A DNA stretch of 64,000 nt, taken from Ascidiaceihabitans donghaensis. Lineage in GTDB: Bacteria; Pseudomonadota; Alphaproteobacteria; Rhodobacterales; Rhodobacteraceae. Below the pieces are notes generated by a model. It had not been told where the DNA came from, did no database searches, and was given only the letters and a program-made list of their open reading frames with translations. Position numbers and translations under genes: made by a program. The stretch lies in assembly GCF_900302465.1 (NCBI RefSeq), contig NZ_OMOR01000001.1, forward strand, positions 434,001 through 498,000, read 5' to 3'. Position 1 is the first letter of the stretch. Every line of letters begins with the position of its first letter. Below are positions 1 to 64,000 of the stretch, piece after piece.

Positions 1-1324
1 CGTGCATGCCGGGGGGCAAAGTACCTCCGGGCACGAAGGCCGCAAGATCGGAGTTCCATGTGGGTCTACCACGTTGATGGCACGTCAAATGAACATTGGG
101 GTTCCAGCCGCCGGACACGCCCAAAGCACCACATTCGACAGTGCGCATTGTACCATCAGCCAGTTTTACCTCTGCAAAGGTCAATCCAAGACGCCCCATG
201 GTATCGACCACTTGCGCCCCCGAAAGCACCTCATAGTCGTAAGACTTCGGTGCGTCAGGTCGGGTGTCGATGACGCTGGCGATTTTTACACCTTTTGTAT
301 GCAAGTCCGCTGCGGTGCGATGTCCATCATCGTTATTTGTGAAAATCGCCACGCGTTTTGCGGGGGCTGCGCCAAAGCGGTTCACATAAGCACGCATTGC
401 ACCTGCCAGCATGATTCCGGGGCGGTCGTTGTTGTCAAAAGCGATGGGGCGTTCGGTTGCCCCTGCAGTCAGAAGGGTTTGCTTGGCATAGATGCGCCAC
501 AGAATTTGGCGCGGCGTGCCGGCAGGGGCATTCCGAAGATGGTCCGTGATCCGCTCAACAGCGCCATAGATACCGTGATCAAAGGCCCCGATCACCGTTG
601 TGCGGGGCATCAGGCGTACATTGGGACAGGATGACAGTTCGGCGATTGTGGCTTTGACCCAATCAAGGGCGGGCGCGTCGTCTACGGAAAAAGTCTCGGA
701 TGTGAGACGTCCGCCATAGGCAAAATCTTCATCTGCAAGGATGATCTGCTGCCCTGACCGCGCGGCGGTTAGGGCTGCCATCAGCCCGGCAGGACCGGCG
801 CCGACAATCAGCAAATCACAGTGGCGAAATCCCTTGTCGTAAACGTCGGGGTCTTCTTGCATGGACAGTGACCCAAGTCCTGCAGCCTTGCGAATAATCG
901 GCTCATACAGTTTTTCCCAGAATGCGGCAGGCCACATGAATGTTTTGTAATAAAAACCCGCTGTCAAAAAGTTGGAAAAGCGGTCGTTGATGGCCATCGC
1001 GTCAAAGGCCAAGGATGGCCAGCGATTTTGTGAATTGGCAACCAGCCCGTCAAAAAGCTCTGCTGTGGTGGCGCGGGTGTTTGGTTCTTTGCGCGCTCCT
1101 TCGCCAAGCTCTACGATGGCGTTGGGTTCTTCGGACCCTGCCGTAAGCGGGCCGCGCGGGCGGTGATATTTGAAGGACCGCCCCATAAGTCGGACATTGT
1201 TGGCCAACATCGCAGACGCCAGCGTGTCACCGGGGTGGCCTGTATAGCTTTTGCCGTCAAATTTGAACTTGAAGGTTGCGGACCGATCAATCTGGCCGCC
1301 GGATACACGGTTTATCTGGGTCAT
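1..1324 (-). CDS. soxA: Sarcosine oxidase alpha subunit, N-terminal part (runs off the left edge)
   Basis: The large subunit of heterotetrameric sarcosine oxidase, which oxidatively demethylates sarcosine to glycine and passes the methyl group to tetrahydrofolate in the cytoplasm. The visible 441 codons start with MTQINRVSGGQIDRS and include the N-terminal ferredoxin-like fold (SFKYHRPRG near residue 50) and the NAD-binding Rossmann motif GAGPAGLMAA near residue 175. A match to GGWNPNVHL follows near residue 415. The start ATG overlaps the soxD stop by 4 bases, so translation is probably coupled in the order soxB-soxD-soxA. The C-terminal THF-binding half and any soxG lie outside the window. 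Family assignment is firm; substrate could also be another N-methylglycine. Confidence 0.93.
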   Translation of the reverse strand, partial: MTQINRVSGGQIDRSATFKFKFDGKSYTGHPGDTLASAMLANNVRLMGRSFKYHRPRGPLTAGSEEPNAIVELGEGARKEPNTRATTAELFDGLVANSQNRWPSLAFDAMAINDRFSNFLTAGFYYKTFMWPAAFWEKLYEPIIRKAAGLGSLSMQEDPDVYDKGFRHCDLLIVGAGPAGLMAALTAARSGQQIILADEDFAYGGRLTSETFSVDDAPALDWVKATIAELSSCPNVRLMPRTTVIGAFDHGIYGAVERITDHLRNAPAGTPRQILWRIYAKQTLLTAGATERPIAFDNNDRPGIMLAGAMRAYVNRFGAAPAKRVAIFTNNDDGHRTAADLHTKGVKIASVIDTRPDAPKSYDYEVLSGAQVVDTMGRLGLTFAEVKLADGTMRTVECGALGVSGGWNPNVHLTCHQRGRPTWNSDLAAFVPGGTLPPGMH

Positions 1325-1605
1325 TTTGACCTACCTTGGGCGCGTGCCACATCGCGTGCCATTTCGACCTTGCTGATTTCATGGGTCAGAGTGTTGCGTG
1401 TGACCACCAACCACGACCGATCACCGCCTTCGTGAAACCAAAGTTCGCGCATGTCGCCAGCCACGTTGTCCCGCAGGTAGGCATAGGCGTGCCAATCTTC
1501 GGGGGTGGCCGTTTCAGGATCGGGACGGTCGATCAGCGAGGCGTCGCCAAGATAGACGAATTCGGCACTGTCGCGGGGGCCAAGAAGGGGGTGATTGATA
1601 ATCAT
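1321..1605 (-). CDS. soxD: Sarcosine oxidase delta subunit, zinc-ligand-poor variant
   Basis: A 94-residue protein between soxB and soxA, the usual place of the small delta subunit of heterotetrameric sarcosine oxidase. The family frame is recognisable: GPRDSAEF at 9-16, an RPDP segment at 27-30, YAYLRDN at 41-47, ELWFHEGGDRSW at 54-65 and TRNTLTHEI near 70. From memory, family delta subunits bind zinc with Cys-x2-Cys near the N-terminus and His-x3-Cys later. Here the Cys positions read His5 and Leu8, and the last Cys is Asp62, leaving only His58. It overlaps soxA by 4 bases and lies 45 bases after soxB. The role as a subunit is supported by context; zinc binding is doubtful. Confidence 0.9.
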   Translation of the reverse strand: MIINHPLLGPRDSAEFVYLGDASLIDRPDPETATPEDWHAYAYLRDNVAGDMRELWFHEGGDRSWLVVTRNTLTHEISKVEMARDVARAQGRSK

Positions 1606-1650
1606 AAGCGGGGCCTTTTGGGGCAGAGGAAACTTTGGATACTACGCGCG

Positions 1651-2901
1651 TCAGTGAAGGTTGGGTTGGTTGCCCATGCCTTTTTCGTCGATCATGTCAC
1701 CTGTCTGGAAACGGTTGAACCGATACGCTGTGGCTGTGGGGTGGGGGGCATCGTTGGCCAGCAAGTGGGCGTAGACATAGCCTGACGCTGGCGTGGCCTT
1801 GAAGCCGCCGTAGCACCAACCGCCATTGAAATACAGCCCGTCAATGTGGGTGCGGTCAATGATGGGTGAGCCGTCCATGGACATGTCCATAATGCCGCCC
1901 CACATACGCAGCAAACGCGCCCGCCCGATCATTGGCATGATGGCCATACCACCTTCGCAGACATCTTCGACCACCGGCAGATTGCCGCGCTGGGCATATG
2001 AGTTGTAGCCGTCCAGATCACCGCCAAACACCAAACCGCCTTTGTTGGACTGGCTGACATAGAAGTGGCCCGCCCCGAAGGTGATGACGCCGGGCAGCAC
2101 CGGTTTCAGCCCTTCGGATACAAAGGCTTGCAACACGTGGCTTTCGATGGGCAAGCGCATGTTGGCTTTGGCCATTAAGCGACCCGACGATCCGGCAACG
2201 CATGACGCGACTTTGCCTGCGCCGATAAACCCTTTGGAGGTTTCAACGCCCAGGCATTTGCCACCTTCGATGCGAAAACCGGTGACTTCGCAATTTTGTA
2301 TGATGTCGACGCCGTGCTGATCTGCGGATCGCGCATAGCCCCAGGCAACAGCGTCATGGCGCACTGTACCGCCACGGCGTTGGGCCAGACCGCCCTTAAT
2401 GGGGAAACGCGCATCGTCAAAATTTAAAAACGGGTATTCAGCACGAATTTGCGCCTCGTCCAGATACTCTGCGTCCGCCCCGTTTAAAATCATCGCATTG
2501 CCGCGTCGGATAAAGGCGTCGCGTTGGGCGTCGGAATGGATCAGGTTCATGATGCCACGCTGGCTGACCATGGCGTTGTAATTCAGATCCTGTTCCAAGC
2601 CTTCCCACAACTTGAGCGAAAATTCGTAAAACGGTTCGTTGCCGTCCAACAGGTAATTGGACCGAATGATGGTTGTGTTGCGCCCGACGTTGCCGCCGCC
2701 GATCCACCCTTTTTCGATGACCGCGACGTTGCGCACGCCGTAAACTTTGGCAAGATAATGCGCAGTGGCCAATCCGTGCCCACCCCCGCCTATGATGACG
2801 ACATCATAGTGGGTCTTTGGCTCGGGATCACGCCACGCTGGTGTCCAACCTTTGTGGCCAAACAAGGCCTCTTTGATGACTTTGAAACCGGAATATCCCA
2901 T
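1651..2901 (-). CDS. soxB: Sarcosine oxidase beta subunit
   Basis: The catalytic flavoprotein subunit, 416 residues, oxidising the N-methyl group of sarcosine at FAD and passing electrons to the FMN at the alpha/beta interface. The dinucleotide-binding motif VVIIGGGGHG is at 34-43, followed by GWIGGGNVGRN near 66-75. The family motif RHDAVAW is at 181-187, with His182 the likely covalent FMN site. The C-terminal GGWCYGGFKA segment is typical. The start is set by a clear AGGAG about 9 bases upstream of ATG. It is the first gene of the visible sox operon and is transcribed away from the betaine-type ABC transporter, which fits a glycine betaine to sarcosine to glycine route. Confidence 0.95.
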   Translation of the reverse strand: MGYSGFKVIKEALFGHKGWTPAWRDPEPKTHYDVVIIGGGGHGLATAHYLAKVYGVRNVAVIEKGWIGGGNVGRNTTIIRSNYLLDGNEPFYEFSLKLWEGLEQDLNYNAMVSQRGIMNLIHSDAQRDAFIRRGNAMILNGADAEYLDEAQIRAEYPFLNFDDARFPIKGGLAQRRGGTVRHDAVAWGYARSADQHGVDIIQNCEVTGFRIEGGKCLGVETSKGFIGAGKVASCVAGSSGRLMAKANMRLPIESHVLQAFVSEGLKPVLPGVITFGAGHFYVSQSNKGGLVFGGDLDGYNSYAQRGNLPVVEDVCEGGMAIMPMIGRARLLRMWGGIMDMSMDGSPIIDRTHIDGLYFNGGWCYGGFKATPASGYVYAHLLANDAPHPTATAYRFNRFQTGDMIDEKGMGNQPNLH

Positions 2902-4152
<1,251 letters not shown>

Positions 4153-4176
4153 GGGCTTGTTGACATAACACGACAC

Positions 4177-4211
4177 ACACCCGTCCAAAGTTAATTTGGG
4201 CGGGTGTTTTT
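4177..4211 (+). terminator. Hairpin terminator/attenuator between binding-protein and ATPase genes
   Basis: ACACCCG pairs with CGGGTGT, extended by CCAAA/TTTGG, and is followed by TTTT. It sits 25 bases after the binding-protein stop. Partial termination or 3'-end protection here would give more binding protein than ATPase and permease, a common arrangement in ABC operons. Confidence 0.75.
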
Positions 4212-4250
4212 GACAAAACTGATCCGATTACCGATGAAAAGAGCCACTCT

Positions 4251-5267
4251 ATGACCGCCGCACCCGTCATTTCATGCAAGAACGTCTGGAAGATTTTTGG
4301 GGCCGATCCAGAAGGGTATCTGCAAAAGATGCCGCAGGATCATAGTTTTGATGATATTCGCGCGGATGGCTATATTGCGGGTGTCAAAGACGTCTCTATC
4401 GAAGTTAACAAAGGCGAGATGTTGGTGATCATGGGGCTGTCTGGCTCTGGTAAATCCACGCTGGTCCGGTGTTTTTCGCGGTTGCACGACATCACGGGCG
4501 GCACGATCGAAGTAGACGGTCAGGACATCATGAAACTGTCCGAAAAAGAATTGATCGAATTGCGCCGCAATAAAATGGGCATGGTTTTTCAAAGCTTTGG
4601 GTTGTTGCCGCACCGCACGGTGCTGGACAACGTGGCCTTCCCGTTGGAAATGCGCGGACAAGACAAACATGAACGCCGTGCCCGTGCGCTTGAGGTGGTC
4701 AAACTGGTGGGTCTTGAAGGGCGCGAAGATTACTTCCCCCGCGAGTTGTCCGGGGGGCAACAGCAGCGGGTCGGCATCGCCAGATCGCTGGCGATTGAAC
4801 CTGACATCTGGTTTTTGGACGAACCGTTTTCTGCGTTGGACCCGTTGATCCGCCGGGAAATGCAGGACGAATTTTTGCGCTTACAACAGATGCTGAACAA
4901 AACAATTGTGTTCATCACGCATGATTTTGACGAAGCTTTGCGCCTTGCAGATCGTATCGCCATTATGAAAGACGGCGCTGTAGAACAATGCGACACGCCG
5001 GATCAGATCGTGTTGCACCCTGCGACAGAATATGTGCGCAAGTTCACAGAAGAAATCGACAAGGCGCGCGTCATTCATGCTGAAACCTTGGTTCAATCCG
5101 GTGATCATGGCAGCGGCGATCCCGTTGATGCCGCCGCGACCGTCAAAGAAATGGCGAAGCTGCTGGTTCAGGATACACGCGATGTCATTCCCGTGGCCCG
5201 TGATGGCGTCGTGATCGGCGGCTTGCATCGACAGGATGCGCTGGGCATTCTTTTGGGGGCGGAATGA
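4251..5267 (+). CDS. Glycine betaine/proline-type ABC transporter, ATP-binding protein
   Basis: A 338-residue ATPase of the ProV/OpuAA type that energises uptake by the neighbouring permease. Walker A GLSGSGKST is at 62-70, the signature LSGGQQQRVGIAR near 166, and Walker B IWFLDEPFSALDP near 186, followed by FITHDFDEA with the switch histidine. The N-terminal extension before the ATPase core and a roughly 60-residue C-terminal tail are usual for this subfamily; the tail looks like only part of a CBS regulatory unit. Its stop overlaps the next start (ATGATG), pointing to coupled translation. Confidence 0.93.
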   Translation: MTAAPVISCKNVWKIFGADPEGYLQKMPQDHSFDDIRADGYIAGVKDVSIEVNKGEMLVIMGLSGSGKSTLVRCFSRLHDITGGTIEVDGQDIMKLSEKELIELRRNKMGMVFQSFGLLPHRTVLDNVAFPLEMRGQDKHERRARALEVVKLVGLEGREDYFPRELSGGQQQRVGIARSLAIEPDIWFLDEPFSALDPLIRREMQDEFLRLQQMLNKTIVFITHDFDEALRLADRIAIMKDGAVEQCDTPDQIVLHPATEYVRKFTEEIDKARVIHAETLVQSGDHGSGDPVDAAATVKEMAKLLVQDTRDVIPVARDGVVIGGLHRQDALGILLGAE

Positions 5268-7231
5268 TGGCTGGCGCTGGCGCCTCTCGCGAAATGGATC
5301 GTTCCAAGACAGCACTCGTGCTGGTGGCAGTCGCCGTTTTCATGACGGCTGTGCACTATTTGGGCCTACTTCCCGAGGTATTGTTTCGGGTGCCCGAAAG
5401 TTTGGTGCCCCCTTTTGCCATATGGCTTGACGCTATTTTTAACTTTGTAAAAGACGACCTGGGTCTGCTGAAACTGACCCGTACATTGACAGAAGGCTTG
5501 GAGTGGCTGCTGGATGTCACTGCGAACTTGTTATTTGGCAAACGCCGTTGGCCAAACCTTGGGCCCATTCCTTGGACATCTGTTGCTGCTGTTGGCGCTG
5601 TGATCGGTTACTATCTGGGTGGTTGGCGGATGGCTGCGCTGGCGGGGGGTACATTCATTTGGACGGCGTTGATCGGCCAGTGGAAAATTGCCATGGAGAC
5701 GATGTCGGTGCTTGTTGTGGCAGCGCCTTTGGCTTTTATGATTGGCTTAACGCTGGGCATTTTGGCGTGGCGCAAACCGTGGGTGAACCGGGCGCTTAAG
5801 CCGATTTTATCTGTGCTACAAACCTTGCCGTTTTTCACCTACCTGTTGCCAGCGGTCATTTTCTTCAAAGTGGGACCAACCGCGGGGGCCGTGGCGACCA
5901 CGATCTACGCCATTCCCCCGATGATTTTGATGACAACACTGGGTTTGCAAAAAGTCTCGCCAGAAATGGTGGAAGCCGGTGAAATGAGCGGCTGCACCCG
6001 TTGGCAATTGCTGCGCCACGTCTATTTGCCCTCCGCCCGGACCGAGATTTTGGTGGGGGTCAATCAAGTCATCATGCTGTGTCTGGCTATGGTGGTTCTG
6101 ACCGCTTTCATCGGTATGCCGGGCCTTGGCGCAAAATTGCTGGCGATGATGGGCAGTTTCAAATTGGGTCGATCTTTTGAGATTGGCGTCACGATCGTGT
6201 TGCTTGCCGTGACCTTGGACCGCATGTCCAAGGCGTGGGTTGTCAAACAGCCAGAGCATTTTGAAAAAGGGACGCCGTGGTGGAAGCGCCATTTGATGTT
6301 GTTGCTGGGTGTGGGTTTGTTTGTGCTTTTCATTGGAGTGTCACAATTCATTGAGGTGGCATCGACGATCGGGCGTAAGCAAAACTTTAGCCAAGGCAAA
6401 GAAATCGACACGCTGATCAAGGGCTTTCTAAACATTGATGCCGTGAAAGCGACGACAGGATTTTTGCGGGCATTTCTGAATGTGCAGGTGTTGATTCCGT
6501 TCAGAAACTTCATGCTGTCCATCCCAACGCCAGCCTTCATTCTGCTGATTGTTGCGTTCGCTTTGTGGTTGGGTGGCAAACGGCAAGCGGTGCTGGCTGC
6601 AATCTTCTTTTCCTTGGTCGCTTTCTCGGGGTGGTGGGATCGGTCCGTTATTACGCTGTATTCCGTGATTTCCGCCGTGGCCTTGGCGATGCTGATCGGA
6701 TTGCCTTTGGGCATTTGGGCGGCGCGGACTGAAAGGTGGTCGAACCGGATTCTGCTGGTGTGCGATACCGCCCAAACATTCCCAAGCTTTGTCTACTTGA
6801 TCCCTGCCATCATGTTGTTCGGGATCACGGACATTGCTGTGATCTTTTCAATCCTTATTTTTGCGATGGTGCCACTGACCCGCTACACCATCGAAGGGCT
6901 GCGATCTGTTCCCGAAGAAATGACCGAAGCTGCTGATATGTCAGGTGCCACCCGCATGCAAAAATTATGGAAAGTGCAATTGCCTTTGGCTTTGCCGACC
7001 ATGGCCGTCGGCTTCAACCAAGCGATCATGTTTGCATTTTTCATGGTGATCATCGCGGCATTTATCGGCACGCAAGACTTGGGGCAAGAGCTTCAACGCA
7101 CATTGGCAGGCACCGATTTAGGCAAAAACTTTGTGCTTGGGATTTGCGTGTCCTTGATGGCTTTGACGTTCGATTTGACCATCCTCAAATGGGCGTCGGA
7201 TCAGAAAAAAGCCTTGGGGTTAGGGGACTGA
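5264..7231 (+). CDS. Glycine betaine/proline-type ABC transporter, duplicated permease
   Basis: A 655-residue membrane protein with two tandem ProW-like permease halves. Each carries an EAA loop: VEAGEMSGCTRWQLLRHVYLP near 224-244 and TEAADMSGATRMQKLWKVQLP near 554-574, plus repeated QTLPFFTYLLPAVIFF and QTFPSFVYLIPAIMLF segments. Fusion of two permease units lets one chain form the channel that usually needs a dimer. It overlaps the ATPase gene by 4 bases and is the last gene of the operon. This duplicated form is known in Rhodobacteraceae and is not a frameshift artefact, since both halves are intact. Confidence 0.92.
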   Translation: MMAGAGASREMDRSKTALVLVAVAVFMTAVHYLGLLPEVLFRVPESLVPPFAIWLDAIFNFVKDDLGLLKLTRTLTEGLEWLLDVTANLLFGKRRWPNLGPIPWTSVAAVGAVIGYYLGGWRMAALAGGTFIWTALIGQWKIAMETMSVLVVAAPLAFMIGLTLGILAWRKPWVNRALKPILSVLQTLPFFTYLLPAVIFFKVGPTAGAVATTIYAIPPMILMTTLGLQKVSPEMVEAGEMSGCTRWQLLRHVYLPSARTEILVGVNQVIMLCLAMVVLTAFIGMPGLGAKLLAMMGSFKLGRSFEIGVTIVLLAVTLDRMSKAWVVKQPEHFEKGTPWWKRHLMLLLGVGLFVLFIGVSQFIEVASTIGRKQNFSQGKEIDTLIKGFLNIDAVKATTGFLRAFLNVQVLIPFRNFMLSIPTPAFILLIVAFALWLGGKRQAVLAAIFFSLVAFSGWWDRSVITLYSVISAVALAMLIGLPLGIWAARTERWSNRILLVCDTAQTFPSFVYLIPAIMLFGITDIAVIFSILIFAMVPLTRYTIEGLRSVPEEMTEAADMSGATRMQKLWKVQLPLALPTMAVGFNQAIMFAFFMVIIAAFIGTQDLGQELQRTLAGTDLGKNFVLGICVSLMALTFDLTILKWASDQKKALGLGD

Positions 7232-7251
7232 CAAAGCAATGGCTCGGGGCG

Positions 7252-7968
7252 TTAGTCTACCCCAAGACAGCGGCCTTGCTGCAGTCGCCTGAGGTGACGG
7301 CCCAACCCGTAAACCACCGTGATTTGGTCGCTGTCGGTAATCTCAAAAGCAACCCAACCGCGCGTTTCAACATCGGCGGCTGGTTGCAAACGCATCCGGT
7401 CACCGCGACCTAGGGTAAATGCCTGCGGGAAGGTCGTGCTTGGTCCTTCATGAAACGTCATCTGATTGGGCAGCACGCAATGGGTTTTGCCAGTGCCATA
7501 GGACAGCGTGATCGGGGCGGGGGGCGCGAATTTTTGCGCCAAATTGCGCTCTAGGATTACCATTCCAATGAAACCGCAGACATATCCCAGAACGACTGCG
7601 CCTGCGACCAAAACGGCCTTTGTTCTGCCGTCCGAAACCTTATTCCGCATGACAATTAGGGCAAGGCGCAGGAAGATTGCTGCCACTGAGGTCGACAGCA
7701 TTGCTGCGATGCCGGCAAAGTAGAATAAAATGGCAGCGTCACCGGCGCTTTTCGGGGCATGATCCCCGGACAGATACCGATAGGCCACCAACAAAAACAC
7801 AAGGCCAGCCAAGCACAAGACCCCGATGACAGCTCGCGTGGTTTTGGGCGGCAAAGAGGTTTTGAAAACCACAAAGGCAATTCCAAACACAACGCTGGTC
7901 AAAAGTAGGGTCAAAGCGACAACGATCAGGGCCGCGGCGAGGCCAGCCAATATGATTATTCCAAACAT
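7252..7968 (-). CDS. Hypothetical membrane protein with soluble C-terminal domain
   Basis: A 238-residue protein of unknown function. The N-terminal 140 residues form four hydrophobic segments, roughly 2-32, 42-62, 80-105 and 118-138. The C-terminal part, about 95 residues, is soluble and contains two cysteine-poor beta-rich stretches such as GWVAFEITDSDQITVVYG. No catalytic motif is visible. It converges on the betaine permease (20 bases apart) and lies downstream of rpsO but beyond the rpsO terminator, so it probably has its own promoter. Only a membrane location is supported. Confidence 0.6.
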   Translation of the reverse strand: MFGIIILAGLAAALIVVALTLLLTSVVFGIAFVVFKTSLPPKTTRAVIGVLCLAGLVFLLVAYRYLSGDHAPKSAGDAAILFYFAGIAAMLSTSVAAIFLRLALIVMRNKVSDGRTKAVLVAGAVVLGYVCGFIGMVILERNLAQKFAPPAPITLSYGTGKTHCVLPNQMTFHEGPSTTFPQAFTLGRGDRMRLQPAADVETRGWVAFEITDSDQITVVYGLGRHLRRLQQGRCLGVD

Positions 7969-8016
7969 AAAGATACGATTATGCCAGCTGCAGCCTTTCG
8001 CAACCCATCAAAGTAA

Positions 8017-8044
8017 AAAGCCGCGCAGAAAACTGCGCGGCTTT
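8017..8044 (-). terminator. Rho-independent terminator of rpsO
   Basis: AAAGCCGCGCAG and CTGCGCGGCTTT form a 12-bp stem with an AAAA loop 26 bases past the rpsO stop. On the minus strand it is followed by a T-rich run (TTTTTACTTT). The symmetry means it may also work on the plus strand. Confidence 0.88.
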
Positions 8045-8070
8045 GATAGATTTTACTTTTGGGAAAACGC

Positions 8071-8340
8071 TTAGCGGCGCAGGCCCAAACGTTTGATCAG
8101 GTCTTGGTAGCGTGCTTCGTCTTTGGCGCGGGCGTAGTCCAGCAGCTTCCGACGTGTCGCAACCATTTTCAACAAACCACGACGGCCGTGGTTGTCTTTT
8201 TTGTGTGTTTTGAAGTGCTCTGTCAGTGTCGCGATGCGCGAAGACAGGATAGCAACTTGCACTTCTGGGGAACCTGTATCGCCTTCTTTGATGGCGAACT
8301 CTTTCATCAGTCGTGCTTTTTCTTCTGGCGTAATCGACAT
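8071..8340 (-). CDS. rpsO: 30S ribosomal protein S15
   Basis: An 89-residue protein, the standard S15 length, that binds 16S rRNA early in assembly of the small-subunit platform. The family signature [18 protein letters not shown] lies at 39-56, and the C-terminal LIKRLGLRR ending is typical. Its ATG follows AAGGAG with short spacing. A strong terminator follows. The upstream 155 bases hold its promoter and possibly the S15 autoregulatory leader, though I cannot resolve a pseudoknot by eye. In many relatives rpsO follows truB; here three unrelated genes lie between them. Confidence 0.97.
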
Positions 8341-8495
8341 CGGGGTCTCCTTTAAAAGGTTGGTGTGATGGCGCAGCCCGGGATGTCGTCCAGTGCAGGC
8401 CCATGGAGGTATCGCTTATGATTCCACAAGCAATGGGCGCGTATAGGAAGTTTCGCGCCAAATGGCAAAGAGAAATTGGGTATAAAAGGCGCCGA

Positions 8496-9587
8496 TCAGG
8501 CCGCAAGACTTGCAAAGCCTGCGCTTGCAGCCACACTCATCGGGATAAGGGATACGTCAGAGTAATCAAATCCTGTATCCGCATCGACAGTGGCCACCAC
8601 CACGCCGTCCATTTTGACAAACATCACGGCTTCGTTTTCGGGATCAACTTCAAGGTCCACCATGGGTTCTTCCCCAAGGCTGTCATCCCAGATCAGAACC
8701 AGATTGTCGTCCATCACGTTAAAATCGGTAATCGATGCGGCATTGCCTTCGGTGATCCAGTTCCCAGCGATGAAGGTGTCGGCACCGGCGCCGCCTGTGG
8801 CGATGTCTTGCGCGCCCATCAGGATTTCATCGTCGCCTTGGCCACCATTCAGAAAGTCACTGTCGTCGCTGTCGCTTAGCCCTGCTGTGGCGGGGTCATT
8901 TTCTACACCGCTTAGCACATCGTCTCCGTCGTCGCCAAACAAGGCGTCCGACCCGGCACCGCCCTTCAAGATGTCATTTCCGTCGCCCCCCTGAAGGGCG
9001 TCCTCCCCTGCGTCGCCCGAAAGTAGGTCGTCACCAGCAGATCCATATAGGCTGTCGTTGCCATTTCCGCCGTTCAGCGTGTCGTTGTCATTGTGACCAA
9101 ACAGGGCATCGGCCCCGTCACCGCCATGCAATGTATCGTCGCCGTCCTCACCGTGCAGGGTGTCATCGCCTGCATCGCCATGGACCAGGTCGTTGTCATC
9201 ACCACCGTACATGACATCATTGCCGTTGCCCCCGTGCAGGGTGTCGTCGCCTGCTTGGCCGCCGATTTGGTCGTTCCCACCCATAGCGTCCAAATCATCG
9301 GCACCATCGGTGCCTGCCAGAATTTCGGCGTCATCACTTGCGATGTCGTAGGGGATGTCATCGTTTAAGGTGTCGGTGTCTTGCGGGTAAGTTGTTTCGC
9401 TGTCAGCAACGGTGGCGTCTGTATCTTCCGCCACATTTTCGGAGGTGGCGGCATCCAATGTGTCTTGTTCTTCGTTTTCAAGGCGCACAGTAGGGTTTTG
9501 CGTTTCTTCTTCTTCGGTCTCGTCCATTTCAACGAACGTTACGGCACCAACTGCCATCAAACCCATCAAACCTGCCAACCAAAGCAT
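8496..9587 (-). CDS. RTX-type calcium-binding repeat protein
   Basis: A 363-residue acidic protein. The ATG at 9587 is preferred over an upstream GTG at 9632 because it starts directly at a hydrophobic segment (LAGLMGLMAVGAV), a likely membrane anchor. A long acidic linker rich in Asp, Glu and Thr follows. Residues of about 90-235 hold roughly ten to twelve nonapeptide repeats of the GGxGxD type (for example GGNGNDVMYGGDDNDLVHG), which bind calcium and fold into a beta roll. The C-terminal 100 residues look like the RTX-associated secretion region. No enzymatic domain is seen. Either it is anchored in the inner membrane or it is a type I secretion substrate with an unusual start. Function is unknown. 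Confidence 0.78.
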   Translation of the reverse strand: MLWLAGLMGLMAVGAVTFVEMDETEEEETQNPTVRLENEEQDTLDAATSENVAEDTDATVADSETTYPQDTDTLNDDIPYDIASDDAEILAGTDGADDLDAMGGNDQIGGQAGDDTLHGGNGNDVMYGGDDNDLVHGDAGDDTLHGEDGDDTLHGGDGADALFGHNDNDTLNGGNGNDSLYGSAGDDLLSGDAGEDALQGGDGNDILKGGAGSDALFGDDGDDVLSGVENDPATAGLSDSDDSDFLNGGQGDDEILMGAQDIATGGAGADTFIAGNWITEGNAASITDFNVMDDNLVLIWDDSLGEEPMVDLEVDPENEAVMFVKMDGVVVATVDADTGFDYSDVSLIPMSVAASAGFASLAA

Positions 9588-9700
9588 AAAACAGTTCCCA
9601 CATACCGGAATTTCCCACCGCCTGCTTAACACGCATTACGATTCGACCCAAAGCCCGAACTGATGGTTGGTTAACGGATGATGAAGGCTGGAAAAACGGA

Positions 9701-10207
9701 TTAAAGCCACGTCTCGGGTTGCTGGACGTAGGGTAGATACAAGGGGTGTTTGGGATGGCCTGCCTTGGACAAACCAAGGTGGAACAGGGGGCGATTTGTT
9801 GATCGAAGAAGGGTTTCCACAGCGGCTCCGCGTGCCAAATGCGCGCCGTGGGTGCCCCATGCCGCAATCACGTCATCGGCCCAGGCAGCCCCATCAAGAA
9901 TGGCGGCGTCATTGTGCGGGCCAACGGGGTCGGCTGCGGCCTTCATTCCCTTCGGATCAGTGTCGCGCCAAGCGAAGATATTGGTGACTTGAAACGCCCC
10001 GAACCCCAGCGTCCGTGCGCGTCTTTCACAGCGTTCCACGGTAGGGTCGTTTTGCACTTCTGTGGCAGTCGAAGGGTTAAGCATCACAAACAACACTTTG
10101 CGGCCCGAGGTGTCCCAGTTTCGGGTCAGGCTGTACCGGTAGCATTCGCAATCTGAATAAACAGCGACCGATGGTGCGTCGCCTTTGGTGTGAGAACGTG
10201 TGATCAT
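9701..10207 (-). CDS. DUF1643 family protein
   Basis: A 168-residue protein. VLFVMLNPSTAT at about 39-50 followed by DPTVERCERRARTLGFG and VTNIFAWRDTDP is the hallmark of the DUF1643 family, whose biochemical role is not established. A third conserved piece, AAWGTHG, lies near 115. There is no signal peptide or membrane segment, so it is cytoplasmic. It is transcribed in the same direction as the RTX gene, 113 bases upstream of it, but nothing ties the two functionally. The start ATG lies close to a hairpin at 10228-10252. Confidence 0.82.
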   Translation of the reverse strand: MITRSHTKGDAPSVAVYSDCECYRYSLTRNWDTSGRKVLFVMLNPSTATEVQNDPTVERCERRARTLGFGAFQVTNIFAWRDTDPKGMKAAADPVGPHNDAAILDGAAWADDVIAAWGTHGAHLARGAAVETLLRSTNRPLFHLGLSKAGHPKHPLYLPYVQQPETWL

Positions 10208-10227
10208 AACCCTTGGTGCCAGTAAAT

Positions 10228-10252
10228 AGGCTGCACTACAATGGTGCAGCCT
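10228..10252 (-). terminator. Hairpin after the four-helix membrane protein gene
   Basis: AGGCTGCAC and GTGCAGCCT form a perfect 9-bp stem around a 7-base loop, 19 bases past the stop of the upstream minus-strand gene. The following T-run on the minus strand is weak (CCTATTTACT), so termination efficiency is uncertain. Confidence 0.5.
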
Positions 10253-10270
10253 TTGGTTTAGTACAGGTTT

Positions 10271-10765
10271 TCAGATGGTTGCTGGCTTCATACGGCCTGG
10301 CAAATCCAATAGTGCCCCTTTGGCTTCCATGATGTAGGCCGCAACGAAAGCGTAAAGTACATGCCCCCAAAGCGCGACCCAAGTGATGCCGGTGAAGCCA
10401 AGGAAAGGCTTGTTGCCCGCCACCAAATGAGCGACCACATAAAGGGCCAGAACCCATAGGGCGACACCGTAAACGGCGGCTGTCACGGACCAATGCAAAC
10501 GGGGTAAGACGGCGCGTTGAACGGGGCGTGCGATTGCAAAGTACCCTACGGCGTAAAACACAAGACCTGTCATGACGTGCAGCAGATGTGCGGCACCGGA
10601 TGGGTTGGCGCCGAAGACAGTCTTTAAGGTCGCGCCAGCAAGGCCCACGGGCGCAAGTTTTGAGTAGCCCAACAACGGGCTGATGGCCTGTCCGAACGTG
10701 TCAAATGCAAGGGTGGCAAAAGCGCCTGCAGTCAATACGGTGGTGATGGTGCGAAGCTGTGTCAT
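10271..10765 (-). CDS. Hypothetical four-helix membrane protein
   Basis: A 164-residue integral membrane protein of unknown function. The start MTQLRTITTVL at 10765 is chosen because AAAGGA precedes it and the first hydrophobic segment starts there. Hydrophobic stretches lie near 8-28, 58-85, 88-112 and 125-150. Histidines occur in or near the helices (LLHVMTG, LHWSV, VVAHLVAG, WGHVLYAF), which might bind a metal or heme, but no family motif confirms it. It stands alone with its own upstream region and a downstream hairpin. Confidence 0.65.
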   Translation of the reverse strand: MTQLRTITTVLTAGAFATLAFDTFGQAISPLLGYSKLAPVGLAGATLKTVFGANPSGAAHLLHVMTGLVFYAVGYFAIARPVQRAVLPRLHWSVTAAVYGVALWVLALYVVAHLVAGNKPFLGFTGITWVALWGHVLYAFVAAYIMEAKGALLDLPGRMKPATI

Positions 10766-10908
10766 GTGTCTGTCCTTTTTGAAGTTCGTGTCTATTGTAT
10801 TTTTTTTAGAACAATTGGTTCCAAATGCAGTAAGAAACAACTTCGATCACGCTTCCCTGATGAGTTCGATAAAATTTGATGTAGTTTTTGACACAAACAT
10901 GGCGCAGC

Positions 10909-10926
10909 GCTCACAGAGCTGTGAGC
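10909..10926. promoter_or_regulatory. 18-bp inverted repeat in the intergenic region
   Basis: GCTCACA and TGTGAGC flank a 4-base centre. It lies in the 213 bases between the membrane-protein gene start and the truB stop, so it could be an operator for the membrane-protein gene or a hairpin at the 3' end of truB mRNA. There is no T-run. Confidence 0.35.
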
Positions 10927-10978
10927 GGTGTTTCCATCTGTAACGTAAATGCGTGGGTTGTAACAAAAGGCCGTTGGT

Positions 10979-11884
10979 TCAGGTGTTGAACACGCGGCTT
11001 GGATGTAATTCACCAGACTTGAAACGCCCGACGGCCACGGCTTTTCCATCCAACGAAGCCCAGCATTCGTCGCCATATTCGACGTCTGAAGCAAAGACCA
11101 TGCCGGGGTTGCCGTTGCGCATCTTGGCAGCGCCTTCTTCTGTGGCGCGGACCTCGGGTAGCTCTTGCAGCCCTTCTTCCAAGGGGCGCAGAAACGCATC
11201 AAGGTCAGGTGTTTTTGCCAAAGCGTCTACCTGTTCAAGGGTGACGCCATCACTGGCATCGAAGGGCCCTGACCAGATACGGCGCAATTCGCGGACGTGA
11301 CCGTGACATCCAAGTGCTTTGCCCAAATCCCGCGCGATAGAGCGCACATAGCCCCCCTTGCCACATGTCATTTCCAACGTGACGTGATCTGCATCGGGAC
11401 GGTCGGTCATGACCAATTCTTCGACCCATAAGGGGCGTGCCGCGATTTCGACGTCTTCACCGTCACGCGCCAATTTGTAGGCCCGTTGGCCATCAATCTT
11501 CACAGCAGAGAATTTGGGCGGTACTTGCATGATGTCACCCACGAATGCGCCTAGCGCGTCCTTGATCGTGGCGTCTTCGGGGCGGAGCTCACTTGACGCG
11601 ATCACTTCGCCTTCGGCGTCGTCTGTGTTGGTGGCTTGACCCAAACGCACCGTGAATGTGTAGGCTTTCAAGGCGTCGGTGATGAACGGAACGGTCTTGG
11701 TGGCTTCACCAAGGGCGACGGCCAGAACACCGGTTGCGTCCGGATCTAAAGTGCCTGCGTGGCCTGCTTTCTTGGCATCCATCGCCCAACGCACTTTATT
11801 GACCACAGCGGTGGATGTCAGACCCGCAGGTTTGTCGACCACAAGCCAACCGGAAATATCGCGACCTTTGCGTTTACGTGCCAT
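10979..11884 (-). CDS. truB: tRNA pseudouridine(55) synthase
   Basis: A 301-residue enzyme that isomerises U55 in the T-arm of tRNA to pseudouridine. Motif [14 protein letters not shown] is at 12-24, and the catalytic motif [12 protein letters not shown] is at 41-52 with Asp47 the nucleophile. LARDGEDVE and [13 protein letters not shown] follow, and the C-terminal PUA-like region ends in [14 protein letters not shown]. Length fits the family. It follows a DUF2233 gene and rbfA on the same strand, the common rbfA-truB neighbourhood of translation genes. Confidence 0.97.
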
Positions 11885-11941
11885 GGGATTGCCTTTGTGG
11901 AGGTTTCAGAGCGTGCGGCCTAACTTGCACCGCACATGCTG

Positions 11942-12688
11942 TCAATTCGCAGGAGCGCCCGTATCAATGACGGTGCCGATGATTGGACCAAGTCGGCGGC
12001 CAAAGTCATTGCGGTTCAGGTCCGGCGCATACAACCGGCTGACGTTGCCGTCAAAGAACAGAGCCTGTGGCAGTTTCAAATGGTCGCGGAAGAAAGATCC
12101 AAAAGTGTGAAAATTCACAAACCCTTTGGAAATGACAAAAACAGCGGTTTTGCCATTTGCAGATGTGCCCACACCATTGCGCAGATAGCGCGATGTGCCG
12201 TCTTTAAGAAAGCGGGGGTGCAGGGCGCCATCGATGACCAGCATGGGACCGGATTGCGTGGCGTGGGTGCAGTTTGGGGCCTCGTCCACAAATCGCAGCG
12301 TTTCTATCACATCGGCGCGGCCTTCGCGGATGCATAAGACGCCGTTCGGCAAGAGGCCAAAGTTGCCGGGACCTGCATTGGGAATAACGCGCATCAGTTC
12401 TTTGCCGTCCTCGACGTAGTGACCGACAGGTGCACGGTCGTCATGATACATTCCCGCGTTCATGGCAAAGCCAAGCGTTTTGCCGTCAGCTTTAAGGGCG
12501 CGGTTGATCGTATCGAATTGGCCGTACGGCACACCTTCTGCATCATACAGGAACAGTTGTAGCTTTTCGGATGCCATATCGACATGACACACGGAATATC
12601 CGGCGCCCTCATAGGTCACGTCTTTGCAAGAAGCGGCCTGAACCACCCCGGCACTGAGCAACCACATCAGGGCGAAGCGGAAGATCAT
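11942..12688 (-). CDS. Secreted phosphodiester glycosidase family protein (DUF2233)
   Basis: A 248-residue exported protein of the NAGPA/DUF2233 fold. A signal peptide covers about 1-19 (ends VVQA-ASC). The family core is visible: [10 protein letters not shown] near 73-82, [14 protein letters not shown] near 110, [12 protein letters not shown] near 144, and [12 protein letters not shown] near 210. Related enzymes remove N-acetylglucosamine from phosphodiesters in glycans, but the bacterial substrate is unknown. Its start overlaps the rbfA stop by 4 bases and truB follows, so it is embedded in a translation operon, which is an odd place for a secreted glycan enzyme. Confidence 0.85.
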
Positions 12689-13080
12689 TCTTGGGTGTCC
12701 CGGCGCACGTCCGCCTGATCGAGCATACGGCGGGTTTCGTCCATGCGATCAAACGTGGTGTCCAACTGGAACCTCAGGTCAGGGGTGAATTTCAACGCCA
12801 ACCTCTTGCCCATGAAACGGCGCAATTCGCCTTTGTTACGGGCCAGCAGCTTCAGGCAGTCTTCCTTTCCTTCCCCCCCCAACGGCAACACGTAGGCTGT
12901 CGCGATCTTGAGGTCGGAAGATACGCGCACCTCACCCACCGTGATCGACATGCGGTTCAGGTCACTGTCATGCACATCGCCCCGCGACAGCACATCGGAA
13001 AGAGCGCGGCGGATGGTTTCACCGACACGCAATTGTCTTTGTGACGGGCCAGAGCCGTCATGAAATTTGTTCTTTGCCAT
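12685..13080 (-). CDS. rbfA: 30S ribosome-binding factor A
   Basis: A 131-residue KH-fold protein that helps 16S rRNA 5'-end maturation and 30S assembly, needed for growth in the cold. The start [20 protein letters not shown] is chosen over longer options because homologues begin there. The motif [18 protein letters not shown] and the closing [19 protein letters not shown] are typical. It is the first gene of the rbfA-DUF2233-truB set and is divergent from dapB, with 91 bases between the two starts. Confidence 0.96.
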
Positions 13081-13171
13081 AAATGTGCATGTAAGGCCCC
13101 GCGCAGGCTTTGCCAAGCGCAGCCTTGCGGGGTAACAGATGAAGGCAGATTTGCGCGGAAGGAAGCATGAC

Positions 13172-13984
13172 ATGAGCAACGGACCAGGAATTGTAATCAC
13201 AGGGGCCTCCGGGCGCATGGGGCAAATGCTTATCAAAACGGTACTGGACAGTGATCGTGCGCATCTTGCAGGGGCGATCGAGCGTCAAGGCCATGACTGG
13301 GTCGGGCGCGATGTGGGCGAGGCGATGGGCGGCACAGCCAACGGGGTAATCGTCACTGACGATGCCCTTGAAGCGATCTCAAAAGCGCAAGTGGTGATTG
13401 ATTTCACCGCCCCTGCTGCGACATTGGCCTTTGCGGCCCTGTGCGCCCAAGCCCGCGCTGTGCATGTGATCGGAACAACAGGCATGACGGACGATGACAT
13501 CGCCAATCTGGAACCTGCGTCGCGTCATGCGGTGATTGTGCGTGCCGGAAACATGAGCCTTGGGGTCAATCTTTTGACGCAGCTTACAAAAAAGGTGGCT
13601 GCGGCGCTGGATGAAGACTTTGATATTGAAGTGATCGAAGCGCACCATCACCATAAAGTCGATGCGCCATCAGGTACGGCTTTGATGTTGGGGGAAGCCG
13701 CCGCCGAAGGGCGCGGCGTTGCGTTGAAAGATGTCAGCGACAGCGGGCGAGACGGGATCACAGGTGCACGTAGGCGCGGCGACATCGGATTTTCGGCCAT
13801 CCGTGGCGGCGATATTGTCGGTGAACATGACGTTTTGTTTGCGGCCCCCGGCGAACGTATCGTTTTGCGCCATATGGCGACGGATCGGGGTATCTTTGCC
13901 CGCGGCGCATTGAAGGCGGCCCTTTGGGGGCTGGATCAATCTCCGGGTCATTATGACATGTTGGATGTGCTTGGATTAAGCTAA
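13172..13984 (+). CDS. dapB: 4-hydroxy-tetrahydrodipicolinate reductase
   Basis: A 270-residue enzyme of the diaminopimelate/lysine pathway that reduces hydroxytetrahydrodipicolinate with NAD(P)H. The nucleotide-binding motif GASGRMGQ is at about 8-15, and the substrate motif [14 protein letters not shown] is at about 155-168 with the catalytic His-His-Lys. The ATG at 13172 is preferred over 13139 because GGAAGGA lies about 8 bases upstream. Its presence shows the cell makes lysine by the DAP route, which bears on the saccharopine dehydrogenase nearby. Confidence 0.97.
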
Positions 13985-14110
13985 TTTGGCTAAAAACCGC
14001 CCAAAACAGGTGCTGACGTTGAGGGTGCGGTCACACTTTTGCTCTAGATTTTGATCCATACCGCAGTGTGCTGCGTAGTCATTGATAGATCTATTGGAAG
14101 GGTGTGTCCT

Positions 14111-14467
14111 GTGCAAAAATTATTCGCTACGATTGCTGTCGCTGCCTGTGCATCTGCCCACACCGCTGCCGCAGATGTCGCTAAGGTGCAAGACGAGCGC
14201 CAATTCGTCGATCTGGTTGCCGGCAAGACGCTAACGCGTCCTTTCGTGAAACTGGAAGTATCCAAGGATGGCACTATTTCAGGGCGGGGTGCGCGTTGGG
14301 ACGTAACGGGAAAATGGGCATGGCGAGACGGTTATTTCTGCCGTGACTTGTTCTGGGGTGGGGACCCGCTGGGGTACAATTGTCAGGAAGTCACTGTACG
14401 CGAAGGCCTTGTTAAGTTCACGTCGGATAAGGGCAATGGCGATTCCGCAGAATTCCGTATGAAGTAA
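14111..14467 (+). CDS. Small secreted protein of unknown function
   Basis: A protein of 118 residues from the GTG at 14111, which begins a good signal peptide (KLFATIAVAACASAHTAAA). A longer frame opens at 14051 but would spoil the signal. The mature part has three cysteines (YFCRDLFW, YNCQEV) and a beta-rich pattern with GKTLTRPFVKLEVSKDGTISG, suggesting a small periplasmic beta-barrel or lipocalin-like fold. It follows dapB by 126 bases on the same strand and ends in a GC-rich hairpin. I do not recognise a function. Confidence 0.68.
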   Translation: MQKLFATIAVAACASAHTAAADVAKVQDERQFVDLVAGKTLTRPFVKLEVSKDGTISGRGARWDVTGKWAWRDGYFCRDLFWGGDPLGYNCQEVTVREGLVKFTSDKGNGDSAEFRMK

Positions 14468-14481
14468 CCTGATTCAGCGGT

Positions 14482-14502
14482 GCGTCCCCTGCTCGGGGAC
14501 GC
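14482..14502 (+). terminator. GC-rich hairpin after the small secreted protein gene
   Basis: GCGTCCCC and GGGGACGC form an 8-bp stem with a TGCTC loop, 14 bases past the stop. The downstream tract GTTCTATT is only mildly T-rich, so it is a weak intrinsic terminator. Confidence 0.55.
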
Positions 14503-14553
14503 GTTCTATTCTGATTTGGCGTAAAGCCGAGCCGTTCTAGGCTGGCATAAACG

Positions 14554-15609
14554 TCAAATCCGTGACGAATGTGTTCGAAAGGTTTCAGCGGCACGCCCCC
14601 ACACACCTTCGTCAAGCTGGCCAAGCCCTGCAAGGGAAGGCAGCAGTTGATCTGCGAAATCCTCTGAGCTTTCAACAGGCAGCATCGACGGAAGATTGTC
14701 GATTGCGGTGACATCCAGAACCGGCGCCTTATGCACCCGAAGCGCCGGAGCATCCCAAGTGGTCGCCTTGTCGTATACTTTGATGGGGGAAAAATCGCTG
14801 TCCGGATCACAAGCAATGTCGCTGACAACGCAAAGTTGGCGGGGAGCGGATAAGGCTGATTCAGGTACGAAAACCGGAGTGCCCGGCCGTGCCAATACAC
14901 AATTGAAGAAGATATCGTGGGTTAAGACTTCGGGGAAGGGTCCGCCGCTCGCGGTCTCTGCCATATCCCATTTCGTGGTCGCAACCCCCATGGCCGTGCA
15001 CAGGTCTGCAGCCCCGGCGCCCACGCGCCCCAACGCGCCGATGATCAATGCGACGGGACGTTGTGTGCCAAGTGCCACCAATTCTGACTGTAAGTCCAGC
15101 AACAGTCGTGTGGATCCATCGTAACTGCTGACCGCCCCTGCCACTTGGCCCCGTTGTTGTGCGGCCCAGCACTTTAGCGCCACCGCGGCGCCCGCGTATC
15201 CCGCCCAATAGCCGAAAGCCGCAACGCGTCTGTTGTCTGCGTCTACCAGATATTCCAGATCATAGAGTGTGCCACCGCCGTCTTTGAAACGCTGTAGCAG
15301 CCGGATTCCGGATGGCTGGCCCTTATAGGCATGACCGAACATAATATGGCGATGATGCAGGGGTGTTCCATCGTCGGGCAGTTCCTTCAGACCAAAGATA
15401 ATCGCATCCTTGGGGGCATCCGGCCAACTGTTTTCTTCGGCCACGTTGCAGCCTGCATCAATGTAACCTTGCAGGGGAATGCACCGGTTTGCGCTGTGCT
15501 CAACTGTGATTTTGATGCCCGATGCGATCAATTTGGCGGCGCCTTCGGGGGTCAGGCCGACGCGGGTTTCAAAGTCGCGTTGTTCGTTGCGCACCCAAAC
15601 ATGTGTCAT
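14554..15609 (-). CDS. Saccharopine dehydrogenase (NAD+, L-lysine-forming type)
   Basis: A 351-residue protein matching the fungal Lys1-type saccharopine dehydrogenase fold, which interconverts saccharopine with lysine and 2-oxoglutarate. The N-terminal alanine-dehydrogenase-like half begins WVRNEQRDFETRVGLTPEGA. Further on are FGHAYKGQ, LYDLEYLVD and the Rossmann segment ALIIGALGRVGAGA near 187-200. C-terminal KVYDKATTWD is also typical. The start overlaps the GST stop by 4 bases, so it is third in a phosphatase-GST-dehydrogenase operon. As dapB is present, a catabolic or reverse role is more likely than lysine synthesis; that is inference. Confidence 0.87.
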   Translation of the reverse strand: MTHVWVRNEQRDFETRVGLTPEGAAKLIASGIKITVEHSANRCIPLQGYIDAGCNVAEENSWPDAPKDAIIFGLKELPDDGTPLHHRHIMFGHAYKGQPSGIRLLQRFKDGGGTLYDLEYLVDADNRRVAAFGYWAGYAGAAVALKCWAAQQRGQVAGAVSSYDGSTRLLLDLQSELVALGTQRPVALIIGALGRVGAGAADLCTAMGVATTKWDMAETASGGPFPEVLTHDIFFNCVLARPGTPVFVPESALSAPRQLCVVSDIACDPDSDFSPIKVYDKATTWDAPALRVHKAPVLDVTAIDNLPSMLPVESSEDFADQLLPSLAGLGQLDEGVWGRAAETFRTHSSRI

Positions 15610-16223
15610 GCAATGACTCCTGCTGCGCGCACGGACTGGATACTGTCGCGGCGTTCCATCATCGACAGGAATGCTGTGAGTCTTGGGAAATCAGCCATAT
15701 TTACGCCGTCTCCTTCCAGCCATCGGGACACTGTATAAAGGTAAAAGTCAGCGATCGAGATATGCGCACCCAAAACAAACGGCCCGGTCAGACATTCGGT
15801 TTCAAGATACTGCGCTGTTGCTGTCATCGTTTCTGGAACTTTCGCCTTCATGTCTGCAAAGCTGGCTTCGGTGTCGGCCCAGCGATGACCGCGCATTTTA
15901 TGGGCGTGGTTGATGTGTGCCGTAGAGGCCAGATAATACATAACGGATCGCATTTTTGCCGCGTCCATCGGATCGCTTGGCACCAGGTTGGCCTTTGGAT
16001 TCAGTGCGGCGATATAGTCCAGCAAAGCCCCTGTTTCGGTTAACACAGTATCGCCAACAACCAACGCCGGGACACGCCCCTTGGAGTTGACCCCGAGATA
16101 TGCGGGGCTGCTTTGTGCACCATTGGCAAAATCCACCGGAACCAGGTCGTAGCTTTGCCCTGCTTCTTCAAGTGTCACTGCCACAGCGACTGCGATTGTA
16201 TTTGGTGCGAAATATAACTTCAT
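15606..16223 (-). CDS. Glutathione S-transferase family protein
   Basis: A 205-residue GST-like protein. The thioredoxin-fold N-terminus reads MKLYFAPNTIAVAVAVTLEEAG, with GRVPALVVGD and LTETGALLDYIA giving the glutathione-binding cis-Pro and Glu-Thr. The C-terminal helical domain includes HISIADFYLYTVSRWLEG. The ATG at 16223 is preferred to 16232 because AAGGA then lies 8 bases upstream. The usual N-terminal Ser/Cys/Tyr catalytic residue position holds Asn/Thr, so activity is uncertain. It sits 12 bases after the phosphatase gene and overlaps the saccharopine dehydrogenase gene. Confidence 0.87.
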   Translation of the reverse strand: MKLYFAPNTIAVAVAVTLEEAGQSYDLVPVDFANGAQSSPAYLGVNSKGRVPALVVGDTVLTETGALLDYIAALNPKANLVPSDPMDAAKMRSVMYYLASTAHINHAHKMRGHRWADTEASFADMKAKVPETMTATAQYLETECLTGPFVLGAHISIADFYLYTVSRWLEGDGVNMADFPRLTAFLSMMERRDSIQSVRAAGVIA

Positions 16224-16235
16224 CGGATGCATCCT

Positions 16236-16889
16236 TCAGACGTGTGTTTGGGCGTGGTGCCGCGTTGGATCTTCAAGGTGAGGCACGGCGTTGAACATCA
16301 CAGGGGACCACGTACCACCCACCGGATACAACCGGTGTATAGAAGTGTTCATAATCGCCAAAGCCACATTTGCCATGGACGATATGTCCAGTTTCAGATG
16401 CTGGCGCATCACCATTGAAATCAGCCCGCCAGATGTGACCACCAATGCAGGGCCATCGCCCTGAGCAATGTCATTGATTGCGCCGTTTACGCGGGTTTCA
16501 AACGCCTCAAAAGTTTCGGGCGCACCGTTTAGAATACCGTCCTTCCACGCCGCAAAAACCTTGGGCAGGTGGTGCGCGAAATCTGGCTGTGCGGCTGGCA
16601 TGGGAACGCCGTGTTCTTTTTCCAAGGCTTGCGCCAAAGTGAAATATTCCAGTTCATTCAGCCGCTTGTCGCGTATCGGCTCTAACCCTGTATCCATGTT
16701 GTTTGCGGTTTCTATGTGCCGTTGAAGTGTCCCTGTGAAAAGCCGCATATGATGGCTTTTGGTCTGTTTTAGATGTTGCCCAAGCCATTTGGATTGCTGT
16801 GCACCCAATGTGCTGAGTTGGTCGTAGCTGGCTTCATCCTTCGCTTCCGAATTGGCTTGTCCGTGGCGGATCAAAGTTATGTGCGACAT
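16236..16889 (-). CDS. Histidine phosphatase family protein
   Basis: A 217-residue member of the phosphoglycerate-mutase-like phosphatases. The phosphohistidine motif LIRHGQAN is at 6-13, with conserved arginine and glutamate later (GTLQRHIETA near 54, LNELEYF near 78) and the second active-site region VVTSGGLIS near 150 where a His is more usual in the family. The change of that His to Ser deserves care; the protein may be weakly active. It leads a three-gene operon with the GST and saccharopine dehydrogenase genes. The substrate cannot be inferred. Confidence 0.85.
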   Translation of the reverse strand: MSHITLIRHGQANSEAKDEASYDQLSTLGAQQSKWLGQHLKQTKSHHMRLFTGTLQRHIETANNMDTGLEPIRDKRLNELEYFTLAQALEKEHGVPMPAAQPDFAHHLPKVFAAWKDGILNGAPETFEAFETRVNGAINDIAQGDGPALVVTSGGLISMVMRQHLKLDISSMANVALAIMNTSIHRLYPVGGTWSPVMFNAVPHLEDPTRHHAQTHV

Positions 16890-16944
16890 TGGGGCTCCTG
16901 TTTTTTCCTTGATAGGCCAGTGTTGCCGCGTGCGGAAGGTGCTG

Positions 16945-16980
16945 GACCCTCCGGGGAAGGTTTATTTTGCGAGATGAAGC
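16945..16980 (+). repeat. Dispersed intergenic repeat B, copy 1
   Basis: A CCTCCGGGG-rich hairpin half followed by GGTTTATTTTGCGAGATGAAG. The same tail recurs upstream of the livG-like and livM-like genes in this window. It ends about 120 bases before the formate dehydrogenase start. Confidence 0.65.
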
Positions 16981-17101
16981 AGGGAGGAATGTGCCATATC
17001 GGAAACAGGCGTGGCGCAAATTCGGCCCTCTGTGTCGGGATTGGGAGTCCTTACGCTTTGCGAAATTTGCTATGAGGACGCGACGGCATAAGGAGCGCGG
17101 C

Positions 17102-19864
17102 ATGTCTGGCACGGTAAAATTCACTCTGGATGGTGTGGAAGTTGAAGCGGACGCAGGTCTAAGCATCTGGGAAGTGGCTAATGGCCGTGGCTTGGTGATC
17201 CCGCATTTGTGTCACAAGCCGGCGCCGGGGTATCGCCCCGATGGCAATTGCCGCGCGTGCATGGTCGAGATCGAGGGCGAACGCACTTTGGCCGCATCCT
17301 GCATCCGTGAACCATCCGAAGGCATGGTTGTGACGACCAATTCTGCGCGTGCCGAAAGTGCCCGCAAGATGGTTGTCGAGATGTTGGTTTCTGATCTTCC
17401 CGACCGCGATGTGGCCCATGACAAATCCGCGCACATGTGGGACATGGCGGACTTGAATGGCGTGTCTGAGAGCCGCTTTCCTAAGCTTGAGGAAGGCCGC
17501 ATTCCCTTGTTGGATGATTCACACGTCGCGATGTCTGTGAACCTGGACGCTTGTATTTCTTGTGGCTTGTGTGTCCGTGCGTGCCGCGAGGTTCAGGTCA
17601 ACGATGTGATCGGCATGTCGGGCCGTGGTCACGACAGCTATCCCACATTTGATATGGCGGACCCGATGGGTGCATCGACTTGTGTGGCTTGTGGCGAATG
17701 TGTGCAGGCCTGCCCAACGGGTGCCTTGATGCCCGCCGCCGTGACGGAAGGCGCAGGGGTTGGCGACAGCAAGGATTTTGATTCCGAGACCGAAAGCGTT
17801 TGTGCGTTTTGTGGTGTTGGGTGCCAGATTTCGATCAAGGTCAAAGATGGCAAGGTGAAATACGTTGAGGGCATCAATGGCCCTGCGAACGAAGGTCGTC
17901 TGTGTGTGAAAGGCCGCTTTGGCTATGACTACATCCACCACAACCACCGCCTGACCAAGCCTTTGATCCGCCGCGATGATGCGCCTGCGAAGGGGCTGAA
18001 CGTGGATCCCGGCAACTGGCAGACGCATTTCCGTGAAGCAACTTGGGACGAGGCGCTGGATGCCGCCGCCAATGGGCTGAAGGGCCGCGGTCGTGAAGTA
18101 GCGGGCTTTGGGTCCGCCAAGTGCACCAATGAAGAAGCGTATCTGTTTCAGAAATTCATCCGCGAGGGTTTCAAGCACAACAACGTCGATCACTGTACGC
18201 GGCTTTGTCATGCGTCTTCCGTTTCCGCCTTGATCGAGAACGTAGGCTCTGGCGCCGTGACTGCGACCTTCAACGAGATTGAAAACGCGGACGTTGCCAT
18301 CGTTATTGGCGCGAACCCGATTGAAAACCATCCCGTTGCGGCGACCTATTTCAAGCAGTTCACCAAACGCGGTGGCAAATTGATCGTGATGGACCCGCGT
18401 GGTCAGGCGCTGAAGCGTTTTGCGACGCATATGCTGCAGTTCCGTCCGGGCGCGGATGTGTCCATGTTGAACGCAATCATGCATGTGATCGTCGAAGAGG
18501 GTCTGTACGACCAGCAGTACATCGACGCCTACACCGAAAACTGGGATGCTGAAAAAGAGCATCTGAAGAACTTCACACCCGAAAAGATGTCCGAGATTTG
18601 CGGCATTGATGCAGAAACCTTGCGCGCTGTGGCCCGTGATTTTGCCGGTGCCAAAGCGGGTATGATTTTCTGGGGTATGGGGGTCAGCCAGCACATTCAC
18701 GGCACGGACAATTCGCGTTGTTTGATTTCCCTGGCTCTGATGACGGGCCAAGTGGGCCGTCCGGGGTCTGGATTGCACCCATTGCGCGGTCAGAACAACG
18801 TGCAAGGTGCGTCTGATGCGGGCCTCGTGCCAATGTTCTTGCCGGATTATCAGTCGGTCATGGATGATGGTGTGCGATCTGCCTTTACCGAAGTTTGGGG
18901 GTCGGACGACTTCTCAGCCGAGAAGGGCCTGACCGTCACCGAGATCATGGATGATGTTCATGCGGGCAACATCAAGGCGATGTATGTCTTGGGCGAAAAC
19001 CCGGCCATGTCGGACCCTGATGTGGAACATGCGCGGGACGCTTTGGCGAAGCTGGATCATCTGGTGGTGCAGGATATTTTCATCACCGAAACCGCCAACT
19101 ATGCGGATGTGATTTTGCCAGCCTCGGCGCTCTATGAAAAGTCGGGCACAGTATCCAACACCAACCGTCAGGTGCAACGCGTGCGCCCTGCGGTCACGCC
19201 CCCTGGCGACGCGCGTGAAGACTGGTGGATCGAAGTCGAACTGGCCAAGCGCTGCGGTTTGCCTTGGACCTACACAGACCCTTCTGAGGTGTTCGCTGAG
19301 ATGAAGGTGAACATGCGCAGCTTGGACAACATCACCTGGGACCGTTTGGCGACTGAGGCCGTGACCTACCCGTCATTGACCCCAACAGATCCGGGCCAAG
19401 CCGTTGTGTTTGGGGATGGCTTCCCGCGTCCTGAAGGGCGCGCACGGTTCACCCCTGCAAACGTGATTGCGCCGGATGATACGCCGGATGCGGATTATCC
19501 GATGATCCTCACCACAGGTCGTCAGCTTGAGCATTGGCACACGGGGTCCATGACCCGCCGTGCAAGCGTGCTGGATGGGTTAGAGCCTGAAGCAAACTGT
19601 TCCTTGCATCCTTCTACCTTGCGCAAGCTGGGTGTGGAGCCGGGTGGCCATGTGCGCCTGACGACCAAGCGCGGTTCTATCGAGATCATGGCGCGGATGG
19701 ACCGTGCGGTGGCCCCTGACATGGTGTTTTTGCCTTTCGCATTTGTAGAAGCGGCGGCGAATATCCTAACGAACCCTGCGATTGATCCCTACGGCAAAAT
19801 TCCCGAATTCAAATTCTCTGCTGTGAAGGTCGAGAAAGCGGAAGGTGCGATTGCGGCTGAGTGA
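17102..19864 (+). CDS. Formate dehydrogenase alpha subunit (Mo/W, cysteine form)
   Basis: A 920-residue FdsA/FdhF-like enzyme that oxidises formate to CO2. The ATG at 17102 follows AAGGAG. Domains in order: [2Fe-2S] ferredoxin (C37, C50, C53, C67), a NuoG-like region, two [4Fe-4S] clusters (C151-C161 and C194-C204 sets), then the molybdopterin domain with its own [4Fe-4S] (C234, C237, C241, C268). The active-site motif HCTRLCHASS places Cys369 and His370 where selenocysteine and His stand in E. coli FdhF. A C-terminal MopB-binding domain ends the chain. NAD-linked enzymes of this type need diaphorase subunits, which are absent here; the gene stands alone between a repeat and a terminator. Confidence 0.94.
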   Translation: MSGTVKFTLDGVEVEADAGLSIWEVANGRGLVIPHLCHKPAPGYRPDGNCRACMVEIEGERTLAASCIREPSEGMVVTTNSARAESARKMVVEMLVSDLPDRDVAHDKSAHMWDMADLNGVSESRFPKLEEGRIPLLDDSHVAMSVNLDACISCGLCVRACREVQVNDVIGMSGRGHDSYPTFDMADPMGASTCVACGECVQACPTGALMPAAVTEGAGVGDSKDFDSETESVCAFCGVGCQISIKVKDGKVKYVEGINGPANEGRLCVKGRFGYDYIHHNHRLTKPLIRRDDAPAKGLNVDPGNWQTHFREATWDEALDAAANGLKGRGREVAGFGSAKCTNEEAYLFQKFIREGFKHNNVDHCTRLCHASSVSALIENVGSGAVTATFNEIENADVAIVIGANPIENHPVAATYFKQFTKRGGKLIVMDPRGQALKRFATHMLQFRPGADVSMLNAIMHVIVEEGLYDQQYIDAYTENWDAEKEHLKNFTPEKMSEICGIDAETLRAVARDFAGAKAGMIFWGMGVSQHIHGTDNSRCLISLALMTGQVGRPGSGLHPLRGQNNVQGASDAGLVPMFLPDYQSVMDDGVRSAFTEVWGSDDFSAEKGLTVTEIMDDVHAGNIKAMYVLGENPAMSDPDVEHARDALAKLDHLVVQDIFITETANYADVILPASALYEKSGTVSNTNRQVQRVRPAVTPPGDAREDWWIEVELAKRCGLPWTYTDPSEVFAEMKVNMRSLDNITWDRLATEAVTYPSLTPTDPGQAVVFGDGFPRPEGRARFTPANVIAPDDTPDADYPMILTTGRQLEHWHTGSMTRRASVLDGLEPEANCSLHPSTLRKLGVEPGGHVRLTTKRGSIEIMARMDRAVAPDMVFLPFAFVEAAANILTNPAIDPYGKIPEFKFSAVKVEKAEGAIAAE

Positions 19865-19892
19865 TCCTACACGCGAAAATTTGCAAAAAAAT

Positions 19893-19925
19893 GGCGCAGG
19901 GGACACTCTGCGCCTTTTTTGTTTT
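19893..19925 (+). terminator. Intrinsic terminator of the formate dehydrogenase gene
   Basis: GGCGCAG and CTGCGCC enclose an 8-base loop and are followed by TTTTTTTG. It lies 29 bases after the stop codon and separates the gene from the convergent J-like gene. Confidence 0.88.
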
Positions 19926-19943
19926 TGGCATAACATCAAGCCG

Positions 19944-21110
19944 CTAAATTCGCGACAGCCCCCAAGAGATCAGCACCAAAAGCGTTATTGCGCAGGAGAC
20001 GCTAAACAACAGTGTAGACCTTGGACCGGGCAAGTGAAGGACCGTGTCAATGCGGTCGAACCATGCGGCGCGTTCCACTGACGCTTGCCAAACCCGCGTG
20101 ATGTATCGGTCGATCATACCAATTCGACGGAGCACGCCGATCAGGGCGTTGCTCCAGTAATAGAGGAACAAAACAAAACACCAAACGATGGCGAAACTGA
20201 TGGCTGCAACGAAGGTTCCGAACAGAAAGATTTCCGCCGTAAGCCCATCTGGATAAAGAACAAAGACGCCCCCCATATACATAATCAAACACATGAAAAT
20301 GCGGGCACGCTTGGCATGTAGCGGTGTCTTTTGGGGACGCGGAGGGGCCTTGACGTTTTGCGTTTGCACGGCCCGCGCCACGTCATAGGCCACCAGCTCC
20401 GAGCCTTCATGCCAGCCAAATTTCTTGTTGAACCGAACGCCGTCGCTGGCCCATCCAAAGTTCTGTTCCATCAGCTTGGCGACACCTTGCGAAATGGAAC
20501 GTTCCTCTTCCACAACAGCTTCGCGCAGACGTTCAAACAATAGATATTCTGCGTGATCCCGAACACCACGATCCATGGCGATGTCGCGTTCAAGTATGTT
20601 TTGAAGCGGGGCCAGCTTCCACACGCCTGTGTCATAAGTTGCTGCGAGATCCCGGAAAAAATCGGCTTCTTTGTCTGCGTCGCTTTGAGGTTCTGCTTCC
20701 GGTTTGAACCAAGGGTTGGATGTGGTCGACATCGCGGTTTGAAGGGGGGCGATTGTGTCTTCTGCATCCAAGTCCAGCGGTGCGTCGGAAAGGTCAGGTA
20801 CTTCGGATTGCGGGTTGGGGTCTGGTTCGGGCTGCGACGCTGCCGGAAGATCGTCGAAATCGAAGGTGTAAGACACAACGCCAGGCACGTTTTCCACCCC
20901 GTTTGCTGCTTGCCGCATACTGGGTTTTTTGGGACTTGGGGTGGCGCTGGCTAGAAACTTGGCCTCATCGAAGGCCGTGCGCAGGCTTTGAAAGACATTA
21001 GCGTCGTTGCGGTCGATGGTTTTCAATTTTTGGGCGTAGGCGCGTTTAACCGATCGCACATCGGTTCGCCCGTCCAGATCCAATTCGGACCACGGCCATT
21101 CAGCTGACAT
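19944..21110 (-). CDS. Degenerate J-domain-like membrane protein, partner of the adjacent Hsp70
   Basis: A 388-residue protein. Residues 1-50 (WPWSELDL, VKRAYAQKLK, VFQSLRTAFDEAK) follow the J-domain pattern found beside HscC chaperones, but the HPD tripeptide position reads TID (31-33). A disordered acidic linker follows to about 140, then a soluble segment, then three hydrophobic helices near 255-280, 285-315 and 365-385. Its start lies inside the last codons of the Hsp70 gene (11-base overlap), strongly suggesting co-translation and a shared job. It is probably an inner-membrane anchor for the chaperone. Whether it can stimulate ATPase activity without HPD is open. Confidence 0.72.
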   Translation of the reverse strand: MSAEWPWSELDLDGRTDVRSVKRAYAQKLKTIDRNDANVFQSLRTAFDEAKFLASATPSPKKPSMRQAANGVENVPGVVSYTFDFDDLPAASQPEPDPNPQSEVPDLSDAPLDLDAEDTIAPLQTAMSTTSNPWFKPEAEPQSDADKEADFFRDLAATYDTGVWKLAPLQNILERDIAMDRGVRDHAEYLLFERLREAVVEEERSISQGVAKLMEQNFGWASDGVRFNKKFGWHEGSELVAYDVARAVQTQNVKAPPRPQKTPLHAKRARIFMCLIMYMGGVFVLYPDGLTAEIFLFGTFVAAISFAIVWCFVLFLYYWSNALIGVLRRIGMIDRYITRVWQASVERAAWFDRIDTVLHLPGPRSTLLFSVSCAITLLVLISWGLSRI

Positions 21111-22803
21111 AGTAGTCGTCGATGCGGTTCAGGATCTCGGAAATTTCGCCGCGGGTCGTTTCAATCAGGTCAGGGTCTTGTTTGGTCAATGCGGTTTCGA
21201 ATTCAACCAGCAGGTTTTGCACCATGGTGCGATCATCGCCGGACGCCATTTCATAAAGGCGTTTGATCCGCGCCAGAAGGGCTGTGTTTTCTTCATCTTC
21301 ACGCGGGTGCAGCTTTAGTTTTTGCATCGCTTTTAGCTTGTATTTTATGTCAGCGTCGCTAAGGCCCACGACGTTGTCACGGATCACAACACCTGCTTTT
21401 TTGCCGGTTGATGTGGATACGGCTTCCACGTCGATCAGACCGGACGGATCGTAGGTGATCCGCACCATCATGCTTTCCATGCCGGCCTTGGCGCGGGGCA
21501 CCGTCAGGTCGAAACGCCCCAGATGGACGTTGTCAGACACCATTGGGGCTTCGCCCTGATAAACATCAACCCCAAGTACCGTCTGGTTGTCCGCCATAGT
21601 GGAAAATGACCGCTCGCGGCTGGCGGGCAGGGCTGTGTTACGTTCAATAATTGGGGTGAAGAACCCTTCCATGGAAGATCCGTCGCGCAATTGGGTTGCG
21701 GTTTCGATACCGACAGAAAAAGGGCTAACATCTGTCATGACCACATCGTCCAATGCGCGATCTTCAGCCACAAGCCCGGCTTGGATGGCGGCCCCAAGTG
21801 CCACCGCGTGATCCGGGTCAATGGACATATCAGGCAGTTTTTTGAATTGTCGTGCCACCAGTTGGCGGATCATCGGCATACGGGTGGCACCGCCAACAAA
21901 AACGACACGGTCCAGCGTCTCCATGCTTTCATTGCTGTCATAAAAACAACGTTCAATGGGGCGCAGCAGCCGTTTCAACAGGCCAGAGCACGCCGTTTCA
22001 AAGAAGGTGCGGGTGATTGTCAGATCGTGGTTTTCGTCGCCAAGTTTCAGGGTGATGTCGTGGCTGTCCGCTGTTCCCAGACGCCGTTTCAGCCCATCGG
22101 CCACAAAGCGCAAATGGTTCTGGTCATCGCTGCCAAGTTTGGCCCAAGGGCTGTTGATCTTGTCGGCCAGCCCTTTGGCCAACGCTTCGGAAAAATCTTC
22201 TCCGCCCAAAAAGGCATCGCCAGATGACGCTTTTACTTCCATCACACCATCAAAATGTTCCAATACCGTGACATCAAATGTACCGCCGCCAAGATCAAAC
22301 ACCAGAAACTGGCTTTCGCCGTCCCGATCTTGCAGGCCATACGCCAATGCCGCAGCTGTCGGTTCATTCACCAACCGTACAGGGTTCAATTCGCACATGG
22401 CGCAAGCCGCCATTGTCGCTTGGCGTTGGGATTGGTTGAAATAAGCGGGCACCGACACAACCACATCGCGGATGGGCATCCCCAGGGCTTGTTCCGCGTC
22501 TTCTTTCAGCTTGCGCAGAACCAACGCAGACAATTCCTCTGCGCGCAGGCGTTTGCCACCCAACGAAAACACTTTGTCGGTCCCCATGGATCGCTTGAAG
22601 GCCGCCGCCGTGTCGCGTGGATGCGTGGCCAAACGGTCGCGGCCCGCTTCACCGACCAACACGTCCTTGCCATCCATGGACACCACGGACGGGGTCAGTG
22701 GATGGCCCAAAACATTGGATAGCAGCCGCGGCGCCCCGTCCTCAAAGACCGCAATCAGCGAATTTGTTGTTCCCAGATCAATCCCGATGGGTGGATGTTC
22801 CAT
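21100..22803 (-). CDS. hscC: HscC-type Hsp70 chaperone
   Basis: A 567-residue Hsp70 shorter than DnaK (about 640) and ending without the long C-terminal lid, as in HscC. Phosphate 1 motif [10 protein letters not shown] is at 7-16, [13 protein letters not shown]-like [15 protein letters not shown] near 140, phosphate 2 [16 protein letters not shown] near 165 and the adenosine motif [11 protein letters not shown] near 300. The substrate-binding domain covers roughly 370-490. HscC proteins act with non-standard J proteins, and one is encoded immediately downstream. No dnaJ or grpE lies nearby. The gene is divergent from an amidohydrolase gene. Confidence 0.9.
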
Positions 22804-22890
22804 AGACAGGCCTTTGCATGCGCGGTTAGTGTGCCTTCGTTATTTACTGCCCGTCTCACTGGGTCAACCAATCCAAAGGAATTGCGCCAA

Positions 22891-24078
22891 ATGATCGTTG
22901 ATGCAGACCGTTTTTTGCAAGATCTGGACCACCTGCGCAGCTTTGGGGCGCAAGGCACCGGGGTTGTGCGCCCTGCGTATTCGGACGCAGACATCGCGGC
23001 GCGTCACTGGTTGGCGACGCGGATGGAGGACGCAGGATTGACGCCGGCGTTCGATGCGATGGGCAATCTGTTCGGTTTGGTTGATGGTCCATCCCTTTTG
23101 CTGGGGTCACACAGCGACAGCCAGCCCGAAGGCGGTTGGCTGGACGGCGCCTTGGGTGTTGTTGCCGCACTTGAAATTGCGCGGGCGTCTCGTGAACAAG
23201 GCGGCCCTGCTGTGTCTGTGGTTTCCTTTCAGGATGAAGAGGGCCGGTTTGGCGTGACAACAGGAAGTGCGGTTTGGTCTGGCCAGTTGTCTTTGGATGT
23301 GGCGGATCAGTTGACCGATCATTCGGGTGTGGCTTTGGGGGACGCGCGAAAAGCCATGGCTTCGGTTGCGGGTGCGCATGTTGATCCGTCCCGATTTACC
23401 GGGTTCATTGAAATGCACATCGAACAGGGTCCGGCGCTGGACCAAGGTGGATTACAGATTGGTGTAGTGACAGACATCGTGGGTATTCGCGATATGAAGA
23501 TCACTTTTGGAGGGCAGCAAAACCACGCAGGGACTACACCCATGGCGCTGCGCCGCGACGCTTTTCAGGCTGTGTCACAATTCAATGCAGTGCTGAATGA
23601 CCGGTTTCGCAATGTGGTAACGCCACAAACGGTTTGGACCATCGGGCATGTCACATTGCACCCCAACGCGTCGTCAATTGTACCGGGCCGTGCGACGTTT
23701 TCGATGCAATGGCGTGACGCGGATGTGCCGCGTTTGACGCAGATGGAAAAGATTGTGCGCGACACCGCCATTGAAGTGGCTGAGGCTGGTGGATTTACGG
23801 TTGAGTTCGGCGACATGCTTGGGCTTGAGCCAGTGGCGATGGATGCACGTTTGCGCGGCGCGCTGGAGCTGGCGGCGCAACGTGCCGCGCCAAATGCCTG
23901 GCAAACGATGCCGTCAGGGGCATTGCACGATGCTACAAATGTGGCGCGTCTTATGCCTGTGGCAATGGTGTTTGTGCCATCGATTGACGGGATCAGCCAC
24001 GATTTTGCGGAAGACACCGAGCGCAAGGATCTGGTCGCGGGACTGTCTGTTCTGGCAGATGCGGTTTCAGCGCTTTAA
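22891..24078 (+). CDS. M20 family amidohydrolase (allantoate / N-carbamoyl amino acid hydrolase type)
   Basis: A 395-residue zinc-dependent hydrolase of the hydantoinase/carbamoylase group, which cleaves carbamoyl amides such as allantoate, N-carbamoyl amino acids or beta-ureidopropionate. The ATG at 22891 follows AAAGGA; an upstream frame from 22795 would add 32 unlikely residues. Metal-site motifs: [20 protein letters not shown] (71-90, His74 and Asp85) and QDEEGRFG near 143, plus HIEQGPALD near 203 and [10 protein letters not shown] near 225. The stop overlaps that of the convergent WGR gene. The true substrate is not readable from sequence or context. Confidence 0.88.
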
Positions 24079-24302
24079 CCGCGTTCATATCCGCGTTTCA
24101 AAGCTTTTTTGCGGAACGTATCCGCAGCGACGGACGCATCGCGCAGATTGCCATAACAGGTGATGACCTCGCGAGGGGCACCGCCTTGCATGCCCCATTC
24201 GCGCAACACCGAAACTTCTGAAAACAGGTTCATTGCGATTTCCACCCGGTAGAAATGCGGTCTGGCGGCGCGGCCAAGGCGATATAGGACAACGTCGAGC
24301 AT
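24075..24302 (-). CDS. WGR domain protein
   Basis: A 75-residue protein consisting almost only of a WGR domain. The pattern [21 protein letters not shown] is followed by a glycine-rich [11 protein letters not shown] and a C-terminal basic tail. WGR domains occur in PARPs and in small bacterial proteins, where their role is largely unknown; nucleic-acid binding is likely. The family Gly-Arg after Trp reads Gly-Met here. The ATG at 24302 is preferred because the upstream part of the open frame runs through a dispersed repeat. The gene converges on the amidohydrolase with stops overlapping in TTAA. Confidence 0.78.
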
Positions 24303-24337
24303 TGTCGTGATTCTAGCAGCGATTTTGGCGATGTGAA

Positions 24338-24392
24338 GGGGGCTCTGCCCCCGTCCTGCGGACTCCCCCGGGATATTTTCGGCGAAAAGAAA
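24338..24392. repeat. Dispersed intergenic repeat A, copy 1
   Basis: A hairpin GGGGGCTCTGCCCCC, a spacer CGGACT, then CCCCCGGGATATTTTCGGCG and AAAAG. Closely similar copies are at 59443-59496 and, split by the IS1595 transposon, at 38671-38692 plus 41834-41879. It lies between the WGR and response-regulator genes. Confidence 0.75.
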
Positions 24393-24406
24393 GTGCGTCC
24401 TGGCCC

Positions 24407-25108
24407 TTATGTCCAACTAACGTCGCCGAGGAAGATGTATCCTGCCCCATAGATCGTCTTTATCAATTGTGGGTTTTTGGGATCTTCGCGCAATTTTGTC
24501 CGTAATCTTGAAATTCGTACATCCATGGCACGGTCAAAGCTTTCGCCAGCGGCCCCCCCAAGGCTTTGCTGCATTTGGCTGCGGCTGATCAGACGCTTCG
24601 GGCTATTGAGAAACAGGCGTAGCACTTCGCCTTCTGCATGTGAAAACGGTGTCTCAACCCCTTGCGCATCAACCAAGAGATAGCTGTCGAAATGGGCCAC
24701 CCATCCGTTGAAGATGGCTGAGTTGCTGCTTTGTGGTTCTGCTTTGCTAGATCGCAGACGCGCCCTGATGCGGGCCACGACTTCGGCCGGATCGAAAGGT
24801 TTGATGATGTAATCATCCGCCCCCAGTTCCAGTCCGGTCACTTTGTCCTGCACCTTGGCGCGCCCCGATATGATGATGACGATGGCCCCTTTTTCCAGTG
24901 CCAACTTATGCACCACCGTCAGCCCATCTGTGTCGGGCAGCGACAGATCCACAAGGCACACATCCGGTGTCTGGTGCTTTAGGGCGGCTTCAAATTCACG
25001 CGCCCGCCCGAACCCGATCGTTCGAAACCCTGCGTCTTCCAATGCATCGGCCAGCATTGTCCGGATGGCAGGTTCGTCGTCCAGAATAGTTACCAGTGGT
25101 TTGGTCAT
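24407..25108 (-). CDS. OmpR-family response regulator
   Basis: A 233-residue two-component regulator. The receiver domain (5-118) has acidic residues Asp10/Asp11, phospho-acceptor Asp54 in CLVDLSLPD, and the conserved Lys in YIIKPFDP near 104. The C-terminal winged helix (about 135-230) contains MDVRISRLRTKL and IKTIYGAGYIF, the DNA recognition region. Its ATG overlaps the stop of the histidine kinase gene by 4 bases, so the two are co-translated and form one system. The target genes are unknown; the divergent CoA-ligase/transporter operon upstream is a candidate. Confidence 0.94.
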   Translation of the reverse strand: MTKPLVTILDDEPAIRTMLADALEDAGFRTIGFGRAREFEAALKHQTPDVCLVDLSLPDTDGLTVVHKLALEKGAIVIIISGRAKVQDKVTGLELGADDYIIKPFDPAEVVARIRARLRSSKAEPQSSNSAIFNGWVAHFDSYLLVDAQGVETPFSHAEGEVLRLFLNSPKRLISRSQMQQSLGGAAGESFDRAMDVRISRLRTKLREDPKNPQLIKTIYGAGYIFLGDVSWT

Positions 25109-27012
25109 GTCGCAGCTTTCGGGGTCAACAGGATTTTCAGGGCGGCTTCGTCAAAAGGTTTGCACAAGACCGGAGCGCGCTTTTGTGCGGCTTGGTGCAA
25201 AGGGTCCGACATTGGAAGCGAAGTCATCAATATTACCGGAATTTGCGCGGCTTTTAATCTGTCGGCTAAATCCAAACCTGTCGCTTGTCCTTCCAAACGA
25301 ATGTCCGACAGCACCAATGCGATATCAGGCAAGTCTGCGACAAGCGCTACAGCTTCGTCGACACTGGTCGCCTCAATGACCGAGAAGCGCAGGTTCATCA
25401 ACATTTCGCGGTAAAGATCCCGCAACGCGCTGTTGTCTTCGACCAGCAAGGCCAACCCACCTTGGGTGGAGGGGCTATATCTGAGCGGCAAACGCATATG
25501 CACCGCTGCCCCGCCTTTTGCGGTATTGCGCACACGCACATCACCACCCGCCAGTTTGGTGATGTCATAGACCATGGGCAATCCCAGCCCGGATCCCTCG
25601 CTGCCTTTGGTGCTGAAAAACGGGTCAAATGCCTGCTCCAGTGCCGCGTCGGAAAATCCGGAACCGGTGTCGCTGACTGTAAAATCAATCCATGTGTCTT
25701 GTACTGTTTCAACGTTCAAAGTGATTTCTCCTGCTGCCCCACAAGCATCGCGGGCGTTCAGGATCAAATTGACGAGGCTGTCTTGAACGGCACCTGGATC
25801 GACGAGCACAGGCGATTGCGGCCCTGCGTTGTGAATCGACAGTGTCACACCTTGTGGCAGCGTAGGCTCTGTGAGGGTTTGCAAGTCTTGCAACAAGCCT
25901 TCCAGATGTGTGGCACGCGGGCGTGGAATGCGCTGTCCCGTCATGTCGGCAATACTTCCAAGCAGTTGCCCGCCGCGTTTTGCGGCTGCCATTGTGCCTT
26001 CAACCAAAGGATGGGCGTCGTCGGGCAGGGTACCCATACGGGCGAGCTTGGATTGTAGCCCAAGGATAATAGTCAAAAGATTGGAAAAATCATGTGCCAA
26101 TCCCGATGTTAGCTGCGCCGCTAATGCGCGCCTGCGGGATTGTTGCAGTGCGACACGGGCTTGGGTTTCTTCTGTCACGTCTGTCGATAGGATATAGGCC
26201 CCGCCGTTTGCATCCGGCGCAAAGGCCACCCTGATCCTGCGGGCGCTGTCTATGTCTGTGAATTCGGTCAAAGCGTCCTGCCCCGCATAGGCCAAGGCAA
26301 GTTGGTCTTCGATGCGGGCATAAATGAACGGCCCAAGAATGTCTGCGATATGGTGTCCCAGAATATCGCTGGGGCGGCCCGGCACGATGCCGGACAGACG
26401 GTTATTAGAGAATGTATAGTGCCCGCTTTTGCTGACATGCGCGATATGCGCGGGCATCATTTCGGTTGTCAGGCGGGTCCGCGCTTCGAGATCGGTCAGG
26501 TGGCGCTTTGTTTCTTCAAGCGCACTTACAGTTGCAGCAAGCGCACGGTTGGTCGAGGCCAGTTCTTCTGCATGTGCCAATACCTGATCCGAAAGTTCTT
26601 CGGAACGTGCGCGCAAAAGCGCTTCTTGTTGTTTGCTGGGGGTTATGTCGGTGTAAACTGTCACCCATCCGCCGTTTGGCAGGGGCGATCCTTCGACAGA
26701 AATCGTGCGCCCGTTCGCGCGGGTGCGTTCCATGTAGTGGGGGTGAAAGGCGCGGGCCACTTCGGCGCGTTCACGCACAAAGTCGTCGACGTCGTCGACA
26801 GGCCCGTATTCGCCCAGTGTCGCAAGGTGGTGAATTGTCTCTTCAAACGTGGCCCCGGGTGTCACAAGCTTGTCGGGTAAATTGAACATTTGCTGGAACG
26901 GTGCGTTGCATACCGCAAGTTTCAGGTCGTGGTCGTAAATGGTCAAAGCCTGCCCGATCAGATTGAGGCCTGCGGCAGTCAACGTCTGTGTGTCTGAACG
27001 GGTTTGGGGCAC
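25105..27012 (-). CDS. Soluble PAS hybrid histidine kinase
   Basis: A 635-residue cytoplasmic sensor kinase with no membrane segment. Residues 12-125 form a PAS_7-like domain (LNLIGQALTIYDHDLKLAVCN), then a coiled coil (130-175), a second PAS (about 180-285), a dimerisation helix with the phospho-His307 in GLAHDFSNLLT, an ATPase domain with DTGSGFSD near 450 and GSGLGLPMVYD near 475, and a C-terminal receiver (about 510-630) with Asp in LVLSDIRLEG. This layout resembles NahK/ErcS'-type kinases, by memory. It is co-translated with the OmpR regulator. The signal is internal, possibly a metabolite or redox state. Confidence 0.92.
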   Translation of the reverse strand: MPQTRSDTQTLTAAGLNLIGQALTIYDHDLKLAVCNAPFQQMFNLPDKLVTPGATFEETIHHLATLGEYGPVDDVDDFVRERAEVARAFHPHYMERTRANGRTISVEGSPLPNGGWVTVYTDITPSKQQEALLRARSEELSDQVLAHAEELASTNRALAATVSALEETKRHLTDLEARTRLTTEMMPAHIAHVSKSGHYTFSNNRLSGIVPGRPSDILGHHIADILGPFIYARIEDQLALAYAGQDALTEFTDIDSARRIRVAFAPDANGGAYILSTDVTEETQARVALQQSRRRALAAQLTSGLAHDFSNLLTIILGLQSKLARMGTLPDDAHPLVEGTMAAAKRGGQLLGSIADMTGQRIPRPRATHLEGLLQDLQTLTEPTLPQGVTLSIHNAGPQSPVLVDPGAVQDSLVNLILNARDACGAAGEITLNVETVQDTWIDFTVSDTGSGFSDAALEQAFDPFFSTKGSEGSGLGLPMVYDITKLAGGDVRVRNTAKGGAAVHMRLPLRYSPSTQGGLALLVEDNSALRDLYREMLMNLRFSVIEATSVDEAVALVADLPDIALVLSDIRLEGQATGLDLADRLKAAQIPVILMTSLPMSDPLHQAAQKRAPVLCKPFDEAALKILLTPKAAT

Positions 27013-27307
27013 TGCTTGGACTCTTGGTGATGCACACGCTTTGATGTGGCGGTTTGAAGAAGAGGGGCGCTGACGCGCATGACAAATCCCCGTCTTTGCC
27101 CTTTGGGCGCAGCCGGGTGCTGGTACTGTGGGGGGCTGTTCCGCTTAAGATCAAGCGTCGATTTTGCCCTGTTACAATTCGAAAGGTTTGGGAAAACTTC
27201 AGGAAAAAGTTGACGCCCAGTCTGTTCTCATCATCCTTGGGGGATCAAAGAATCGCCTGAGCGATCGGGGCCGACCGTGGGAGTGGTTGGTTTGGGAGGA
27301 AGTAGAA
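27013..27307. promoter_or_regulatory. Divergent intergenic region, kinase gene / CoA-ligase operon
   Basis: 295 bases with no credible gene. Translation initiation of the CoA ligase is at its right end, with GGGAGGAAG at about 27294-27302. I see no confident promoter motif or palindrome. Confidence 0.4.
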
Positions 27308-29278
27308 TTGTCTAAAACGTCTAATGGCGCAAACGGGCTGGTGTCCGTACCGGCGCTTTTGTATCGCAACGCATCTGAATTCGGTAACGCGCCTGCGTAT
27401 CGTGAAAAAGAGTTCGGGATTTGGCAAAGCTGGACATGGTCGCAAACCTGCGAAGAGGTTGAGGCTTTGGCGCTTGGTTTGTTGGATCTGGGCGTTGCAG
27501 AAGGTGATTTTATCGCCGTAATCGGGCGCAACCGCCCGTATTTGTATTGGTCCATGATGGCCGCGCAAATGGTCGGCGCTATTCCGGTTCCCTTATATCA
27601 GGACGCCGCCGCGGAGGAGATGGCATATACCTTATCCCACTGTGGTGCCCGTTTTGTCATCGCGGGCGATCAGGAACAGGTCGATAAGGTTATGGAAGTT
27701 CAGGCAGACTTGTCTGATTTCGAGGCTATGATTTATCTGGACCCACGCGGTCTGCGCAAATACGATCATTCCGCCCTGACTCAGTATAGTGCAGTGCAGG
27801 CTGCGGGCCGTGAAAAGCGGAGCGCCCTTGAGCCAGAGATGAAGTCTCGCATCGCCAAGCTGGACTACGACAGCACTTGCGTGATGCTTTATACATCCGG
27901 CACAACCGGCAAGCCCAAGGGTGTCGTCTTGTCCAATCGCAATGTGATTGAGACGTCCAAATCATCATCCGAATTCGACGGCTTGCGGCAGTCTGATAGC
28001 ATATTGGCCTATTTGCCGATGGCTTGGGTCGGTGACTTTATCTTTTCTGTGGGGCAGGCGTTGTGGACAGGGTTTTGTACAAACTGCCCTGAAAGCGCCG
28101 AAACAATGCACACCGATTTGCGTGAAATCGGACCAACCTATTATTTCGCACCGCCCCGCGTTTTCGAGACCCAGTTGACCAATGTGATGATCCGCATGGA
28201 AGACGCGTCACCTTTCAAAAAACGCCTGTTTGACTATTTTATGGGCGTGGCACGTCGCGTTGGGCCAGCGATTTTGGACGGCGAAAGCGTCAGCGCATCT
28301 GACCGTCTTTTGTACAATATCGGCGAGTTGATGGTGTACGGGCCTTTGAAGAATACCCTGGGATTTTCGCGTGTCCGCGTCGGCTATACTGCAGGTGAGG
28401 CCATCGGGCCCGAAATCTTTGATTTTTACCGGTCTTTGGGTATCAATCTGAAACAGCTTTACGGTCAGACCGAAGCCACCGTGTTCATCACAGCGCAACC
28501 AGATGGCCAAGTGCGGTCCGATACAGTCGGTGTTCAGTGCCCCGGTGTTGAATTGCGTATCGCTGACAATGGCGAGGTGTTTTACCGCAGCCCCGGCGTT
28601 TTTGTTGAATACTACAAAAACGCAGACAGCACAGCCGACACGAAAGACGCCGAAGGTTGGGTTGCGACGGGAGACGCGGGTTTCATCGAGGAAAGCTCGG
28701 GTCACTTGCGCATCATCGACCGTGCAAAAGATGTGGGGAAAATGGCATCTGGATCGATGTTTGCGCCTAAGTATGTTGAGAACAAACTAAAGTTTTTCCC
28801 CAATATTCTGGAAGCAGTTGTGTTCGGAAACGAGCGCGATGAATGCACGGCCTTTATCAATATCGACTTGAATGCAGTCGGCAACTGGGCGGAACGCAAC
28901 AACATTGCGTATGCGTCTTATCAGGAACTGGCCGGACACCCGGAGGTCGTTGCTACGATCCAGTCCCATGTCGAAGAGGTCAACGTCTCTGTTGCGCAAG
29001 ACGAGATGCTGTCCGACTGCCAGATCCATCGTTTTGTTGTGTTGCACAAGCAGTTGGACGCGGACGACGGCGAACTGACCCGGACGCAAAAAGTCCGTCG
29101 CCGGATAATCGAGGACAAGTTCTCGGATATTATTGATGCCCTGTACAATGGGTCCACTGACGTTTCGACCACCACGGAAGTGACGTATGAGGACGGTCGC
29201 AAAGGTGCGATTTCCGCGACGTTGGATATTCGCAGTGCGGCGGTGCAACCCGTGGCGCAAAAAATGGCTGCGGAATGA
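27308..29278 (+). CDS. AMP-dependent long-chain-type acyl-CoA synthetase
   Basis: A 656-residue acyl-CoA ligase that activates a carboxylic acid with ATP and CoA. The start is assigned to TTG at 27308 because GGGAGGAAG lies 5-6 bases upstream and homologous N-termini begin here; the frame to 27164 shows no signal. The AMP-binding P-loop MLYTSGTTGKPKGVVLSN lies near 196-213, YGQTEATVF near 383 and the hinge region VATGDAGFIE near 455. It is the first gene of a block with livG, livH, livM, binding protein and livF-like genes, suggesting that the transported substrate is an acid to be activated. Confidence 0.9.
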   Translation: MSKTSNGANGLVSVPALLYRNASEFGNAPAYREKEFGIWQSWTWSQTCEEVEALALGLLDLGVAEGDFIAVIGRNRPYLYWSMMAAQMVGAIPVPLYQDAAAEEMAYTLSHCGARFVIAGDQEQVDKVMEVQADLSDFEAMIYLDPRGLRKYDHSALTQYSAVQAAGREKRSALEPEMKSRIAKLDYDSTCVMLYTSGTTGKPKGVVLSNRNVIETSKSSSEFDGLRQSDSILAYLPMAWVGDFIFSVGQALWTGFCTNCPESAETMHTDLREIGPTYYFAPPRVFETQLTNVMIRMEDASPFKKRLFDYFMGVARRVGPAILDGESVSASDRLLYNIGELMVYGPLKNTLGFSRVRVGYTAGEAIGPEIFDFYRSLGINLKQLYGQTEATVFITAQPDGQVRSDTVGVQCPGVELRIADNGEVFYRSPGVFVEYYKNADSTADTKDAEGWVATGDAGFIEESSGHLRIIDRAKDVGKMASGSMFAPKYVENKLKFFPNILEAVVFGNERDECTAFINIDLNAVGNWAERNNIAYASYQELAGHPEVVATIQSHVEEVNVSVAQDEMLSDCQIHRFVVLHKQLDADDGELTRTQKVRRRIIEDKFSDIIDALYNGSTDVSTTTEVTYEDGRKGAISATLDIRSAAVQPVAQKMAAE

Positions 29279-29293
29279 TGGATTTTGACGTTG

Positions 29294-29332
29294 GAGCCTC
29301 CGGCGGAGGTTTATTTAGCGAGATGAAGAGGG
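29294..29332 (+). repeat. Dispersed intergenic repeat B, copy 2
   Basis: GCCTCCGGCGGAGG hairpin followed by TTTATTTAGCGAGATGAAG and AGGGA. The trailing GAGGGA is placed to act as the ribosome binding site of the next gene. Confidence 0.68.
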
Positions 29333-29341
29333 ATCGGTTTC

Positions 29342-30160
29342 ATGCTTGATCAGGCGGACGGATATGTGACCGCGGATGGGCGCCAGATTGGGCCTGTTGT
29401 CATGGAAATGCAAAATATTACCCTGCGGTTCGGCGGTGTCGAAGCGATCAAGGATATCTCTTTTGATATTCGTGAGGGTGAGGTTCGCGCAATTATTGGC
29501 CCTAATGGAGCTGGCAAATCATCCATGTTGAACGTGATTTCCGGTTTCTATGTCCCGCAAGAGGGGCAAGTTTTGTACAAGGGCGCACCGCGGCCCGCGA
29601 TGAAACCGTTCGAAGTTGCGCGGCAAGGCATTGCGCGGACCTTCCAGAACATTGCTTTGTTTGAGGGTATGAGCGTTCTTGATAACGTTATGACCGGGCG
29701 TTTGACCCATATGAAGACGGGTATGTTTTCACAGGCGCTTTGGAAAGGGCGTGCTGAGGCGGAAGAGACTGAAAACCGGGAAGTTGCTGAAAAGATTATC
29801 GATTTCCTAGAAATTCAGGCCATTCGCAAGACGCCCGTAGCGCGTCTGCCTTACGGTTTGAAGAAGCGTGTAGAATTGGCCCGCGCCTTGGCGGCGGAAC
29901 CGAACCTGTTGCTTTTGGATGAGCCGATGGCGGGGATGAACGTCGAGGAAAAAGAGGACATGAGCCGCTTTATCCTGTCGATGAATGATGAATTTGGCAC
30001 CACAATTGCGCTGATCGAACACGATATGGGGGTCGTTATGGACCTGTCGGACCGTGTTGTGGTGATGGATTACGGCAAAAAGATTGGCGACGGCACACCG
30101 GATGAGGTGCGTAACAATCAGGACGTGATTGATGCCTATTTGGGCGTATCGCATGACTGA
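29342..30160 (+). CDS. livG: Branched-chain-amino-acid-type ABC transporter ATPase (LivG-like)
   Basis: A 272-residue ATPase of the HAAT transporter family. Walker A GPNGAGKSS lies at about 53-61, the LivG-specific RTFQNIALFEGMSVLDNV near 99-116, signature-like LPYGLKKRVELARAL near 168-182, Walker B LLLLDEPMAGMN near 189-200 and the switch His in LIEHDMGVV. The N-terminal 19 residues precede the ATPase core. The signature LSGG motif reads LPYGL, which is common in LivG proteins. Its ribosome site comes from repeat B. Its stop overlaps the start of a secreted-protein gene. Confidence 0.9.
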   Translation: MLDQADGYVTADGRQIGPVVMEMQNITLRFGGVEAIKDISFDIREGEVRAIIGPNGAGKSSMLNVISGFYVPQEGQVLYKGAPRPAMKPFEVARQGIARTFQNIALFEGMSVLDNVMTGRLTHMKTGMFSQALWKGRAEAEETENREVAEKIIDFLEIQAIRKTPVARLPYGLKKRVELARALAAEPNLLLLDEPMAGMNVEEKEDMSRFILSMNDEFGTTIALIEHDMGVVMDLSDRVVVMDYGKKIGDGTPDEVRNNQDVIDAYLGVSHD

Positions 30161-30644
30161 TATTCGGGCCGGAATACAGCGTATGCGGGGCGTATGCGTC
30201 GCGTATGGCATGTGTATTCCCGCTGCGTGCACGGCAACGATGTTCGGCGCAACGGCGCAGGCCGGTGCGTGGGGTGAATTTGAGGCTCGGTGTTTGATGC
30301 CGTTTGAGAAACAGGCGTCGGCGGATGTGGATGGTCTTGTTTTGGGATTGCAAGATGGGACCGTTGCGGCATTTGACGGGTTCGATGAGCCGTTTATCAG
30401 CATGTCGACAGGCGAAATTGCAGGAACACGATTTTGCGCTGTGATTGGTCGCGAAAATAGTCCGGACGAAGCGGGAGCCTGGGTAGAAGCCAGTCTCAAA
30501 AGTGGGCGGTATGTGCCGATGACAATGGACAACGACGATTGGTTTGCGAGCAATGAATGGATTGAGCCTAGGATTGCCGTCCGAATCCATCGGTCTAACG
30601 AAATTACGCAATACTACGTTCTTGAAACGGACCTAGAGAGTTAA
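30153..30644 (+). CDS. Secreted protein of unknown function inside the transporter operon
   Basis: A 163-residue protein starting at ATG 30153, overlapping the last codons of livG. Residues to about 38 include arginines and a moderately hydrophobic stretch (GVCVAYGMCIPAACTATMFGATAQAGA) that could be a signal peptide. The rest is acidic with three cysteines and ends in YYVLETDLES. No family motif was recognised. Because it overlaps livG and livH follows 15 bases later, it is co-transcribed with the transporter and may be an accessory periplasmic factor; that is inference only. Confidence 0.62.
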   Translation: MTDIRAGIQRMRGVCVAYGMCIPAACTATMFGATAQAGAWGEFEARCLMPFEKQASADVDGLVLGLQDGTVAAFDGFDEPFISMSTGEIAGTRFCAVIGRENSPDEAGAWVEASLKSGRYVPMTMDNDDWFASNEWIEPRIAVRIHRSNEITQYYVLETDLES

Positions 30645-30659
30645 TGGGAGAGTGGGCCT

Positions 30660-31646
30660 ATGCCTGAGCAGTTAATCTTTGCGATGGAAGTGTTCCTCAA
30701 CGGTCTGATGGCCGGGGTGCTATATGCGCTTGTCGCTTTGGGGTTCGTTTTGATCTTTAAAGCTTCGGGGATCTTCAACTATGCCCAAGGGGTTATGGCG
30801 CTTTTCGCGGCCCTGACCCTTGTGGGGATCATGGAAGGGCAAGTGCCGTTTTCCCATCTGATCAATGCGACTTTTGGCACAAAAATCCACCACTTTGGTT
30901 GGGAAGTTCCGGCCTTGGTCGCGATCCTGCTTACCATGGCTGTTATGGTTGGGTTTGCCATTCTGGTGCAGCGTTTGATTTTCCGTCATTTGGTGGGCCA
31001 GGAGCCAATCATCCTGTTCATGGCCACCATTGGCCTTGCCTATTTCCTTGAGGGCGTCGGCGATCTGATGTGGGGATCCGAGATCAAGAAGATGGATGTA
31101 GGTTTGCCGCAAGGCATTAACCTGTGGATCGACGAGGCAACGTATAATATCTTTGATTACGGCTTCTTCATCGACAATCTGGATATTGTTGCGACCGTCA
31201 TTGCAATCCTTCTGGTCACGGTTTTGGTGCTATTTTCCCAGTATACAAAACAAGGCCGTGCCATGCGTGCGGTTGCCGATGATCACCAAGCGGCATTGTC
31301 TGTCGGGGTTTCGCTGAACTACATCTGGATTTTGGTCTGGTCTGTGGCAGGTTTTGTCGCCCTGGTTGCTGGCATCATGTGGGGCGCAAAATCGGGCGTG
31401 CAGTTTTCGCTGTCCCTGATCGCTTTGAAGGCTTTGCCAGTTTTGATGCTGGGTGGCTTTACGTCCATTCCGGGCGCCATCGTGGGTGGCTTGATCATCG
31501 GTGTGGGCGAGAAGCTGTTTGAATTTGCACTTGGTCCGATGTTGGGTGGTGCGACCGAAAACTGGTTTGCTTACGTTCTGGCGCTGATCTTCTTGGTGTT
31601 CCGTCCGCAGGGCCTGTTTGGGGAGAAGATCATTGAACGCGTGTGA
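30660..31646 (+). CDS. livH: Branched-chain-amino-acid-type ABC permease (LivH-like)
   Basis: A 328-residue permease with about eight hydrophobic helices. The LivH opening FLNGLMAGVLYALVALGFVLIF is at about 12-33, followed by NYAQGVMALFAA, and the EAA-like loop RAMRAVADDHQAALSVGVSLN is near 200. The C-terminal VFRPQGLFGE is characteristic. It pairs with the LivM-like permease to form the channel. Its TGA stop is the left half of a TGATCA hexamer whose right half is the stop of a minus-strand gene. Confidence 0.93.
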   Translation: MPEQLIFAMEVFLNGLMAGVLYALVALGFVLIFKASGIFNYAQGVMALFAALTLVGIMEGQVPFSHLINATFGTKIHHFGWEVPALVAILLTMAVMVGFAILVQRLIFRHLVGQEPIILFMATIGLAYFLEGVGDLMWGSEIKKMDVGLPQGINLWIDEATYNIFDYGFFIDNLDIVATVIAILLVTVLVLFSQYTKQGRAMRAVADDHQAALSVGVSLNYIWILVWSVAGFVALVAGIMWGAKSGVQFSLSLIALKALPVLMLGGFTSIPGAIVGGLIIGVGEKLFEFALGPMLGGATENWFAYVLALIFLVFRPQGLFGEKIIERV

Positions 31647-31967
31647 TCAATCCTCGATGGATAGGAACAGCTTGATGGTGAGCGCGGCCAGCACGGTGAT
31701 GCCGAAGGTCATTGCCATGAAGATGTCACCGACGATCAGCAAAACGGCTGATCCGCAGAGGGCCGCGGCGATGAGCAAGAGCGCAAGCATGTCCCACGAA
31801 TTGTTGTCCGATGCAGGTGTGGGTTCAACATCTGTGTTGGCCACCTCGAATGCATCGGGGATGTCTTTCATCAATTCTGCCTTGCGCCGTGCAAGATCCG
31901 CGTCTGTGATCCGGCCACGCGCGTGTTCGGCTTCCAGCAGCCGCAGTTCTTTTAAAATTGCCGTCAT
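31647..31967 (-). CDS. Small membrane protein with SHOCT-like N-terminus, antiparallel in the operon
   Basis: A 106-residue protein read against the transporter operon. The N-terminal ILKELRLLEAEHARGRITDADLARRKAEL resembles short SHOCT-type oligomerisation modules, a linker follows, then two hydrophobic helices (about 58-78 and 80-100). The ATG at 31967 is used; a GTG three codons upstream is possible. The gene lies between livH and livM, abutting the livH stop, so operon read-through would produce antisense RNA to it. Function unknown. Confidence 0.62.
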   Translation of the reverse strand: MTAILKELRLLEAEHARGRITDADLARRKAELMKDIPDAFEVANTDVEPTPASDNNSWDMLALLLIAAALCGSAVLLIVGDIFMAMTFGITVLAALTIKLFLSIED

Positions 31968-32074
31968 GGCATCCACTCACTTTTCCCGTGGCCAAGGTGC
32001 CAAAGGAAATGGGGCAGAATGTGGCAAAACGCGGAAACCTGAACTGTTGGTTAATGCGGTGCGCTGCGGACTTG

Positions 32075-32122
32075 GGGCCCTGCCCCAAACCCCGAGGTTT
32101 AATTTGCGAGATGAAGATGGAT
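32075..32122 (+). repeat. Dispersed intergenic repeat B, copy 3
   Basis: GGGCCCTGCCCC, AACCCCGAGG, then TTTAATTTGCGAGATGAAGA. It combines a GGGGC hairpin with the same GCGAGATGAAG tail and lies just before livM. Confidence 0.68.
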
Positions 32123-32150
32123 CCAATGTGATCTGCGGAGGAATGGGTTA

Positions 32151-33410
32151 ATGTTTTACCGTGAAGCAGGTGATTTCAGCACCACATATCCTGAAGACAG
32201 TCAGACGTTTCCGATCAAGTTCGACCGGTACCGGTATTATTTTGTGCTGTTTGTTGCAGCCGTTGTCATTCCGTTGCTGGCAAACGACTATTGGGTCAGC
32301 GCCATTTTTCTGCCCTTCCTGATCTATGCGATCGCTGCCATCGGGCTGAACATCCTGACAGGCTATTGCGGGCAGGTGTCTTTGGGCACCGGTGGTTTCA
32401 TGGCTGTGGGCGCGTATGCGTGTTACAAACTGATGACCGCCTTTCCCGATGTCAGCATGTTGATCCATGTCTTGATCGCCGGGCTGATTACTGCAGGCGT
32501 TGGCGTGTTGTTCGGTTTGCCGTCGTTGCGCATCAAAGGCTTTTATCTGGCCGTTGCGACCCTGGCCGCGCAGTTCTTTTTGGTTTGGTTGTTCAACCGT
32601 GTATCCTGGTTCTACAACTACTCGGCTTCAGGTCAGATCAACGCGCCCGAGCGTGAGGTCTTTGGTGTCATCATCACAGGTCCCAATTCATCCGCTTGGG
32701 CAGAGTACATGTTTTGTCTGTTCTTTGTGGTTCTGAGTGCGGTCATTGCCCGCAACCTGACACGCGGGTCATTTGGACGCAAATGGATGGCCATCCGTGA
32801 TATGGACATTGCCGCCGAGATCATCGGTGTGAACCCCTTGGCCTCTAAGTTGAGCGCCTTTGCTGTCAGCTCTTTCTTCATCGGCATATCCGGTGCGCTG
32901 TTTTTCTCGGTGTATCTGGGCGCTGTTGAAGTTGGTGAAGCTTTTGGCATCCAGAAATCCTTTATTGTGTTGTTCATGATCATCATCGGTGGCCTTGGAT
33001 CAATCTTTGGCGCCTTTGCCGGTGCCGCCTTTTTGGTGGTGCTGCCGGTGTTGTTGAAAATCATGCTGGCGGATTCGGATGGAGATATCTCTACCCTGCA
33101 ATATGCCTTTGGCTATGTGTTTCTGGCCGCTTTGTTGGTTAGCTTCGTTATGATGCTGCGGGCCGCCATTTTCAAACGCGGCGTGCCCGACAACGGCATG
33201 GTGGGTTGGATCTTTGCCATGATCGCGGCCTTCATCGCCTACACCATCACAATTGGCGGTATGGGCTGGCCCACGGACATCGTCGCGCATTTGCAGCTTG
33301 TTATTGTTGGCGCATTGATCATCATCTTTTTGATCGCAGAGCCGCACGGCATCGCCCAGTTGTGGCGCGTCGCCAAAGAGAAACTGAGATTGTGGCCGTT
33401 CCCGCACTAA
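32151..33410 (+). CDS. livM: Branched-chain-amino-acid-type ABC permease (LivM-like)
   Basis: A 419-residue permease, longer than typical LivM (about 330-360) because of an N-terminal extension and a C-terminal region with two more helices. Typical motifs: NILTGYCGQVSLGTGGFMAVGAYA near 63-86, GLPSLRIKGFYLAVATLA near 122 and RDMDIAAEIIGVNP near 222. About ten hydrophobic segments are visible. The start follows GCGGAGGAATG. It completes the membrane channel with LivH. Confidence 0.92.
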   Translation: MFYREAGDFSTTYPEDSQTFPIKFDRYRYYFVLFVAAVVIPLLANDYWVSAIFLPFLIYAIAAIGLNILTGYCGQVSLGTGGFMAVGAYACYKLMTAFPDVSMLIHVLIAGLITAGVGVLFGLPSLRIKGFYLAVATLAAQFFLVWLFNRVSWFYNYSASGQINAPEREVFGVIITGPNSSAWAEYMFCLFFVVLSAVIARNLTRGSFGRKWMAIRDMDIAAEIIGVNPLASKLSAFAVSSFFIGISGALFFSVYLGAVEVGEAFGIQKSFIVLFMIIIGGLGSIFGAFAGAAFLVVLPVLLKIMLADSDGDISTLQYAFGYVFLAALLVSFVMMLRAAIFKRGVPDNGMVGWIFAMIAAFIAYTITIGGMGWPTDIVAHLQLVIVGALIIIFLIAEPHGIAQLWRVAKEKLRLWPFPH

Positions 33411-33430
33411 GGGCGCGTCCACCAAGAATG

Positions 33431-33448
33431 GGTGGGGTGAACCCCACC
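33431..33448 (+). terminator. Hairpin between livM and the binding-protein gene
   Basis: GGTGGGG pairs with CCCCACC around TGAA, a compact stable hairpin without a T-run. It may protect the 5' end of the abundant binding-protein mRNA or slow transcription, rather than terminate it. Confidence 0.45.
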
Positions 33449-33483
33449 TTACGAAAAATCGGAACACCAAGGGAGGAATACCG

Positions 33484-34761
33484 ATGAAAATGAAACTAGG
33501 AACAGCCGCAGTTGCGGCAGTGATGGCCGCAAGCCCTGTGATGGCGGACCTTGTCTTTCCATCGCTAAGCTACCGGACTGGCCCATATGCCGCGGGTGGT
33601 ATCCCGTTTGCAGATGGCTACGCTGACTATTTCAACATGCTGAATGCCCGCGATGGCGGCATCGGTGGCGTTATGGCCAACGTTCTGGAATGTGAAACCG
33701 GCTACAACACCGAAAAAGGCGTTGAATGCTATGAGAGCACCAAAGGCGAAGGCGCGTTGGTGTATCAACCGCTGTCCACAGGCATCACGTACCAGTTGAT
33801 CCCGAAAGCCACAGCGGACGGTATTCCGATCCACTCCATGGGTTATGGTCGTACCTCTGCCGCAAACGGCAAAGTGTTCTCGAACGTCTTTAACTACCCT
33901 GCGAACTACTGGAACGGTGCATCCGGTGCCATCAACTATTTGATGGAACAAGGCGACATCTCTGGCAAGAAAATCGCGCTGGTTTATCACAACTCTGCTT
34001 ACGGCAAAGAGCCGATCCGGACCTTGGAAGAACTGTCCAAGAAGCATGGTTTTGAATTGGTTTTGCTGCCTGTTGACCACCCAGGTCAGGAACAGAAATC
34101 CCAGTGGCTGCAAATCCGTCGTGAAAAGCCAGACAATGTCATCATGTATGGCTGGGGCGTCATGAACCAAGTTGCGGTTCAAGAAGCTGCGAACATCCGT
34201 TACGACATGGAAAACTTCATCGGCATCTGGTGGTCGGGGTCTGAGAACGACGTGTTGCCCGCCGGCGAAAAAGCCAACGGTTACAAAGCACTGACATTCC
34301 ATGGTGTTGGCAATGACTTCCCTGTCTTTGCGGACATCCAGAAGCACGTTGTGGATGCGGGCAATGCCGCAGGCAACGGTGACCAGATCGGTACTGTCTT
34401 GTACAACCGTGGTCTGTATGCCGCGATGCTGGCTGCTGAAGCTGCTAAAACGGCGCAAGAAATCCATGGCGTGGCAGACATCACACCTGCGATGATGCGC
34501 GACGGTATGGAAGCACTGGTCATCACCGAAGAAAAGATGGCGGCCCTTGGTTTGCCGGGCTTTGGTCCTGAGTTCAACGTGTCTTGCGAAAACCACGGTG
34601 GCCCCGGCCTTGTTGGTATGACGCAATGGGATGCATCTGCGAAAACCTGGTCTTTGATCAACAACTTCGCACCATCCGACATGGATGTCATTCAGCCACT
34701 GATCGACGAAGACTCAGCCGCCTATGCAGCCGAGAACAACATCGAAGCAAGCTGTAACTAA
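33484..34761 (+). CDS. HAAT-family ABC transporter substrate-binding protein
   Basis: A 425-residue periplasmic binding protein. The signal peptide covers about 1-21 (AAVMAASPVMA-DL). The fold is type I, with SGKKIALVYHNSAYGKEP near 159 marking the start of the second lobe. Segments such as PSLSYRTGPYAAGGIPFADG at the mature N-terminus are typical of the family paired with acyl-CoA ligases rather than of LivK proper. GGAGG is 6-7 bases before ATG. The ligand is unknown; context favours a carboxylic acid. A GC-rich hairpin follows the stop. Confidence 0.9.
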   Translation: MKMKLGTAAVAAVMAASPVMADLVFPSLSYRTGPYAAGGIPFADGYADYFNMLNARDGGIGGVMANVLECETGYNTEKGVECYESTKGEGALVYQPLSTGITYQLIPKATADGIPIHSMGYGRTSAANGKVFSNVFNYPANYWNGASGAINYLMEQGDISGKKIALVYHNSAYGKEPIRTLEELSKKHGFELVLLPVDHPGQEQKSQWLQIRREKPDNVIMYGWGVMNQVAVQEAANIRYDMENFIGIWWSGSENDVLPAGEKANGYKALTFHGVGNDFPVFADIQKHVVDAGNAAGNGDQIGTVLYNRGLYAAMLAAEAAKTAQEIHGVADITPAMMRDGMEALVITEEKMAALGLPGFGPEFNVSCENHGGPGLVGMTQWDASAKTWSLINNFAPSDMDVIQPLIDEDSAAYAAENNIEASCN

Positions 34762-34773
34762 GCTGTACTACAC

Positions 34774-34800
34774 CCGGCGGCGGCCTGTCGTTGCCGCCGG
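34774..34800 (+). terminator. GC-rich hairpin after the binding-protein gene
   Basis: CCGGCGGC and GCCGCCGG enclose an 11-base loop, 13 bases past the stop. The following GGCTCTTTGAG is weakly T-rich. A stabilising 3' hairpin or partial terminator is likely. Confidence 0.5.
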
Positions 34801-34824
34801 GGCTCTTTGAGTATTTGGGATGAG

Positions 34825-35655
34825 ATGAACATGCTGGACGGCGCACATACAGACGAGGCCTTGTTGGAGGTCAACAACATTGAAGTGATCTACAATCACG
34901 TGATCCTTGTGTTGAAAGGCGTGAGCCTGAAGGTACCCAAAGGCGGTATCACCGCTTTGTTGGGCGGCAATGGCGCGGGCAAGACGACCACTCTGAAAGC
35001 GATCTCTGGTCTTTTGGCCTCTGAGCGTGGCGAAGTCACCAAGGGGTCCATCAAGTACCGTGGTGGCATCATCCAACATCAAGATCCCGCTGAGACCGTG
35101 AAAAGCGGTGTCGTGCAAGTTATGGAAGGCCGTCATTGTTTCGAACACCTGACGGTAGAAGAAAACCTTCTGACAGGTGCCTACACCCGCAAGGATGGCA
35201 ACGCGGCCATCGCGCAAGATCTTGAGATGGTCTATGACTATTTTCCGCGTTTGCGTGAGCGTCGTAAGTCGCAGGCGGGTTACACGTCAGGTGGCGAACA
35301 ACAAATGTGTGCCATTGGCCGTGCGTTGATGTCGCGACCGGAAACGATCCTGCTGGATGAACCGTCAATGGGGTTGGCGCCGCAACTGGTGGAACAGATT
35401 TTTGAGATCGTGAAGTCGATCAATGAAGGCGAAGGCAAGACATTCTTGCTGGCTGAGCAAAACACAAATGTGGCGCTGCGCTTTGCGCATTACGGCTACA
35501 TTCTGGAATCGGGTCGCGTGGTTATGGACGGTCCTGCCGCCGAATTGCGCGAAAACCCCGACGTGAAAGAATTCTATCTGGGCATGTCGGACGAAGGCCG
35601 AAAGTCCTTCCGCGATGTACGGTCTTATCGTCGTCGCAAGCGTTGGCTGAGCTAA
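34825..35655 (+). CDS. livF: Branched-chain-amino-acid-type ABC transporter ATPase (LivF-like)
   Basis: The second ATPase of the HAAT transporter, 276 residues from ATG 34825; ATG 34831 is also possible, and an upstream TTG at 34807 is less likely. Walker A GGNGAGKTT lies near 52-60, VVQVMEGRHCFEHLTVEENL near 98 is LivF-like, signature TSGGEQQMCAIGRALM near 154 and Walker B ILLDEPSMGLAPQ near 174. A C-terminal extension (RDVRSYRRRKRW) is basic. The upstream TTTGGGATGAGATGAAC resembles a degenerate repeat B tail. A CoA-ligase gene follows 43 bases later. Confidence 0.91.
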   Translation: MNMLDGAHTDEALLEVNNIEVIYNHVILVLKGVSLKVPKGGITALLGGNGAGKTTTLKAISGLLASERGEVTKGSIKYRGGIIQHQDPAETVKSGVVQVMEGRHCFEHLTVEENLLTGAYTRKDGNAAIAQDLEMVYDYFPRLRERRKSQAGYTSGGEQQMCAIGRALMSRPETILLDEPSMGLAPQLVEQIFEIVKSINEGEGKTFLLAEQNTNVALRFAHYGYILESGRVVMDGPAAELRENPDVKEFYLGMSDEGRKSFRDVRSYRRRKRWLS

Positions 35656-35698
35656 TCCGCTTTTCCCTGACCTGACCGTTTCAAAGAAAGTGACGCCA

Positions 35699-36919
35699 AT
35701 GGCTGCGTATTTTGATGATTTAGAAAGCCGCAGCGCTGATGCGCGGGCTGCTGATATGGCGGTGGCTTTGCCACAACAAATCGCACGCGCACAGGCGTTG
35801 GCGGGGTACGCACACAGTCTTTCTGGTGTTGATGCCGCGTCCGTCACGGATGCTGCAGCATTGGCGGCGTTGCCTGTGCTGCGCAAATCGGAATTGGGTG
35901 CCGCGCAGGGCGTTGCCGCCCCGTTTGGGGGGTTTGCTGCTGCGCCTGCAGACGGGTTTTCCCATGTGTTTCAATCACCGGGGCCAATCTATGAACCCGG
36001 CCACACAGGTGCTGACTGGTGGCGCATGGGACGCTTTTTGCATGCCGCTGGCATCGGACAAGGCGACGTTGTGCAAAACTGTTTTGGGTATCACCTGACC
36101 CCTGCAGGCCACATGTTTGAAAGCGGTGCGCGTGCCGTATCCGCTACCGTTTTGCCTGCGGGCACCGGCCAAACAGAATTGCAGGTCATTGCTGGTCGGG
36201 ATGTGGGTGCGACGGCCTATGCGGGCACGCCTGACTATCTGAAGATCATTCTGGAAAAAGCCGACGAAATGGGTGTGTCCTTGGGCATTTCCAAAGCCGC
36301 CGTCGGTGGCGGTGCGTTGTTTCCATCGTTGCGCAGCTGGTATGCGGACCGCGGCATCGCGTGTTTGCAATGCTATGCGACTGCCGATCTGGGCAACATC
36401 GCTTATGAAAGCGACGCGACAGGTGGCATGATCGTCGACGAAGGCGTGATCGTGGAAATCGTCACCCCCGGCACAGGTGATCCTGTGGCGCCGGGCGAGG
36501 TGGGTGAAATTGTCGTCACGTCTTTGAACCCCAATTATCCGCTGATCCGATTTGCGACCGGCGACATGAGCGCCGTGATGGAGGGGACAAGCCCGTGTGG
36601 TCGCACCAACATGCGGATCAAAGGCTGGATGGGGCGGGCCGATCAAACCACCAAGATCAAGGGGATGTTTGTGCGTCCCGAGCAGGTCGCGGCCCTTGTG
36701 GCTCGCCACGCTGAAGTGGGTAAAGCGCGCGTTGTGGCCTCTCGCGAGGGTGAAATGGATGTGCTTACGGTCCATGTGGAAAGTAGCGGCGGCACAGTGG
36801 ACACCTATGCATCCAGCGTCATTGAGACCTTGAAAATGAAAGGCCGCGTAGAGATTTGTGCACCCGGTAGTTTGCCAAAAGACGGGTTGGTTATTGAAGA
36901 CCAACGCAGCTACGACTGA
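35699..36919 (+). CDS. Phenylacetate-CoA ligase-like AMP-binding protein
   Basis: A 406-residue member of the PaaK-like adenylate-forming ligases, which activate aryl or short carboxylic acids with ATP and CoA. Typical parts: LPVLRKSEL near 62, GHTGADWWRMGRFLHAAG near 100, AGTPDYLKIIL near 178, and the C-terminal VTSLNPNYPLIRFATGDMSA plus GRADQTTKIKGMFVRPEQV, which is the PaaK C-terminal signature. It is somewhat shorter than PaaK (about 430-440). Last gene of the transporter block, it is a second ligase besides the one at 27308, so imported acid may be activated here. Confidence 0.86.
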   Translation: MAAYFDDLESRSADARAADMAVALPQQIARAQALAGYAHSLSGVDAASVTDAAALAALPVLRKSELGAAQGVAAPFGGFAAAPADGFSHVFQSPGPIYEPGHTGADWWRMGRFLHAAGIGQGDVVQNCFGYHLTPAGHMFESGARAVSATVLPAGTGQTELQVIAGRDVGATAYAGTPDYLKIILEKADEMGVSLGISKAAVGGGALFPSLRSWYADRGIACLQCYATADLGNIAYESDATGGMIVDEGVIVEIVTPGTGDPVAPGEVGEIVVTSLNPNYPLIRFATGDMSAVMEGTSPCGRTNMRIKGWMGRADQTTKIKGMFVRPEQVAALVARHAEVGKARVVASREGEMDVLTVHVESSGGTVDTYASSVIETLKMKGRVEICAPGSLPKDGLVIEDQRSYD

Positions 36920-36960
36920 GGGCCTTGTTTTGAGGCGCGGTTTCTTGCACTGGATATTCT

Positions 36961-36973
36961 GACTAAAATAGTC
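36961..36973. promoter_or_regulatory. Palindromic operator candidate upstream of the iron-type permease
   Basis: GACTA-AAA-TAGTC is a 5+3+5 perfect palindrome ending 11 bases before the ATG. An AT-rich site so close to a transporter start suggests a repressor site. It recalls iron-responsive sites described for Rhodobacterales, but I cannot verify the consensus from memory. Confidence 0.5.
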
Positions 36974-36984
36974 GAAATAGCGGT

Positions 36985-38661
36985 ATGACTGATCAAACCC
37001 TTCCCGACACACCGCGTGTCCGGCCACATCGCCGTGCGCGCTTTGCCCCGCGCGGGCTTAGCGTTGTAGCGCTTGGCGTGGCGGTGGTGTGTTTGCTGCC
37101 GATGCTTGCCGTTGTCGTGGCGGCCTTCAGCGGGGGCACAGATACGGTTGCGCATTTGGTAAGCACTGTGTTGCCGCGGTATGCGGGCAACACGTTGCTG
37201 TTGGCTTTGATTGTGTCGTTTGGCACCTTTGCGATCGGCGTGGGTGCGGCTTGGCTGGTGACGATGACCCGCTTTCCAGGCGTGCGCTGGATCGAGGTGG
37301 TTCTGGTGCTGCCGTTGGCGTTTCCAGCCTATGTTCTGGCCTATGCCTACACCCATATTCTGGATCATCCCGGCGTTGTTCAAACGGCATTGCGTGATGT
37401 TATGGGCTACGGTCCACGCGACTATTGGTTCCCGGAAATCCGATCTTTGGGGGGGGCTGCATTGATGTTGGTTTTGGTGCTTTACCCCTACGTTTACCTT
37501 TTGGCACGGGCATCGTTTTTGCAGCAAAGCGGCACCACCTTTCTGGCGGCGCGTGCCTTGGGAAGCTCTGCGTGGTCAGCTTTCTTTCGTGTCAGCTTGC
37601 CGTTGGCACGACCTGCAATCGCAGCGGGGGTGTTGCTGGCGGTTATGGAAACCATCGCGGATTTCGGAACCGTTGCCTATTTTGGCGTGCAGACCTTCGC
37701 CACAGGGATCTACACAAGCTGGTTTTCATTGGCGGACCGGGCGGGGGCTGCGCAATTGGCTTTGTGCTTGCTAAGCTTCGCCTTGTTGTTGGCCGTGTTG
37801 GAACGCATGCAACGCGGCCGTTCAAAATACTACGATCCTGCGCGACGGTCTCAGGACAAAACGCTCATTTTACTAAAGGGTTGGGCCGGTTGGGTCGCGT
37901 GTGCTGCGTGCTTGTTGCCCGTGGTTTTGGGTGCTTTGCTTCCAGCTGCGGTCTTGTTTTGGATGGGGCTGGGATCAGAGCAGAATTTGCTAAGCGCCCG
38001 CTATGTGGGCTTCTTGCAAAATTCGCTGACATTGGCGGGAACTGCAGCCGTGGTCACGGTGTTCGCTGCGATTGTCGTTGGGTTCTACCAACGTTTGCAG
38101 CCGGGGCGTATATCAGCGGGTGCGGCTTATGCAGCGCGGTTGGGATATGCTGTGCCGGGCGGCGTGATTGCCGTGGGGCTTCTGGTGCCATTTGCGGCCT
38201 TTGATAACGCGCTGGACGGCTGGATGCGTGCTACGTTTGATGTGCCGACAGGGTTGCTGATTACAGGATCTATCTGGTTGTTGATTGGCGCTTATCTGGT
38301 GCGCTTTTCCGCGGCGGCGCTGGGGGCATATGAAGGGGGGCAGGCGCTGGTGCACGCAAATATGGATGCAGCCAGTCGGTCATTGGGGCAAACGCCAATC
38401 GGGACGCTACGACGGGTTCATCTGCCGATCCTGACACCCAGTTTGCTGACAGCACTGCTGATTGTATTTGTGGATGTGATGAAAGAACTGCCTGCGACTT
38501 TGATTATGCGGCCCTTCAACTATGACACATTGGCCGTACAAGCATACCGGCTTGCGTCGGATGAACGGTTGGATGGGGCCGCGGTGCCCAGCTTGGTGAT
38601 TGTGGCGATGGGGCTGTTGCCTGTCATTCTGATTTGCCGACAGGTCGGACGGCAAAGGTAA
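36985..38661 (+). CDS. Iron(III)-type ABC transporter permease, duplicated (FbpB-like)
   Basis: A 558-residue inner-membrane permease with two homologous halves and about twelve helices. EAA loops: RALGSSAWSAFFRVSLPLARP near 191-211 and RSLGQTPIGTLRRVHLPILTP near 463-483. Segments LVLPLAFPAYVLAYAYTHIL and GYAVPGGVIAVGLLVPFA are typical of FbpB/SfuB ferric permeases. No binding protein or ATPase gene lies next to it, so it must work with partners encoded elsewhere. A palindromic site sits just upstream and the IS1595 transposon begins 31 bases downstream of the stop. Confidence 0.88.
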   Translation: MTDQTLPDTPRVRPHRRARFAPRGLSVVALGVAVVCLLPMLAVVVAAFSGGTDTVAHLVSTVLPRYAGNTLLLALIVSFGTFAIGVGAAWLVTMTRFPGVRWIEVVLVLPLAFPAYVLAYAYTHILDHPGVVQTALRDVMGYGPRDYWFPEIRSLGGAALMLVLVLYPYVYLLARASFLQQSGTTFLAARALGSSAWSAFFRVSLPLARPAIAAGVLLAVMETIADFGTVAYFGVQTFATGIYTSWFSLADRAGAAQLALCLLSFALLLAVLERMQRGRSKYYDPARRSQDKTLILLKGWAGWVACAACLLPVVLGALLPAAVLFWMGLGSEQNLLSARYVGFLQNSLTLAGTAAVVTVFAAIVVGFYQRLQPGRISAGAAYAARLGYAVPGGVIAVGLLVPFAAFDNALDGWMRATFDVPTGLLITGSIWLLIGAYLVRFSAAALGAYEGGQALVHANMDAASRSLGQTPIGTLRRVHLPILTPSLLTALLIVFVDVMKELPATLIMRPFNYDTLAVQAYRLASDERLDGAAVPSLVIVAMGLLPVILICRQVGRQR

Positions 38662-38684
38662 GATACCTGTGCCTCTTTTCGCTA

Positions 38685-38692
38685 AAAATATC
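38685..38692. repeat. 8-bp target-site duplication, left copy
   Basis: AAAATATC directly left of the left terminal repeat; an identical copy follows the right terminal repeat at 41834-41841. Eight-base duplications are usual for IS1595-family insertions. Confidence 0.9.
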
Positions 38693-38717
38693 CGGCCTTA
38701 TGTATCAAACGCACCAA
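38693..38717 (+). repeat. Left terminal inverted repeat of the transposon
   Basis: 25 bp beginning CGGCCTTATGTATC and ending ACGCACCAA, a perfect inverted match to 41809-41833. Homology stops abruptly after base 25. Confidence 0.93.
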
Positions 38718-38761
38718 GCCGATTGGCAAACTTTCAACCCTTTTCAACTAGAGGGTGACAT

Positions 38762-39604
38762 ATGAAAGATTTTGTGACCTATTCCGATTTTATGAGGAAC
38801 GCCGAAGCATACTTAGAAATCAAACTAGACCTTACTGATCCTGTAGAGATTGGTGACTTTGCGGCGTTGTTCGCGGGCTTTGGTGCTGAGTTTGAAAGAT
38901 ACCTTGTAGAAAGCCATCCAGAGTCTGCTGGAACTGCTAAGATGTATGTTAGCGAGGTTCGCAAGGGTTCAGTGATAGCGGCAATGTTTGCGGACATTCC
39001 TGACTTAGTCGGAATAGCAGACGCCGCACTCATAGCGCTTGGCTTTGGGGCGCTCTTCAATAGACGAATTAGAGATTTTGTGCAGGGAAAACATCTAGGC
39101 GGTGCAAAGAAGTCTCAACTATCAGACGTTGCAAAAACTGTGCAGGCCCTAGCTAACGACAAGAACGGCACCATGAGCTTGAAGGGTTTACGCCTTAAAG
39201 AAAGTGAATATGAAACTGAATTTGAGGCTGTTTTTACTGAACGCGAAGCAAGAGATGCTTTAGTAACAATTAATGAGCAGAAGACCGAACTGGACAAGGT
39301 AAGCGCCTCGGATCATCAGCGTGTTCTTATGACGTTTACCCGTTCTGACGTTGGCAACGCTGTGGTAGGGAAAAAATCTGGTGAACGGGTCGTAGTCGAA
39401 GAAATTTCTGAAAAGTCTAGAGCGCTCGTTTATGGTTCAGACTTAGCGGAAGCGCAGATAAAAGACGAAATCCAGAACGCGGATGAAAACATTTATAAGC
39501 GTGGATTTATCGTTGATCTAAATTTAATCTTCTCCGGGCCGCGACCCGTTGCGTATGCAGTCACTCATTTACATCAAGTAATCGACCTAACCGACGAGAG
39601 TTAG
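38762..39604 (+). CDS. Transposon passenger protein of unknown function (280 residues)
   Basis: The largest passenger gene. ATG follows AGAGGGTGACAT, a good ribosome site. The protein is acidic and has three visible parts: an N-terminal helical region (1-60), a middle stretch with MYVSEVRKGSVIAAMF and a hydrophobic helix LIALGFGALF near 87-100, and a C-terminal beta-rich domain of about 110 residues ending in GFIVDLNLIFSGPRPVAYAV. The gene is AT-richer than the neighbours, a sign of transfer. It converges on the DUF6471 gene with overlapping stops. I recognise no family; a host-interaction or defence role is possible but not shown. Confidence 0.75.
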   Translation: MKDFVTYSDFMRNAEAYLEIKLDLTDPVEIGDFAALFAGFGAEFERYLVESHPESAGTAKMYVSEVRKGSVIAAMFADIPDLVGIADAALIALGFGALFNRRIRDFVQGKHLGGAKKSQLSDVAKTVQALANDKNGTMSLKGLRLKESEYETEFEAVFTEREARDALVTINEQKTELDKVSASDHQRVLMTFTRSDVGNAVVGKKSGERVVVEEISEKSRALVYGSDLAEAQIKDEIQNADENIYKRGFIVDLNLIFSGPRPVAYAVTHLHQVIDLTDES

Positions 39605-39807
39605 ATACGAATTTCGGAAACCCCTATTACGGACATGCACTGTATCATGTAGGCTGCGCTGAACTTGCCGCGTGATAGTTTGTTGCGCACGTTTGGCTCT
39701 TTATCCCCAATCAACTCGGCAAGCTGGGCGTAGGTTACGCCCTGCCGCTTCAATTCAGCCTTCAAAATGTTAGCCGCCTTGGCTTCCCAGTCGCTCTGAT
39801 CTGGCAT
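39601..39807 (-). CDS. DUF6471 family small DNA-binding-like protein
   Basis: A 68-residue protein with a helix-turn-helix-like pattern: AELKRQGVTYAQLAELIG, KEPNVRNKLSRGKFSAAYM and CMSVIGVSEIRI. This matches the small DUF6471 proteins, which are thought to be regulators. It is divergent from the transposase gene, and the 100 bases between them hold repeated TATATGTGATAT motifs, so it may repress transposase and itself. The stop overlaps that of the 280-residue passenger gene. Confidence 0.8.
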   Translation of the reverse strand: MPDQSDWEAKAANILKAELKRQGVTYAQLAELIGDKEPNVRNKLSRGKFSAAYMIQCMSVIGVSEIRI

Positions 39808-39818
39808 GATGCATCTCC

Positions 39819-39894
39819 ATATATGATAAAGGCATCGTATATGTGATATTTGTCATTGTAAACCATACCTGTATGTACTATATATGTGATATAG
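39819..39894. promoter_or_regulatory. Repeated AT-rich operator candidates between DUF6471 and transposase genes
   Basis: TATATGTGATAT occurs at 39838-39849 and again at 39881-39892 as direct repeats 43 bases apart, with a degenerate ATATATGATA near 39819. The spacing is near four helical turns, so bound proteins would lie on the same face. They flank the starts of both divergent genes. Confidence 0.55.
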
Positions 39895-39907
39895 GTAATC
39901 ATAGGTA

Positions 39908-40876
39908 ATGACAATGGCACAGCACTTTCTTCTTTCAGCGGCATCACGCACCCTTAGCCTTCGCAGCATCTACAAAGCTGGCGAAGCGGCGGCGCATGAG
40001 ACGTTCTGCAAGATGCGCTGGCCTGAGACAGACGGTGAGGCGGTTTGCCCCGTTTGCTCCAACCAGGAGGCGTACAAGATCACCACGCGCCGCAAGTTCA
40101 AGTGCAAGAACTGCCACCACCAGTTTAGTGTCACCAGCGGTACAATCTTTGCATCCCGTAAGATGGGCTTCGTAGACCTTTTGGCCGCGATCTGCCTGAT
40201 CGTGAACGCCTCCAAAGGTATGAGCATGGTGCAGCTTTCCCGCGACATTGATTGCCAATACAAGACAGCTTTTGTGCTGGCCCACAAACTGCGTGAGGCG
40301 ATTGCACGTGAGGTCCAGACGGGTGAAGTGCTGGAAGGCCATGTCGAGATTGATGGTGCGTATTTTGGCGGTCACATCCGCCCCCACAACGAGAAAGCCA
40401 AGCGCGTTGATCGTCGCCTCAAGAAGCACCAGACAGGTATGCGCCGCGTTGTGGTGGCCCTGCGTGAGCGTACAGGCCGCACACTGCCCTTCGTGGCAAT
40501 GACCGAGGGCGAAGGCGTAGCACTGGCACAAGAGAACGTGTCGCGCATGGCAACCATGTCAGCAGACGAAGCAAGCCACTGGGATGCTTTGCACATGGGC
40601 TATGACGTAGACCGCGTGAACCATAGCGAGATTTACAGCGACCACGGCAAGCACACAAACATGGTTGAGTCGTTCTTCTCCCGTCTGCGCAACATGATCC
40701 AAGGCCAGCACCACGGCGTGTCCCCCAAGTACCTGCACCAGTATGCCAACCACTCCGCATGGTTGGAAGACAACCGCCGCACCGACAACGGCACCATGGC
40801 GCACATCGTTGTGTCTAACGCGATGGACGCGCCCGTGTCGCGGAACTGGAAAGGCTATTGGCAGCGTGCGGCTTGA
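39908..40876 (+). CDS. IS1595-family transposase
   Basis: A 322-residue transposase that moves the surrounding element. The N-terminal zinc ribbon is CPVCSNQEAYKI...CKNCHHQF (about 48-73, Cys-x2-Cys twice). The catalytic ISXO2-like domain has Asp in VEIDGAYFGG near 150 and the later SDHGKHTNMVESFFSRLRN segment near 243-261 with Asn and Glu, fitting the D-N-E type centre of this family. Start may be ATG 39908 or 39914 (MAQ). The gene looks intact with no frameshift, so the element may still be active. Confidence 0.94.
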   Translation: MTMAQHFLLSAASRTLSLRSIYKAGEAAAHETFCKMRWPETDGEAVCPVCSNQEAYKITTRRKFKCKNCHHQFSVTSGTIFASRKMGFVDLLAAICLIVNASKGMSMVQLSRDIDCQYKTAFVLAHKLREAIAREVQTGEVLEGHVEIDGAYFGGHIRPHNEKAKRVDRRLKKHQTGMRRVVVALRERTGRTLPFVAMTEGEGVALAQENVSRMATMSADEASHWDALHMGYDVDRVNHSEIYSDHGKHTNMVESFFSRLRNMIQGQHHGVSPKYLHQYANHSAWLEDNRRTDNGTMAHIVVSNAMDAPVSRNWKGYWQRAA

Positions 40877-40969
40877 TCAATTTTCAACTTATTTTGTTAC
40901 AGCAAATTGACAACACACAAAATATAGTAAGGCGCAATAGACTCACACATGAGAATCGGGTAAAGAAAA

Positions 40970-40997
40970 AGCGCATAGGTGTTCAGACCTATGCGCT
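40970..40997 (+). terminator. Hairpin downstream of the transposase gene
   Basis: AGCGCATAGGT and ACCTATGCGCT form a perfect 11-bp stem with a GTTCAG loop. A second hairpin CCACCG/CGGTGG at 41007-41024 follows, then AAATTTTG. Together they likely end transposase transcription and insulate the next passenger gene. Confidence 0.65.
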
Positions 40998-41108
40998 CTA
41001 AGAAACCCACCGTTTGGCCGGTGGAAATTTTGTGAATTCACACTGACACAGATGCGTCAAGTGAATCATAAAGTCAAGCCGGTCATTTTGTTCTTGAAAG
41101 GACAATTA

Positions 41109-41390
41109 ATGACTAACGACACCCAAAGCATCCTTTGCGGCTCTTGTCGCGTACCTCTTGAAGGTCCCACTGACAGTCAGGATCAAGACCTCTTTTCCTG
41201 CCCTATTTGCGGGATTAGCGACACACGTGAAAACGTCCTCGCTGAGGTCAAAGCCTTCCTCACAGAAGCCGCAAAGCACAGTATGCAAAAATCTATGCGG
41301 CAGTCTTTCGGGCGAAGCAAGGGCATCAAGTTCACGTCGAAGCCCATCCCAAAGAAGGTTCATAGGTTCATCACTAACCATAATCTCTAA
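41109..41390 (+). CDS. Transposon passenger zinc-ribbon protein
   Basis: A 93-residue protein from ATG 41109, preceded by GAAAGGA at good spacing. Four cysteines in CGSCRVPLEG...FSCPICG (9-35) form a zinc ribbon. The rest is basic and ends in KPIPKKVHRFITNHNL, which could bind nucleic acid. It lies between the transposase terminator hairpins and the convergent winged-helix-like gene. No function is known; a small partner or regulator of transposition is possible. Confidence 0.7.
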   Translation: MTNDTQSILCGSCRVPLEGPTDSQDQDLFSCPICGISDTRENVLAEVKAFLTEAAKHSMQKSMRQSFGRSKGIKFTSKPIPKKVHRFITNHNL

Positions 41391-41406
41391 CTCCTACTGG
41401 CTGGCC

Positions 41407-41775
41407 CTACGGGGCCAGCCTCCACAAACACCCATCTGGCCCGAAGTCCTGCACCACTATCCCTGCCTTTTTCATTTTCCACAAGCACTGGTCTACGCGA
41501 CGATAGGCCACTTCGGGCGGTATCTCTGGTCGCTGTGCTGAAACATGCCGCACAATATCTCTGCGCAGTTTTGGCCCGTCTCTGAGCGCGTTCATTACCA
41601 TAGCGCGGGTGTGGCCCCTCCCCGCAGCGCATGACCGCCTAGCAGGTAACACGGTGGGCATGTGAACCCCACGCAACACCAGCAACGCCTCAACATGCCC
41701 CAGCCCGTCACCATCGCCTCTTGTGATCTGCTTTCGCAGCGCCAGTAGCGCGTTATCTATCGACTTGTCCAACAT
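41407..41775 (-). CDS. Transposon passenger protein, winged-helix-like
   Basis: A 122-residue basic protein read inward from the right terminal repeat. The C-terminal half (AMVMNALRDGPKLRRDIVRHV, VDQCLWKMKKAGIVVQDF) has the order of helices and the strand pair of a winged-helix DNA-binding domain. The N-terminal part is helical with an RGDGDGLGHVEALLVLRG segment. The start lies 34 bases inside the terminal repeat, so the promoter must overlap the element end. It may bind DNA near the transposon end; no family was recognised. Confidence 0.65.
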   Translation of the reverse strand: MLDKSIDNALLALRKQITRGDGDGLGHVEALLVLRGVHMPTVLPARRSCAAGRGHTRAMVMNALRDGPKLRRDIVRHVSAQRPEIPPEVAYRRVDQCLWKMKKAGIVVQDFGPDGCLWRLAP

Positions 41776-41808
41776 GGGCCAAGAATAGCCGTTTGGGATT
41801 CACAAGTG

Positions 41809-41833
41809 TTGGTGCGTTTGATACATAAGGCCG
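41809..41833 (-). repeat. Right terminal inverted repeat of the transposon
   Basis: 25 bp, the exact reverse complement of 38693-38717, beginning TTGGTGCGTTTG and ending AAGGCCG. Confidence 0.93.
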
Positions 41834-41879
41834 AAAATATCCCGGGGGAGGCGTGAAACGCCGGGGGCAGAGCCCCCAG
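41834..41879. repeat. Target-site duplication (right) and remainder of dispersed repeat A, copy 2
   Basis: AAAATATC (41834-41841) is the right target duplication. It runs into CCGGGGGAGG, a spacer, and CCGGGGGCAGAGCCCCC, which is the rest of repeat A in reverse orientation, separated from its other end (38671-38692) by the transposon. Confidence 0.85.
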
Positions 41880-41888
41880 CATTCCGTT

Positions 41889-42758
41889 CTATTCGTCGCC
41901 AATTTTGTCTTGGGTCTTGGTTTCAAAATCTGACGCGTCGTGACGTTCATGCAATTGCATGGACGGCTCTCCAAACGGACGGTTCACCATACGTCCGCGC
42001 GTCACGGCAGGTCGTGCATCGATTTTTTCGGCCCAAGCCATGACGTGTTTGTAGCTTTTCACGTCCAGGAATTCAGCGGCCTCATAAAGACGTCCCAGCA
42101 CCAACTGGCCGTACCAGGCCCAAATCGCCATATCCGCGATCGTATAGTCTTCGCCTGCGATATAAGACGTTTCCGCCAGTTGCCGGTCCAACACATCCAG
42201 CTGGCGCTTGGTTTCCATTGTGAAGCGATTGATGGGATATTCATACTTTTCTGGTGCATAGGCATAAAAATGCCCGAAGCCGCCACCCAAATACGGGGCG
42301 CTGCCCATTTGCCAGAACACCCAATTCATGACTTCGGCTTTGGCTGCTGGATCTGTCGGGACGAAGGCGTCAAATTTTTCCGCCAGATATAGCATAATCG
42401 ACGCGCTTTCGAACAAGCGCACAGGTGTGTCGCCCGACCGGTCCATCATGGCGGGGATTTTGGAATTCGGATTGATTTCGACAAAACCGGACCCGAATTG
42501 ATCCCCTTCACCGATGTTCACCAGATAGGCGTCATATTCCGCGCCCTTGTGGCCCGCTTCCAAAAGCTCTTCCAAAAGTACGGTCACTTTAACGCCGTTT
42601 GGCGTCGCCAGTGAATGCAGCTGCAAGGGGTGCTTGCCGATCGGCAGTTCCTTGTCATGGGTGGGCCCTGCGATGGGGCGGTTGATATTGGCGAATTTCC
42701 CGCCTGAAGACGTGTCCCATGTCCAGACTGCGGGGGGGGTGTATGTTGGGTCGCTCAT
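41889..42758 (-). CDS. yghU: YghU-type glutathione-dependent disulfide-bond oxidoreductase
   Basis: A 289-residue member of the Nu-class GSTs (YghU/YfcG), which reduce disulfides with glutathione rather than conjugating it. N-terminal YTPPAVWTWDTSSGGKFANINRP is the signature of YghU. LHSLATPNGVKVTVLLEELLEAG gives the thioredoxin-fold start with Thr-Pro-Asn binding glutathione, and GFVEINPNSKIPAM and LFESASIMLYLAEK follow. Length matches YghU. It is monocistronic and lies right after the transposon and repeat A. Confidence 0.93.
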   Translation of the reverse strand: MSDPTYTPPAVWTWDTSSGGKFANINRPIAGPTHDKELPIGKHPLQLHSLATPNGVKVTVLLEELLEAGHKGAEYDAYLVNIGEGDQFGSGFVEINPNSKIPAMMDRSGDTPVRLFESASIMLYLAEKFDAFVPTDPAAKAEVMNWVFWQMGSAPYLGGGFGHFYAYAPEKYEYPINRFTMETKRQLDVLDRQLAETSYIAGEDYTIADMAIWAWYGQLVLGRLYEAAEFLDVKSYKHVMAWAEKIDARPAVTRGRMVNRPFGEPSMQLHERHDASDFETKTQDKIGDE

Positions 42759-42956
42759 GTGACGTGCCTTTCGGGTAAATTCTGTCGGCTTAACCTATGT
42801 CATGTGGTGCGCGGCGCAAGGAGGGTGGCACGCAGAAGTGATGACATCCGTCGCGTCATTGGTTTAATAAAGTGAACAAAAGAGTCAAAAAGTTATATTT
42901 TTATAATGATCTGACCAGGGCTACATCATGTTCCAACGCACACAAAGGAACGCGCC

Positions 42957-44030
42957 ATGGATATGCTTGCAGACGTTGCCGCCACGATCATCGCTCAGAT
43001 GCAAAAGCCCACGCTGGCTTTCTTGATTGGGGGGATGATGCTGGCCGCCTTGGGCAGCAAGCTAGAAGTGCCCGAACCCGTTTATAAATTCATTGTATTA
43101 CTGCTGCTTCTCAAGGTTGGGATGGGTGCGGGTATTTCGGTGCGGGAAGCGGATTTTGTCGAGCTTTTGGTGCCCGGCCTGTTGGCGGTGGCCGTCGGGG
43201 TGACGATCGTTTTGTTGGGCAGTCGCACTTTGGCGGGGTTCAAGGGTGTGTCCAACACCGATGGCATGGCGACGGCGGGCTTGTTTGGTGCCGTTTCGGC
43301 CTCCACTCTGGCTGCGGGCATGTCTATTTTGGACGGCGAAAGCATCTACTATGAAGGGTTCATTGCCGCCCTCTACCCATTCATGGATGTTGCCGCATTG
43401 GTCACGGCCATCGTGCTTGCCAAAATGGCTGCGGCACGGAAATCAGCGTCTTCTGTGCAGGGCGGCGTTATGACAATGGGGGGCGATACGCCCATAAATC
43501 GCAACGCCAAAGAAGATGCTGAAATCGAAGATGGCCTAATCAAAGGCATTCTAACCGATACCTTGAAAAGCAGTGCGATCTCCGCGCTTTTGCTGGGCCT
43601 GGCCCTTGGGTTTTTTGCACGGCCCGACAGCGTCTACGCCAGCTTTTATGAACCACTTTTCCGGGGGCTACTGTCTGTTTTGATGTTGATCATGGGCATG
43701 GAGGCGTGGTCGCGGCTGGCGGATTTGCGCAAGGTGGCCCATGCCTACGTTATCTATGGGCTGACCGCGCCTTTGGTACATGGCATGATCGGCTTCGGTG
43801 CCGGATTGATTGCCCATCACATGACGGGCTTTTCAGCGGGCGGTGTGGTGCTTTTGGCTATTATGGCGGCCTCCAGTTCAGATATTTCGGGGCCGCCGAC
43901 GATGCGCGCGGCATTGCCCGAAGCCAATCCTTCCGCCTATGTGGGGGCATCTACCGGTCTTGGAACGCCTGTCGCCATCCTAAGCATTCCAATGTTCATG
44001 GCCTTGGCCGACTGGGCCATCGGGTTCTAG
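42957..44030 (+). CDS. SbtA-like sodium-dependent bicarbonate permease
   Basis: A 357-residue inner-membrane protein with about ten helices. Repeated motifs PTLAFLIGGMMLAALGSKLEVP and VYKFIVLLLLLKVGMGAGISV near the start, GMATAGLFGAVSASTLAAG near 108 and VLLAIMAASSSDISGPPTMRAA near 300 are typical of the SbtA family of bicarbonate:sodium symporters. A hydrophilic loop of about 45 residues splits the two halves. No sbtB-like PII gene is adjacent. Stop overlaps that of the convergent DMT gene. In a heterotroph the role may be supply of bicarbonate for carboxylations; that is inference. Confidence 0.9.
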   Translation: MDMLADVAATIIAQMQKPTLAFLIGGMMLAALGSKLEVPEPVYKFIVLLLLLKVGMGAGISVREADFVELLVPGLLAVAVGVTIVLLGSRTLAGFKGVSNTDGMATAGLFGAVSASTLAAGMSILDGESIYYEGFIAALYPFMDVAALVTAIVLAKMAAARKSASSVQGGVMTMGGDTPINRNAKEDAEIEDGLIKGILTDTLKSSAISALLLGLALGFFARPDSVYASFYEPLFRGLLSVLMLIMGMEAWSRLADLRKVAHAYVIYGLTAPLVHGMIGFGAGLIAHHMTGFSAGGVVLLAIMAASSSDISGPPTMRAALPEANPSAYVGASTGLGTPVAILSIPMFMALADWAIGF

Positions 44031-44908
44031 GGGGCATTGGGCTGCCCTTCGGTTGAAGCGGCCCCTTTGCGTTGCGACCAGACAATTGCAACCAAGATGA
44101 TCGCCCCGCCTGCAAGCGTTTGTATGGCGGGGTGTTCGTTTAGGATCAGCAGGGCAAGAACCGGGGCCAGCGGCATTTCCAAAATCGAAAGCAATGCGGT
44201 TTCTGCCGAAGGCAGGCGTCGTGCCCCTTCGGACAAGGTGACGGATGCAACTGCAAACACCAGTCCAAACGCCGCCAGAACGGGAAGATCCGAAATAGGG
44301 ACGTCAAACGGGGCGCCCAGAATGGCGGCGATGGGCAGTAGAATGATGGAAGACAAAGCCGCAGGCAGCGCGGCTGGTGTTTCGGGGAAGCGACGGTAGA
44401 TGACCATGCTGCCTGCCATCATACATGTCATCCACAAGGCCAGCGCGTCCCCTGCGATGTGTAACGATCCAAGTGAACCGGACAGAATGACAAACACGCC
44501 TGCAAAAGCTGCGGTACTTGCGATCATGACGGTTTTTGTGGGCGCTTCCCGGATCAGACCCCACGCCAATGCGGCGGCGACAAAAGGGGCAGCGGCGTAG
44601 ATGATGGCGACATTGGCCACGGTGCTCAGCTTGAAGGCCGGAATGAAGGCCGCTGTGCCAGAGGCCAGCAGCAAGGCCGCGCCGTAGGCAGGCCGGGTCA
44701 TTGCCCGAGCTTCCCGACGCAACGCACCGCGCAGCCCAAGGTACAGCAACGTGAAACTTGCTGCAAAGACCCCGCGCCAGAAGATGATGTCCCATGCGGC
44801 TGTCTCTACGCCTTTGGTGAAGATACCCGCGCTTGAGAAAACCACGGCTGAGACAATGACCAGAATAACGCCGATGCGGCGTTGGGGGTGTTGTGGATGA
44901 TTTGGCAT
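44027..44908 (-). CDS. EamA/DMT-family transporter
   Basis: A 293-residue inner-membrane protein with ten predicted helices in two EamA repeats (about 8-135 and 145-280). ATG 44908 (MPNHPQHPQRRIG) is preferred over the upstream frame because the hydrophobic core starts directly after. Motifs such as GIFTKGVETAAWDIIFWRG and LPSAETALLSILEMPLAPVLA are characteristic. Such proteins usually export amino acids or metabolites. It is divergent from a WYL regulator gene 99 bases away, a likely controller. Confidence 0.88.
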   Translation of the reverse strand: MPNHPQHPQRRIGVILVIVSAVVFSSAGIFTKGVETAAWDIIFWRGVFAASFTLLYLGLRGALRREARAMTRPAYGAALLLASGTAAFIPAFKLSTVANVAIIYAAAPFVAAALAWGLIREAPTKTVMIASTAAFAGVFVILSGSLGSLHIAGDALALWMTCMMAGSMVIYRRFPETPAALPAALSSIILLPIAAILGAPFDVPISDLPVLAAFGLVFAVASVTLSEGARRLPSAETALLSILEMPLAPVLALLILNEHPAIQTLAGGAIILVAIVWSQRKGAASTEGQPNAP

Positions 44909-45007
44909 AGGTGCTGTCCTGTTGTTTGGCGCAGCAGTAATGCATGTCTCCTGACATCTGTGTGTCAGTGGTGTTAGTCTATGAGGGCACAAAAAGGGGA
45001 CAAGCCT

Positions 45008-45703
45008 GTGTCAAAAACCAATCGCTTTTTTGAAATCATTCAAATGTTGCGGATGAGCTCCCGGCCGGTGTTGGCGCAGGAATTGGCCGATGCGCTAGAG
45101 GTTTCGGTGCGGACGATCTACCGTGATATTGCGACGTTGCAGGCCCGCCAGACCCCGATCTATGGGGAAGCGGGGGTAGGCTATGTCATGCGCAAAGGGT
45201 ATGATTTGCCAAGTCTCAATCTGGATATGGAAGAAGCCGAAGCTGTGGCTGTGGGCCTCAGTATGATCGCACGGACCGGTGATGCTGGCCTGTGGCGTGC
45301 GGCGGAGCGGGCTGCACGTAAATTGCATCAGGTGGCCCCGGGCACGCGCCAGCTTGTGGCGTCGTCCTACGGGGTCGAAGCGACGCCGGTGGATCTGGGG
45401 TTGGTGCGCCGCGCCATCCGCGATGAACGCAAGCTGCGCATCACCTATAGTGATGTGAACGACCACCTGACAGAACGTGTGATCTGGCCCATCGCAATGG
45501 TCTATTACATGGATGCTGCTATGGCTGTCGGGTGGTGTGAATTGCGCTGTGGTTTGCGGCACTTTCGCATGGACCGCATGCCTACATGCGTTGAAACAGA
45601 ACACCATTTCGCGGGGCAGGGGGCGGCGTTGCTTGCGCTTTGGGAAGCTACCCAGAAGGATGAAACGGTTTCCACCCGTGCGCTTAGAGGGTCCGGACCC
45701 TAG
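45008..45703 (+). CDS. YafY-type transcriptional regulator (HTH_11 and WYL domains)
   Basis: A 231-residue regulator. The GTG at 45008 (SKTNRFFEIIQMLR) is preferred to ATG 44981 because homologues start with this helix and GGGG lies 8 bases upstream. The N-terminal helix-turn-helix (about 5-60) includes LADALEVSVRTIYRDIATL. The C-terminal WYL-like domain (about 130-215) holds RKLRITYSDVNDHLTERVIWPIA and a degenerate WYL motif at AVGWCELRCGLRHFR. WYL domains sense ligands or nucleic acid. It is divergent from the EamA exporter gene and may regulate it. Confidence 0.88.
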   Translation: MSKTNRFFEIIQMLRMSSRPVLAQELADALEVSVRTIYRDIATLQARQTPIYGEAGVGYVMRKGYDLPSLNLDMEEAEAVAVGLSMIARTGDAGLWRAAERAARKLHQVAPGTRQLVASSYGVEATPVDLGLVRRAIRDERKLRITYSDVNDHLTERVIWPIAMVYYMDAAMAVGWCELRCGLRHFRMDRMPTCVETEHHFAGQGAALLALWEATQKDETVSTRALRGSGP

Positions 45704-45722
45704 GTTTTTAACCGCGACCGTT

Positions 45723-47207
45723 TCAGACTTTTTTGCTTTTCACCAAAGCCCGCACAATCGCAAAGATGGTCAGTACGGTCAGCCCCCAGAAGAACCATGT
45801 GATTGGGCCACGCAACAAGATCATGGGATCGCTGCCCGACATCAACATGGATTGTCGAAAGTTGTCTTCCAACAAAGGGCCAAGAATGAAAGCGATCAGG
45901 AAAGGCGCTGCAGGGACGCTGTACCGCATCATCAGATACCCGACCCAACCCATGACGAACATCACCCCCACATCGAAGATGTTGTTGTTTACCGCGTACA
46001 CGCCGTAAATGCACAGCACCAAAACGGCAGGCATGAGGATGCGTTTGGGGAGGTCTGCCACAAAGCGAAACCCTTCGATGGCAACGCTGCCGACAACGAA
46101 CAAAAAGGCCGAGCTGACGATCAAACCGATGAACAGCCCATAGACAATATCCGCGTTTAACAAAAACATCATGGGCCCGGGTTGCAGGCCATGCACCATA
46201 AAGGCGCCGATGATGATGGCCGTGATGACATCACCGGGCACGCCAAGCGCCAACAGCGGGATCAGCGTAGCCCCTGCCACGCCGTTGTTGCCGGCCTCAG
46301 AGGCGGCAACGCCTTCGATTTCACCGGTGCCAAACTTGTCTTTGTTGGATGATTTTCGTCGGGCTTCGGAATAGCTCAGAAACGCGGACGGGGCGGCGCC
46401 GATGCCTGGAATAGAGCCAAGGAATACCCCGATCATGCTGCCACGGATTATGGATTTGAAGCTGCGGCGGTAGTCCTTGAAGCTGACCTTGCTTTGGCCC
46501 AATGCGCGGGCCTTTCCCAAATGCGCGACAGGGTTCCACGCCATTGCGATGATTTCGGGGATGGCAAACAACCCGATCAGCACGGCGATGAAATTCAAAC
46601 CGCCCATCATGTTGGGATCGCCAAATGTGAAACGGTTCGTGCCATAGACCAGATCAAGGCCCACAGTCGCCAGCAGCAACCCCAACATCGCCGACAAAGC
46701 ACCGCGCAACAGGCTTTCGCCGGATACACCCGCGATGATGGTCAGTGAAAATAGAATGAGTGCAAAGAACTCCGGCGGTCCAAAACTAAGGGCAAAGGAT
46801 GCCAGCCATCCCGCAAACAGGATCAACGCCAGGTTTGATACCAGATCGGCGGTGCAGGATGCCCAAAGCGCCATACCCAAGGCACGGCCCGCTTCGCCTT
46901 TTTCTGCCATGGGATAGCCATCCAGAATTGTGGCCGATGACGCGGGCGTGCCCGGTGTCTTGATCAGGATTGCAGGGATCGATCCCCCGAAAATGCCGCC
47001 CTTGTACACACCCAACAGCAACAAAATGCCGGTGATGGGTTGAAGGGAAAACGTAAAGGGCAAGGTCAACGCGACAGCCATCGTCGCGGACAAACCCGGA
47101 ATGGCGCCACCCACAACGCCGATGCAGATGCCCGCAAAAAGCGCCAGAAAGGCTTCGAATGATGCGACAAGGCCAAGCCCTGCCATCAGGCTGTCGGCAA
47201 AACTCAT
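45723..47207 (-). CDS. tctA: Tripartite tricarboxylate transporter, large permease (TctA)
   Basis: A 494-residue TctA with about twelve helices. ATG 47207 overlaps the tctB stop by 4 bases; the longer frame upstream only reads through tctB in another frame. Motifs GVVGGAIPGLSATMAVALTLPFTF near 30-53 and GVVGGAIPGL-like GVFLGSIPGIGAAPSAFLSY near 250-270 are the two conserved TctA signatures. It forms the channel with TctB and takes substrate from TctC. A citrate-like or other carboxylate is likely but the ligand is unknown. Confidence 0.95.
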   Translation of the reverse strand: MSFADSLMAGLGLVASFEAFLALFAGICIGVVGGAIPGLSATMAVALTLPFTFSLQPITGILLLLGVYKGGIFGGSIPAILIKTPGTPASSATILDGYPMAEKGEAGRALGMALWASCTADLVSNLALILFAGWLASFALSFGPPEFFALILFSLTIIAGVSGESLLRGALSAMLGLLLATVGLDLVYGTNRFTFGDPNMMGGLNFIAVLIGLFAIPEIIAMAWNPVAHLGKARALGQSKVSFKDYRRSFKSIIRGSMIGVFLGSIPGIGAAPSAFLSYSEARRKSSNKDKFGTGEIEGVAASEAGNNGVAGATLIPLLALGVPGDVITAIIIGAFMVHGLQPGPMMFLLNADIVYGLFIGLIVSSAFLFVVGSVAIEGFRFVADLPKRILMPAVLVLCIYGVYAVNNNIFDVGVMFVMGWVGYLMMRYSVPAAPFLIAFILGPLLEDNFRQSMLMSGSDPMILLRGPITWFFWGLTVLTIFAIVRALVKSKKV

Positions 47208-47692
47208 GGCAGTCTCACAAAGTTGCCTTGCGGGATGGCCACACCGGCGACATGCGCAAAGAAGATGTACAATCCCAACGGGATCAAAATTGCGCAGGCC
47301 AATGCGATGCGCGGGTGCCGTGTGCGAAACAGGATCGCCGTGACAAAGAAGACCAGCATGGTGGTCCAGACCATGCCAAGGCGGGGCAGCGCCAACATGG
47401 TCAACGCCATGATGACCGCCAATGCCGTCAAACGCAGCCATGACGCGCCAACGGTTTCGGTTGCGGCATCCTGTGTGACGTCAGGGCTGGCGAAGCGCCC
47501 CACAAGGATTAATCCCAAACCGATCAATCCCGTAAGCCCCGTCAGAACATAAGGCCAAAATGTCGGAGACAGCACAATGTTCGACACGTTGCTGGGCGAT
47601 GACACCCATGTCGGGATCGCAAGAAACCCCAAAAAAAGCGCCGCGATACACGCGCCGATCCCCAGCCTAAGCTGAACGACTTTTGGTGACAT
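47204..47692 (-). CDS. tctB: Tripartite tricarboxylate transporter, small permease (TctB)
   Basis: A 162-residue TctB with four hydrophobic helices (about 8-28, 40-62, 85-120, 128-150). Typical in length, position and topology; sequence is weakly conserved in the family. It lies between tctC and tctA with 4-base overlap to tctA. A hairpin separates it from tctC. Confidence 0.88.
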   Translation of the reverse strand: MSPKVVQLRLGIGACIAALFLGFLAIPTWVSSPSNVSNIVLSPTFWPYVLTGLTGLIGLGLILVGRFASPDVTQDAATETVGASWLRLTALAVIMALTMLALPRLGMVWTTMLVFFVTAILFRTRHPRIALACAILIPLGLYIFFAHVAGVAIPQGNFVRLP

Positions 47693-47712
47693 GTCAGCTG
47701 TCCCTTGTTATG

Positions 47713-47743
47713 GACGCGGCCGCCTGGTGTCGGGGGCCGCGTC
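47713..47743 (-). terminator. Hairpin between tctC and tctB
   Basis: GACGCGGCC and GGCCGCGTC form a 9-bp stem around a 13-base loop, 32 bases past the tctC stop, with no T-run on the minus strand. It likely stabilises the tctC 3' end or reduces downstream expression, as common for binding-protein genes. Confidence 0.55.
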
Positions 47744-47775
47744 AGGTCGCAGTGCTTTGCAAAAACGACCAGATG

Positions 47776-48753
47776 TCAGCCTTCGATGCGCATACCCAAT
47801 TCGTCCACAAGATCGCGAAAGATTGTGTATTGGCCTTGAATAAAGGCATTGGCCTCTTCGGGGTCCATCAATTCGATGACTGATCCCCTTGCGCTCATGG
47901 TTTCGTTGAACTTGGCATCTTGGGTGGCTGCGGCCATCCATTCACCCCAGTTCGCGGCGACATCGTCAGGCAAATCATCCGGCCCTGCGATGCCTGTCCA
48001 ACCAACCAGCTTGTTCAGGCGGTCTTTGCCCAGATCATTGGCGGTCGGAGCGTCAAAACCCACAACGGGTTCCGGTGTTGTCACCATCAAAGGCTTCAGC
48101 TGACCATTGGCCACAAAGCCCGCCAAAGCGGAAGAGTTGGTGCATAAAAACGTCGCGGTGCCGTTCAAAACAGCTGTCGCGGCAGCGCCGCCACCCTTTT
48201 GTGGAATATGTGTTGCGGCCGTAAGGGGATCATCCACGCCAAATTCCTTCAGCACCATGGCACCCGCCAAATGCAACAACGACCCGACACCGGAAGAACT
48301 GTAGCTGACGCCACCTTCGGCGACTTTGGCAATCAGCTCGTCCATGGAATTTATGCCTGATGCAGGGGTTACAGCACATGCGACAGGGTTGATTTCATAG
48401 ACCGTTACAAAGCGAAAATCGTCTAGCGTGTAAGGCAGTGTGGCTTTCATCGCGGGGTTCACCGAATGGGACCCGACACGTGCGAACAACATCGTATAGC
48501 CGTCGGCTTTGGCATTTTGAACTGTAACGGATCCGGTAGCACCACCCGCGCCAGTCACATTGGCCATGATCAGGGGCTGACCCACCGCATCGCCCAAAGG
48601 TTCGGCGATGGTGCGTGCAGAAATGTCTGTGGCGCCGCCTGCGCCGTAAGGGATCACCATCTTGATGGCCCGTTCGGGGTATTCAGCGGCGGCCGCTGTC
48701 GCGGACAATGCCGCGCCCAACGCAAGTGCGGATGTCAATTTGTAAAATGTCAT
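47776..48753 (-). CDS. tctC: Tripartite tricarboxylate transporter, binding protein (TctC)
   Basis: A 325-residue periplasmic binding protein of the Bug/TctC family. Signal peptide about 1-22 (ALGAALSATAAAA). YPERAIKMVIPYGAGGATDISARTIAE-like N-terminus is diagnostic, with VTGAGGATGSVTVQNAKADGYTML near 65-88. C-terminal GWTGIAGPDDLPDDV is also typical. It is the first gene of tctCBA, divergent from a LysR regulator gene. Confidence 0.95.
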   Translation of the reverse strand: MTFYKLTSALALGAALSATAAAAEYPERAIKMVIPYGAGGATDISARTIAEPLGDAVGQPLIMANVTGAGGATGSVTVQNAKADGYTMLFARVGSHSVNPAMKATLPYTLDDFRFVTVYEINPVACAVTPASGINSMDELIAKVAEGGVSYSSSGVGSLLHLAGAMVLKEFGVDDPLTAATHIPQKGGGAAATAVLNGTATFLCTNSSALAGFVANGQLKPLMVTTPEPVVGFDAPTANDLGKDRLNKLVGWTGIAGPDDLPDDVAANWGEWMAAATQDAKFNETMSARGSVIELMDPEEANAFIQGQYTIFRDLVDELGMRIEG

Positions 48754-48809
48754 GATGTCCTCCCTATTGTTCTGTGCCAGTTGAAACCGGCTTGAGGGAA
48801 GTGTAGGCG

Positions 48810-48850
48810 TAAGCTGTGCTTAAAAGTAGTTAAAATATCTTACAGCTACT
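48810..48850. promoter_or_regulatory. LysR operator candidates in the tct divergent promoter
   Basis: A perfect palindrome TAAGC-TGT-GCTTA (48810-48822) lies next to an inverted repeat AGTAG (48825-48829) and CTACT (48846-48850). It is placed between the divergent tctC and LysR genes, as expected for LysR control of both. Confidence 0.5.
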
Positions 48851-48883
48851 GAAAGAATAGCTTATGCTGTGTCGGAGCCTGAA

Positions 48884-49765
48884 ATGACCATTCGCTTGTT
48901 GCGCACCTTGATTGCGATTGCCGATACACGCACGTTTACGGCAGCCGCTGGGGTTGTGCATGTGACCCACGCGGCTGTCAGCCAACAAATGCAAACCTTG
49001 GAAGCTGACCTGGGCGTCGCCCTTTTCAATCGCAGCACACGCACCCCTGAATTAACTCCGGTGGCGCATCAGATTGTGGCCAAGGCCCGCAAACTGGTTG
49101 CGGATTATGACAATCTGGTGCCGTCGGTTTTGGGGGATGGCGGCTTGAACGGGTTGGTGACATTGGGGGTGTTGCGCACCACTTTGACCGGGTTGACGCC
49201 ACAGGCCATGGCCATTCTGAAAACCAATTTTCCCGATGTCGGATTGCGCATCCGTCCGGGTTTGACAGGTACATTGTTGGCCGATGTCGCACGCGGTGAT
49301 CTGGACGCGGCCATCGTCACAAAGCCACATTTGATGCCAGACGGCATTCAGTTCCGCGATCTGACAGAAGAACCGATGGAGCTGATCGCCGCTATGGAGG
49401 AACAAGGTGATGATCCAATTGCCTTGCTCAAAACCCGTCCCTTTATTCGATTTAACCGCAATGCCGTGGTCGGCACCCTGATCGACAATTGGATTTTGTC
49501 CAAAGGGTTACGTGTGATGGAAACTATGGAGTTGGACAGCCCCGAAGCCATCTCAAGTATGGTGCGGGCCAACCTTGGGGTGTCCATCGTACCGAGTCTT
49601 GCCGTTAAACCGCTGGAAAGTGTGCCGGTGAAGCGATTGCCGTTGGGGCAGGACGCGCCGACGCGGATATTGGGGCTGGCATATCGCAAGGATCAGTTGA
49701 AAATCCGCCTTCTGGACGAACTTTTCGCCATTCTGCAACGCGTTGTCGAAAAGGCGGGATCATGA
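48884..49765 (+). CDS. LysR-family transcriptional regulator
   Basis: A 293-residue regulator. ATG 48884 follows GGAG at 6 bases; a GTG at 48869 is less likely. The N-terminal winged helix (about 3-60) contains RLLRTLIAIADTRTFTAAA and SQQMQTLEADLGVALFNRS. The effector domain (about 90-290) has two Rossmann-like lobes. Divergent from tctCBA and overlapping tauE by 4 bases, it probably controls both in response to the transported compound. Confidence 0.93.
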   Translation: MTIRLLRTLIAIADTRTFTAAAGVVHVTHAAVSQQMQTLEADLGVALFNRSTRTPELTPVAHQIVAKARKLVADYDNLVPSVLGDGGLNGLVTLGVLRTTLTGLTPQAMAILKTNFPDVGLRIRPGLTGTLLADVARGDLDAAIVTKPHLMPDGIQFRDLTEEPMELIAAMEEQGDDPIALLKTRPFIRFNRNAVVGTLIDNWILSKGLRVMETMELDSPEAISSMVRANLGVSIVPSLAVKPLESVPVKRLPLGQDAPTRILGLAYRKDQLKIRLLDELFAILQRVVEKAGS

Positions 49766-50505
49766 ATTTTGATCTGTTGCTTTATCTTGTACTTGGGGCC
49801 GTCGCTGGCGGGTTTATCAACGGTCTAGCAGGCACAGGCACGGCCTTGTTCGCGCTGGGCTTTTATCTGGTTGTGCTAGAGCCAATCACGGCCGTTGCTG
49901 TTGTCGCCTTCATGGCTGTGCTTGCCGGGATACAGGGCCTTTGGATCGTGCGGGCGCAGATTTTCAATGAGCCGCGCCGCTTGTTGCGTTTTGTTGTTCC
50001 AGGGCTTGTGGGCGTGCCGTTGGGGTTGCTGTTGTTGGGGCTGATCAACGCGAGCTTGCTGCGCATCGCGATTGCCACTTTGCTGATTGTGTATGGTGGA
50101 TATTTCACTTTTCGGGCCGCTTTGCCCGCGTTCTCACGTAAAACGCCGCTGTTGGATGCAGCTGTGGGGTTTATTGGTGGTGTGTTGGGTGGGGCTGCGT
50201 CCGTGTCAGGGGCGATCCCGTCCATGTGGTTATCTTTGCGTCCTTGGACAAAGTCGGAAATGCGGGCCGTTTTGCAGCCCTATAATATGGCCACGCTGTG
50301 CACCACAGTCACGCTTTTGGCCGTCAAAGGGGCCTACGATGCGGTCGCGTTTCAAGCGTTGATGGTCACTGTTCCTTGCGGACTGATTGCGGCACAAGTG
50401 GGCATCATGGTGTTTCGCAGGCTTAGCGATATCGCGTTCCGGCGGCTTTTGATCGGTCTGACCTTGTTGATGGGGATAGGCATTATGGTCAGCGAAGTGC
50501 TTTAG
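49762..50505 (+). CDS. TauE/SafE-family membrane permease
   Basis: A 247-residue protein with about seven helices, of the sulfite exporter TauE/SafE family, which export sulfonate- or sulfite-like anions or related acids. FINGLAGTGTALFALGFYLVVLEP near 18-41 and GVLGGAASVSGAIPSMWLSLRPW near 137-160 are the two family signatures. Start overlaps the LysR stop. Its stop codon TAG is formed by the first bases of the MITE-like element, so the natural C-terminus may have been altered. Confidence 0.87.
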   Translation: MNFDLLLYLVLGAVAGGFINGLAGTGTALFALGFYLVVLEPITAVAVVAFMAVLAGIQGLWIVRAQIFNEPRRLLRFVVPGLVGVPLGLLLLGLINASLLRIAIATLLIVYGGYFTFRAALPAFSRKTPLLDAAVGFIGGVLGGAASVSGAIPSMWLSLRPWTKSEMRAVLQPYNMATLCTTVTLLAVKGAYDAVAFQALMVTVPCGLIAAQVGIMVFRRLSDIAFRRLLIGLTLLMGIGIMVSEVL

Positions 50506-50766
50506 GGTCAGGCCCCATTGATTCTGCGCCGTCAGCGGCAATTTCACAAGATTTCAGTGGTTTGGGCCGTGCCGCAAATAGTAGTTCTATTTGCAAGCGT
50601 TCCACGACGCTGAAATGAAGTGAAATCGTCGCCCTCTGGGTTTGACAGATTTTCCCGCTGACAGCGTCACATCTGTTTGAAATAGAACCACTATTCTTGC
50701 ACAGATGCTTCTTGTCAGCGAAAAAATCTGTCAAACTGACGGCGCAGAATTAATGGGGCCTGACCC
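50505..50766. mobile_element. MITE-like element with 31-bp inverted ends and TA duplication
   Basis: A 262-bp element bounded by near-perfect inverted repeats (50505-50535 and 50736-50766, one mismatch; both begin GGGTCAGGCCCC). TA at 50503-50504 and 50767-50768 fits a TA duplication as for Tc1/mariner-IS630 elements. It codes for no credible protein. Inside, two large hairpins each present AATAGT(A/G)GTTCTATT. The ends give TAG stop codons to tauE on the left and to the fumarase beta gene on the right. Confidence 0.85.
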
Positions 50767-51431
50767 TAGATCACCTCATCCGTGCGGTCGTCGCTTTCAC
50801 CATAACGCTTAAGGGTTGCAGGGCGTGTGCCTTCATAGACCCGTTCTACATTATGTGCGATTTTTGCGTTTTCGCGTTCAAACAGGCAATCACCGTTCAT
50901 GTCAGACGCCACGATAAACGGCCCCATGCGGTTGCATTTTATTACCCACATGGCTTGCGCGATGCCCAGTTCCTCGTTCCAGTGTACGGCTTCTACGTTT
51001 TCGACGCCGCGCCCCAACAACGCGCCTGTACCGTAACCCACGGTGGACAGATAAACAGCACCATTGGGCACGAAGTAGTCCTTGTAATCCTTTGAGGTCA
51101 TACCCCCCTTGCCGACGATCAGCTTTGCGCCCGTTTTGGCCATCCATTCAGGCAACCATTTGGCAAAACGGAAAGATGCGGTTGCCGTGACCGCCCCCAT
51201 GTCAAAACTGCCATCCGCGTTGATCCGAGCAGCAGGAGAACAATGAAAGTTCGCCGCCGACTGGCTTGGTAATTCCATAGGAATGTTGGCTTTTTCCTCA
51301 AGTGCGCGCATGTAGACCCCTTCGCGCGCAGTATACATCAGTCCCGTCAGGTACACGATATCGCCAAGGCGCAGGTCCGCGATGGCGGCGTCTGTGGGGG
51401 TGGTGGACAACTCGACTTCGCGCAAGCTCAT
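50766..51431 (-). CDS. Class I fumarase-type hydro-lyase, beta subunit
   Basis: A 221-residue protein matching the C-terminal domain of class I fumarases/tartrate dehydratases, the smaller of two subunits that hydrate fumarate-like acids. Features: LGDIVYLTGLMYTAREGVYMRA near 19-40, the family motif VGKGGM near 109-114, and YGTGALLG near 134. ATG 51431 overlaps the alpha gene stop. Its stop TAG is the end of the MITE-like element. Substrate may be fumarate, mesaconate or tartrate. Confidence 0.9.
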   Translation of the reverse strand: MSLREVELSTTPTDAAIADLRLGDIVYLTGLMYTAREGVYMRALEEKANIPMELPSQSAANFHCSPAARINADGSFDMGAVTATASFRFAKWLPEWMAKTGAKLIVGKGGMTSKDYKDYFVPNGAVYLSTVGYGTGALLGRGVENVEAVHWNEELGIAQAMWVIKCNRMGPFIVASDMNGDCLFERENAKIAHNVERVYEGTRPATLKRYGESDDRTDEVI

Positions 51432-52384
51432 TCCGCAGCCTCCTGCAGGGGTTCCCAATCGACGGTTTCGCGCCGTTGATAAGGCGTGAACCAATCGGGG
51501 TCAGTGCGATGTTCGATCCGTCCGTCTGCGTGGATGCGGGCCACAGCGCGGCGCGATGACAGGCAGAACGCATGCACAGACATTGGCATCCCGCCCGTGT
51601 GGCAATAGCCCACCTCGATGTTGCAATCGATCACCATGTTTTTGCCGACAAAGCCCATAGCCCCCATGCCAATAGAGTTGCCAAGTTCTTTGAACTCCTC
51701 CTCCATCTTGGCGATTTCGGGGTCGCTGTTGCGGCTGCCGACGATGCGCAAGGTAGAGGCGCGTTTTCCCAAAGTCATGCAAATGTCTTTTGATCCACCA
51801 AGCCCGATGCCGATGATCGCAGGTTGGCAGGCAAGGCCACGTTTGCCGAAAGCCATGAGGCTATCAAGGTAAAACCGTTTGATGCCCTGAATGCCGTCGC
51901 TAGGGAACAACATCCTGTAATCACTTCCAAAAAGCCCGCCCTTGTGAACGGTGATCAGGTCGATCCAAGCGCCATCCGGTTCAAACCCGTATTCGATTTC
52001 GGGTGCGCCTATCCCGACGTTGTTATTGTGATCTGTGCGCCACAAAGGGTGTACGCGATTGGGGCGCAAAGGCACCCCGTTGGTGGCATTGGCGGTGGCG
52101 CGGCGCAGGGCGGCTTCGAGTGCGATCATACCGCCCTCGATCTGTGCATCATTGCCCATTTTGACAAACCAACGCGGCACGCCCGTGTCACCACACATCG
52201 CGCGGCGGTCTTCCTTGGCGGCCTCGTAGTTTTCCAGCATGGCTTTGAGGACAAAGGACGACAGGTCGCCGTCTTCGGTCTTGGCTGCCTGTTGAAGCCC
52301 GTCAAGGTAGTCCTGAGGGATCTCAATCGCGGCCTTGTCCATGAGGGTTTCGGCGGTGGATTGGATGAGGGAGATAGGGATCAC
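51428..52384 (-). CDS. Class I fumarase-type hydro-lyase, alpha subunit
   Basis: A 318-residue subunit carrying the [4Fe-4S] cluster that binds substrate. GTG 52384 is the likely start, overlapping the upstream 97-residue gene. Likely cluster cysteines are Cys64 (MCGDTG), Cys186 (ACQPAIIG) and one of Cys254, Cys261 or Cys274. Conserved NGVPLRPNRVHPLWRTDH and GKRASTLRIVGSRNSD also fit the family. Together with the beta subunit it forms the split class I fumarase/tartrate dehydratase type. Its place after a complex-II-like flavoprotein suggests hydration of the product of that enzyme. Confidence 0.9.
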   Translation of the reverse strand: MIPISLIQSTAETLMDKAAIEIPQDYLDGLQQAAKTEDGDLSSFVLKAMLENYEAAKEDRRAMCGDTGVPRWFVKMGNDAQIEGGMIALEAALRRATANATNGVPLRPNRVHPLWRTDHNNNVGIGAPEIEYGFEPDGAWIDLITVHKGGLFGSDYRMLFPSDGIQGIKRFYLDSLMAFGKRGLACQPAIIGIGLGGSKDICMTLGKRASTLRIVGSRNSDPEIAKMEEEFKELGNSIGMGAMGFVGKNMVIDCNIEVGYCHTGGMPMSVHAFCLSSRRAVARIHADGRIEHRTDPDWFTPYQRRETVDWEPLQEAAE

Positions 52385-52674
52385 GTTCCGTTTCCTTTTT
52401 CCTGTGCCGGGACTGTTTCGACAATAGTTATGAGCCAAAGCTTTTTGCGGTTGTCTACAAAGCTCACGCAAAACGTGTTTTCGGTGTTGGTGATAGGCGT
52501 GTAGTCAACCATCTGCTCGAACAAATCTGGCTTTGCATTGTCCTGAAGATTGCGAAACTCGCATGACACTGACTCTTCAATAAATGCCAAAGCTGCGAGT
52601 TCGTAAGTTGTTTCGCGCTGTTGCGAAATATACGTTTCACCGTCTCGATCGACAACAAAAGTAAATAACTTCAT
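52381..52674 (-). CDS. Unknown 97-residue protein between flavoprotein and fumarase genes
   Basis: Overlaps both neighbours by 4 bases (flavoprotein stop upstream, fumarase alpha start downstream), so it is surely translated with them. The protein is acidic, with MKLFTFVVDRDGETYISQQRETTYE and TFCVSFVDNRKKLWLITIVE, which suggests a compact alpha/beta fold. No transmembrane helix or metal motif is seen (two cysteines only). It may be an assembly or regulatory factor of the complex. No family was recognised. Confidence 0.65.
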   Translation of the reverse strand: MKLFTFVVDRDGETYISQQRETTYELAALAFIEESVSCEFRNLQDNAKPDLFEQMVDYTPITNTENTFCVSFVDNRKKLWLITIVETVPAQEKGNGT

Positions 52675-54428
52675 GGTACTGCCACCAAAGTCTCCGGCGC
52701 ATCCTCAGGCAAAACGGTTTCGCCGGGGCGCACGATTGTGAATTGAACGGGTTCGCGGGTAACTTGAACGTTTTCGCCACTCATTTGCGCCACCGTGAAA
52801 TCGCTGTCTTCCATGGCACCTGCATCGGGGAAATCTTCGCGGAAATGTGCGCCGCGCGAGTTTTCGCGTGCGATACCAGCCTTGGTGATGACTTCGGAAA
52901 TATCACACAAAGAACGCAGGTTCAGCCAATCGTGCCACGTCAGGTTAAACGCAAGATTGCTGTTGTCGACGCCCACGTCCATCAGCGCGACCGACACCTG
53001 TGCGATGCCTGCCAACCCGCGTTTCATGCCAGCTCCGGTGCGCATCACGCCGACCTCTTCCCACATCAAATCTTGCAGCTGTTTGCGTAGGGGCAGCACC
53101 AGATCGGGCTTTTGCGTCAGGGGATAGATGGCGCGTTCCAATTCTGCTGCCAGCACGGTTTCGTCCGGATCGCGCAGGGTCATGCCGACCACATCGCGCC
53201 CCATGGTGTCGCCTGCGATGCCGCCATAGACGGTGGAATTGGCCACACCATTGCCTCCCAAGCGGTTGGAGCCATGCGCGCCGCCTGCGTCCTCGCCCGC
53301 CACATAAAGCCCTTCCATGGCCGTGCGTGTGTCCACGTCCACAACCACACCGCCCATGAAATAGTGCGCTGTCGGCACGACCTCGACCTTGCCTGTGGCC
53401 AGATCAAAACCTGAATCTGCACATCGGTTTACCATGCCTTTGAACTTCTGACGCACAAAATCCGGTCCCAGATGCGACATGGAAATGAACACACCCTCTT
53501 GGTCGGGATTGTTGTTTTTGCGCATTTCCGCGTAGATGCCGCGGCTGACGACATCGCGTGTGGCGCGTTCGCCTTTGGGATCAAAGTCGAACATAAACCG
53601 TTGCCCTGCATGGGAAATCAGCTGACCACCTGCGCCGCGCAGTCCTTCTTCCAGCACCGTGCCAGTCATGCGGGTGTGGTCCCCCGCCAAAAGCCCTGTG
53701 GGGTGGAATTGCACCATTTCCATATCGCGCAGTTTCAGCCCTGCGCGTAACGCCATCGCCAGCCCGTCCATCGTTTTGTCGCCGCTGGGGGTGTGGTATT
53801 TATACATGGTCGGGCCGCCACCGGTGCCCATCAGCACGGTCTTGGCCCGCACCAAACGGAACTTTCCGGTGCGCATGTCGATCATCAAAACACCTGCTAA
53901 GGCGCTACCATCCTTTGTCGGGATCAGACCCACCGCGCGGTGTTCCTGTAGCTTTTCGACCCCGCTGGCCAGCACCTTTTCCATCAAGCGATTGATGATT
54001 TCGATGCCTGTCAAATCGCCTTTGTGAACCGTTCGATCGGCGGTTTGGCCTGCAAAGGCCTTTTGGTGCAGTGATCCATCTGGGTTACGATCAAAGAAGC
54101 AGCCGACCTCATTTTCCAATTCGCGGATACGCACCACAGCCTGTTCGCACAGCCGCCATGCCATGTCTTGGTCGGGCAGCCATTTGCCACCGTTGATCGT
54201 ATCCATAAAATGCCGTTCAACAGTGTCGCCGCCACCAAGCGCCACGTTGTAGCCGCCTTGTACCATCCGCGTGCAGCCGCATTTTCCGATCAATCCTTTG
54301 ACGGCGATGGTGATTTTGGTGCCTTCCGGTGCCGTTTGCCCAGCGTGAAGGGCCGCGAACAGGCCCGCGCCGCCCGTGCCAAGGATCAGGATGTCGGTGT
54401 CGTGCCGTTCAATATCAGAGACGCGCAT
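52671..54428 (-). CDS. Complex-II-like flavoprotein lacking the covalent-FAD histidine
   Basis: A 585-residue flavoprotein related to SdhA/FrdA, which interconverts succinate and fumarate or similar dicarboxylates. FAD motif LGTGGAGLFAALHAG is at 16-30. In E. coli SdhA the motif SHTVSAQGG carries His45, bound to FAD; here GCTRMVQGG puts Cys52 at that place. Catalytic motifs remain: MVQFHPTG near 240, RDVVSRGI near 293, AHYFMGGVVVD near 355 and GSNRLGGNGV near 387. Loss of covalent flavin in mutants favours fumarate reduction over succinate oxidation (known from FrdA/SdhA work). The gene overlaps the 97-residue gene and follows the anchors. Confidence 0.88.
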   Translation of the reverse strand: MRVSDIERHDTDILILGTGGAGLFAALHAGQTAPEGTKITIAVKGLIGKCGCTRMVQGGYNVALGGGDTVERHFMDTINGGKWLPDQDMAWRLCEQAVVRIRELENEVGCFFDRNPDGSLHQKAFAGQTADRTVHKGDLTGIEIINRLMEKVLASGVEKLQEHRAVGLIPTKDGSALAGVLMIDMRTGKFRLVRAKTVLMGTGGGPTMYKYHTPSGDKTMDGLAMALRAGLKLRDMEMVQFHPTGLLAGDHTRMTGTVLEEGLRGAGGQLISHAGQRFMFDFDPKGERATRDVVSRGIYAEMRKNNNPDQEGVFISMSHLGPDFVRQKFKGMVNRCADSGFDLATGKVEVVPTAHYFMGGVVVDVDTRTAMEGLYVAGEDAGGAHGSNRLGGNGVANSTVYGGIAGDTMGRDVVGMTLRDPDETVLAAELERAIYPLTQKPDLVLPLRKQLQDLMWEEVGVMRTGAGMKRGLAGIAQVSVALMDVGVDNSNLAFNLTWHDWLNLRSLCDISEVITKAGIARENSRGAHFREDFPDAGAMEDSDFTVAQMSGENVQVTREPVQFTIVRPGETVLPEDAPETLVAVP

Positions 54429-54431
54429 GGG

Positions 54432-54782
54432 TCAGATCGCTTTCATGAAAAACAGGCAGGCCACGGCGAAAGACGTCGCAGTTGCCAAAGCGGCCAATGT
54501 TTTTTGGGGTGGGGTCCAGGGCACCCATTCCATCGCCATCAGGCGCAGGCCACCGAACAAGTGCACCGCCAGCAGGAACACCAGCCCGAATTCTGCCAGT
54601 TTGAAGACAAACATCTCCGAAAACTGCAAACCTGCATCCATCGCGGCGGCCCCGTGCAGGGCTTGACCCAGAAGCAGAAAGTGCAGGGGCAGAAACAGCG
54701 CCAGCCCGATACCGGACAGACGGTGCAAGACATAAGCCAACCACAATGGGTGGGCACGCGATGTGATGCTGGGTTTGCTCAT
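54432..54782 (-). CDS. Complex-II-like membrane anchor subunit (SdhC-like)
   Basis: A 116-residue protein with three hydrophobic helices (about 18-45, 50-80, 92-114). SRAHPLWLAYVLHRLSGIGLALFLPLH near 8-35 carries the HRLSG motif of cytochrome b anchor subunits, and HLFGGLRLMAMEW near 75 gives a further His. It would hold the complex in the inner membrane and may bind heme or quinone. It overlaps the second anchor gene by 4 bases. ATG 54782 (MSKPSITSRA) is preferred. Confidence 0.8.
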   Translation of the reverse strand: MSKPSITSRAHPLWLAYVLHRLSGIGLALFLPLHFLLLGQALHGAAAMDAGLQFSEMFVFKLAEFGLVFLLAVHLFGGLRLMAMEWVPWTPPQKTLAALATATSFAVACLFFMKAI

Positions 54783-55126
54783 GCGTTGACACCTGTGGCG
54801 AAAGTCACGGCCCAAACGGCGCGTCCGCCCAGTATCAACAGGATAAGACCAAAGCCCCACATGAACCCTTCAAGCACAGGACCTTTCAGCCCGCCCCATT
54901 CATGCGCCACAGTTCGCAGCCCGATTGCGCCATGCACGGACACGGCGATCACGAAGGTGCCGTAGAACAGGAACCATGCCAGTGACCCTTGGGTGCGTCC
55001 CAGAATTTCTGCGGCCGACACGCCGCCTTGGATGGCGTAGATCATTACAGCCAGATGGCCCAGAACCAGCGGCGCCATCAACAGGGCGGTGATCCGTTGC
55101 AGCATGTAAAGGCGCAGGGTCAGCAT
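54779..55126 (-). CDS. Complex-II-like membrane anchor subunit (second)
   Basis: A 115-residue protein with three helices (about 12-32, 50-75, 85-110). LYMLQRITALLMAPLVLGHLAVMIYA near 6-31 and HGAIGLRTVAHEW near 65-77 have histidines in helices, suitable for heme ligation. It lies directly after the iron-sulfur gene (start abuts its stop) and overlaps the SdhC-like gene. Likely the SdhD-position anchor. Confidence 0.78.
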   Translation of the reverse strand: MLTLRLYMLQRITALLMAPLVLGHLAVMIYAIQGGVSAAEILGRTQGSLAWFLFYGTFVIAVSVHGAIGLRTVAHEWGGLKGPVLEGFMWGFGLILLILGGRAVWAVTFATGVNA

Positions 55127-55876
55127 CTAACGGTCCTTTTTGAAAAAGGAGGTGTTGAAAAAGGATTTCGCCGTTTCGCGTTTCAGCCCCGCGATGGCGG
55201 ACATCGGATCCAGATCATTGGGGCAATAGATGGTGCAGGACCCCATTGAATGACAGTTGTGGCAGCCGCCCGTTCCTGAAATGGCGTCCAGAATGGCCAC
55301 GCGACCGTCGTCTTTTGCGTCGTTCAAAAGCGTCCACGCGCGCTGCAAAGCGGCAGGGCCAAGGTAGTCGGGGTTGCCCGACACCGTGTCGCAGGCCGCG
55401 TAACACACTGAGCAGTTGATGCACTCAATACCTGCGTTCGCCTCAACCCGTGCAGGGGCCGTTTCATTGATGGGGGCGATGGGGTCGTCACGGGTCAATG
55501 CGCCGTGATGTACCCCTTCTGCGGCGACCCATTTGTCGAAAAACGGGTCCATGTCCACAGCCAGATCCTTGATAACCGGCAGATTGCGCAGAGGGCCGAT
55601 TGTGACGGCGTTGCCATCCAGAACCTTTGAAATATGGGTGCGACACGTCCAGCGCGGCACGCCGCCCACCATCATCGCGCAGCTGCCACACATGCCCACA
55701 CGACAGGCAAAGCGGTAGCTTAGGGTTGGGTCGGCGTTTTGCTGGATCCAGGATACCACGTCCAGCACGGTTTGATTGTCGTAGGCGGGGACCTCAAATT
55801 CGGTCTGTGCGCCATTTGCATCTGGCCCGCGGTCAATGGTGACTTTTAGATGATCAAAGGGCGGATCGGTGGGCAT
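55127..55876 (-). CDS. Complex-II-like iron-sulfur subunit
   Basis: A 249-residue electron-transfer subunit. The plant-type [2Fe-2S] ligands are Cys58, Cys63, Cys66 and Cys78 (CRVGMCGSC). The second domain has CINCSVCYAAC (152-162) and CHNCHSMGSCTIYCP (205-218), for the [4Fe-4S] and [3Fe-4S] clusters. Order of genes is B-anchor-anchor-A-unknown-fumarase alpha-beta, not the sdhCDAB order of the standard complex, so this is probably a second paralogue. First gene of the operon; divergent from a nitroreductase gene. Confidence 0.9.
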   Translation of the reverse strand: MPTDPPFDHLKVTIDRGPDANGAQTEFEVPAYDNQTVLDVVSWIQQNADPTLSYRFACRVGMCGSCAMMVGGVPRWTCRTHISKVLDGNAVTIGPLRNLPVIKDLAVDMDPFFDKWVAAEGVHHGALTRDDPIAPINETAPARVEANAGIECINCSVCYAACDTVSGNPDYLGPAALQRAWTLLNDAKDDGRVAILDAISGTGGCHNCHSMGSCTIYCPNDLDPMSAIAGLKRETAKSFFNTSFFKKDR

Positions 55877-56008
55877 AGGCGGCTTTGTCTTTCAACAGAT
55901 GTTCGTTTTGTGGCACAGTGTAGACTAAAGTTACGCTTTATAAACGCGACAATTTCTTTCTATTTTCGTTAGTCGCCCTAACAAAAAACAGCACATCAAG
56001 AGGTGATT

Positions 56009-56863
56009 ATGTCATCATCACAGGCTCCGACAGGACCGGCCCCAACATTGCAGCAGCTTTTGGAAAGCAGGTATAGTGATGCGCCCGCTGTAGATGCGGC
56101 ATATGATATTCCGGCTTTGCGTGGCATCGCAGGGCGCGGTTCGTGTCGCAGCTTTGTAGATGCACCGGTGCCAGATGCGATGGTGCAGGTGCTGTGTGCG
56201 ACAGCTTTGGCGGCACCCACCAAAAGCGACTTGCAACAGCGCGACATTGTTCTGGTTCAGGATCAGACCAAGCGTGCCGCTTTGGCACAGCTTGTGGCGG
56301 GGCAGGCGTGGGTGGCGCAGGCCCCGCTGATTGCAGTCTTTTGCGGCAACAATCGCCGCCAAAGACTGTTGCATGAATGGCAGGATGTGCCGTTTGCCAA
56401 TGATCATCTTGATGCGTTTTTCAATGCCGCCACAGACGCGGCTATCGCGCTTGGTGCTTTCGTTACAGCCGCAGAGGCGCTTGGCCTTGGATGTTGCCCT
56501 ATAAGTGCTGTGCGCAATCAGGCGCAGGGGGTGTCTGATATGTTGGACTTGCCGCAGCATGTGTTTCCTTTCGCGGGGCTTGCCATTGGGTTTCCGTCCG
56601 TCCCTTGTCAGATTTCACCACGCCTGCCGATGGCGGTTACGGTGCACAAAGACCGCTATTGTGAAGATGATGTGAAGGAAGCAGTGGAAATATATGACCG
56701 CGACAGGACCCAGCGCCAACCATATGCGCAACAGCGATTTGTGGGGGCGTTCGGCCACAGCGATACTTATGGGTGGTCTCAAGACAAAGTGCGCCAATAC
56801 AGCCAGCCGGAACGTGCTGATTTTGCGCAGTTTGTGAAGGCCCGGGGATTTGCTTTGGACTAA
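56009..56863 (+). CDS. Nitroreductase family protein (NADPH-dependent, NfsA-like)
   Basis: A 284-residue flavin oxidoreductase. ATG 56009 follows AGAGGTG. The FMN motif GRGSCRSFVDAPVPDAM is at 45-61 and LAAPTKSDLQQRDIVLVQD near 71-89; GCCPISAVRN near 163 is also typical. Such enzymes reduce nitro compounds, quinones or flavins. The divergent promoter region (132 bases) is shared with the complex-II-like operon but no common role is evident. Confidence 0.87.
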   Translation: MSSSQAPTGPAPTLQQLLESRYSDAPAVDAAYDIPALRGIAGRGSCRSFVDAPVPDAMVQVLCATALAAPTKSDLQQRDIVLVQDQTKRAALAQLVAGQAWVAQAPLIAVFCGNNRRQRLLHEWQDVPFANDHLDAFFNAATDAAIALGAFVTAAEALGLGCCPISAVRNQAQGVSDMLDLPQHVFPFAGLAIGFPSVPCQISPRLPMAVTVHKDRYCEDDVKEAVEIYDRDRTQRQPYAQQRFVGAFGHSDTYGWSQDKVRQYSQPERADFAQFVKARGFALD

Positions 56864-56900
56864 GCGCAGACCGGACACTGACCGGACGGGGGCCGGAAAC

Positions 56901-56932
56901 GAAAAAACCGCCCCAAAAGGAACGGTTTTTTC
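56901..56932 (-). terminator. Bidirectional terminator between nitroreductase and rpmJ genes
   Basis: GAAAAAACCG and CGGTTTTTTC form a 10-bp stem with a 12-base loop. A-run and T-run on the two sides make it able to end transcription from both convergent genes. Confidence 0.88.
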
Positions 56933-56967
56933 TAAAATACTGAAGCGTGGTGTTCAGCGCTAAGGGC

Positions 56968-57093
56968 TTAACCTTGGCGCGCTTTGAACCGGCGCTGTGT
57001 TTTGTTGATCACATAAACACGGCCTTTGCGACGCACAACGCGGCAATCACGGTGCCGGTTCTTGAGCGAGCGGAGCGAGTTGCGAACCTTCAT
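56968..57093 (-). CDS. rpmJ: 50S ribosomal protein L36
   Basis: A 41-residue basic protein, too short for many gene finders. It reads [17 protein letters not shown] and then [19 protein letters not shown] to the stop. This is the longer zinc-less L36 form (single cysteine), with the inserted segment typical of Proteobacteria of this type. It stabilises the peptidyl-transferase region of 23S rRNA. A clear terminator follows and tRNA-Val lies upstream. Confidence 0.96.
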
Positions 57094-57209
57094 GGTACGA
57101 ATCCTTCCTGTCTGTCTGGGCGCGAGAACCAGCGCCGGGTTAATTTTTATGCCAAACCCTGCGGTCTGGCGGTGTGTCGGATGTCAGACCGAAGCCTGAC
57201 AAGAAAGAA

Positions 57210-57284
57210 TGGTGGGCGATACAAGGATCGAACTTGTGACCCCTTCGATGTCAACGAAGTGCTCTACCGCTGAGCTAATCGCCC
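57210..57284 (-). tRNA. tRNA-Val (GAC)
   Basis: 75 bases including an encoded CCA. The acceptor GGGCGAT pairs with ATCGCCC; D-arm TAGCTCAGCGGTAGAGC, anticodon loop with GAC (codon GUC), and T-arm GTTCGATCC are all present. Valine identity follows from the GAC anticodon. Confidence 0.97.
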
Positions 57285-57436
57285 ACTTTTACCCTTGCGA
57301 AAGCCATGCCCCAAATAAAATGGGGCGCGAATTCACGCGCCGGTACGGGGGCGTATAAAAGGAGTCGCAAGCAGGATCAAGGGCTTTTGGACAATGTATC
57401 TTTCAGTCTATGTTAAAGTCGAGATCAGGAGCCAAA

Positions 57437-58297
57437 ATGCCCAAGTTTGCTTATGAAGTTCTGCATCCCGACCACCATACGTCCTGTGTGGTTTTTGCAT
57501 CGCCCCATTCCGGGCGCGATTATCCGTGGAGCTTTTTGCGCAAGACAGTGTTGGACGAACACACCATCCGGTCTTCCGAAGATGCCTTTGTAGATCAACT
57601 GTTTGACTGCGCCCCCAAGTACGGGGCGTCTTTCCTGAAAGCCGGTGCGCCGCGCGCGTTCATCGATTTGAATCGCAGCGCTGATGAGCTTGATCCGGCC
57701 TTGATTGAAGGGGTGCGTAAATCTGGGCACAACCCGCGCATCGCGTCTGGGCTTGGGGTTGTGCCGCGTGTGGTGGCCAACGGGCGGTCTATCTACCGGG
57801 GCAAAATTCCCTTGGCCGAAGCGCATCAACGCATCGACCGATATTGGCGCCCTTATCACACGCAGCTGCAAAAGATGCTGGATGCGGCGCATCAACGGCA
57901 CGGGCAAACAGTTTTGATTGATTGCCATTCCATGCCGCATGAAGCCATGGACGGTGTTGCACGTGGTGGTATGCGCAGGCCGGATGTCGTGTTGGGTGAC
58001 CGTTTTGGAGCGGCAGCAGGAGGCGAAATTGTCGACCGTATCGAAGCGGCTTTTGCATCGGCGGGCTTTATTGTGACGCGAAATGCGCCGTTTGCCGGGG
58101 CCTATATCACCCAAGCCTACGGGCGCCCGTCACGTGCGCAACATGCTGTGCAGGTCGAGATCGACCGTTCCATTTACATGAACGAACAGCTTATTCGGCC
58201 CAACGGGTCCTTCGATGACGTGCGCAAGGCTTTGCGGACCGTCGTAGCAGAGGTCGCGTCGATTGGTCAGGACCGTGTGCCTTTGGCGGCAGAGTAG
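57437..58297 (+). CDS. N-formylglutamate amidohydrolase
   Basis: A 286-residue enzyme of the N-formylglutamate deformylase family (HutG-like), hydrolysing N-formylglutamate to formate and glutamate. ATG 57437 follows AGGAG. Typical parts: VVFASPHSGRDYP near 18-30 with the metal His-Ser-Gly, SSEDAFVDQLFD near 45, FIDLNRSADELDP near 76, VLIDCHSMPH near 160 and HAVQVEIDRSIYMNE near 235-249. No other histidine-use genes are nearby. Other related roles include hydrolysis of N-formyl amino acids in general. Confidence 0.9.
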   Translation: MPKFAYEVLHPDHHTSCVVFASPHSGRDYPWSFLRKTVLDEHTIRSSEDAFVDQLFDCAPKYGASFLKAGAPRAFIDLNRSADELDPALIEGVRKSGHNPRIASGLGVVPRVVANGRSIYRGKIPLAEAHQRIDRYWRPYHTQLQKMLDAAHQRHGQTVLIDCHSMPHEAMDGVARGGMRRPDVVLGDRFGAAAGGEIVDRIEAAFASAGFIVTRNAPFAGAYITQAYGRPSRAQHAVQVEIDRSIYMNEQLIRPNGSFDDVRKALRTVVAEVASIGQDRVPLAAE

Positions 58298-58333
58298 TCT
58301 CGCTTTGTGCGCTGTGTCGCGGTAAAGGCGTGC

Positions 58334-59443
58334 ATGGATACCGAATTTGAAATTTTTCTGGCCACAGCGCCGGGCTTGGAACCAGTTTTGCAGGCCGAAG
58401 CAGAAAGCTTGGGGTTTGCCGTGTCAGAGGCCGTGCCCGGCGGCGTGAACATTCGTGGCAGTTGGCATGACGTCTGGCGTGCCAATTTGCTGTTGCGCGG
58501 GGCAAACCGTGTGTTGGTGCGTCTGGGGTCTTTTCGCGTCATGCATTTGGCGCAGTTGGACAAACGTGCACGCAAGTTTCCATGGGCCGACGTTCTGCGC
58601 CCGGATGTGCCGGTAAAAGTTGATGTCGTTTGCAAAAAGTCACGTGTTTATCACGCGGGTGCCGCGACCCAACGCATTGAAAAGGCTTTGGTTGAAGAAC
58701 TGGGGGCCACCGTGTCCAAGGACGCGGAACTGCGGGTTATGGTGCGTATCGAAGACGATCTGTGTACAATCAGCTTGGACACATCGGGTGAACTTTTACA
58801 CAAACGTGGCCACAAAGAAGCTGTTGGCAAGGCGCCGATGCGCGAAACACTGGCCAGCCTGTTTTTGCGCCAGATGGGGTTTGACGGCACCGTGCCGGTC
58901 TATGATCCGATGTGCGGGTCGGGGACGTTTGTCATCGAAGCCGCCGAAATGGCGATGGGGCTTGCTGCGGGTCGTGCGCGATCGTTCGGGTTTGAACAGT
59001 TGGCGTCGTTTGATGCGGCAGCTTGGACTGAGATCAAGGCACATCACACCCAACTTAATGACGTTCAGGTCCAGTTCGCCGGATCTGATCGTGACGCAGG
59101 TGCCGTGCGTATGGCAAGCGCCAATGCAGAACGGGCTGGCGTCGCCGGGTGTGCATCCTTTTCCATGATGCCGTTTGCGGAAGCGTCACCTTTGGATGGT
59201 CCAACGGGTTTGGTCATGGTCAATCCACCTTACGGAGCACGCATCGGAAACAAAAAAGTGCTGTATTCTGTCTATGCGGGCCTTGGTGATGCATTGAAGA
59301 CGCGTTTCAAAGGGTGGCGTGTCGGAATGGTCACATCAGAGCCGGGGTTGGCTCGTGCGTCCGGTTTGCCCTTCGCCAAGCCAGGCGCACCAGTGGCCCA
59401 CGGCGGTTTACGTGTGAACTTGTTCCAGACAGGGCCGCTTTAG
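58334..59443 (+). CDS. THUMP-domain class I RNA methyltransferase (RlmL/YpsC type)
   Basis: A 369-residue SAM-dependent RNA methyltransferase, probably N2-guanine methylating on 23S rRNA. N-terminal EIFLATAPGLEPVLQAE and the THUMP domain (about 45-155) bind RNA. The methyltransferase domain has YDPMCGSGTFVIEAAEMA near 191 and the catalytic VMVNPPYGARIG near 294. ATG 58334 is preferred; a GTG at 58307 is also possible. Stop TAG overlaps the first base of repeat A copy 3. Confidence 0.9.
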   Translation: MDTEFEIFLATAPGLEPVLQAEAESLGFAVSEAVPGGVNIRGSWHDVWRANLLLRGANRVLVRLGSFRVMHLAQLDKRARKFPWADVLRPDVPVKVDVVCKKSRVYHAGAATQRIEKALVEELGATVSKDAELRVMVRIEDDLCTISLDTSGELLHKRGHKEAVGKAPMRETLASLFLRQMGFDGTVPVYDPMCGSGTFVIEAAEMAMGLAAGRARSFGFEQLASFDAAAWTEIKAHHTQLNDVQVQFAGSDRDAGAVRMASANAERAGVAGCASFSMMPFAEASPLDGPTGLVMVNPPYGARIGNKKVLYSVYAGLGDALKTRFKGWRVGMVTSEPGLARASGLPFAKPGAPVAHGGLRVNLFQTGPL

Positions 59444-59496
59444 GGGGCTTAGCCCCCGTCTTTGCGGACTCTCCCGGGATTTTTTGGGAAAAAGAC
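59443..59496. repeat. Dispersed intergenic repeat A, copy 3
   Basis: GGGGGCTTAGCCCCC hairpin, spacer with GCGGACT, CTCCCGGGATTTTTTGGG and AAAAAG. Same architecture as the copy at 24338-24392. It lies between the convergent methyltransferase and dinB genes and could act as a bidirectional terminator. Confidence 0.75.
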
Positions 59497-59500
59497 AGGG

Positions 59501-60754
59501 TTATCTAAGTGCCCGTCCTTTGAGGATTGCGTCTTGCCCGAACTTCTTTCTGATTTTGTCGGTGGCTTGTTCGGCCGCGTTGCGTTTTCCGGCTTGGGGG
59601 TCGAGGAGGTCGCCTGAAAGGTCTGCTGTGCCGGCATCGACAAGGTGCGAGATGCCGCAACCGATCAGCCGGTAGGGGCCTTCGTCGCCCACCTGATCGA
59701 ACAAGGCCCGCGCCGTGCGGTAGATTGTGTCCGCCATGTTGCTGGCCCCATTCAGGGTAAGCCTGCGCGTGAGCGAACTGTGGTTGGCCCGTTTCAGTTT
59801 CAGCGTGACCACTTTGCCAGCTATGCCTTTGGCTTTGGCCCGATCTGATACTTGTTCAGCCAGCCGCCAGATGTGCCCATCAAGGATGTCGGTGCTGGCG
59901 GTGTCTTCGTTGAAGGTAGTTTCCTTGGAGATGGATTTCACAGGCTCATGCGCCGAAACCCGTCGTTTGTCTTCCCCCCGCGCCAGATGCCAAAGCCTGT
60001 CGCCCATCCCGCCAAATCGTGCAATCAGGTCGCTGCGGTCCCAGCGCAAAAGGTCTGAAAAGGTGCGAATACCTGCCTTGTCCAACGATGCGCGTGTGAC
60101 GGCCCCGACCCCCCAGATCATGCTGACGGGTTTGTCCCGCAAAAAGTCATCGGTTTCGGCCTTTCCGATCACCGAGAACCCGTGCGGTTTGTTCAGATCC
60201 GAAGCGACCTTTGCGAGGAATTTGTTGTGACTGAGGCCAATAGATCCTGTCAGGCCCAATTCGGTCCGCATTCGTTTGATCAAACGCGCCAGCATAACGG
60301 CAGGCGGGGCGCCATGCAGCCGAGCGGTCCCCGATAGGTCCATGAAAGCCTCGTCCAGCGACAATGGTTCGATATCAGGGGTCAATTCTTCCATCATGGC
60401 GCGGATTGCCTTGGAGGCATCGACATAGGCTTGCATGCGGGGTTTGATAATGACGGCGTCGGGGCACAGTTTCAGAGCCTGAAACATGGGCATTGCAGAG
60501 CGCACACCGCGAATACGCGCCACGTAGCAGGCCGTGGACACGACACCGCGACGCCCACCGCCGATGATCACCGGTTTGTCGGTCAGGCTTGGATCGTCGC
60601 GCTTTTCCACCGACGCATAAAAGGCGTCACAATCCATATGGGCAATGGACAGCGTTGTGAGTTCGTCGTGATGTACCGTGCGCGGACTGGAACAGGCCGG
60701 GCAGCGCCGTCCGGTGTCAAATTCGTGCAGGCAATCGCGACAAAGGGCTGGCAT
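59501..60754 (-). CDS. dinB: DNA polymerase IV (Y-family) with N-terminal zinc motif
   Basis: A 417-residue translesion polymerase. The N-terminus MPALCRDCLHEFDTG...CPACSSPR (1-25) holds two Cys-x2-Cys pairs, an extension common in Rhodobacteraceae DinB. The catalytic palm has IAHMDCDAFYASVE near 36-49 and PLSLDEAFMDLSG near 133, with the metal-binding Asp and Glu. C-terminal little-finger domain follows from about 270. It copies damaged DNA with low fidelity. A LexA box was not found upstream. Confidence 0.94.
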   Translation of the reverse strand: MPALCRDCLHEFDTGRRCPACSSPRTVHHDELTTLSIAHMDCDAFYASVEKRDDPSLTDKPVIIGGGRRGVVSTACYVARIRGVRSAMPMFQALKLCPDAVIIKPRMQAYVDASKAIRAMMEELTPDIEPLSLDEAFMDLSGTARLHGAPPAVMLARLIKRMRTELGLTGSIGLSHNKFLAKVASDLNKPHGFSVIGKAETDDFLRDKPVSMIWGVGAVTRASLDKAGIRTFSDLLRWDRSDLIARFGGMGDRLWHLARGEDKRRVSAHEPVKSISKETTFNEDTASTDILDGHIWRLAEQVSDRAKAKGIAGKVVTLKLKRANHSSLTRRLTLNGASNMADTIYRTARALFDQVGDEGPYRLIGCGISHLVDAGTADLSGDLLDPQAGKRNAAEQATDKIRKKFGQDAILKGRALR

Positions 60755-60805
60755 TTGGATAGGTCTTTGGCTGTGATGGCGCCAGTTTAACGAAGGGATA
60801 CACAG

Positions 60806-61243
60806 ATGAACATGCCGTTTCACGGCGCAAAGCTGGCGTTGTTTCTGGGTGATGATCTGGCTGTGTTGTTGCGCGATGATTTTGATCATATCCCGTTTCC
60901 GGACCATTGGGATCTGCCCGGTGGCGGACGGGAAGGGAACGAGGTGCCGTTGGGATGTGCTTTGCGCGAAACCTATGAAGAGTTGGGGCTGACGATCGCG
61001 CCCGAAGACGTGTCTTGGGGCAAACGATTTGACGGTGGTCAGGGCGAGGTTTGGTTGTTTGTGGCGCATTTGCCTGCTGGTTTGGCGGATGGCGTCGTGT
61101 TTGGTGACGAAGGCCAGCGTTGGGCGTTGATGGCGCCGGATGTCTTTGTGGCACATCCCAAAGCCGTGCCAAACTTTGCGGCACGCCTGCGGCTTTATCT
61201 GTCTGGTGTCGCGGGGGATTTCTACGAAAAACCCCCCCGCTGA
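60806..61243 (+). CDS. NUDIX hydrolase
   Basis: A 145-residue pyrophosphohydrolase. The Nudix box is GGGREGNEVPLGCALRETYEEL, residues 39-60, fitting G-x5-E-x7-REUxEE. HWDLPGGGREG precedes it. The preferred nucleotide substrate cannot be told. It is divergent from dinB with 51 bases between, and its stop lies inside a GC-rich hairpin. Confidence 0.92.
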   Translation: MNMPFHGAKLALFLGDDLAVLLRDDFDHIPFPDHWDLPGGGREGNEVPLGCALRETYEELGLTIAPEDVSWGKRFDGGQGEVWLFVAHLPAGLADGVVFGDEGQRWALMAPDVFVAHPKAVPNFAARLRLYLSGVAGDFYEKPPR

Positions 61244-61253
61244 TTGGCGGGGG
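61231..61253 (+). terminator. GC hairpin overlapping the NUDIX stop codon
   Basis: CCCCCCGC and GCGGGGGG form an 8-bp stem with a TGATTG loop containing the stop codon. A second hairpin GACGAACC/GGTTCGTC (61258-61285) follows. Neither has a T-run. Confidence 0.5.
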
Positions 61254-61335
61254 GAGTTGACGAACCTCAGGAAGATGCGGTTCGTCGGGGAGTATCACCT
61301 GACACAAAGCTACCACCAAAGGGCGAAATCACCTA

Positions 61336-61351
61336 GTCAGGATATCCTGAC
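61336..61351. other. 16-bp perfect palindrome
   Basis: GTCAGGATATCCTGAC, between the convergent NUDIX and pyrF genes. No spacer and no T-run, so it looks like a protein-binding site more than a terminator, though it has no promoter to serve. Confidence 0.5.
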
Positions 61352-61399
61352 CCAAACAAGATACGGTGGCGTGTGGTGCAAATCACACAGACTATAGTA

Positions 61400-62089
61400 T
61401 TACTTCAAGCTGTCGATGATGGCCCGTGCCGCGGTGGCCGGGTTGTCCGCCTGCCAAACGGGTCGCCCCACAACGATGTGGTTTGCACCGTCTTTTATGG
61501 CTTGCTCGGGTGTTGCGACACGTTTTTGATCCCCAAGGGCGGCACCCGCCGGACGGACGCCAGGGGTCACGATCAGCTTGCCCTTTGCCTCGGGCAACGC
61601 GCGGATCAAAGCCGCTTCCTGTGGGGACGCAATAACACCGTCTGCCCCTGCCTCAAGGGCGCGCGCTGCGCGGGTTGTCACCAGATCGGGGATGTCTCCG
61701 GGTTGGATCATACAGGCATCCAGATCATTGCGATCGAGCGACGTCAGAATTGTGACGCCCAGGATTTTCATATCTGAACCGGCGGCCCCTTCTTTGGCGG
61801 CTTTGACCACATGGGGGTCTCCGTGCACTGTCAGAAAATCCAGATCGAACTGTGCAAGTCCACGCACGGCGGTTTCGACTGTGGCCGAGATATCGAACAG
61901 TTTCATGTCCAAGAAGATGCGCTTGCCGTGTTCTTGTTTCAACTCATGGGCCAAGGCCAGCCCGCCGCCTGTCAGCATGCCAAGACCGATCTTGTAAAAG
62001 CTGACGGCATCACCGATTTTTGCCGCCAGTTCCAAGCCTGCATGGGCATTGGGCACATCAAGTGCCACGATTAGTCTATCATCTGCCAT
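61400..62089 (-). CDS. pyrF: Orotidine 5'-phosphate decarboxylase
   Basis: A 229-residue enzyme making UMP, the last step of de novo pyrimidine synthesis. ALDVPNAHAGLELAAKIG near 9, FLDMKLFDISATV near 59-71 with catalytic Asp-Lys-Asp, LTVHGDPHVV near 86, and TPGVRPAGAALGDQKRVATPEQAI near 180 are the family motifs. Length is normal. It stands alone, convergent to the NUDIX gene. Confidence 0.97.
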   Translation of the reverse strand: MADDRLIVALDVPNAHAGLELAAKIGDAVSFYKIGLGMLTGGGLALAHELKQEHGKRIFLDMKLFDISATVETAVRGLAQFDLDFLTVHGDPHVVKAAKEGAAGSDMKILGVTILTSLDRNDLDACMIQPGDIPDLVTTRAARALEAGADGVIASPQEAALIRALPEAKGKLIVTPGVRPAGAALGDQKRVATPEQAIKDGANHIVVGRPVWQADNPATAARAIIDSLK

Positions 62090-62171
62090 ATGCGTGTCCC
62101 TTCAATTTATGCTTTGGCGGGTGCTACCGGATGGGCGGGGCCAAGTCCATGTCTGGCCGTGGTTCGCGCAT

Positions 62172-62203
62172 AAAAAGGCCCGGTACACCAAAGGTGACCG
62201 GGC
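62172..62203 (-). terminator. Intrinsic terminator of the 102-residue gene
   Basis: On the minus strand GCCCGGT-CACC pairs with GGTG-(T)-ACCGGGC, followed by CTTTTTA. It lies about 106 bases past the stop of the 102-residue gene and upstream of pyrF. Confidence 0.8.
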
Positions 62204-62308
62204 AGGTATCAGAGACGTTGCAGGCAGGCAGCTTGTCTCTGGAGGCAGGCCCGTTGATGCGCGAGGACAGATCGCGCGTTGGCAGGGGCCTGCGGACGAG
62301 AATTCGGG

Positions 62309-62617
62309 TTAGGCCGCAAGTTGGCGCAGCATTGCGATTGCGTCAAAGGCCGGCTTTGGCACGGTGCGTCCTGCGCGTTGTGGTGCGATTGGGCCCGCAA
62401 TGCGGTGGGATGCCAGGCCGGGTTTGCCCGCATATCTGCGCAGCGCGTGTGTGGTCAGGCCAGCGGCGGCGTCTTCAAAGCTCATGTCGATGGGGGCGTC
62501 GATGGCGCATGCGATTTTGCGCGATGCTGTGCCGTCGGAAACTGTAGCCAATGCCTCGAAGCTTTGGTTGGCTGCGTTGTAGAAAACGTTGCTCAGTTCA
62601 ACTTTTGCCGTGATCAT
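62309..62617 (-). CDS. Small conserved-looking orphan protein (102 residues)
   Basis: A soluble 102-residue protein starting MITAKVELSNVFYNAANQSF. It has a beta-rich N-terminal half (LATVSDGTASRKIACAIDAP) and a helical middle (FEDAAAGLTTHALRRYAGK), with basic C-terminal residues. It carries its own terminator and a divergent upstream region shared with clpB. No known domain was recognised and function is unknown. Confidence 0.68.
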   Translation of the reverse strand: MITAKVELSNVFYNAANQSFEALATVSDGTASRKIACAIDAPIDMSFEDAAAGLTTHALRRYAGKPGLASHRIAGPIAPQRAGRTVPKPAFDAIAMLRQLAA

Positions 62618-62872
62618 CTTTTACACCTGTATCTTGTTTGCTCTTCGTTAACTAACAATAGATGTGGGGATTTTGTTCCGTCTGTGTAGGGGGAATTTAG
62701 TGAACTTTTTGTGAATCGCCGTGTGATTCCATATTATTAAGGGAATTTTAACCATTTTCAGCCCCTTGAATTGCGCAGCTTTTTGCCCAAATCAAGCACG
62801 AGGCCCAACAATTCACGTGCTGCCTGGCGGGCGTGAAACATGACAACGGGCGCTTTAAAAAGGAGAATAGCC
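62618..62872. promoter_or_regulatory. Divergent upstream region of clpB and the 102-residue gene
   Basis: 255 bases without a gene. A heat-shock-type promoter for clpB is seen (separate entry), leaving an 80-base leader with AAGGAG before ATG. The left, AT-rich 120 bases probably hold the promoter of the minus-strand gene. Confidence 0.5.
62765..62792 (+). promoter_or_regulatory. RpoH (sigma-32)-type promoter of clpB
   Basis: CTTGAA (62765-62770), 14 bases, GCCCAAAT (62785-62792) matches the heat-shock consensus CTTGAA / CCCCAT-like. It precedes clpB by about 80 bases, and clpB is a classic RpoH target. Confidence 0.7.
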
Positions 62873-64000
62873 ATGGACTTAAGCAAGTTCACGGAGCGGT
62901 CGCGCGGTTTCATTCAAGCCGCCCAAACGATCGCCACACGCGACAGCCACCAACGTCTGGTGCCTGATCACATACTAAAAGCACTGATGGACGATGACCA
63001 AGGTCTGGCAAGCAATTTGATTGCCAGCGCCGGTGGTGATCCCAAAGCTGTTTTAACGGCTGTTGACGTCGGTTTGAACAAATTGCCCAAGGTGTCGGGT
63101 GACGCAGCGCAAGTCTATCTGGATCAAGCCACCAACAAGGTTTTGGCCGAAGCCGAGGCCATCGCCAAGAAAGCAGGCGACAGTTTCGTTCCTGTTGAGC
63201 GTATTTTGATGGCGCTTTGCATGGTGAAGTCAGGCGCAAAAACTGCTTTGGAAGCTGGCAAAGTAAACGCGCAGGCTTTGAACGCGGCCATCAATGACAT
63301 TCGCAAGGGCCGCACCGCGGACAGCGCCAGTGCCGAAGACGGGTATGATGCGTTGAAAAAATACGCTCAGGACCTGACGTCTCGCGCCGAGGAAGGCAAG
63401 ATTGACCCGATCATCGGCCGCGACGAGGAAATCCGCCGCGCAATGCAGGTCTTGTCGCGCCGCACCAAAAACAACCCTGTGTTGATCGGTGAGCCGGGCG
63501 TTGGTAAGACAGCGATCGCCGAAGGCATGGCCTTGCGCATCGTAAACGGCGATGTGCCGGAATCGTTGCGCAACAAACGCCTGTTGTCGTTGGACATGGG
63601 GGCGTTGATTGCGGGTGCGAAATACCGTGGCGAATTTGAAGAACGCCTTAAGGCGGTCTTGACCGAAGTCACCGAAGCTGCAGGCGAAATCGTCTTGTTC
63701 ATCGACGAAATGCACACGCTTGTGGGCGCAGGCAAAGCAGATGGCGCAATGGATGCGGCCAACCTGATCAAGCCTGCCTTGGCGCGGGGCGAATTGCACT
63801 GCATCGGGGCGACCACCTTGGATGAATACCGCAAATACGTCGAAAAAGATGCGGCGTTGGCACGACGTTTCCAGCCGGTTGTGATTGCAGAGCCGACGGT
63901 CGAGGACACGGTGTCCATCTTGCGTGGCATCAAGGAAAAATACGAATTGCACCACGGGGTGCGCATTTCCGACAGTGCTTTGGTGACGGCGGCCACGTTG
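62873..64000 (+). CDS. clpB: ClpB disaggregase, N-terminal part (runs off the right edge)
   Basis: The first 376 codons of the AAA+ disaggregase that rescues aggregated proteins with DnaK. ATG follows AAGGAG. The N-terminal Clp_N domain (1-145) starts [18 protein letters not shown]. The first ATPase domain has Walker [10 protein letters not shown] near 206-214 and Walker [12 protein letters not shown] near 274-284, then [20 protein letters not shown]. The middle coiled coil and second ATPase domain lie beyond the window. Heat-shock promoter upstream supports the call. Confidence 0.95.

Follow-up and report, generated by a model that had tools for sequence, protein, structure and literature searches.

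Restriction-modification controller (C) proteins and HipB are small autoregulators that act on paired sites. Insertion sequences of the IS1595 family are described in PMC8101967 as usually having a single transposase gene, and transporter ISs (tIS) are treated as a recognised class in PMC9330008. According to the account in PMC7157771, toxin-antitoxin pairs of the Tn3 family are proposed to stabilise the transposon, and in the prophages described in PMC8585504 BstA sits downstream of cI.

Here we describe a 3141-bp element (38693-41833; Table 1) that forms a complete unit transposon and belongs to the transporter ISs of the IS1595 family. The best reading, to which we assign a probability of about 0.68, is a transporter IS that represses itself and carries phage-defence or toxin-antitoxin-like genes from place to place; for this copy, we infer both the repression and the phage defence. 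Like the IS1595-family tISs covered by the sources above, the element combines DDE_Tnp_IS1595 and an N-terminal zinc ribbon with an 8-bp duplication and passengers between short ends, but it differs in the constant presence of DUF6471, a putative regulator for which there are paired putative operators, in a terminal winged-helix-like gene and in, as an element type, two exchangeable cargo slots that often hold defence-type genes.

Boundaries, family membership and target site

The element has an intact IS1595-family transposase inside perfect 25-bp ends, and the boundaries given in the initial annotation (25/25 for the ends, 8/8 for the duplication, with the intact transposase) proved correct to the base. 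Its designation there as a complete IS1595-family unit transposon agrees with the ends, the duplication, the ORFs and the matches of the transposase to DDE_Tnp_IS1595 of Pfam (1.6e-36), to Zn_ribbon_IS1595 of Pfam at the N-terminus (1.1e-13) and to transpos_IS1595 of NCBIfam (143.4 bits, cut-off 75). The 8-bp target duplication and the short inverted ends are those of the family; the single-gene habit does not hold for an element with four further genes, although the word 'usually' leaves room for transporter ISs. The passengers lie inside one pair of ends and, as relatives carry other cargo inside the same ends with exact duplications, appear to be mobilised together.

Table 1. Features of the transposon and its flanks
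Feature	Position	Strand	Evidence or remark
Left target duplication	38685-38692	.	AAAATATC; 8/8 identical to 41834-41841
Left terminal inverted repeat, 25 bp	38693-38717	+	CGGCCTTATGTATCAAACGCACCAA; perfect match to right end; relatives with the same end
Cargo slot A, 280-aa protein, PHROG_9226 family	38762-39604	+	phrog_9226, 2.6e-20
DUF6471, predicted XRE-type HTH repressor, apparent core gene, 68 aa	39601-39807	-	PF20075, 8.1e-24
Putative divergent promoter/operator region	39808-39913	.	TATATGTGATAT at 39838-39849 and 39881-39892
IS1595-family DDE transposase, 322 aa	39908-40876	+	PF12762, PF12760, NF033547
Cargo slot B, zinc ribbon, 93 aa counted from the ATG at 41109 (112 aa as listed ORF)	41109-41390	+	PADLOC PDC-M14A, 1.1e-4
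Winged-helix-like apparent core gene, 122 aa, reading inward from the right end	41407-41775	-	Same end in relatives
Right terminal inverted repeat, 25 bp	41809-41833	-	CGGCCTTATGTATCAAACGCACCAA; 25/25 against left end
Right target duplication	41834-41841	.	AAAATATC; 8/8 identical to 38685-38692
Extragenic palindromic repeat used as target	41834-41880	.	Begins with the 8 duplicated bp

Within the window, the whole 64-kb stretch of DNA that was analysed, the 24-bp core of the ends occurs twice at up to 3 mismatches, compared with 0 matches in 100 shuffles. A search for other copies, as the initial annotation had proposed, covered the 7 contigs (4.08 Mb) of the source genome and found the element to be single-copy, with one full copy and no further match to the transposon ends outside it; 14 of 248 family genomes have one full-length copy each. 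Ends without a transposase do exist, but every case belongs to the same transposon family: some are solo ends, one is a miniature copy of 105 bp and one a non-autonomous copy of 1.5 kb.

The 14-mer AAATATCCCGGGGG of the target palindromic repeat occurs 32 times in the source genome (reversed control, 0), and stretches of 40-50 bp similar to the repeat were found at other places in it. Eleven other genomes of the genus were searched for the flanks, which were matched in nine. In eight of these, both flanking genes lie 44-153 bp apart without the element. The ninth, the sister genome G011, has a 1341-bp gap between the flanking genes that holds a remnant of another family element and in which the AAAATATC target site is still unfilled, reading AAAATATCCCGGGGG. 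The region is thus bounded when compared with related genomes, and this element fills the site nowhere among the nine flank-matched congeners. Because the duplication is exact, the genes are intact and eight congeneric genomes lack the element, the earlier suggestion of recent movement is supported. The 8-bp sites into which the transposase would move the unit would be AT-rich, with a purine at position 2 and a pyrimidine at position 7, and would sometimes lie inside extragenic palindromic repeats.

Apparent core genes and the shared promoter region

Twelve complete cellular elements, this one included, have the same gene order and exact duplications; the exact duplication of L161 lies one base in from the printed end. 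From the left end, the order common to relatives is cargo A, DUF6471 (reading leftward), the transposase (reading rightward), cargo B and the winged-helix gene (reading leftward), followed by the right end. DUF6471 is divergent from and beside the transposase in all 12 of the complete cellular elements examined, and the terminal winged-helix-like gene, for which Pfam gave matches only below cut-off, is recognisable in all 12 as well, being short or broken in two of them. Because both genes recur with the transposase in relatives, they look like core parts of the transposon. The four passengers originally counted are accordingly reduced by half: the 280-residue gene and the zinc ribbon stand as what looks like the actual cargo here.

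At the family level, DUF6471 is present in 23 of 248 genomes, with IS1595 transposase sequence at most 1.5 kb away in 15 (in one of them, G195, a fragment only) and a transposon end nearby in 6 more. At the class level, all 15 DUF6471 loci above 90 bits have IS1595 transposase linkage (one to a fragment), compared with 1 of the 12 weaker loci.

The protein itself scored 83.7 bits against PF20075 (Pfam cut-off 26.8), and its AlphaFold2 model (pLDDT 92) has helix 37-46 in the recognition position; the HTH fold with recognition helix of the XRE/Cro type is seen on this predicted model only. In a Foldseek search with the predicted model, the nearest structures were C.BclI and HipB at a probability of 1.00, but with E-values of 0.02 or worse. 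DUF6471 thus resembles C proteins and HipB in predicted fold, with no sequence relation shown, and it would differ from them in regulating a transposase rather than a restriction or toxin operon.

The promoter region shared with the transposase has two direct copies of TATATGTGATAT that are 43 bp apart, a spacing that recurs in relatives: a 14-mer repeat (at least 11/14) was found at offset 43 in 21 of 37 intergenic regions, whereas no other offset between 15 and 79 had more than 2. The two putative operator sites of one element resemble each other more closely than they resemble those of other elements (0 of 10000 permutations). A sigma-70 scan of this element found no transposase promoter; its only site is on the strand of DUF6471, and a count of one falls short of the shuffle mean of 3.4. 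Covariation between recognition residues and operators comes down to 4 changes on the tree, which give 2 independent supported pairs (sign test, 0.5 or more); this very element and L049 break it.

On the basis of the paired repeats and the predicted fold, we infer repression of the transposase by DUF6471, which would act as an XRE-type autorepressor by binding the pair of operator sites that lie between its own gene and that of the transposase. Transposition would then occur mainly on entry into a repressor-free cell and stop thereafter. Autorepression would hold the element at about one copy, although a single copy per genome might instead reflect low activity. The winged-helix gene probably encodes a further regulator.

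Cargo slots and module exchange

The two exchangeable slots lie downstream of DUF6471 (A) and between the transposase and the winged-helix gene (B). In 7 of the 12 complete cellular elements the content of slot B matches a defence or toxin-antitoxin type, and in 3 no gene was identified in this slot. A full-length BstA (3.5e-123) occupies slot B of L052, a contig-cut copy, and slots in relatives hold BstA-like (3e-15 and 2.5e-8) and CapP-like (1.5e-25) genes, the PADLOC candidates PDC-M06B and PDC-S42 and, in slot B, Panacea pairs and an MqsA-like gene with DUF4258. For several slot genes no defence family was matched, and in L055 the protein in slot A passes an NCBIfam model of a putative structural protein of phages. 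Much of the cargo in relatives would be phage-defence or toxin-antitoxin-like. In the present element, the zinc ribbon weakly matches a candidate defence family of PADLOC and may be a second defence-type gene; a gene 54.5% identical to it occupies the same slot in L211, beside a GIY-YIG-like gene (sub-cut-off in Pfam).

That the cargo serves the element instead, with toxin-antitoxin or abortive-infection genes working as addiction modules to stabilise it rather than to defend the host against phages, appears unlikely: the Panacea and MqsA-like pairs of relatives and the role proposed for Tn3-family pairs in PMC7157771 favour it, whereas phage defence is the better fit for BstA, for the CapP-like cargo and for the phage context in which the 280-aa family is found, and the cargo of this element is not recognisable as a toxin-antitoxin pair. 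Some relatives do resemble the Tn3-family transposons of that account in having such pairs by the transposition genes, but the transposase is unrelated, DUF6471 is the putative regulator, the cargo extends beyond toxin-antitoxin pairs and no resolvase gene was found among the ORFs of this element.

The 280-residue protein, initially annotated as unknown, matches PHROG_9226 and has relatives in the elements L049 and L200 and in viral contigs; copies of the family also exist in bacterial genomes outside this transposon. Pfam and PADLOC gave no family for it, and NCBIfam gave just two models, both below cut-off; a phage relative had no PADLOC match either, and no solved structure was similar to the model of the 280-aa protein at an E-value of 0.001 or better. 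The gene has a GC content of 0.45, compared with 0.58 for the transposase, and overlaps DUF6471 tail to tail by 4 bp. It sits behind the predicted repressor, a position also held in several phages, and is most likely of the prophage immunity-region type (superinfection exclusion or abortive infection). We consider it improbable that a structural or housekeeping phage gene was acquired by accident: the protein has no known function, the relatives L199 and L190 lie, by eye, away from a repressor and 9 of the 15 phage-borne loci examined (without L206, and without L200, which is a transposon copy) have no tail-to-tail repressor, but in the other 6 an HTH/CI-like ORF is arranged tail to tail with it, from a 4-bp overlap to a 4-bp gap, and the bacterial copies outside the transposon also count against an accident. 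Slot A cargo behind a repressor gene, like the full-length BstA of L052, recalls the BstA prophage defence loci described in PMC8585504; the vehicle differs, being a 3-kb transposon and not a prophage, this element has no BstA, and that of L052 occupies slot B rather than the position behind the repressor.

Least probable is an ordinary IS1595 transporter IS with random passengers, in which whatever gene lies between the ends travels with them and DUF6471 and the winged-helix gene are old passengers without a role in transposition; such ISs are a recognised class (PMC9330008) and the cargo is diverse and partly unrecognised, but the retention of DUF6471 in all 12 complete cellular elements, its class-wide transposase linkage, the fixed-spacing repeat pair and the frequent defence or toxin-antitoxin type matches in slot B argue against it.

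In the self-repressing transporter IS that we favour, the cargo would ride in the two slots and be swapped through recombination between co-resident elements. Pairwise identities of the transposase correlate neither with those of DUF6471 (r = -0.11) nor appreciably with those of the winged-helix gene (0.10), compared with 0.58 between transposase halves. In an AU test, a single transposase clade for the long DUF6471 type was rejected (p of 8e-43 or lower), and the rejection stands with L217, which carries the long type, treated as short, moved or left out. Comparison of the element sequences demonstrates this common anatomy and its modularity, with modules exchanged between elements.

Possible implications for mobile phage defence

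A broader reading, which we offer tentatively and at somewhat less than even odds, is that these are phage-like transposons of one widespread alphaproteobacterial lineage, in which DUF6471 would confer superinfection immunity through its own operator pair. Divergence of recognition helix and operators into immunity groups would permit co-residence and, through it, recombination; cargo docked behind the repressor, as behind cI in prophages, would make a 3-kb mobile defence cassette, and PHROG_9226 would be a new defence family of prophages and transposons.

If the proposed reading is true, small IS-derived transposons would move single phage-defence genes among chromosomes, plasmids and prophages, and these genes would be reassorted through module exchange. 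DUF6471, a domain of unknown function, would then have a role that can be tested, and new defence genes could be searched for with the transposon ends as bait.

The element, its ends and its target

The initial annotation had described a complete IS1595 transposon with four passengers, and its limits proved exact: the unit has perfect 25-bp ends, AAAATATC is duplicated around it and it holds five ORFs. The family assignment also stands, since the transposase scores above the thresholds of the curated IS1595 models. Within the window the end is confined to these two sites (0 in 100 shuffles), and the whole element is present in one copy in its own 4.08-Mb genome. The GC of the contents of its two cargo slots is 0.45 and 0.46 versus 0.58 for the transposase, and a terminator-like stem-loop of 13 pairs with a T-rich tail separates the transposase from the zinc ribbon gene. 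The element is real, complete and of a known family, and it probably moved recently.

We compared the flanks with 11 other genomes of the genus and matched them in nine. The flanking genes, named by reading their translations, are ABC-type permease-like and glutathione-transferase-like. In eight of the nine they lie 44 to 153 bp apart without the element, so the region has the bounded junction expected of a mobile unit. In the ninth, G011, 1341 bp separate them, with AAAATATCCCGGGGG intact on the left and on the right a remnant of another family member, comprising one end and a stretch of 40 residues matching a different cargo protein at its end. Because AAAATATCCCGGGGG is intact beside this remnant, the intergenic region has been struck at least two times, at different 8-bp sites. 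The remnant, from a differently loaded element, is split by other sequence and adjoins the unfilled target.

The element inserted at the beginning of an extragenic palindromic repeat. The own genome contains the first 14 bp of this repeat 32 times (reversed control, 0), and they were found in 10 of 13 genomes searched; the window holds a further copy in reverse orientation. We compared 23 elements that have a transposase and both ends (12 cellular, 7 from viral contigs and 4 from plasmids). The 8-bp duplication is exact in 19 of them and matches at 7/8 positions in L157; L209, L212 and L214 lack an exact one. In 17/17 elements with exact duplications, a set that includes the non-autonomous L135, position 2 of the duplication is a purine and position 7 a pyrimidine.

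Positions of the element and of related features (window coordinates; L-numbers are fetched loci, G-numbers genomes searched)
Feature	Position	Strand	Genome
IS1595-family transposon	38693-41833		window
Target duplication	38685-38692, 41834-41841		window
Terminator-like stem-loop	40968-40999	minus	window
Further palindromic repeat copy	24338-24383	reverse orientation	window
Remnant beside unfilled target	L064:2336-3671		G011
Two-piece transposase	L155:1-1976		G090
Two-frame winged-helix gene	L061:5995-6274		G061
Miniature copy	L065:130-234		G010
Facing ends	L051:7151-7208
Contig-end pieces	L130:4534-5872, L052:1-2660		G181
280-aa homologue and PIN_12-domain gene	L069:6738-7817		Bradyrhizobium

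Relatives and exchange of modules

Searching 248 family-level genomes, sampled from a larger group, gave transposase matches in 56. Identity was at least 75% in 16 of these, own genome included, and the other 40 had weaker matches only. Fourteen of the 16 hold one full-length copy each, one an interrupted copy (G090, transposase in two pieces) and one a fragment (G011); G162 has a fragment besides its one full-length copy. Ends with at most 2 mismatches were found in 25 of the 248 genomes (reversed control, 0). The 12 complete cellular elements (the window, L049, L051 and L053-L061; 2.3-3.7 kb) are built alike: from the left end come slot A, then the divergent pair of DUF6471 and transposase, slot B, the winged-helix-like gene and lastly the right end. 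L051 has a short winged-helix gene and L061 one that is broken across two frames, and L050, L052 and L062 are cut by contig ends.

In L051, two family ends lie 8 bp from one another in facing orientation with TAAATTTC between them, which suggests insertion next to an older relic. In the congeneric G010, a 105-bp miniature copy has both ends, and its flanks match at 7/8 bases. Two contig-end pieces of G181 each carry a transposon end beside CAGATCTG; though unjoined, they are probably halves of one element with a PDC-S42-like gene and BstA.

The transposase also turned up at nine loci in a scan of viral contigs. Four of these (L200, which is L210 in that scan, L211, L213 and L217) are complete and have exact duplications, so the element may be carried by phages or prophages. 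A 4.8-kb version with DUF6471 and a transposase of about 59% identity is on a Methylobacterium plasmid. Profile searches of ORFs detected no DUF6471 in the plasmid relatives of 1543 bp in Limimaricola and 1132 bp in Tritonibacter or in L160 and L161, which suggests that the regulator is an addition.

Transposase identities show no correlation with those of DUF6471 (r -0.11; 16 elements, 120 pairs) or of the winged helix (r 0.10; 91 pairs), whereas the two transposase halves do correlate with each other (0.58). Long and short DUF6471 types, set from the protein alignment before the tree was made, are mixed on the transposase tree with six changes. A single clade of long types is rejected with p 8e-43 when L217 is placed among the short types, 7e-43 without L217 and 1e-60 with it among the long types. 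When three of the elements were used as queries, nucleotide matches to the others covered mainly the transposase together with some of DUF6471, the ends and, in some cases, the winged helix; most of them ended at the slots.

DUF6471 and its putative operator

DUF6471 belongs with the transposon. It occurs in 23 of the 248 family genomes. In 15 of them IS1595 transposase sequence lies within 1.5 kb (fragmentary in G195, distant in G160); another six have a transposon end, with 3 to 5 mismatches in three cases, and two have neither. At class level it was found at 28 places in 25 of 385 genomes; outside the own genome, transposase sequence lies within 1.5 kb at 16/27 places, namely 15/15 above 90 bits (a fragment only in L177) and 1/12 below. 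Among the papers searched, none names DUF6471. The protein is predicted to fold as a small HTH domain (pLDDT 92), most like the solved structures of C.BclI, HipB and other HTH regulators (probability 1.00, though with E-values of 0.02 and worse).

In each of 37 intergenic regions between DUF6471 and the transposase, we scored 14-mer repeats at offsets 15 to 79 and kept the best one per offset; because these regions come from related elements, they are not independent cases. Offset 43 gave a mean of 10.35/14 and at least 11 in 21/37 regions, and every other offset reached 11 in at most 2. The window repeat is TATATGTGATAT (12/12). The two sites are more similar within an element (11.6/18) than between elements (8.7/18), with 0 of 10000 permutations overall and likewise within 16 close elements; the anchor of this test was picked partly by site similarity, whereas that of the offset-43 scan was not.

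Of 35 elements, 23 have R at DUF6471 residue 41, which lies within helix 37-46, while 9 have A and 3 have N there. C occupies the fifth position of the half-site in 19/23 R and 0/9 A elements; the window and L049 break the pattern, having R with T. The tree gives four changes and two independent supported pairs (sign test 0.5 or more), the direction agreeing in nearly all pairings, so that covariation between residue and base is suggestive at most. A consensus scan of the window found no transposase promoter.

Cargo and its significance

Slot B of the 12 complete cellular elements holds defence or toxin-antitoxin-type genes in 7. Two are uncertain (the window zinc ribbon and a sub-cut-off PBECR3 in L056), and in L055, L058 and L060 no slot B gene was identified.

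Cargo of related elements (PDC, PADLOC candidate names)
Position	Element	Content
Slot B	L051, L053, L059	SocA/Panacea antitoxin-like genes and small unclassified partner
Slot B	L057	HTH gene with sub-cut-off MqsA similarity, and DUF4258
Slot B	L054, L061	KilA-N/BstA-like proteins (3e-15 and 2.5e-8 to BstA)
Slot B	L049	PDC-M06B (8.7e-23)
Other copy	L052	full BstA (3.5e-123)
Other copy	L062	M78 peptidase
Other copy	L214	PDC-M06B (3e-22)
Other copy	L135	MqsA-like piece
Other copy	L211	sub-cut-off GIY-YIG-like gene and zinc ribbon
Other copy	L157	cyclase-NUDIX protein
Other copy	L050	gene with no match in Pfam, PADLOC or NCBIfam
Slot A	L049, L200	280-aa family
Slot A	some elements	membrane-type proteins of about 283 residues, no family
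Slot A	L056	M78 peptidase close to CapP (1.5e-25)
Slot A	L055, L130	PDC-S42-like proteins (4.7e-10 and 7.2e-6)

PDC proteins are unproven phage-defence candidates (PMC11514479), and NCBIfam names the L055 slot A protein a putative phage structural protein, which counts against a defence reading. The window zinc ribbon weakly resembles PDC-M14A (1.1e-4; L211 relative, 5e-4).

The 280-aa protein of window slot A matches phrog_9226 (2.6e-20) and has relatives in 17 viral contigs, one of them (L200) inside a transposon of the same kind. At six of 15 phage-borne loci (L191-L195 and L204, on contigs that are partly close relatives), an HTH repressor-like ORF ends within 4 bp of the family's stop, tail to tail, that ORF being judged by sequence alone in L192-L194 and L204. 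Five neighbour genes picked as repressor-like all match phage repressor or regulator PHROGs. In all three transposons having it, the 280-aa gene overlaps DUF6471 by 4 bp. The published account of BstA places it downstream of cI in the prophage (PMC8585504). We infer an immunity role with expression in lysogeny; this role has no backing from homology to any tested defence protein. The AlphaFold2 model of the 280-aa protein is of fair quality (pLDDT 85), with no PDB match at 0.001 or better. In Bradyrhizobium, a homologue outside the transposon adjoins a PIN_12-domain gene (2.2e-27), possibly as a functional pair.

A 2009 paper on the family reportedly places IS1595 on the borderline between IS elements and transposons. 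IS1595 elements usually have one gene and 8-bp duplications, mostly with a zinc finger (PMC8101967). Transporter ISs that carry passengers form a recognised class (PMC9330008), and toxin-antitoxin pairs occur in Tn3 elements (PMC7157771). Passages of PMC11578231, PMC6209633 and PMC3646047 give just the numbers of IS1595 elements. Among the matches listed for IS1595 literature, no title or abstract opening describes this lineage, and a prior description is possible. The lineage has two cargo slots, often with defence or toxin-antitoxin-type genes, and a probable repressor of its own; it is apparently undescribed and spread across the class sample.
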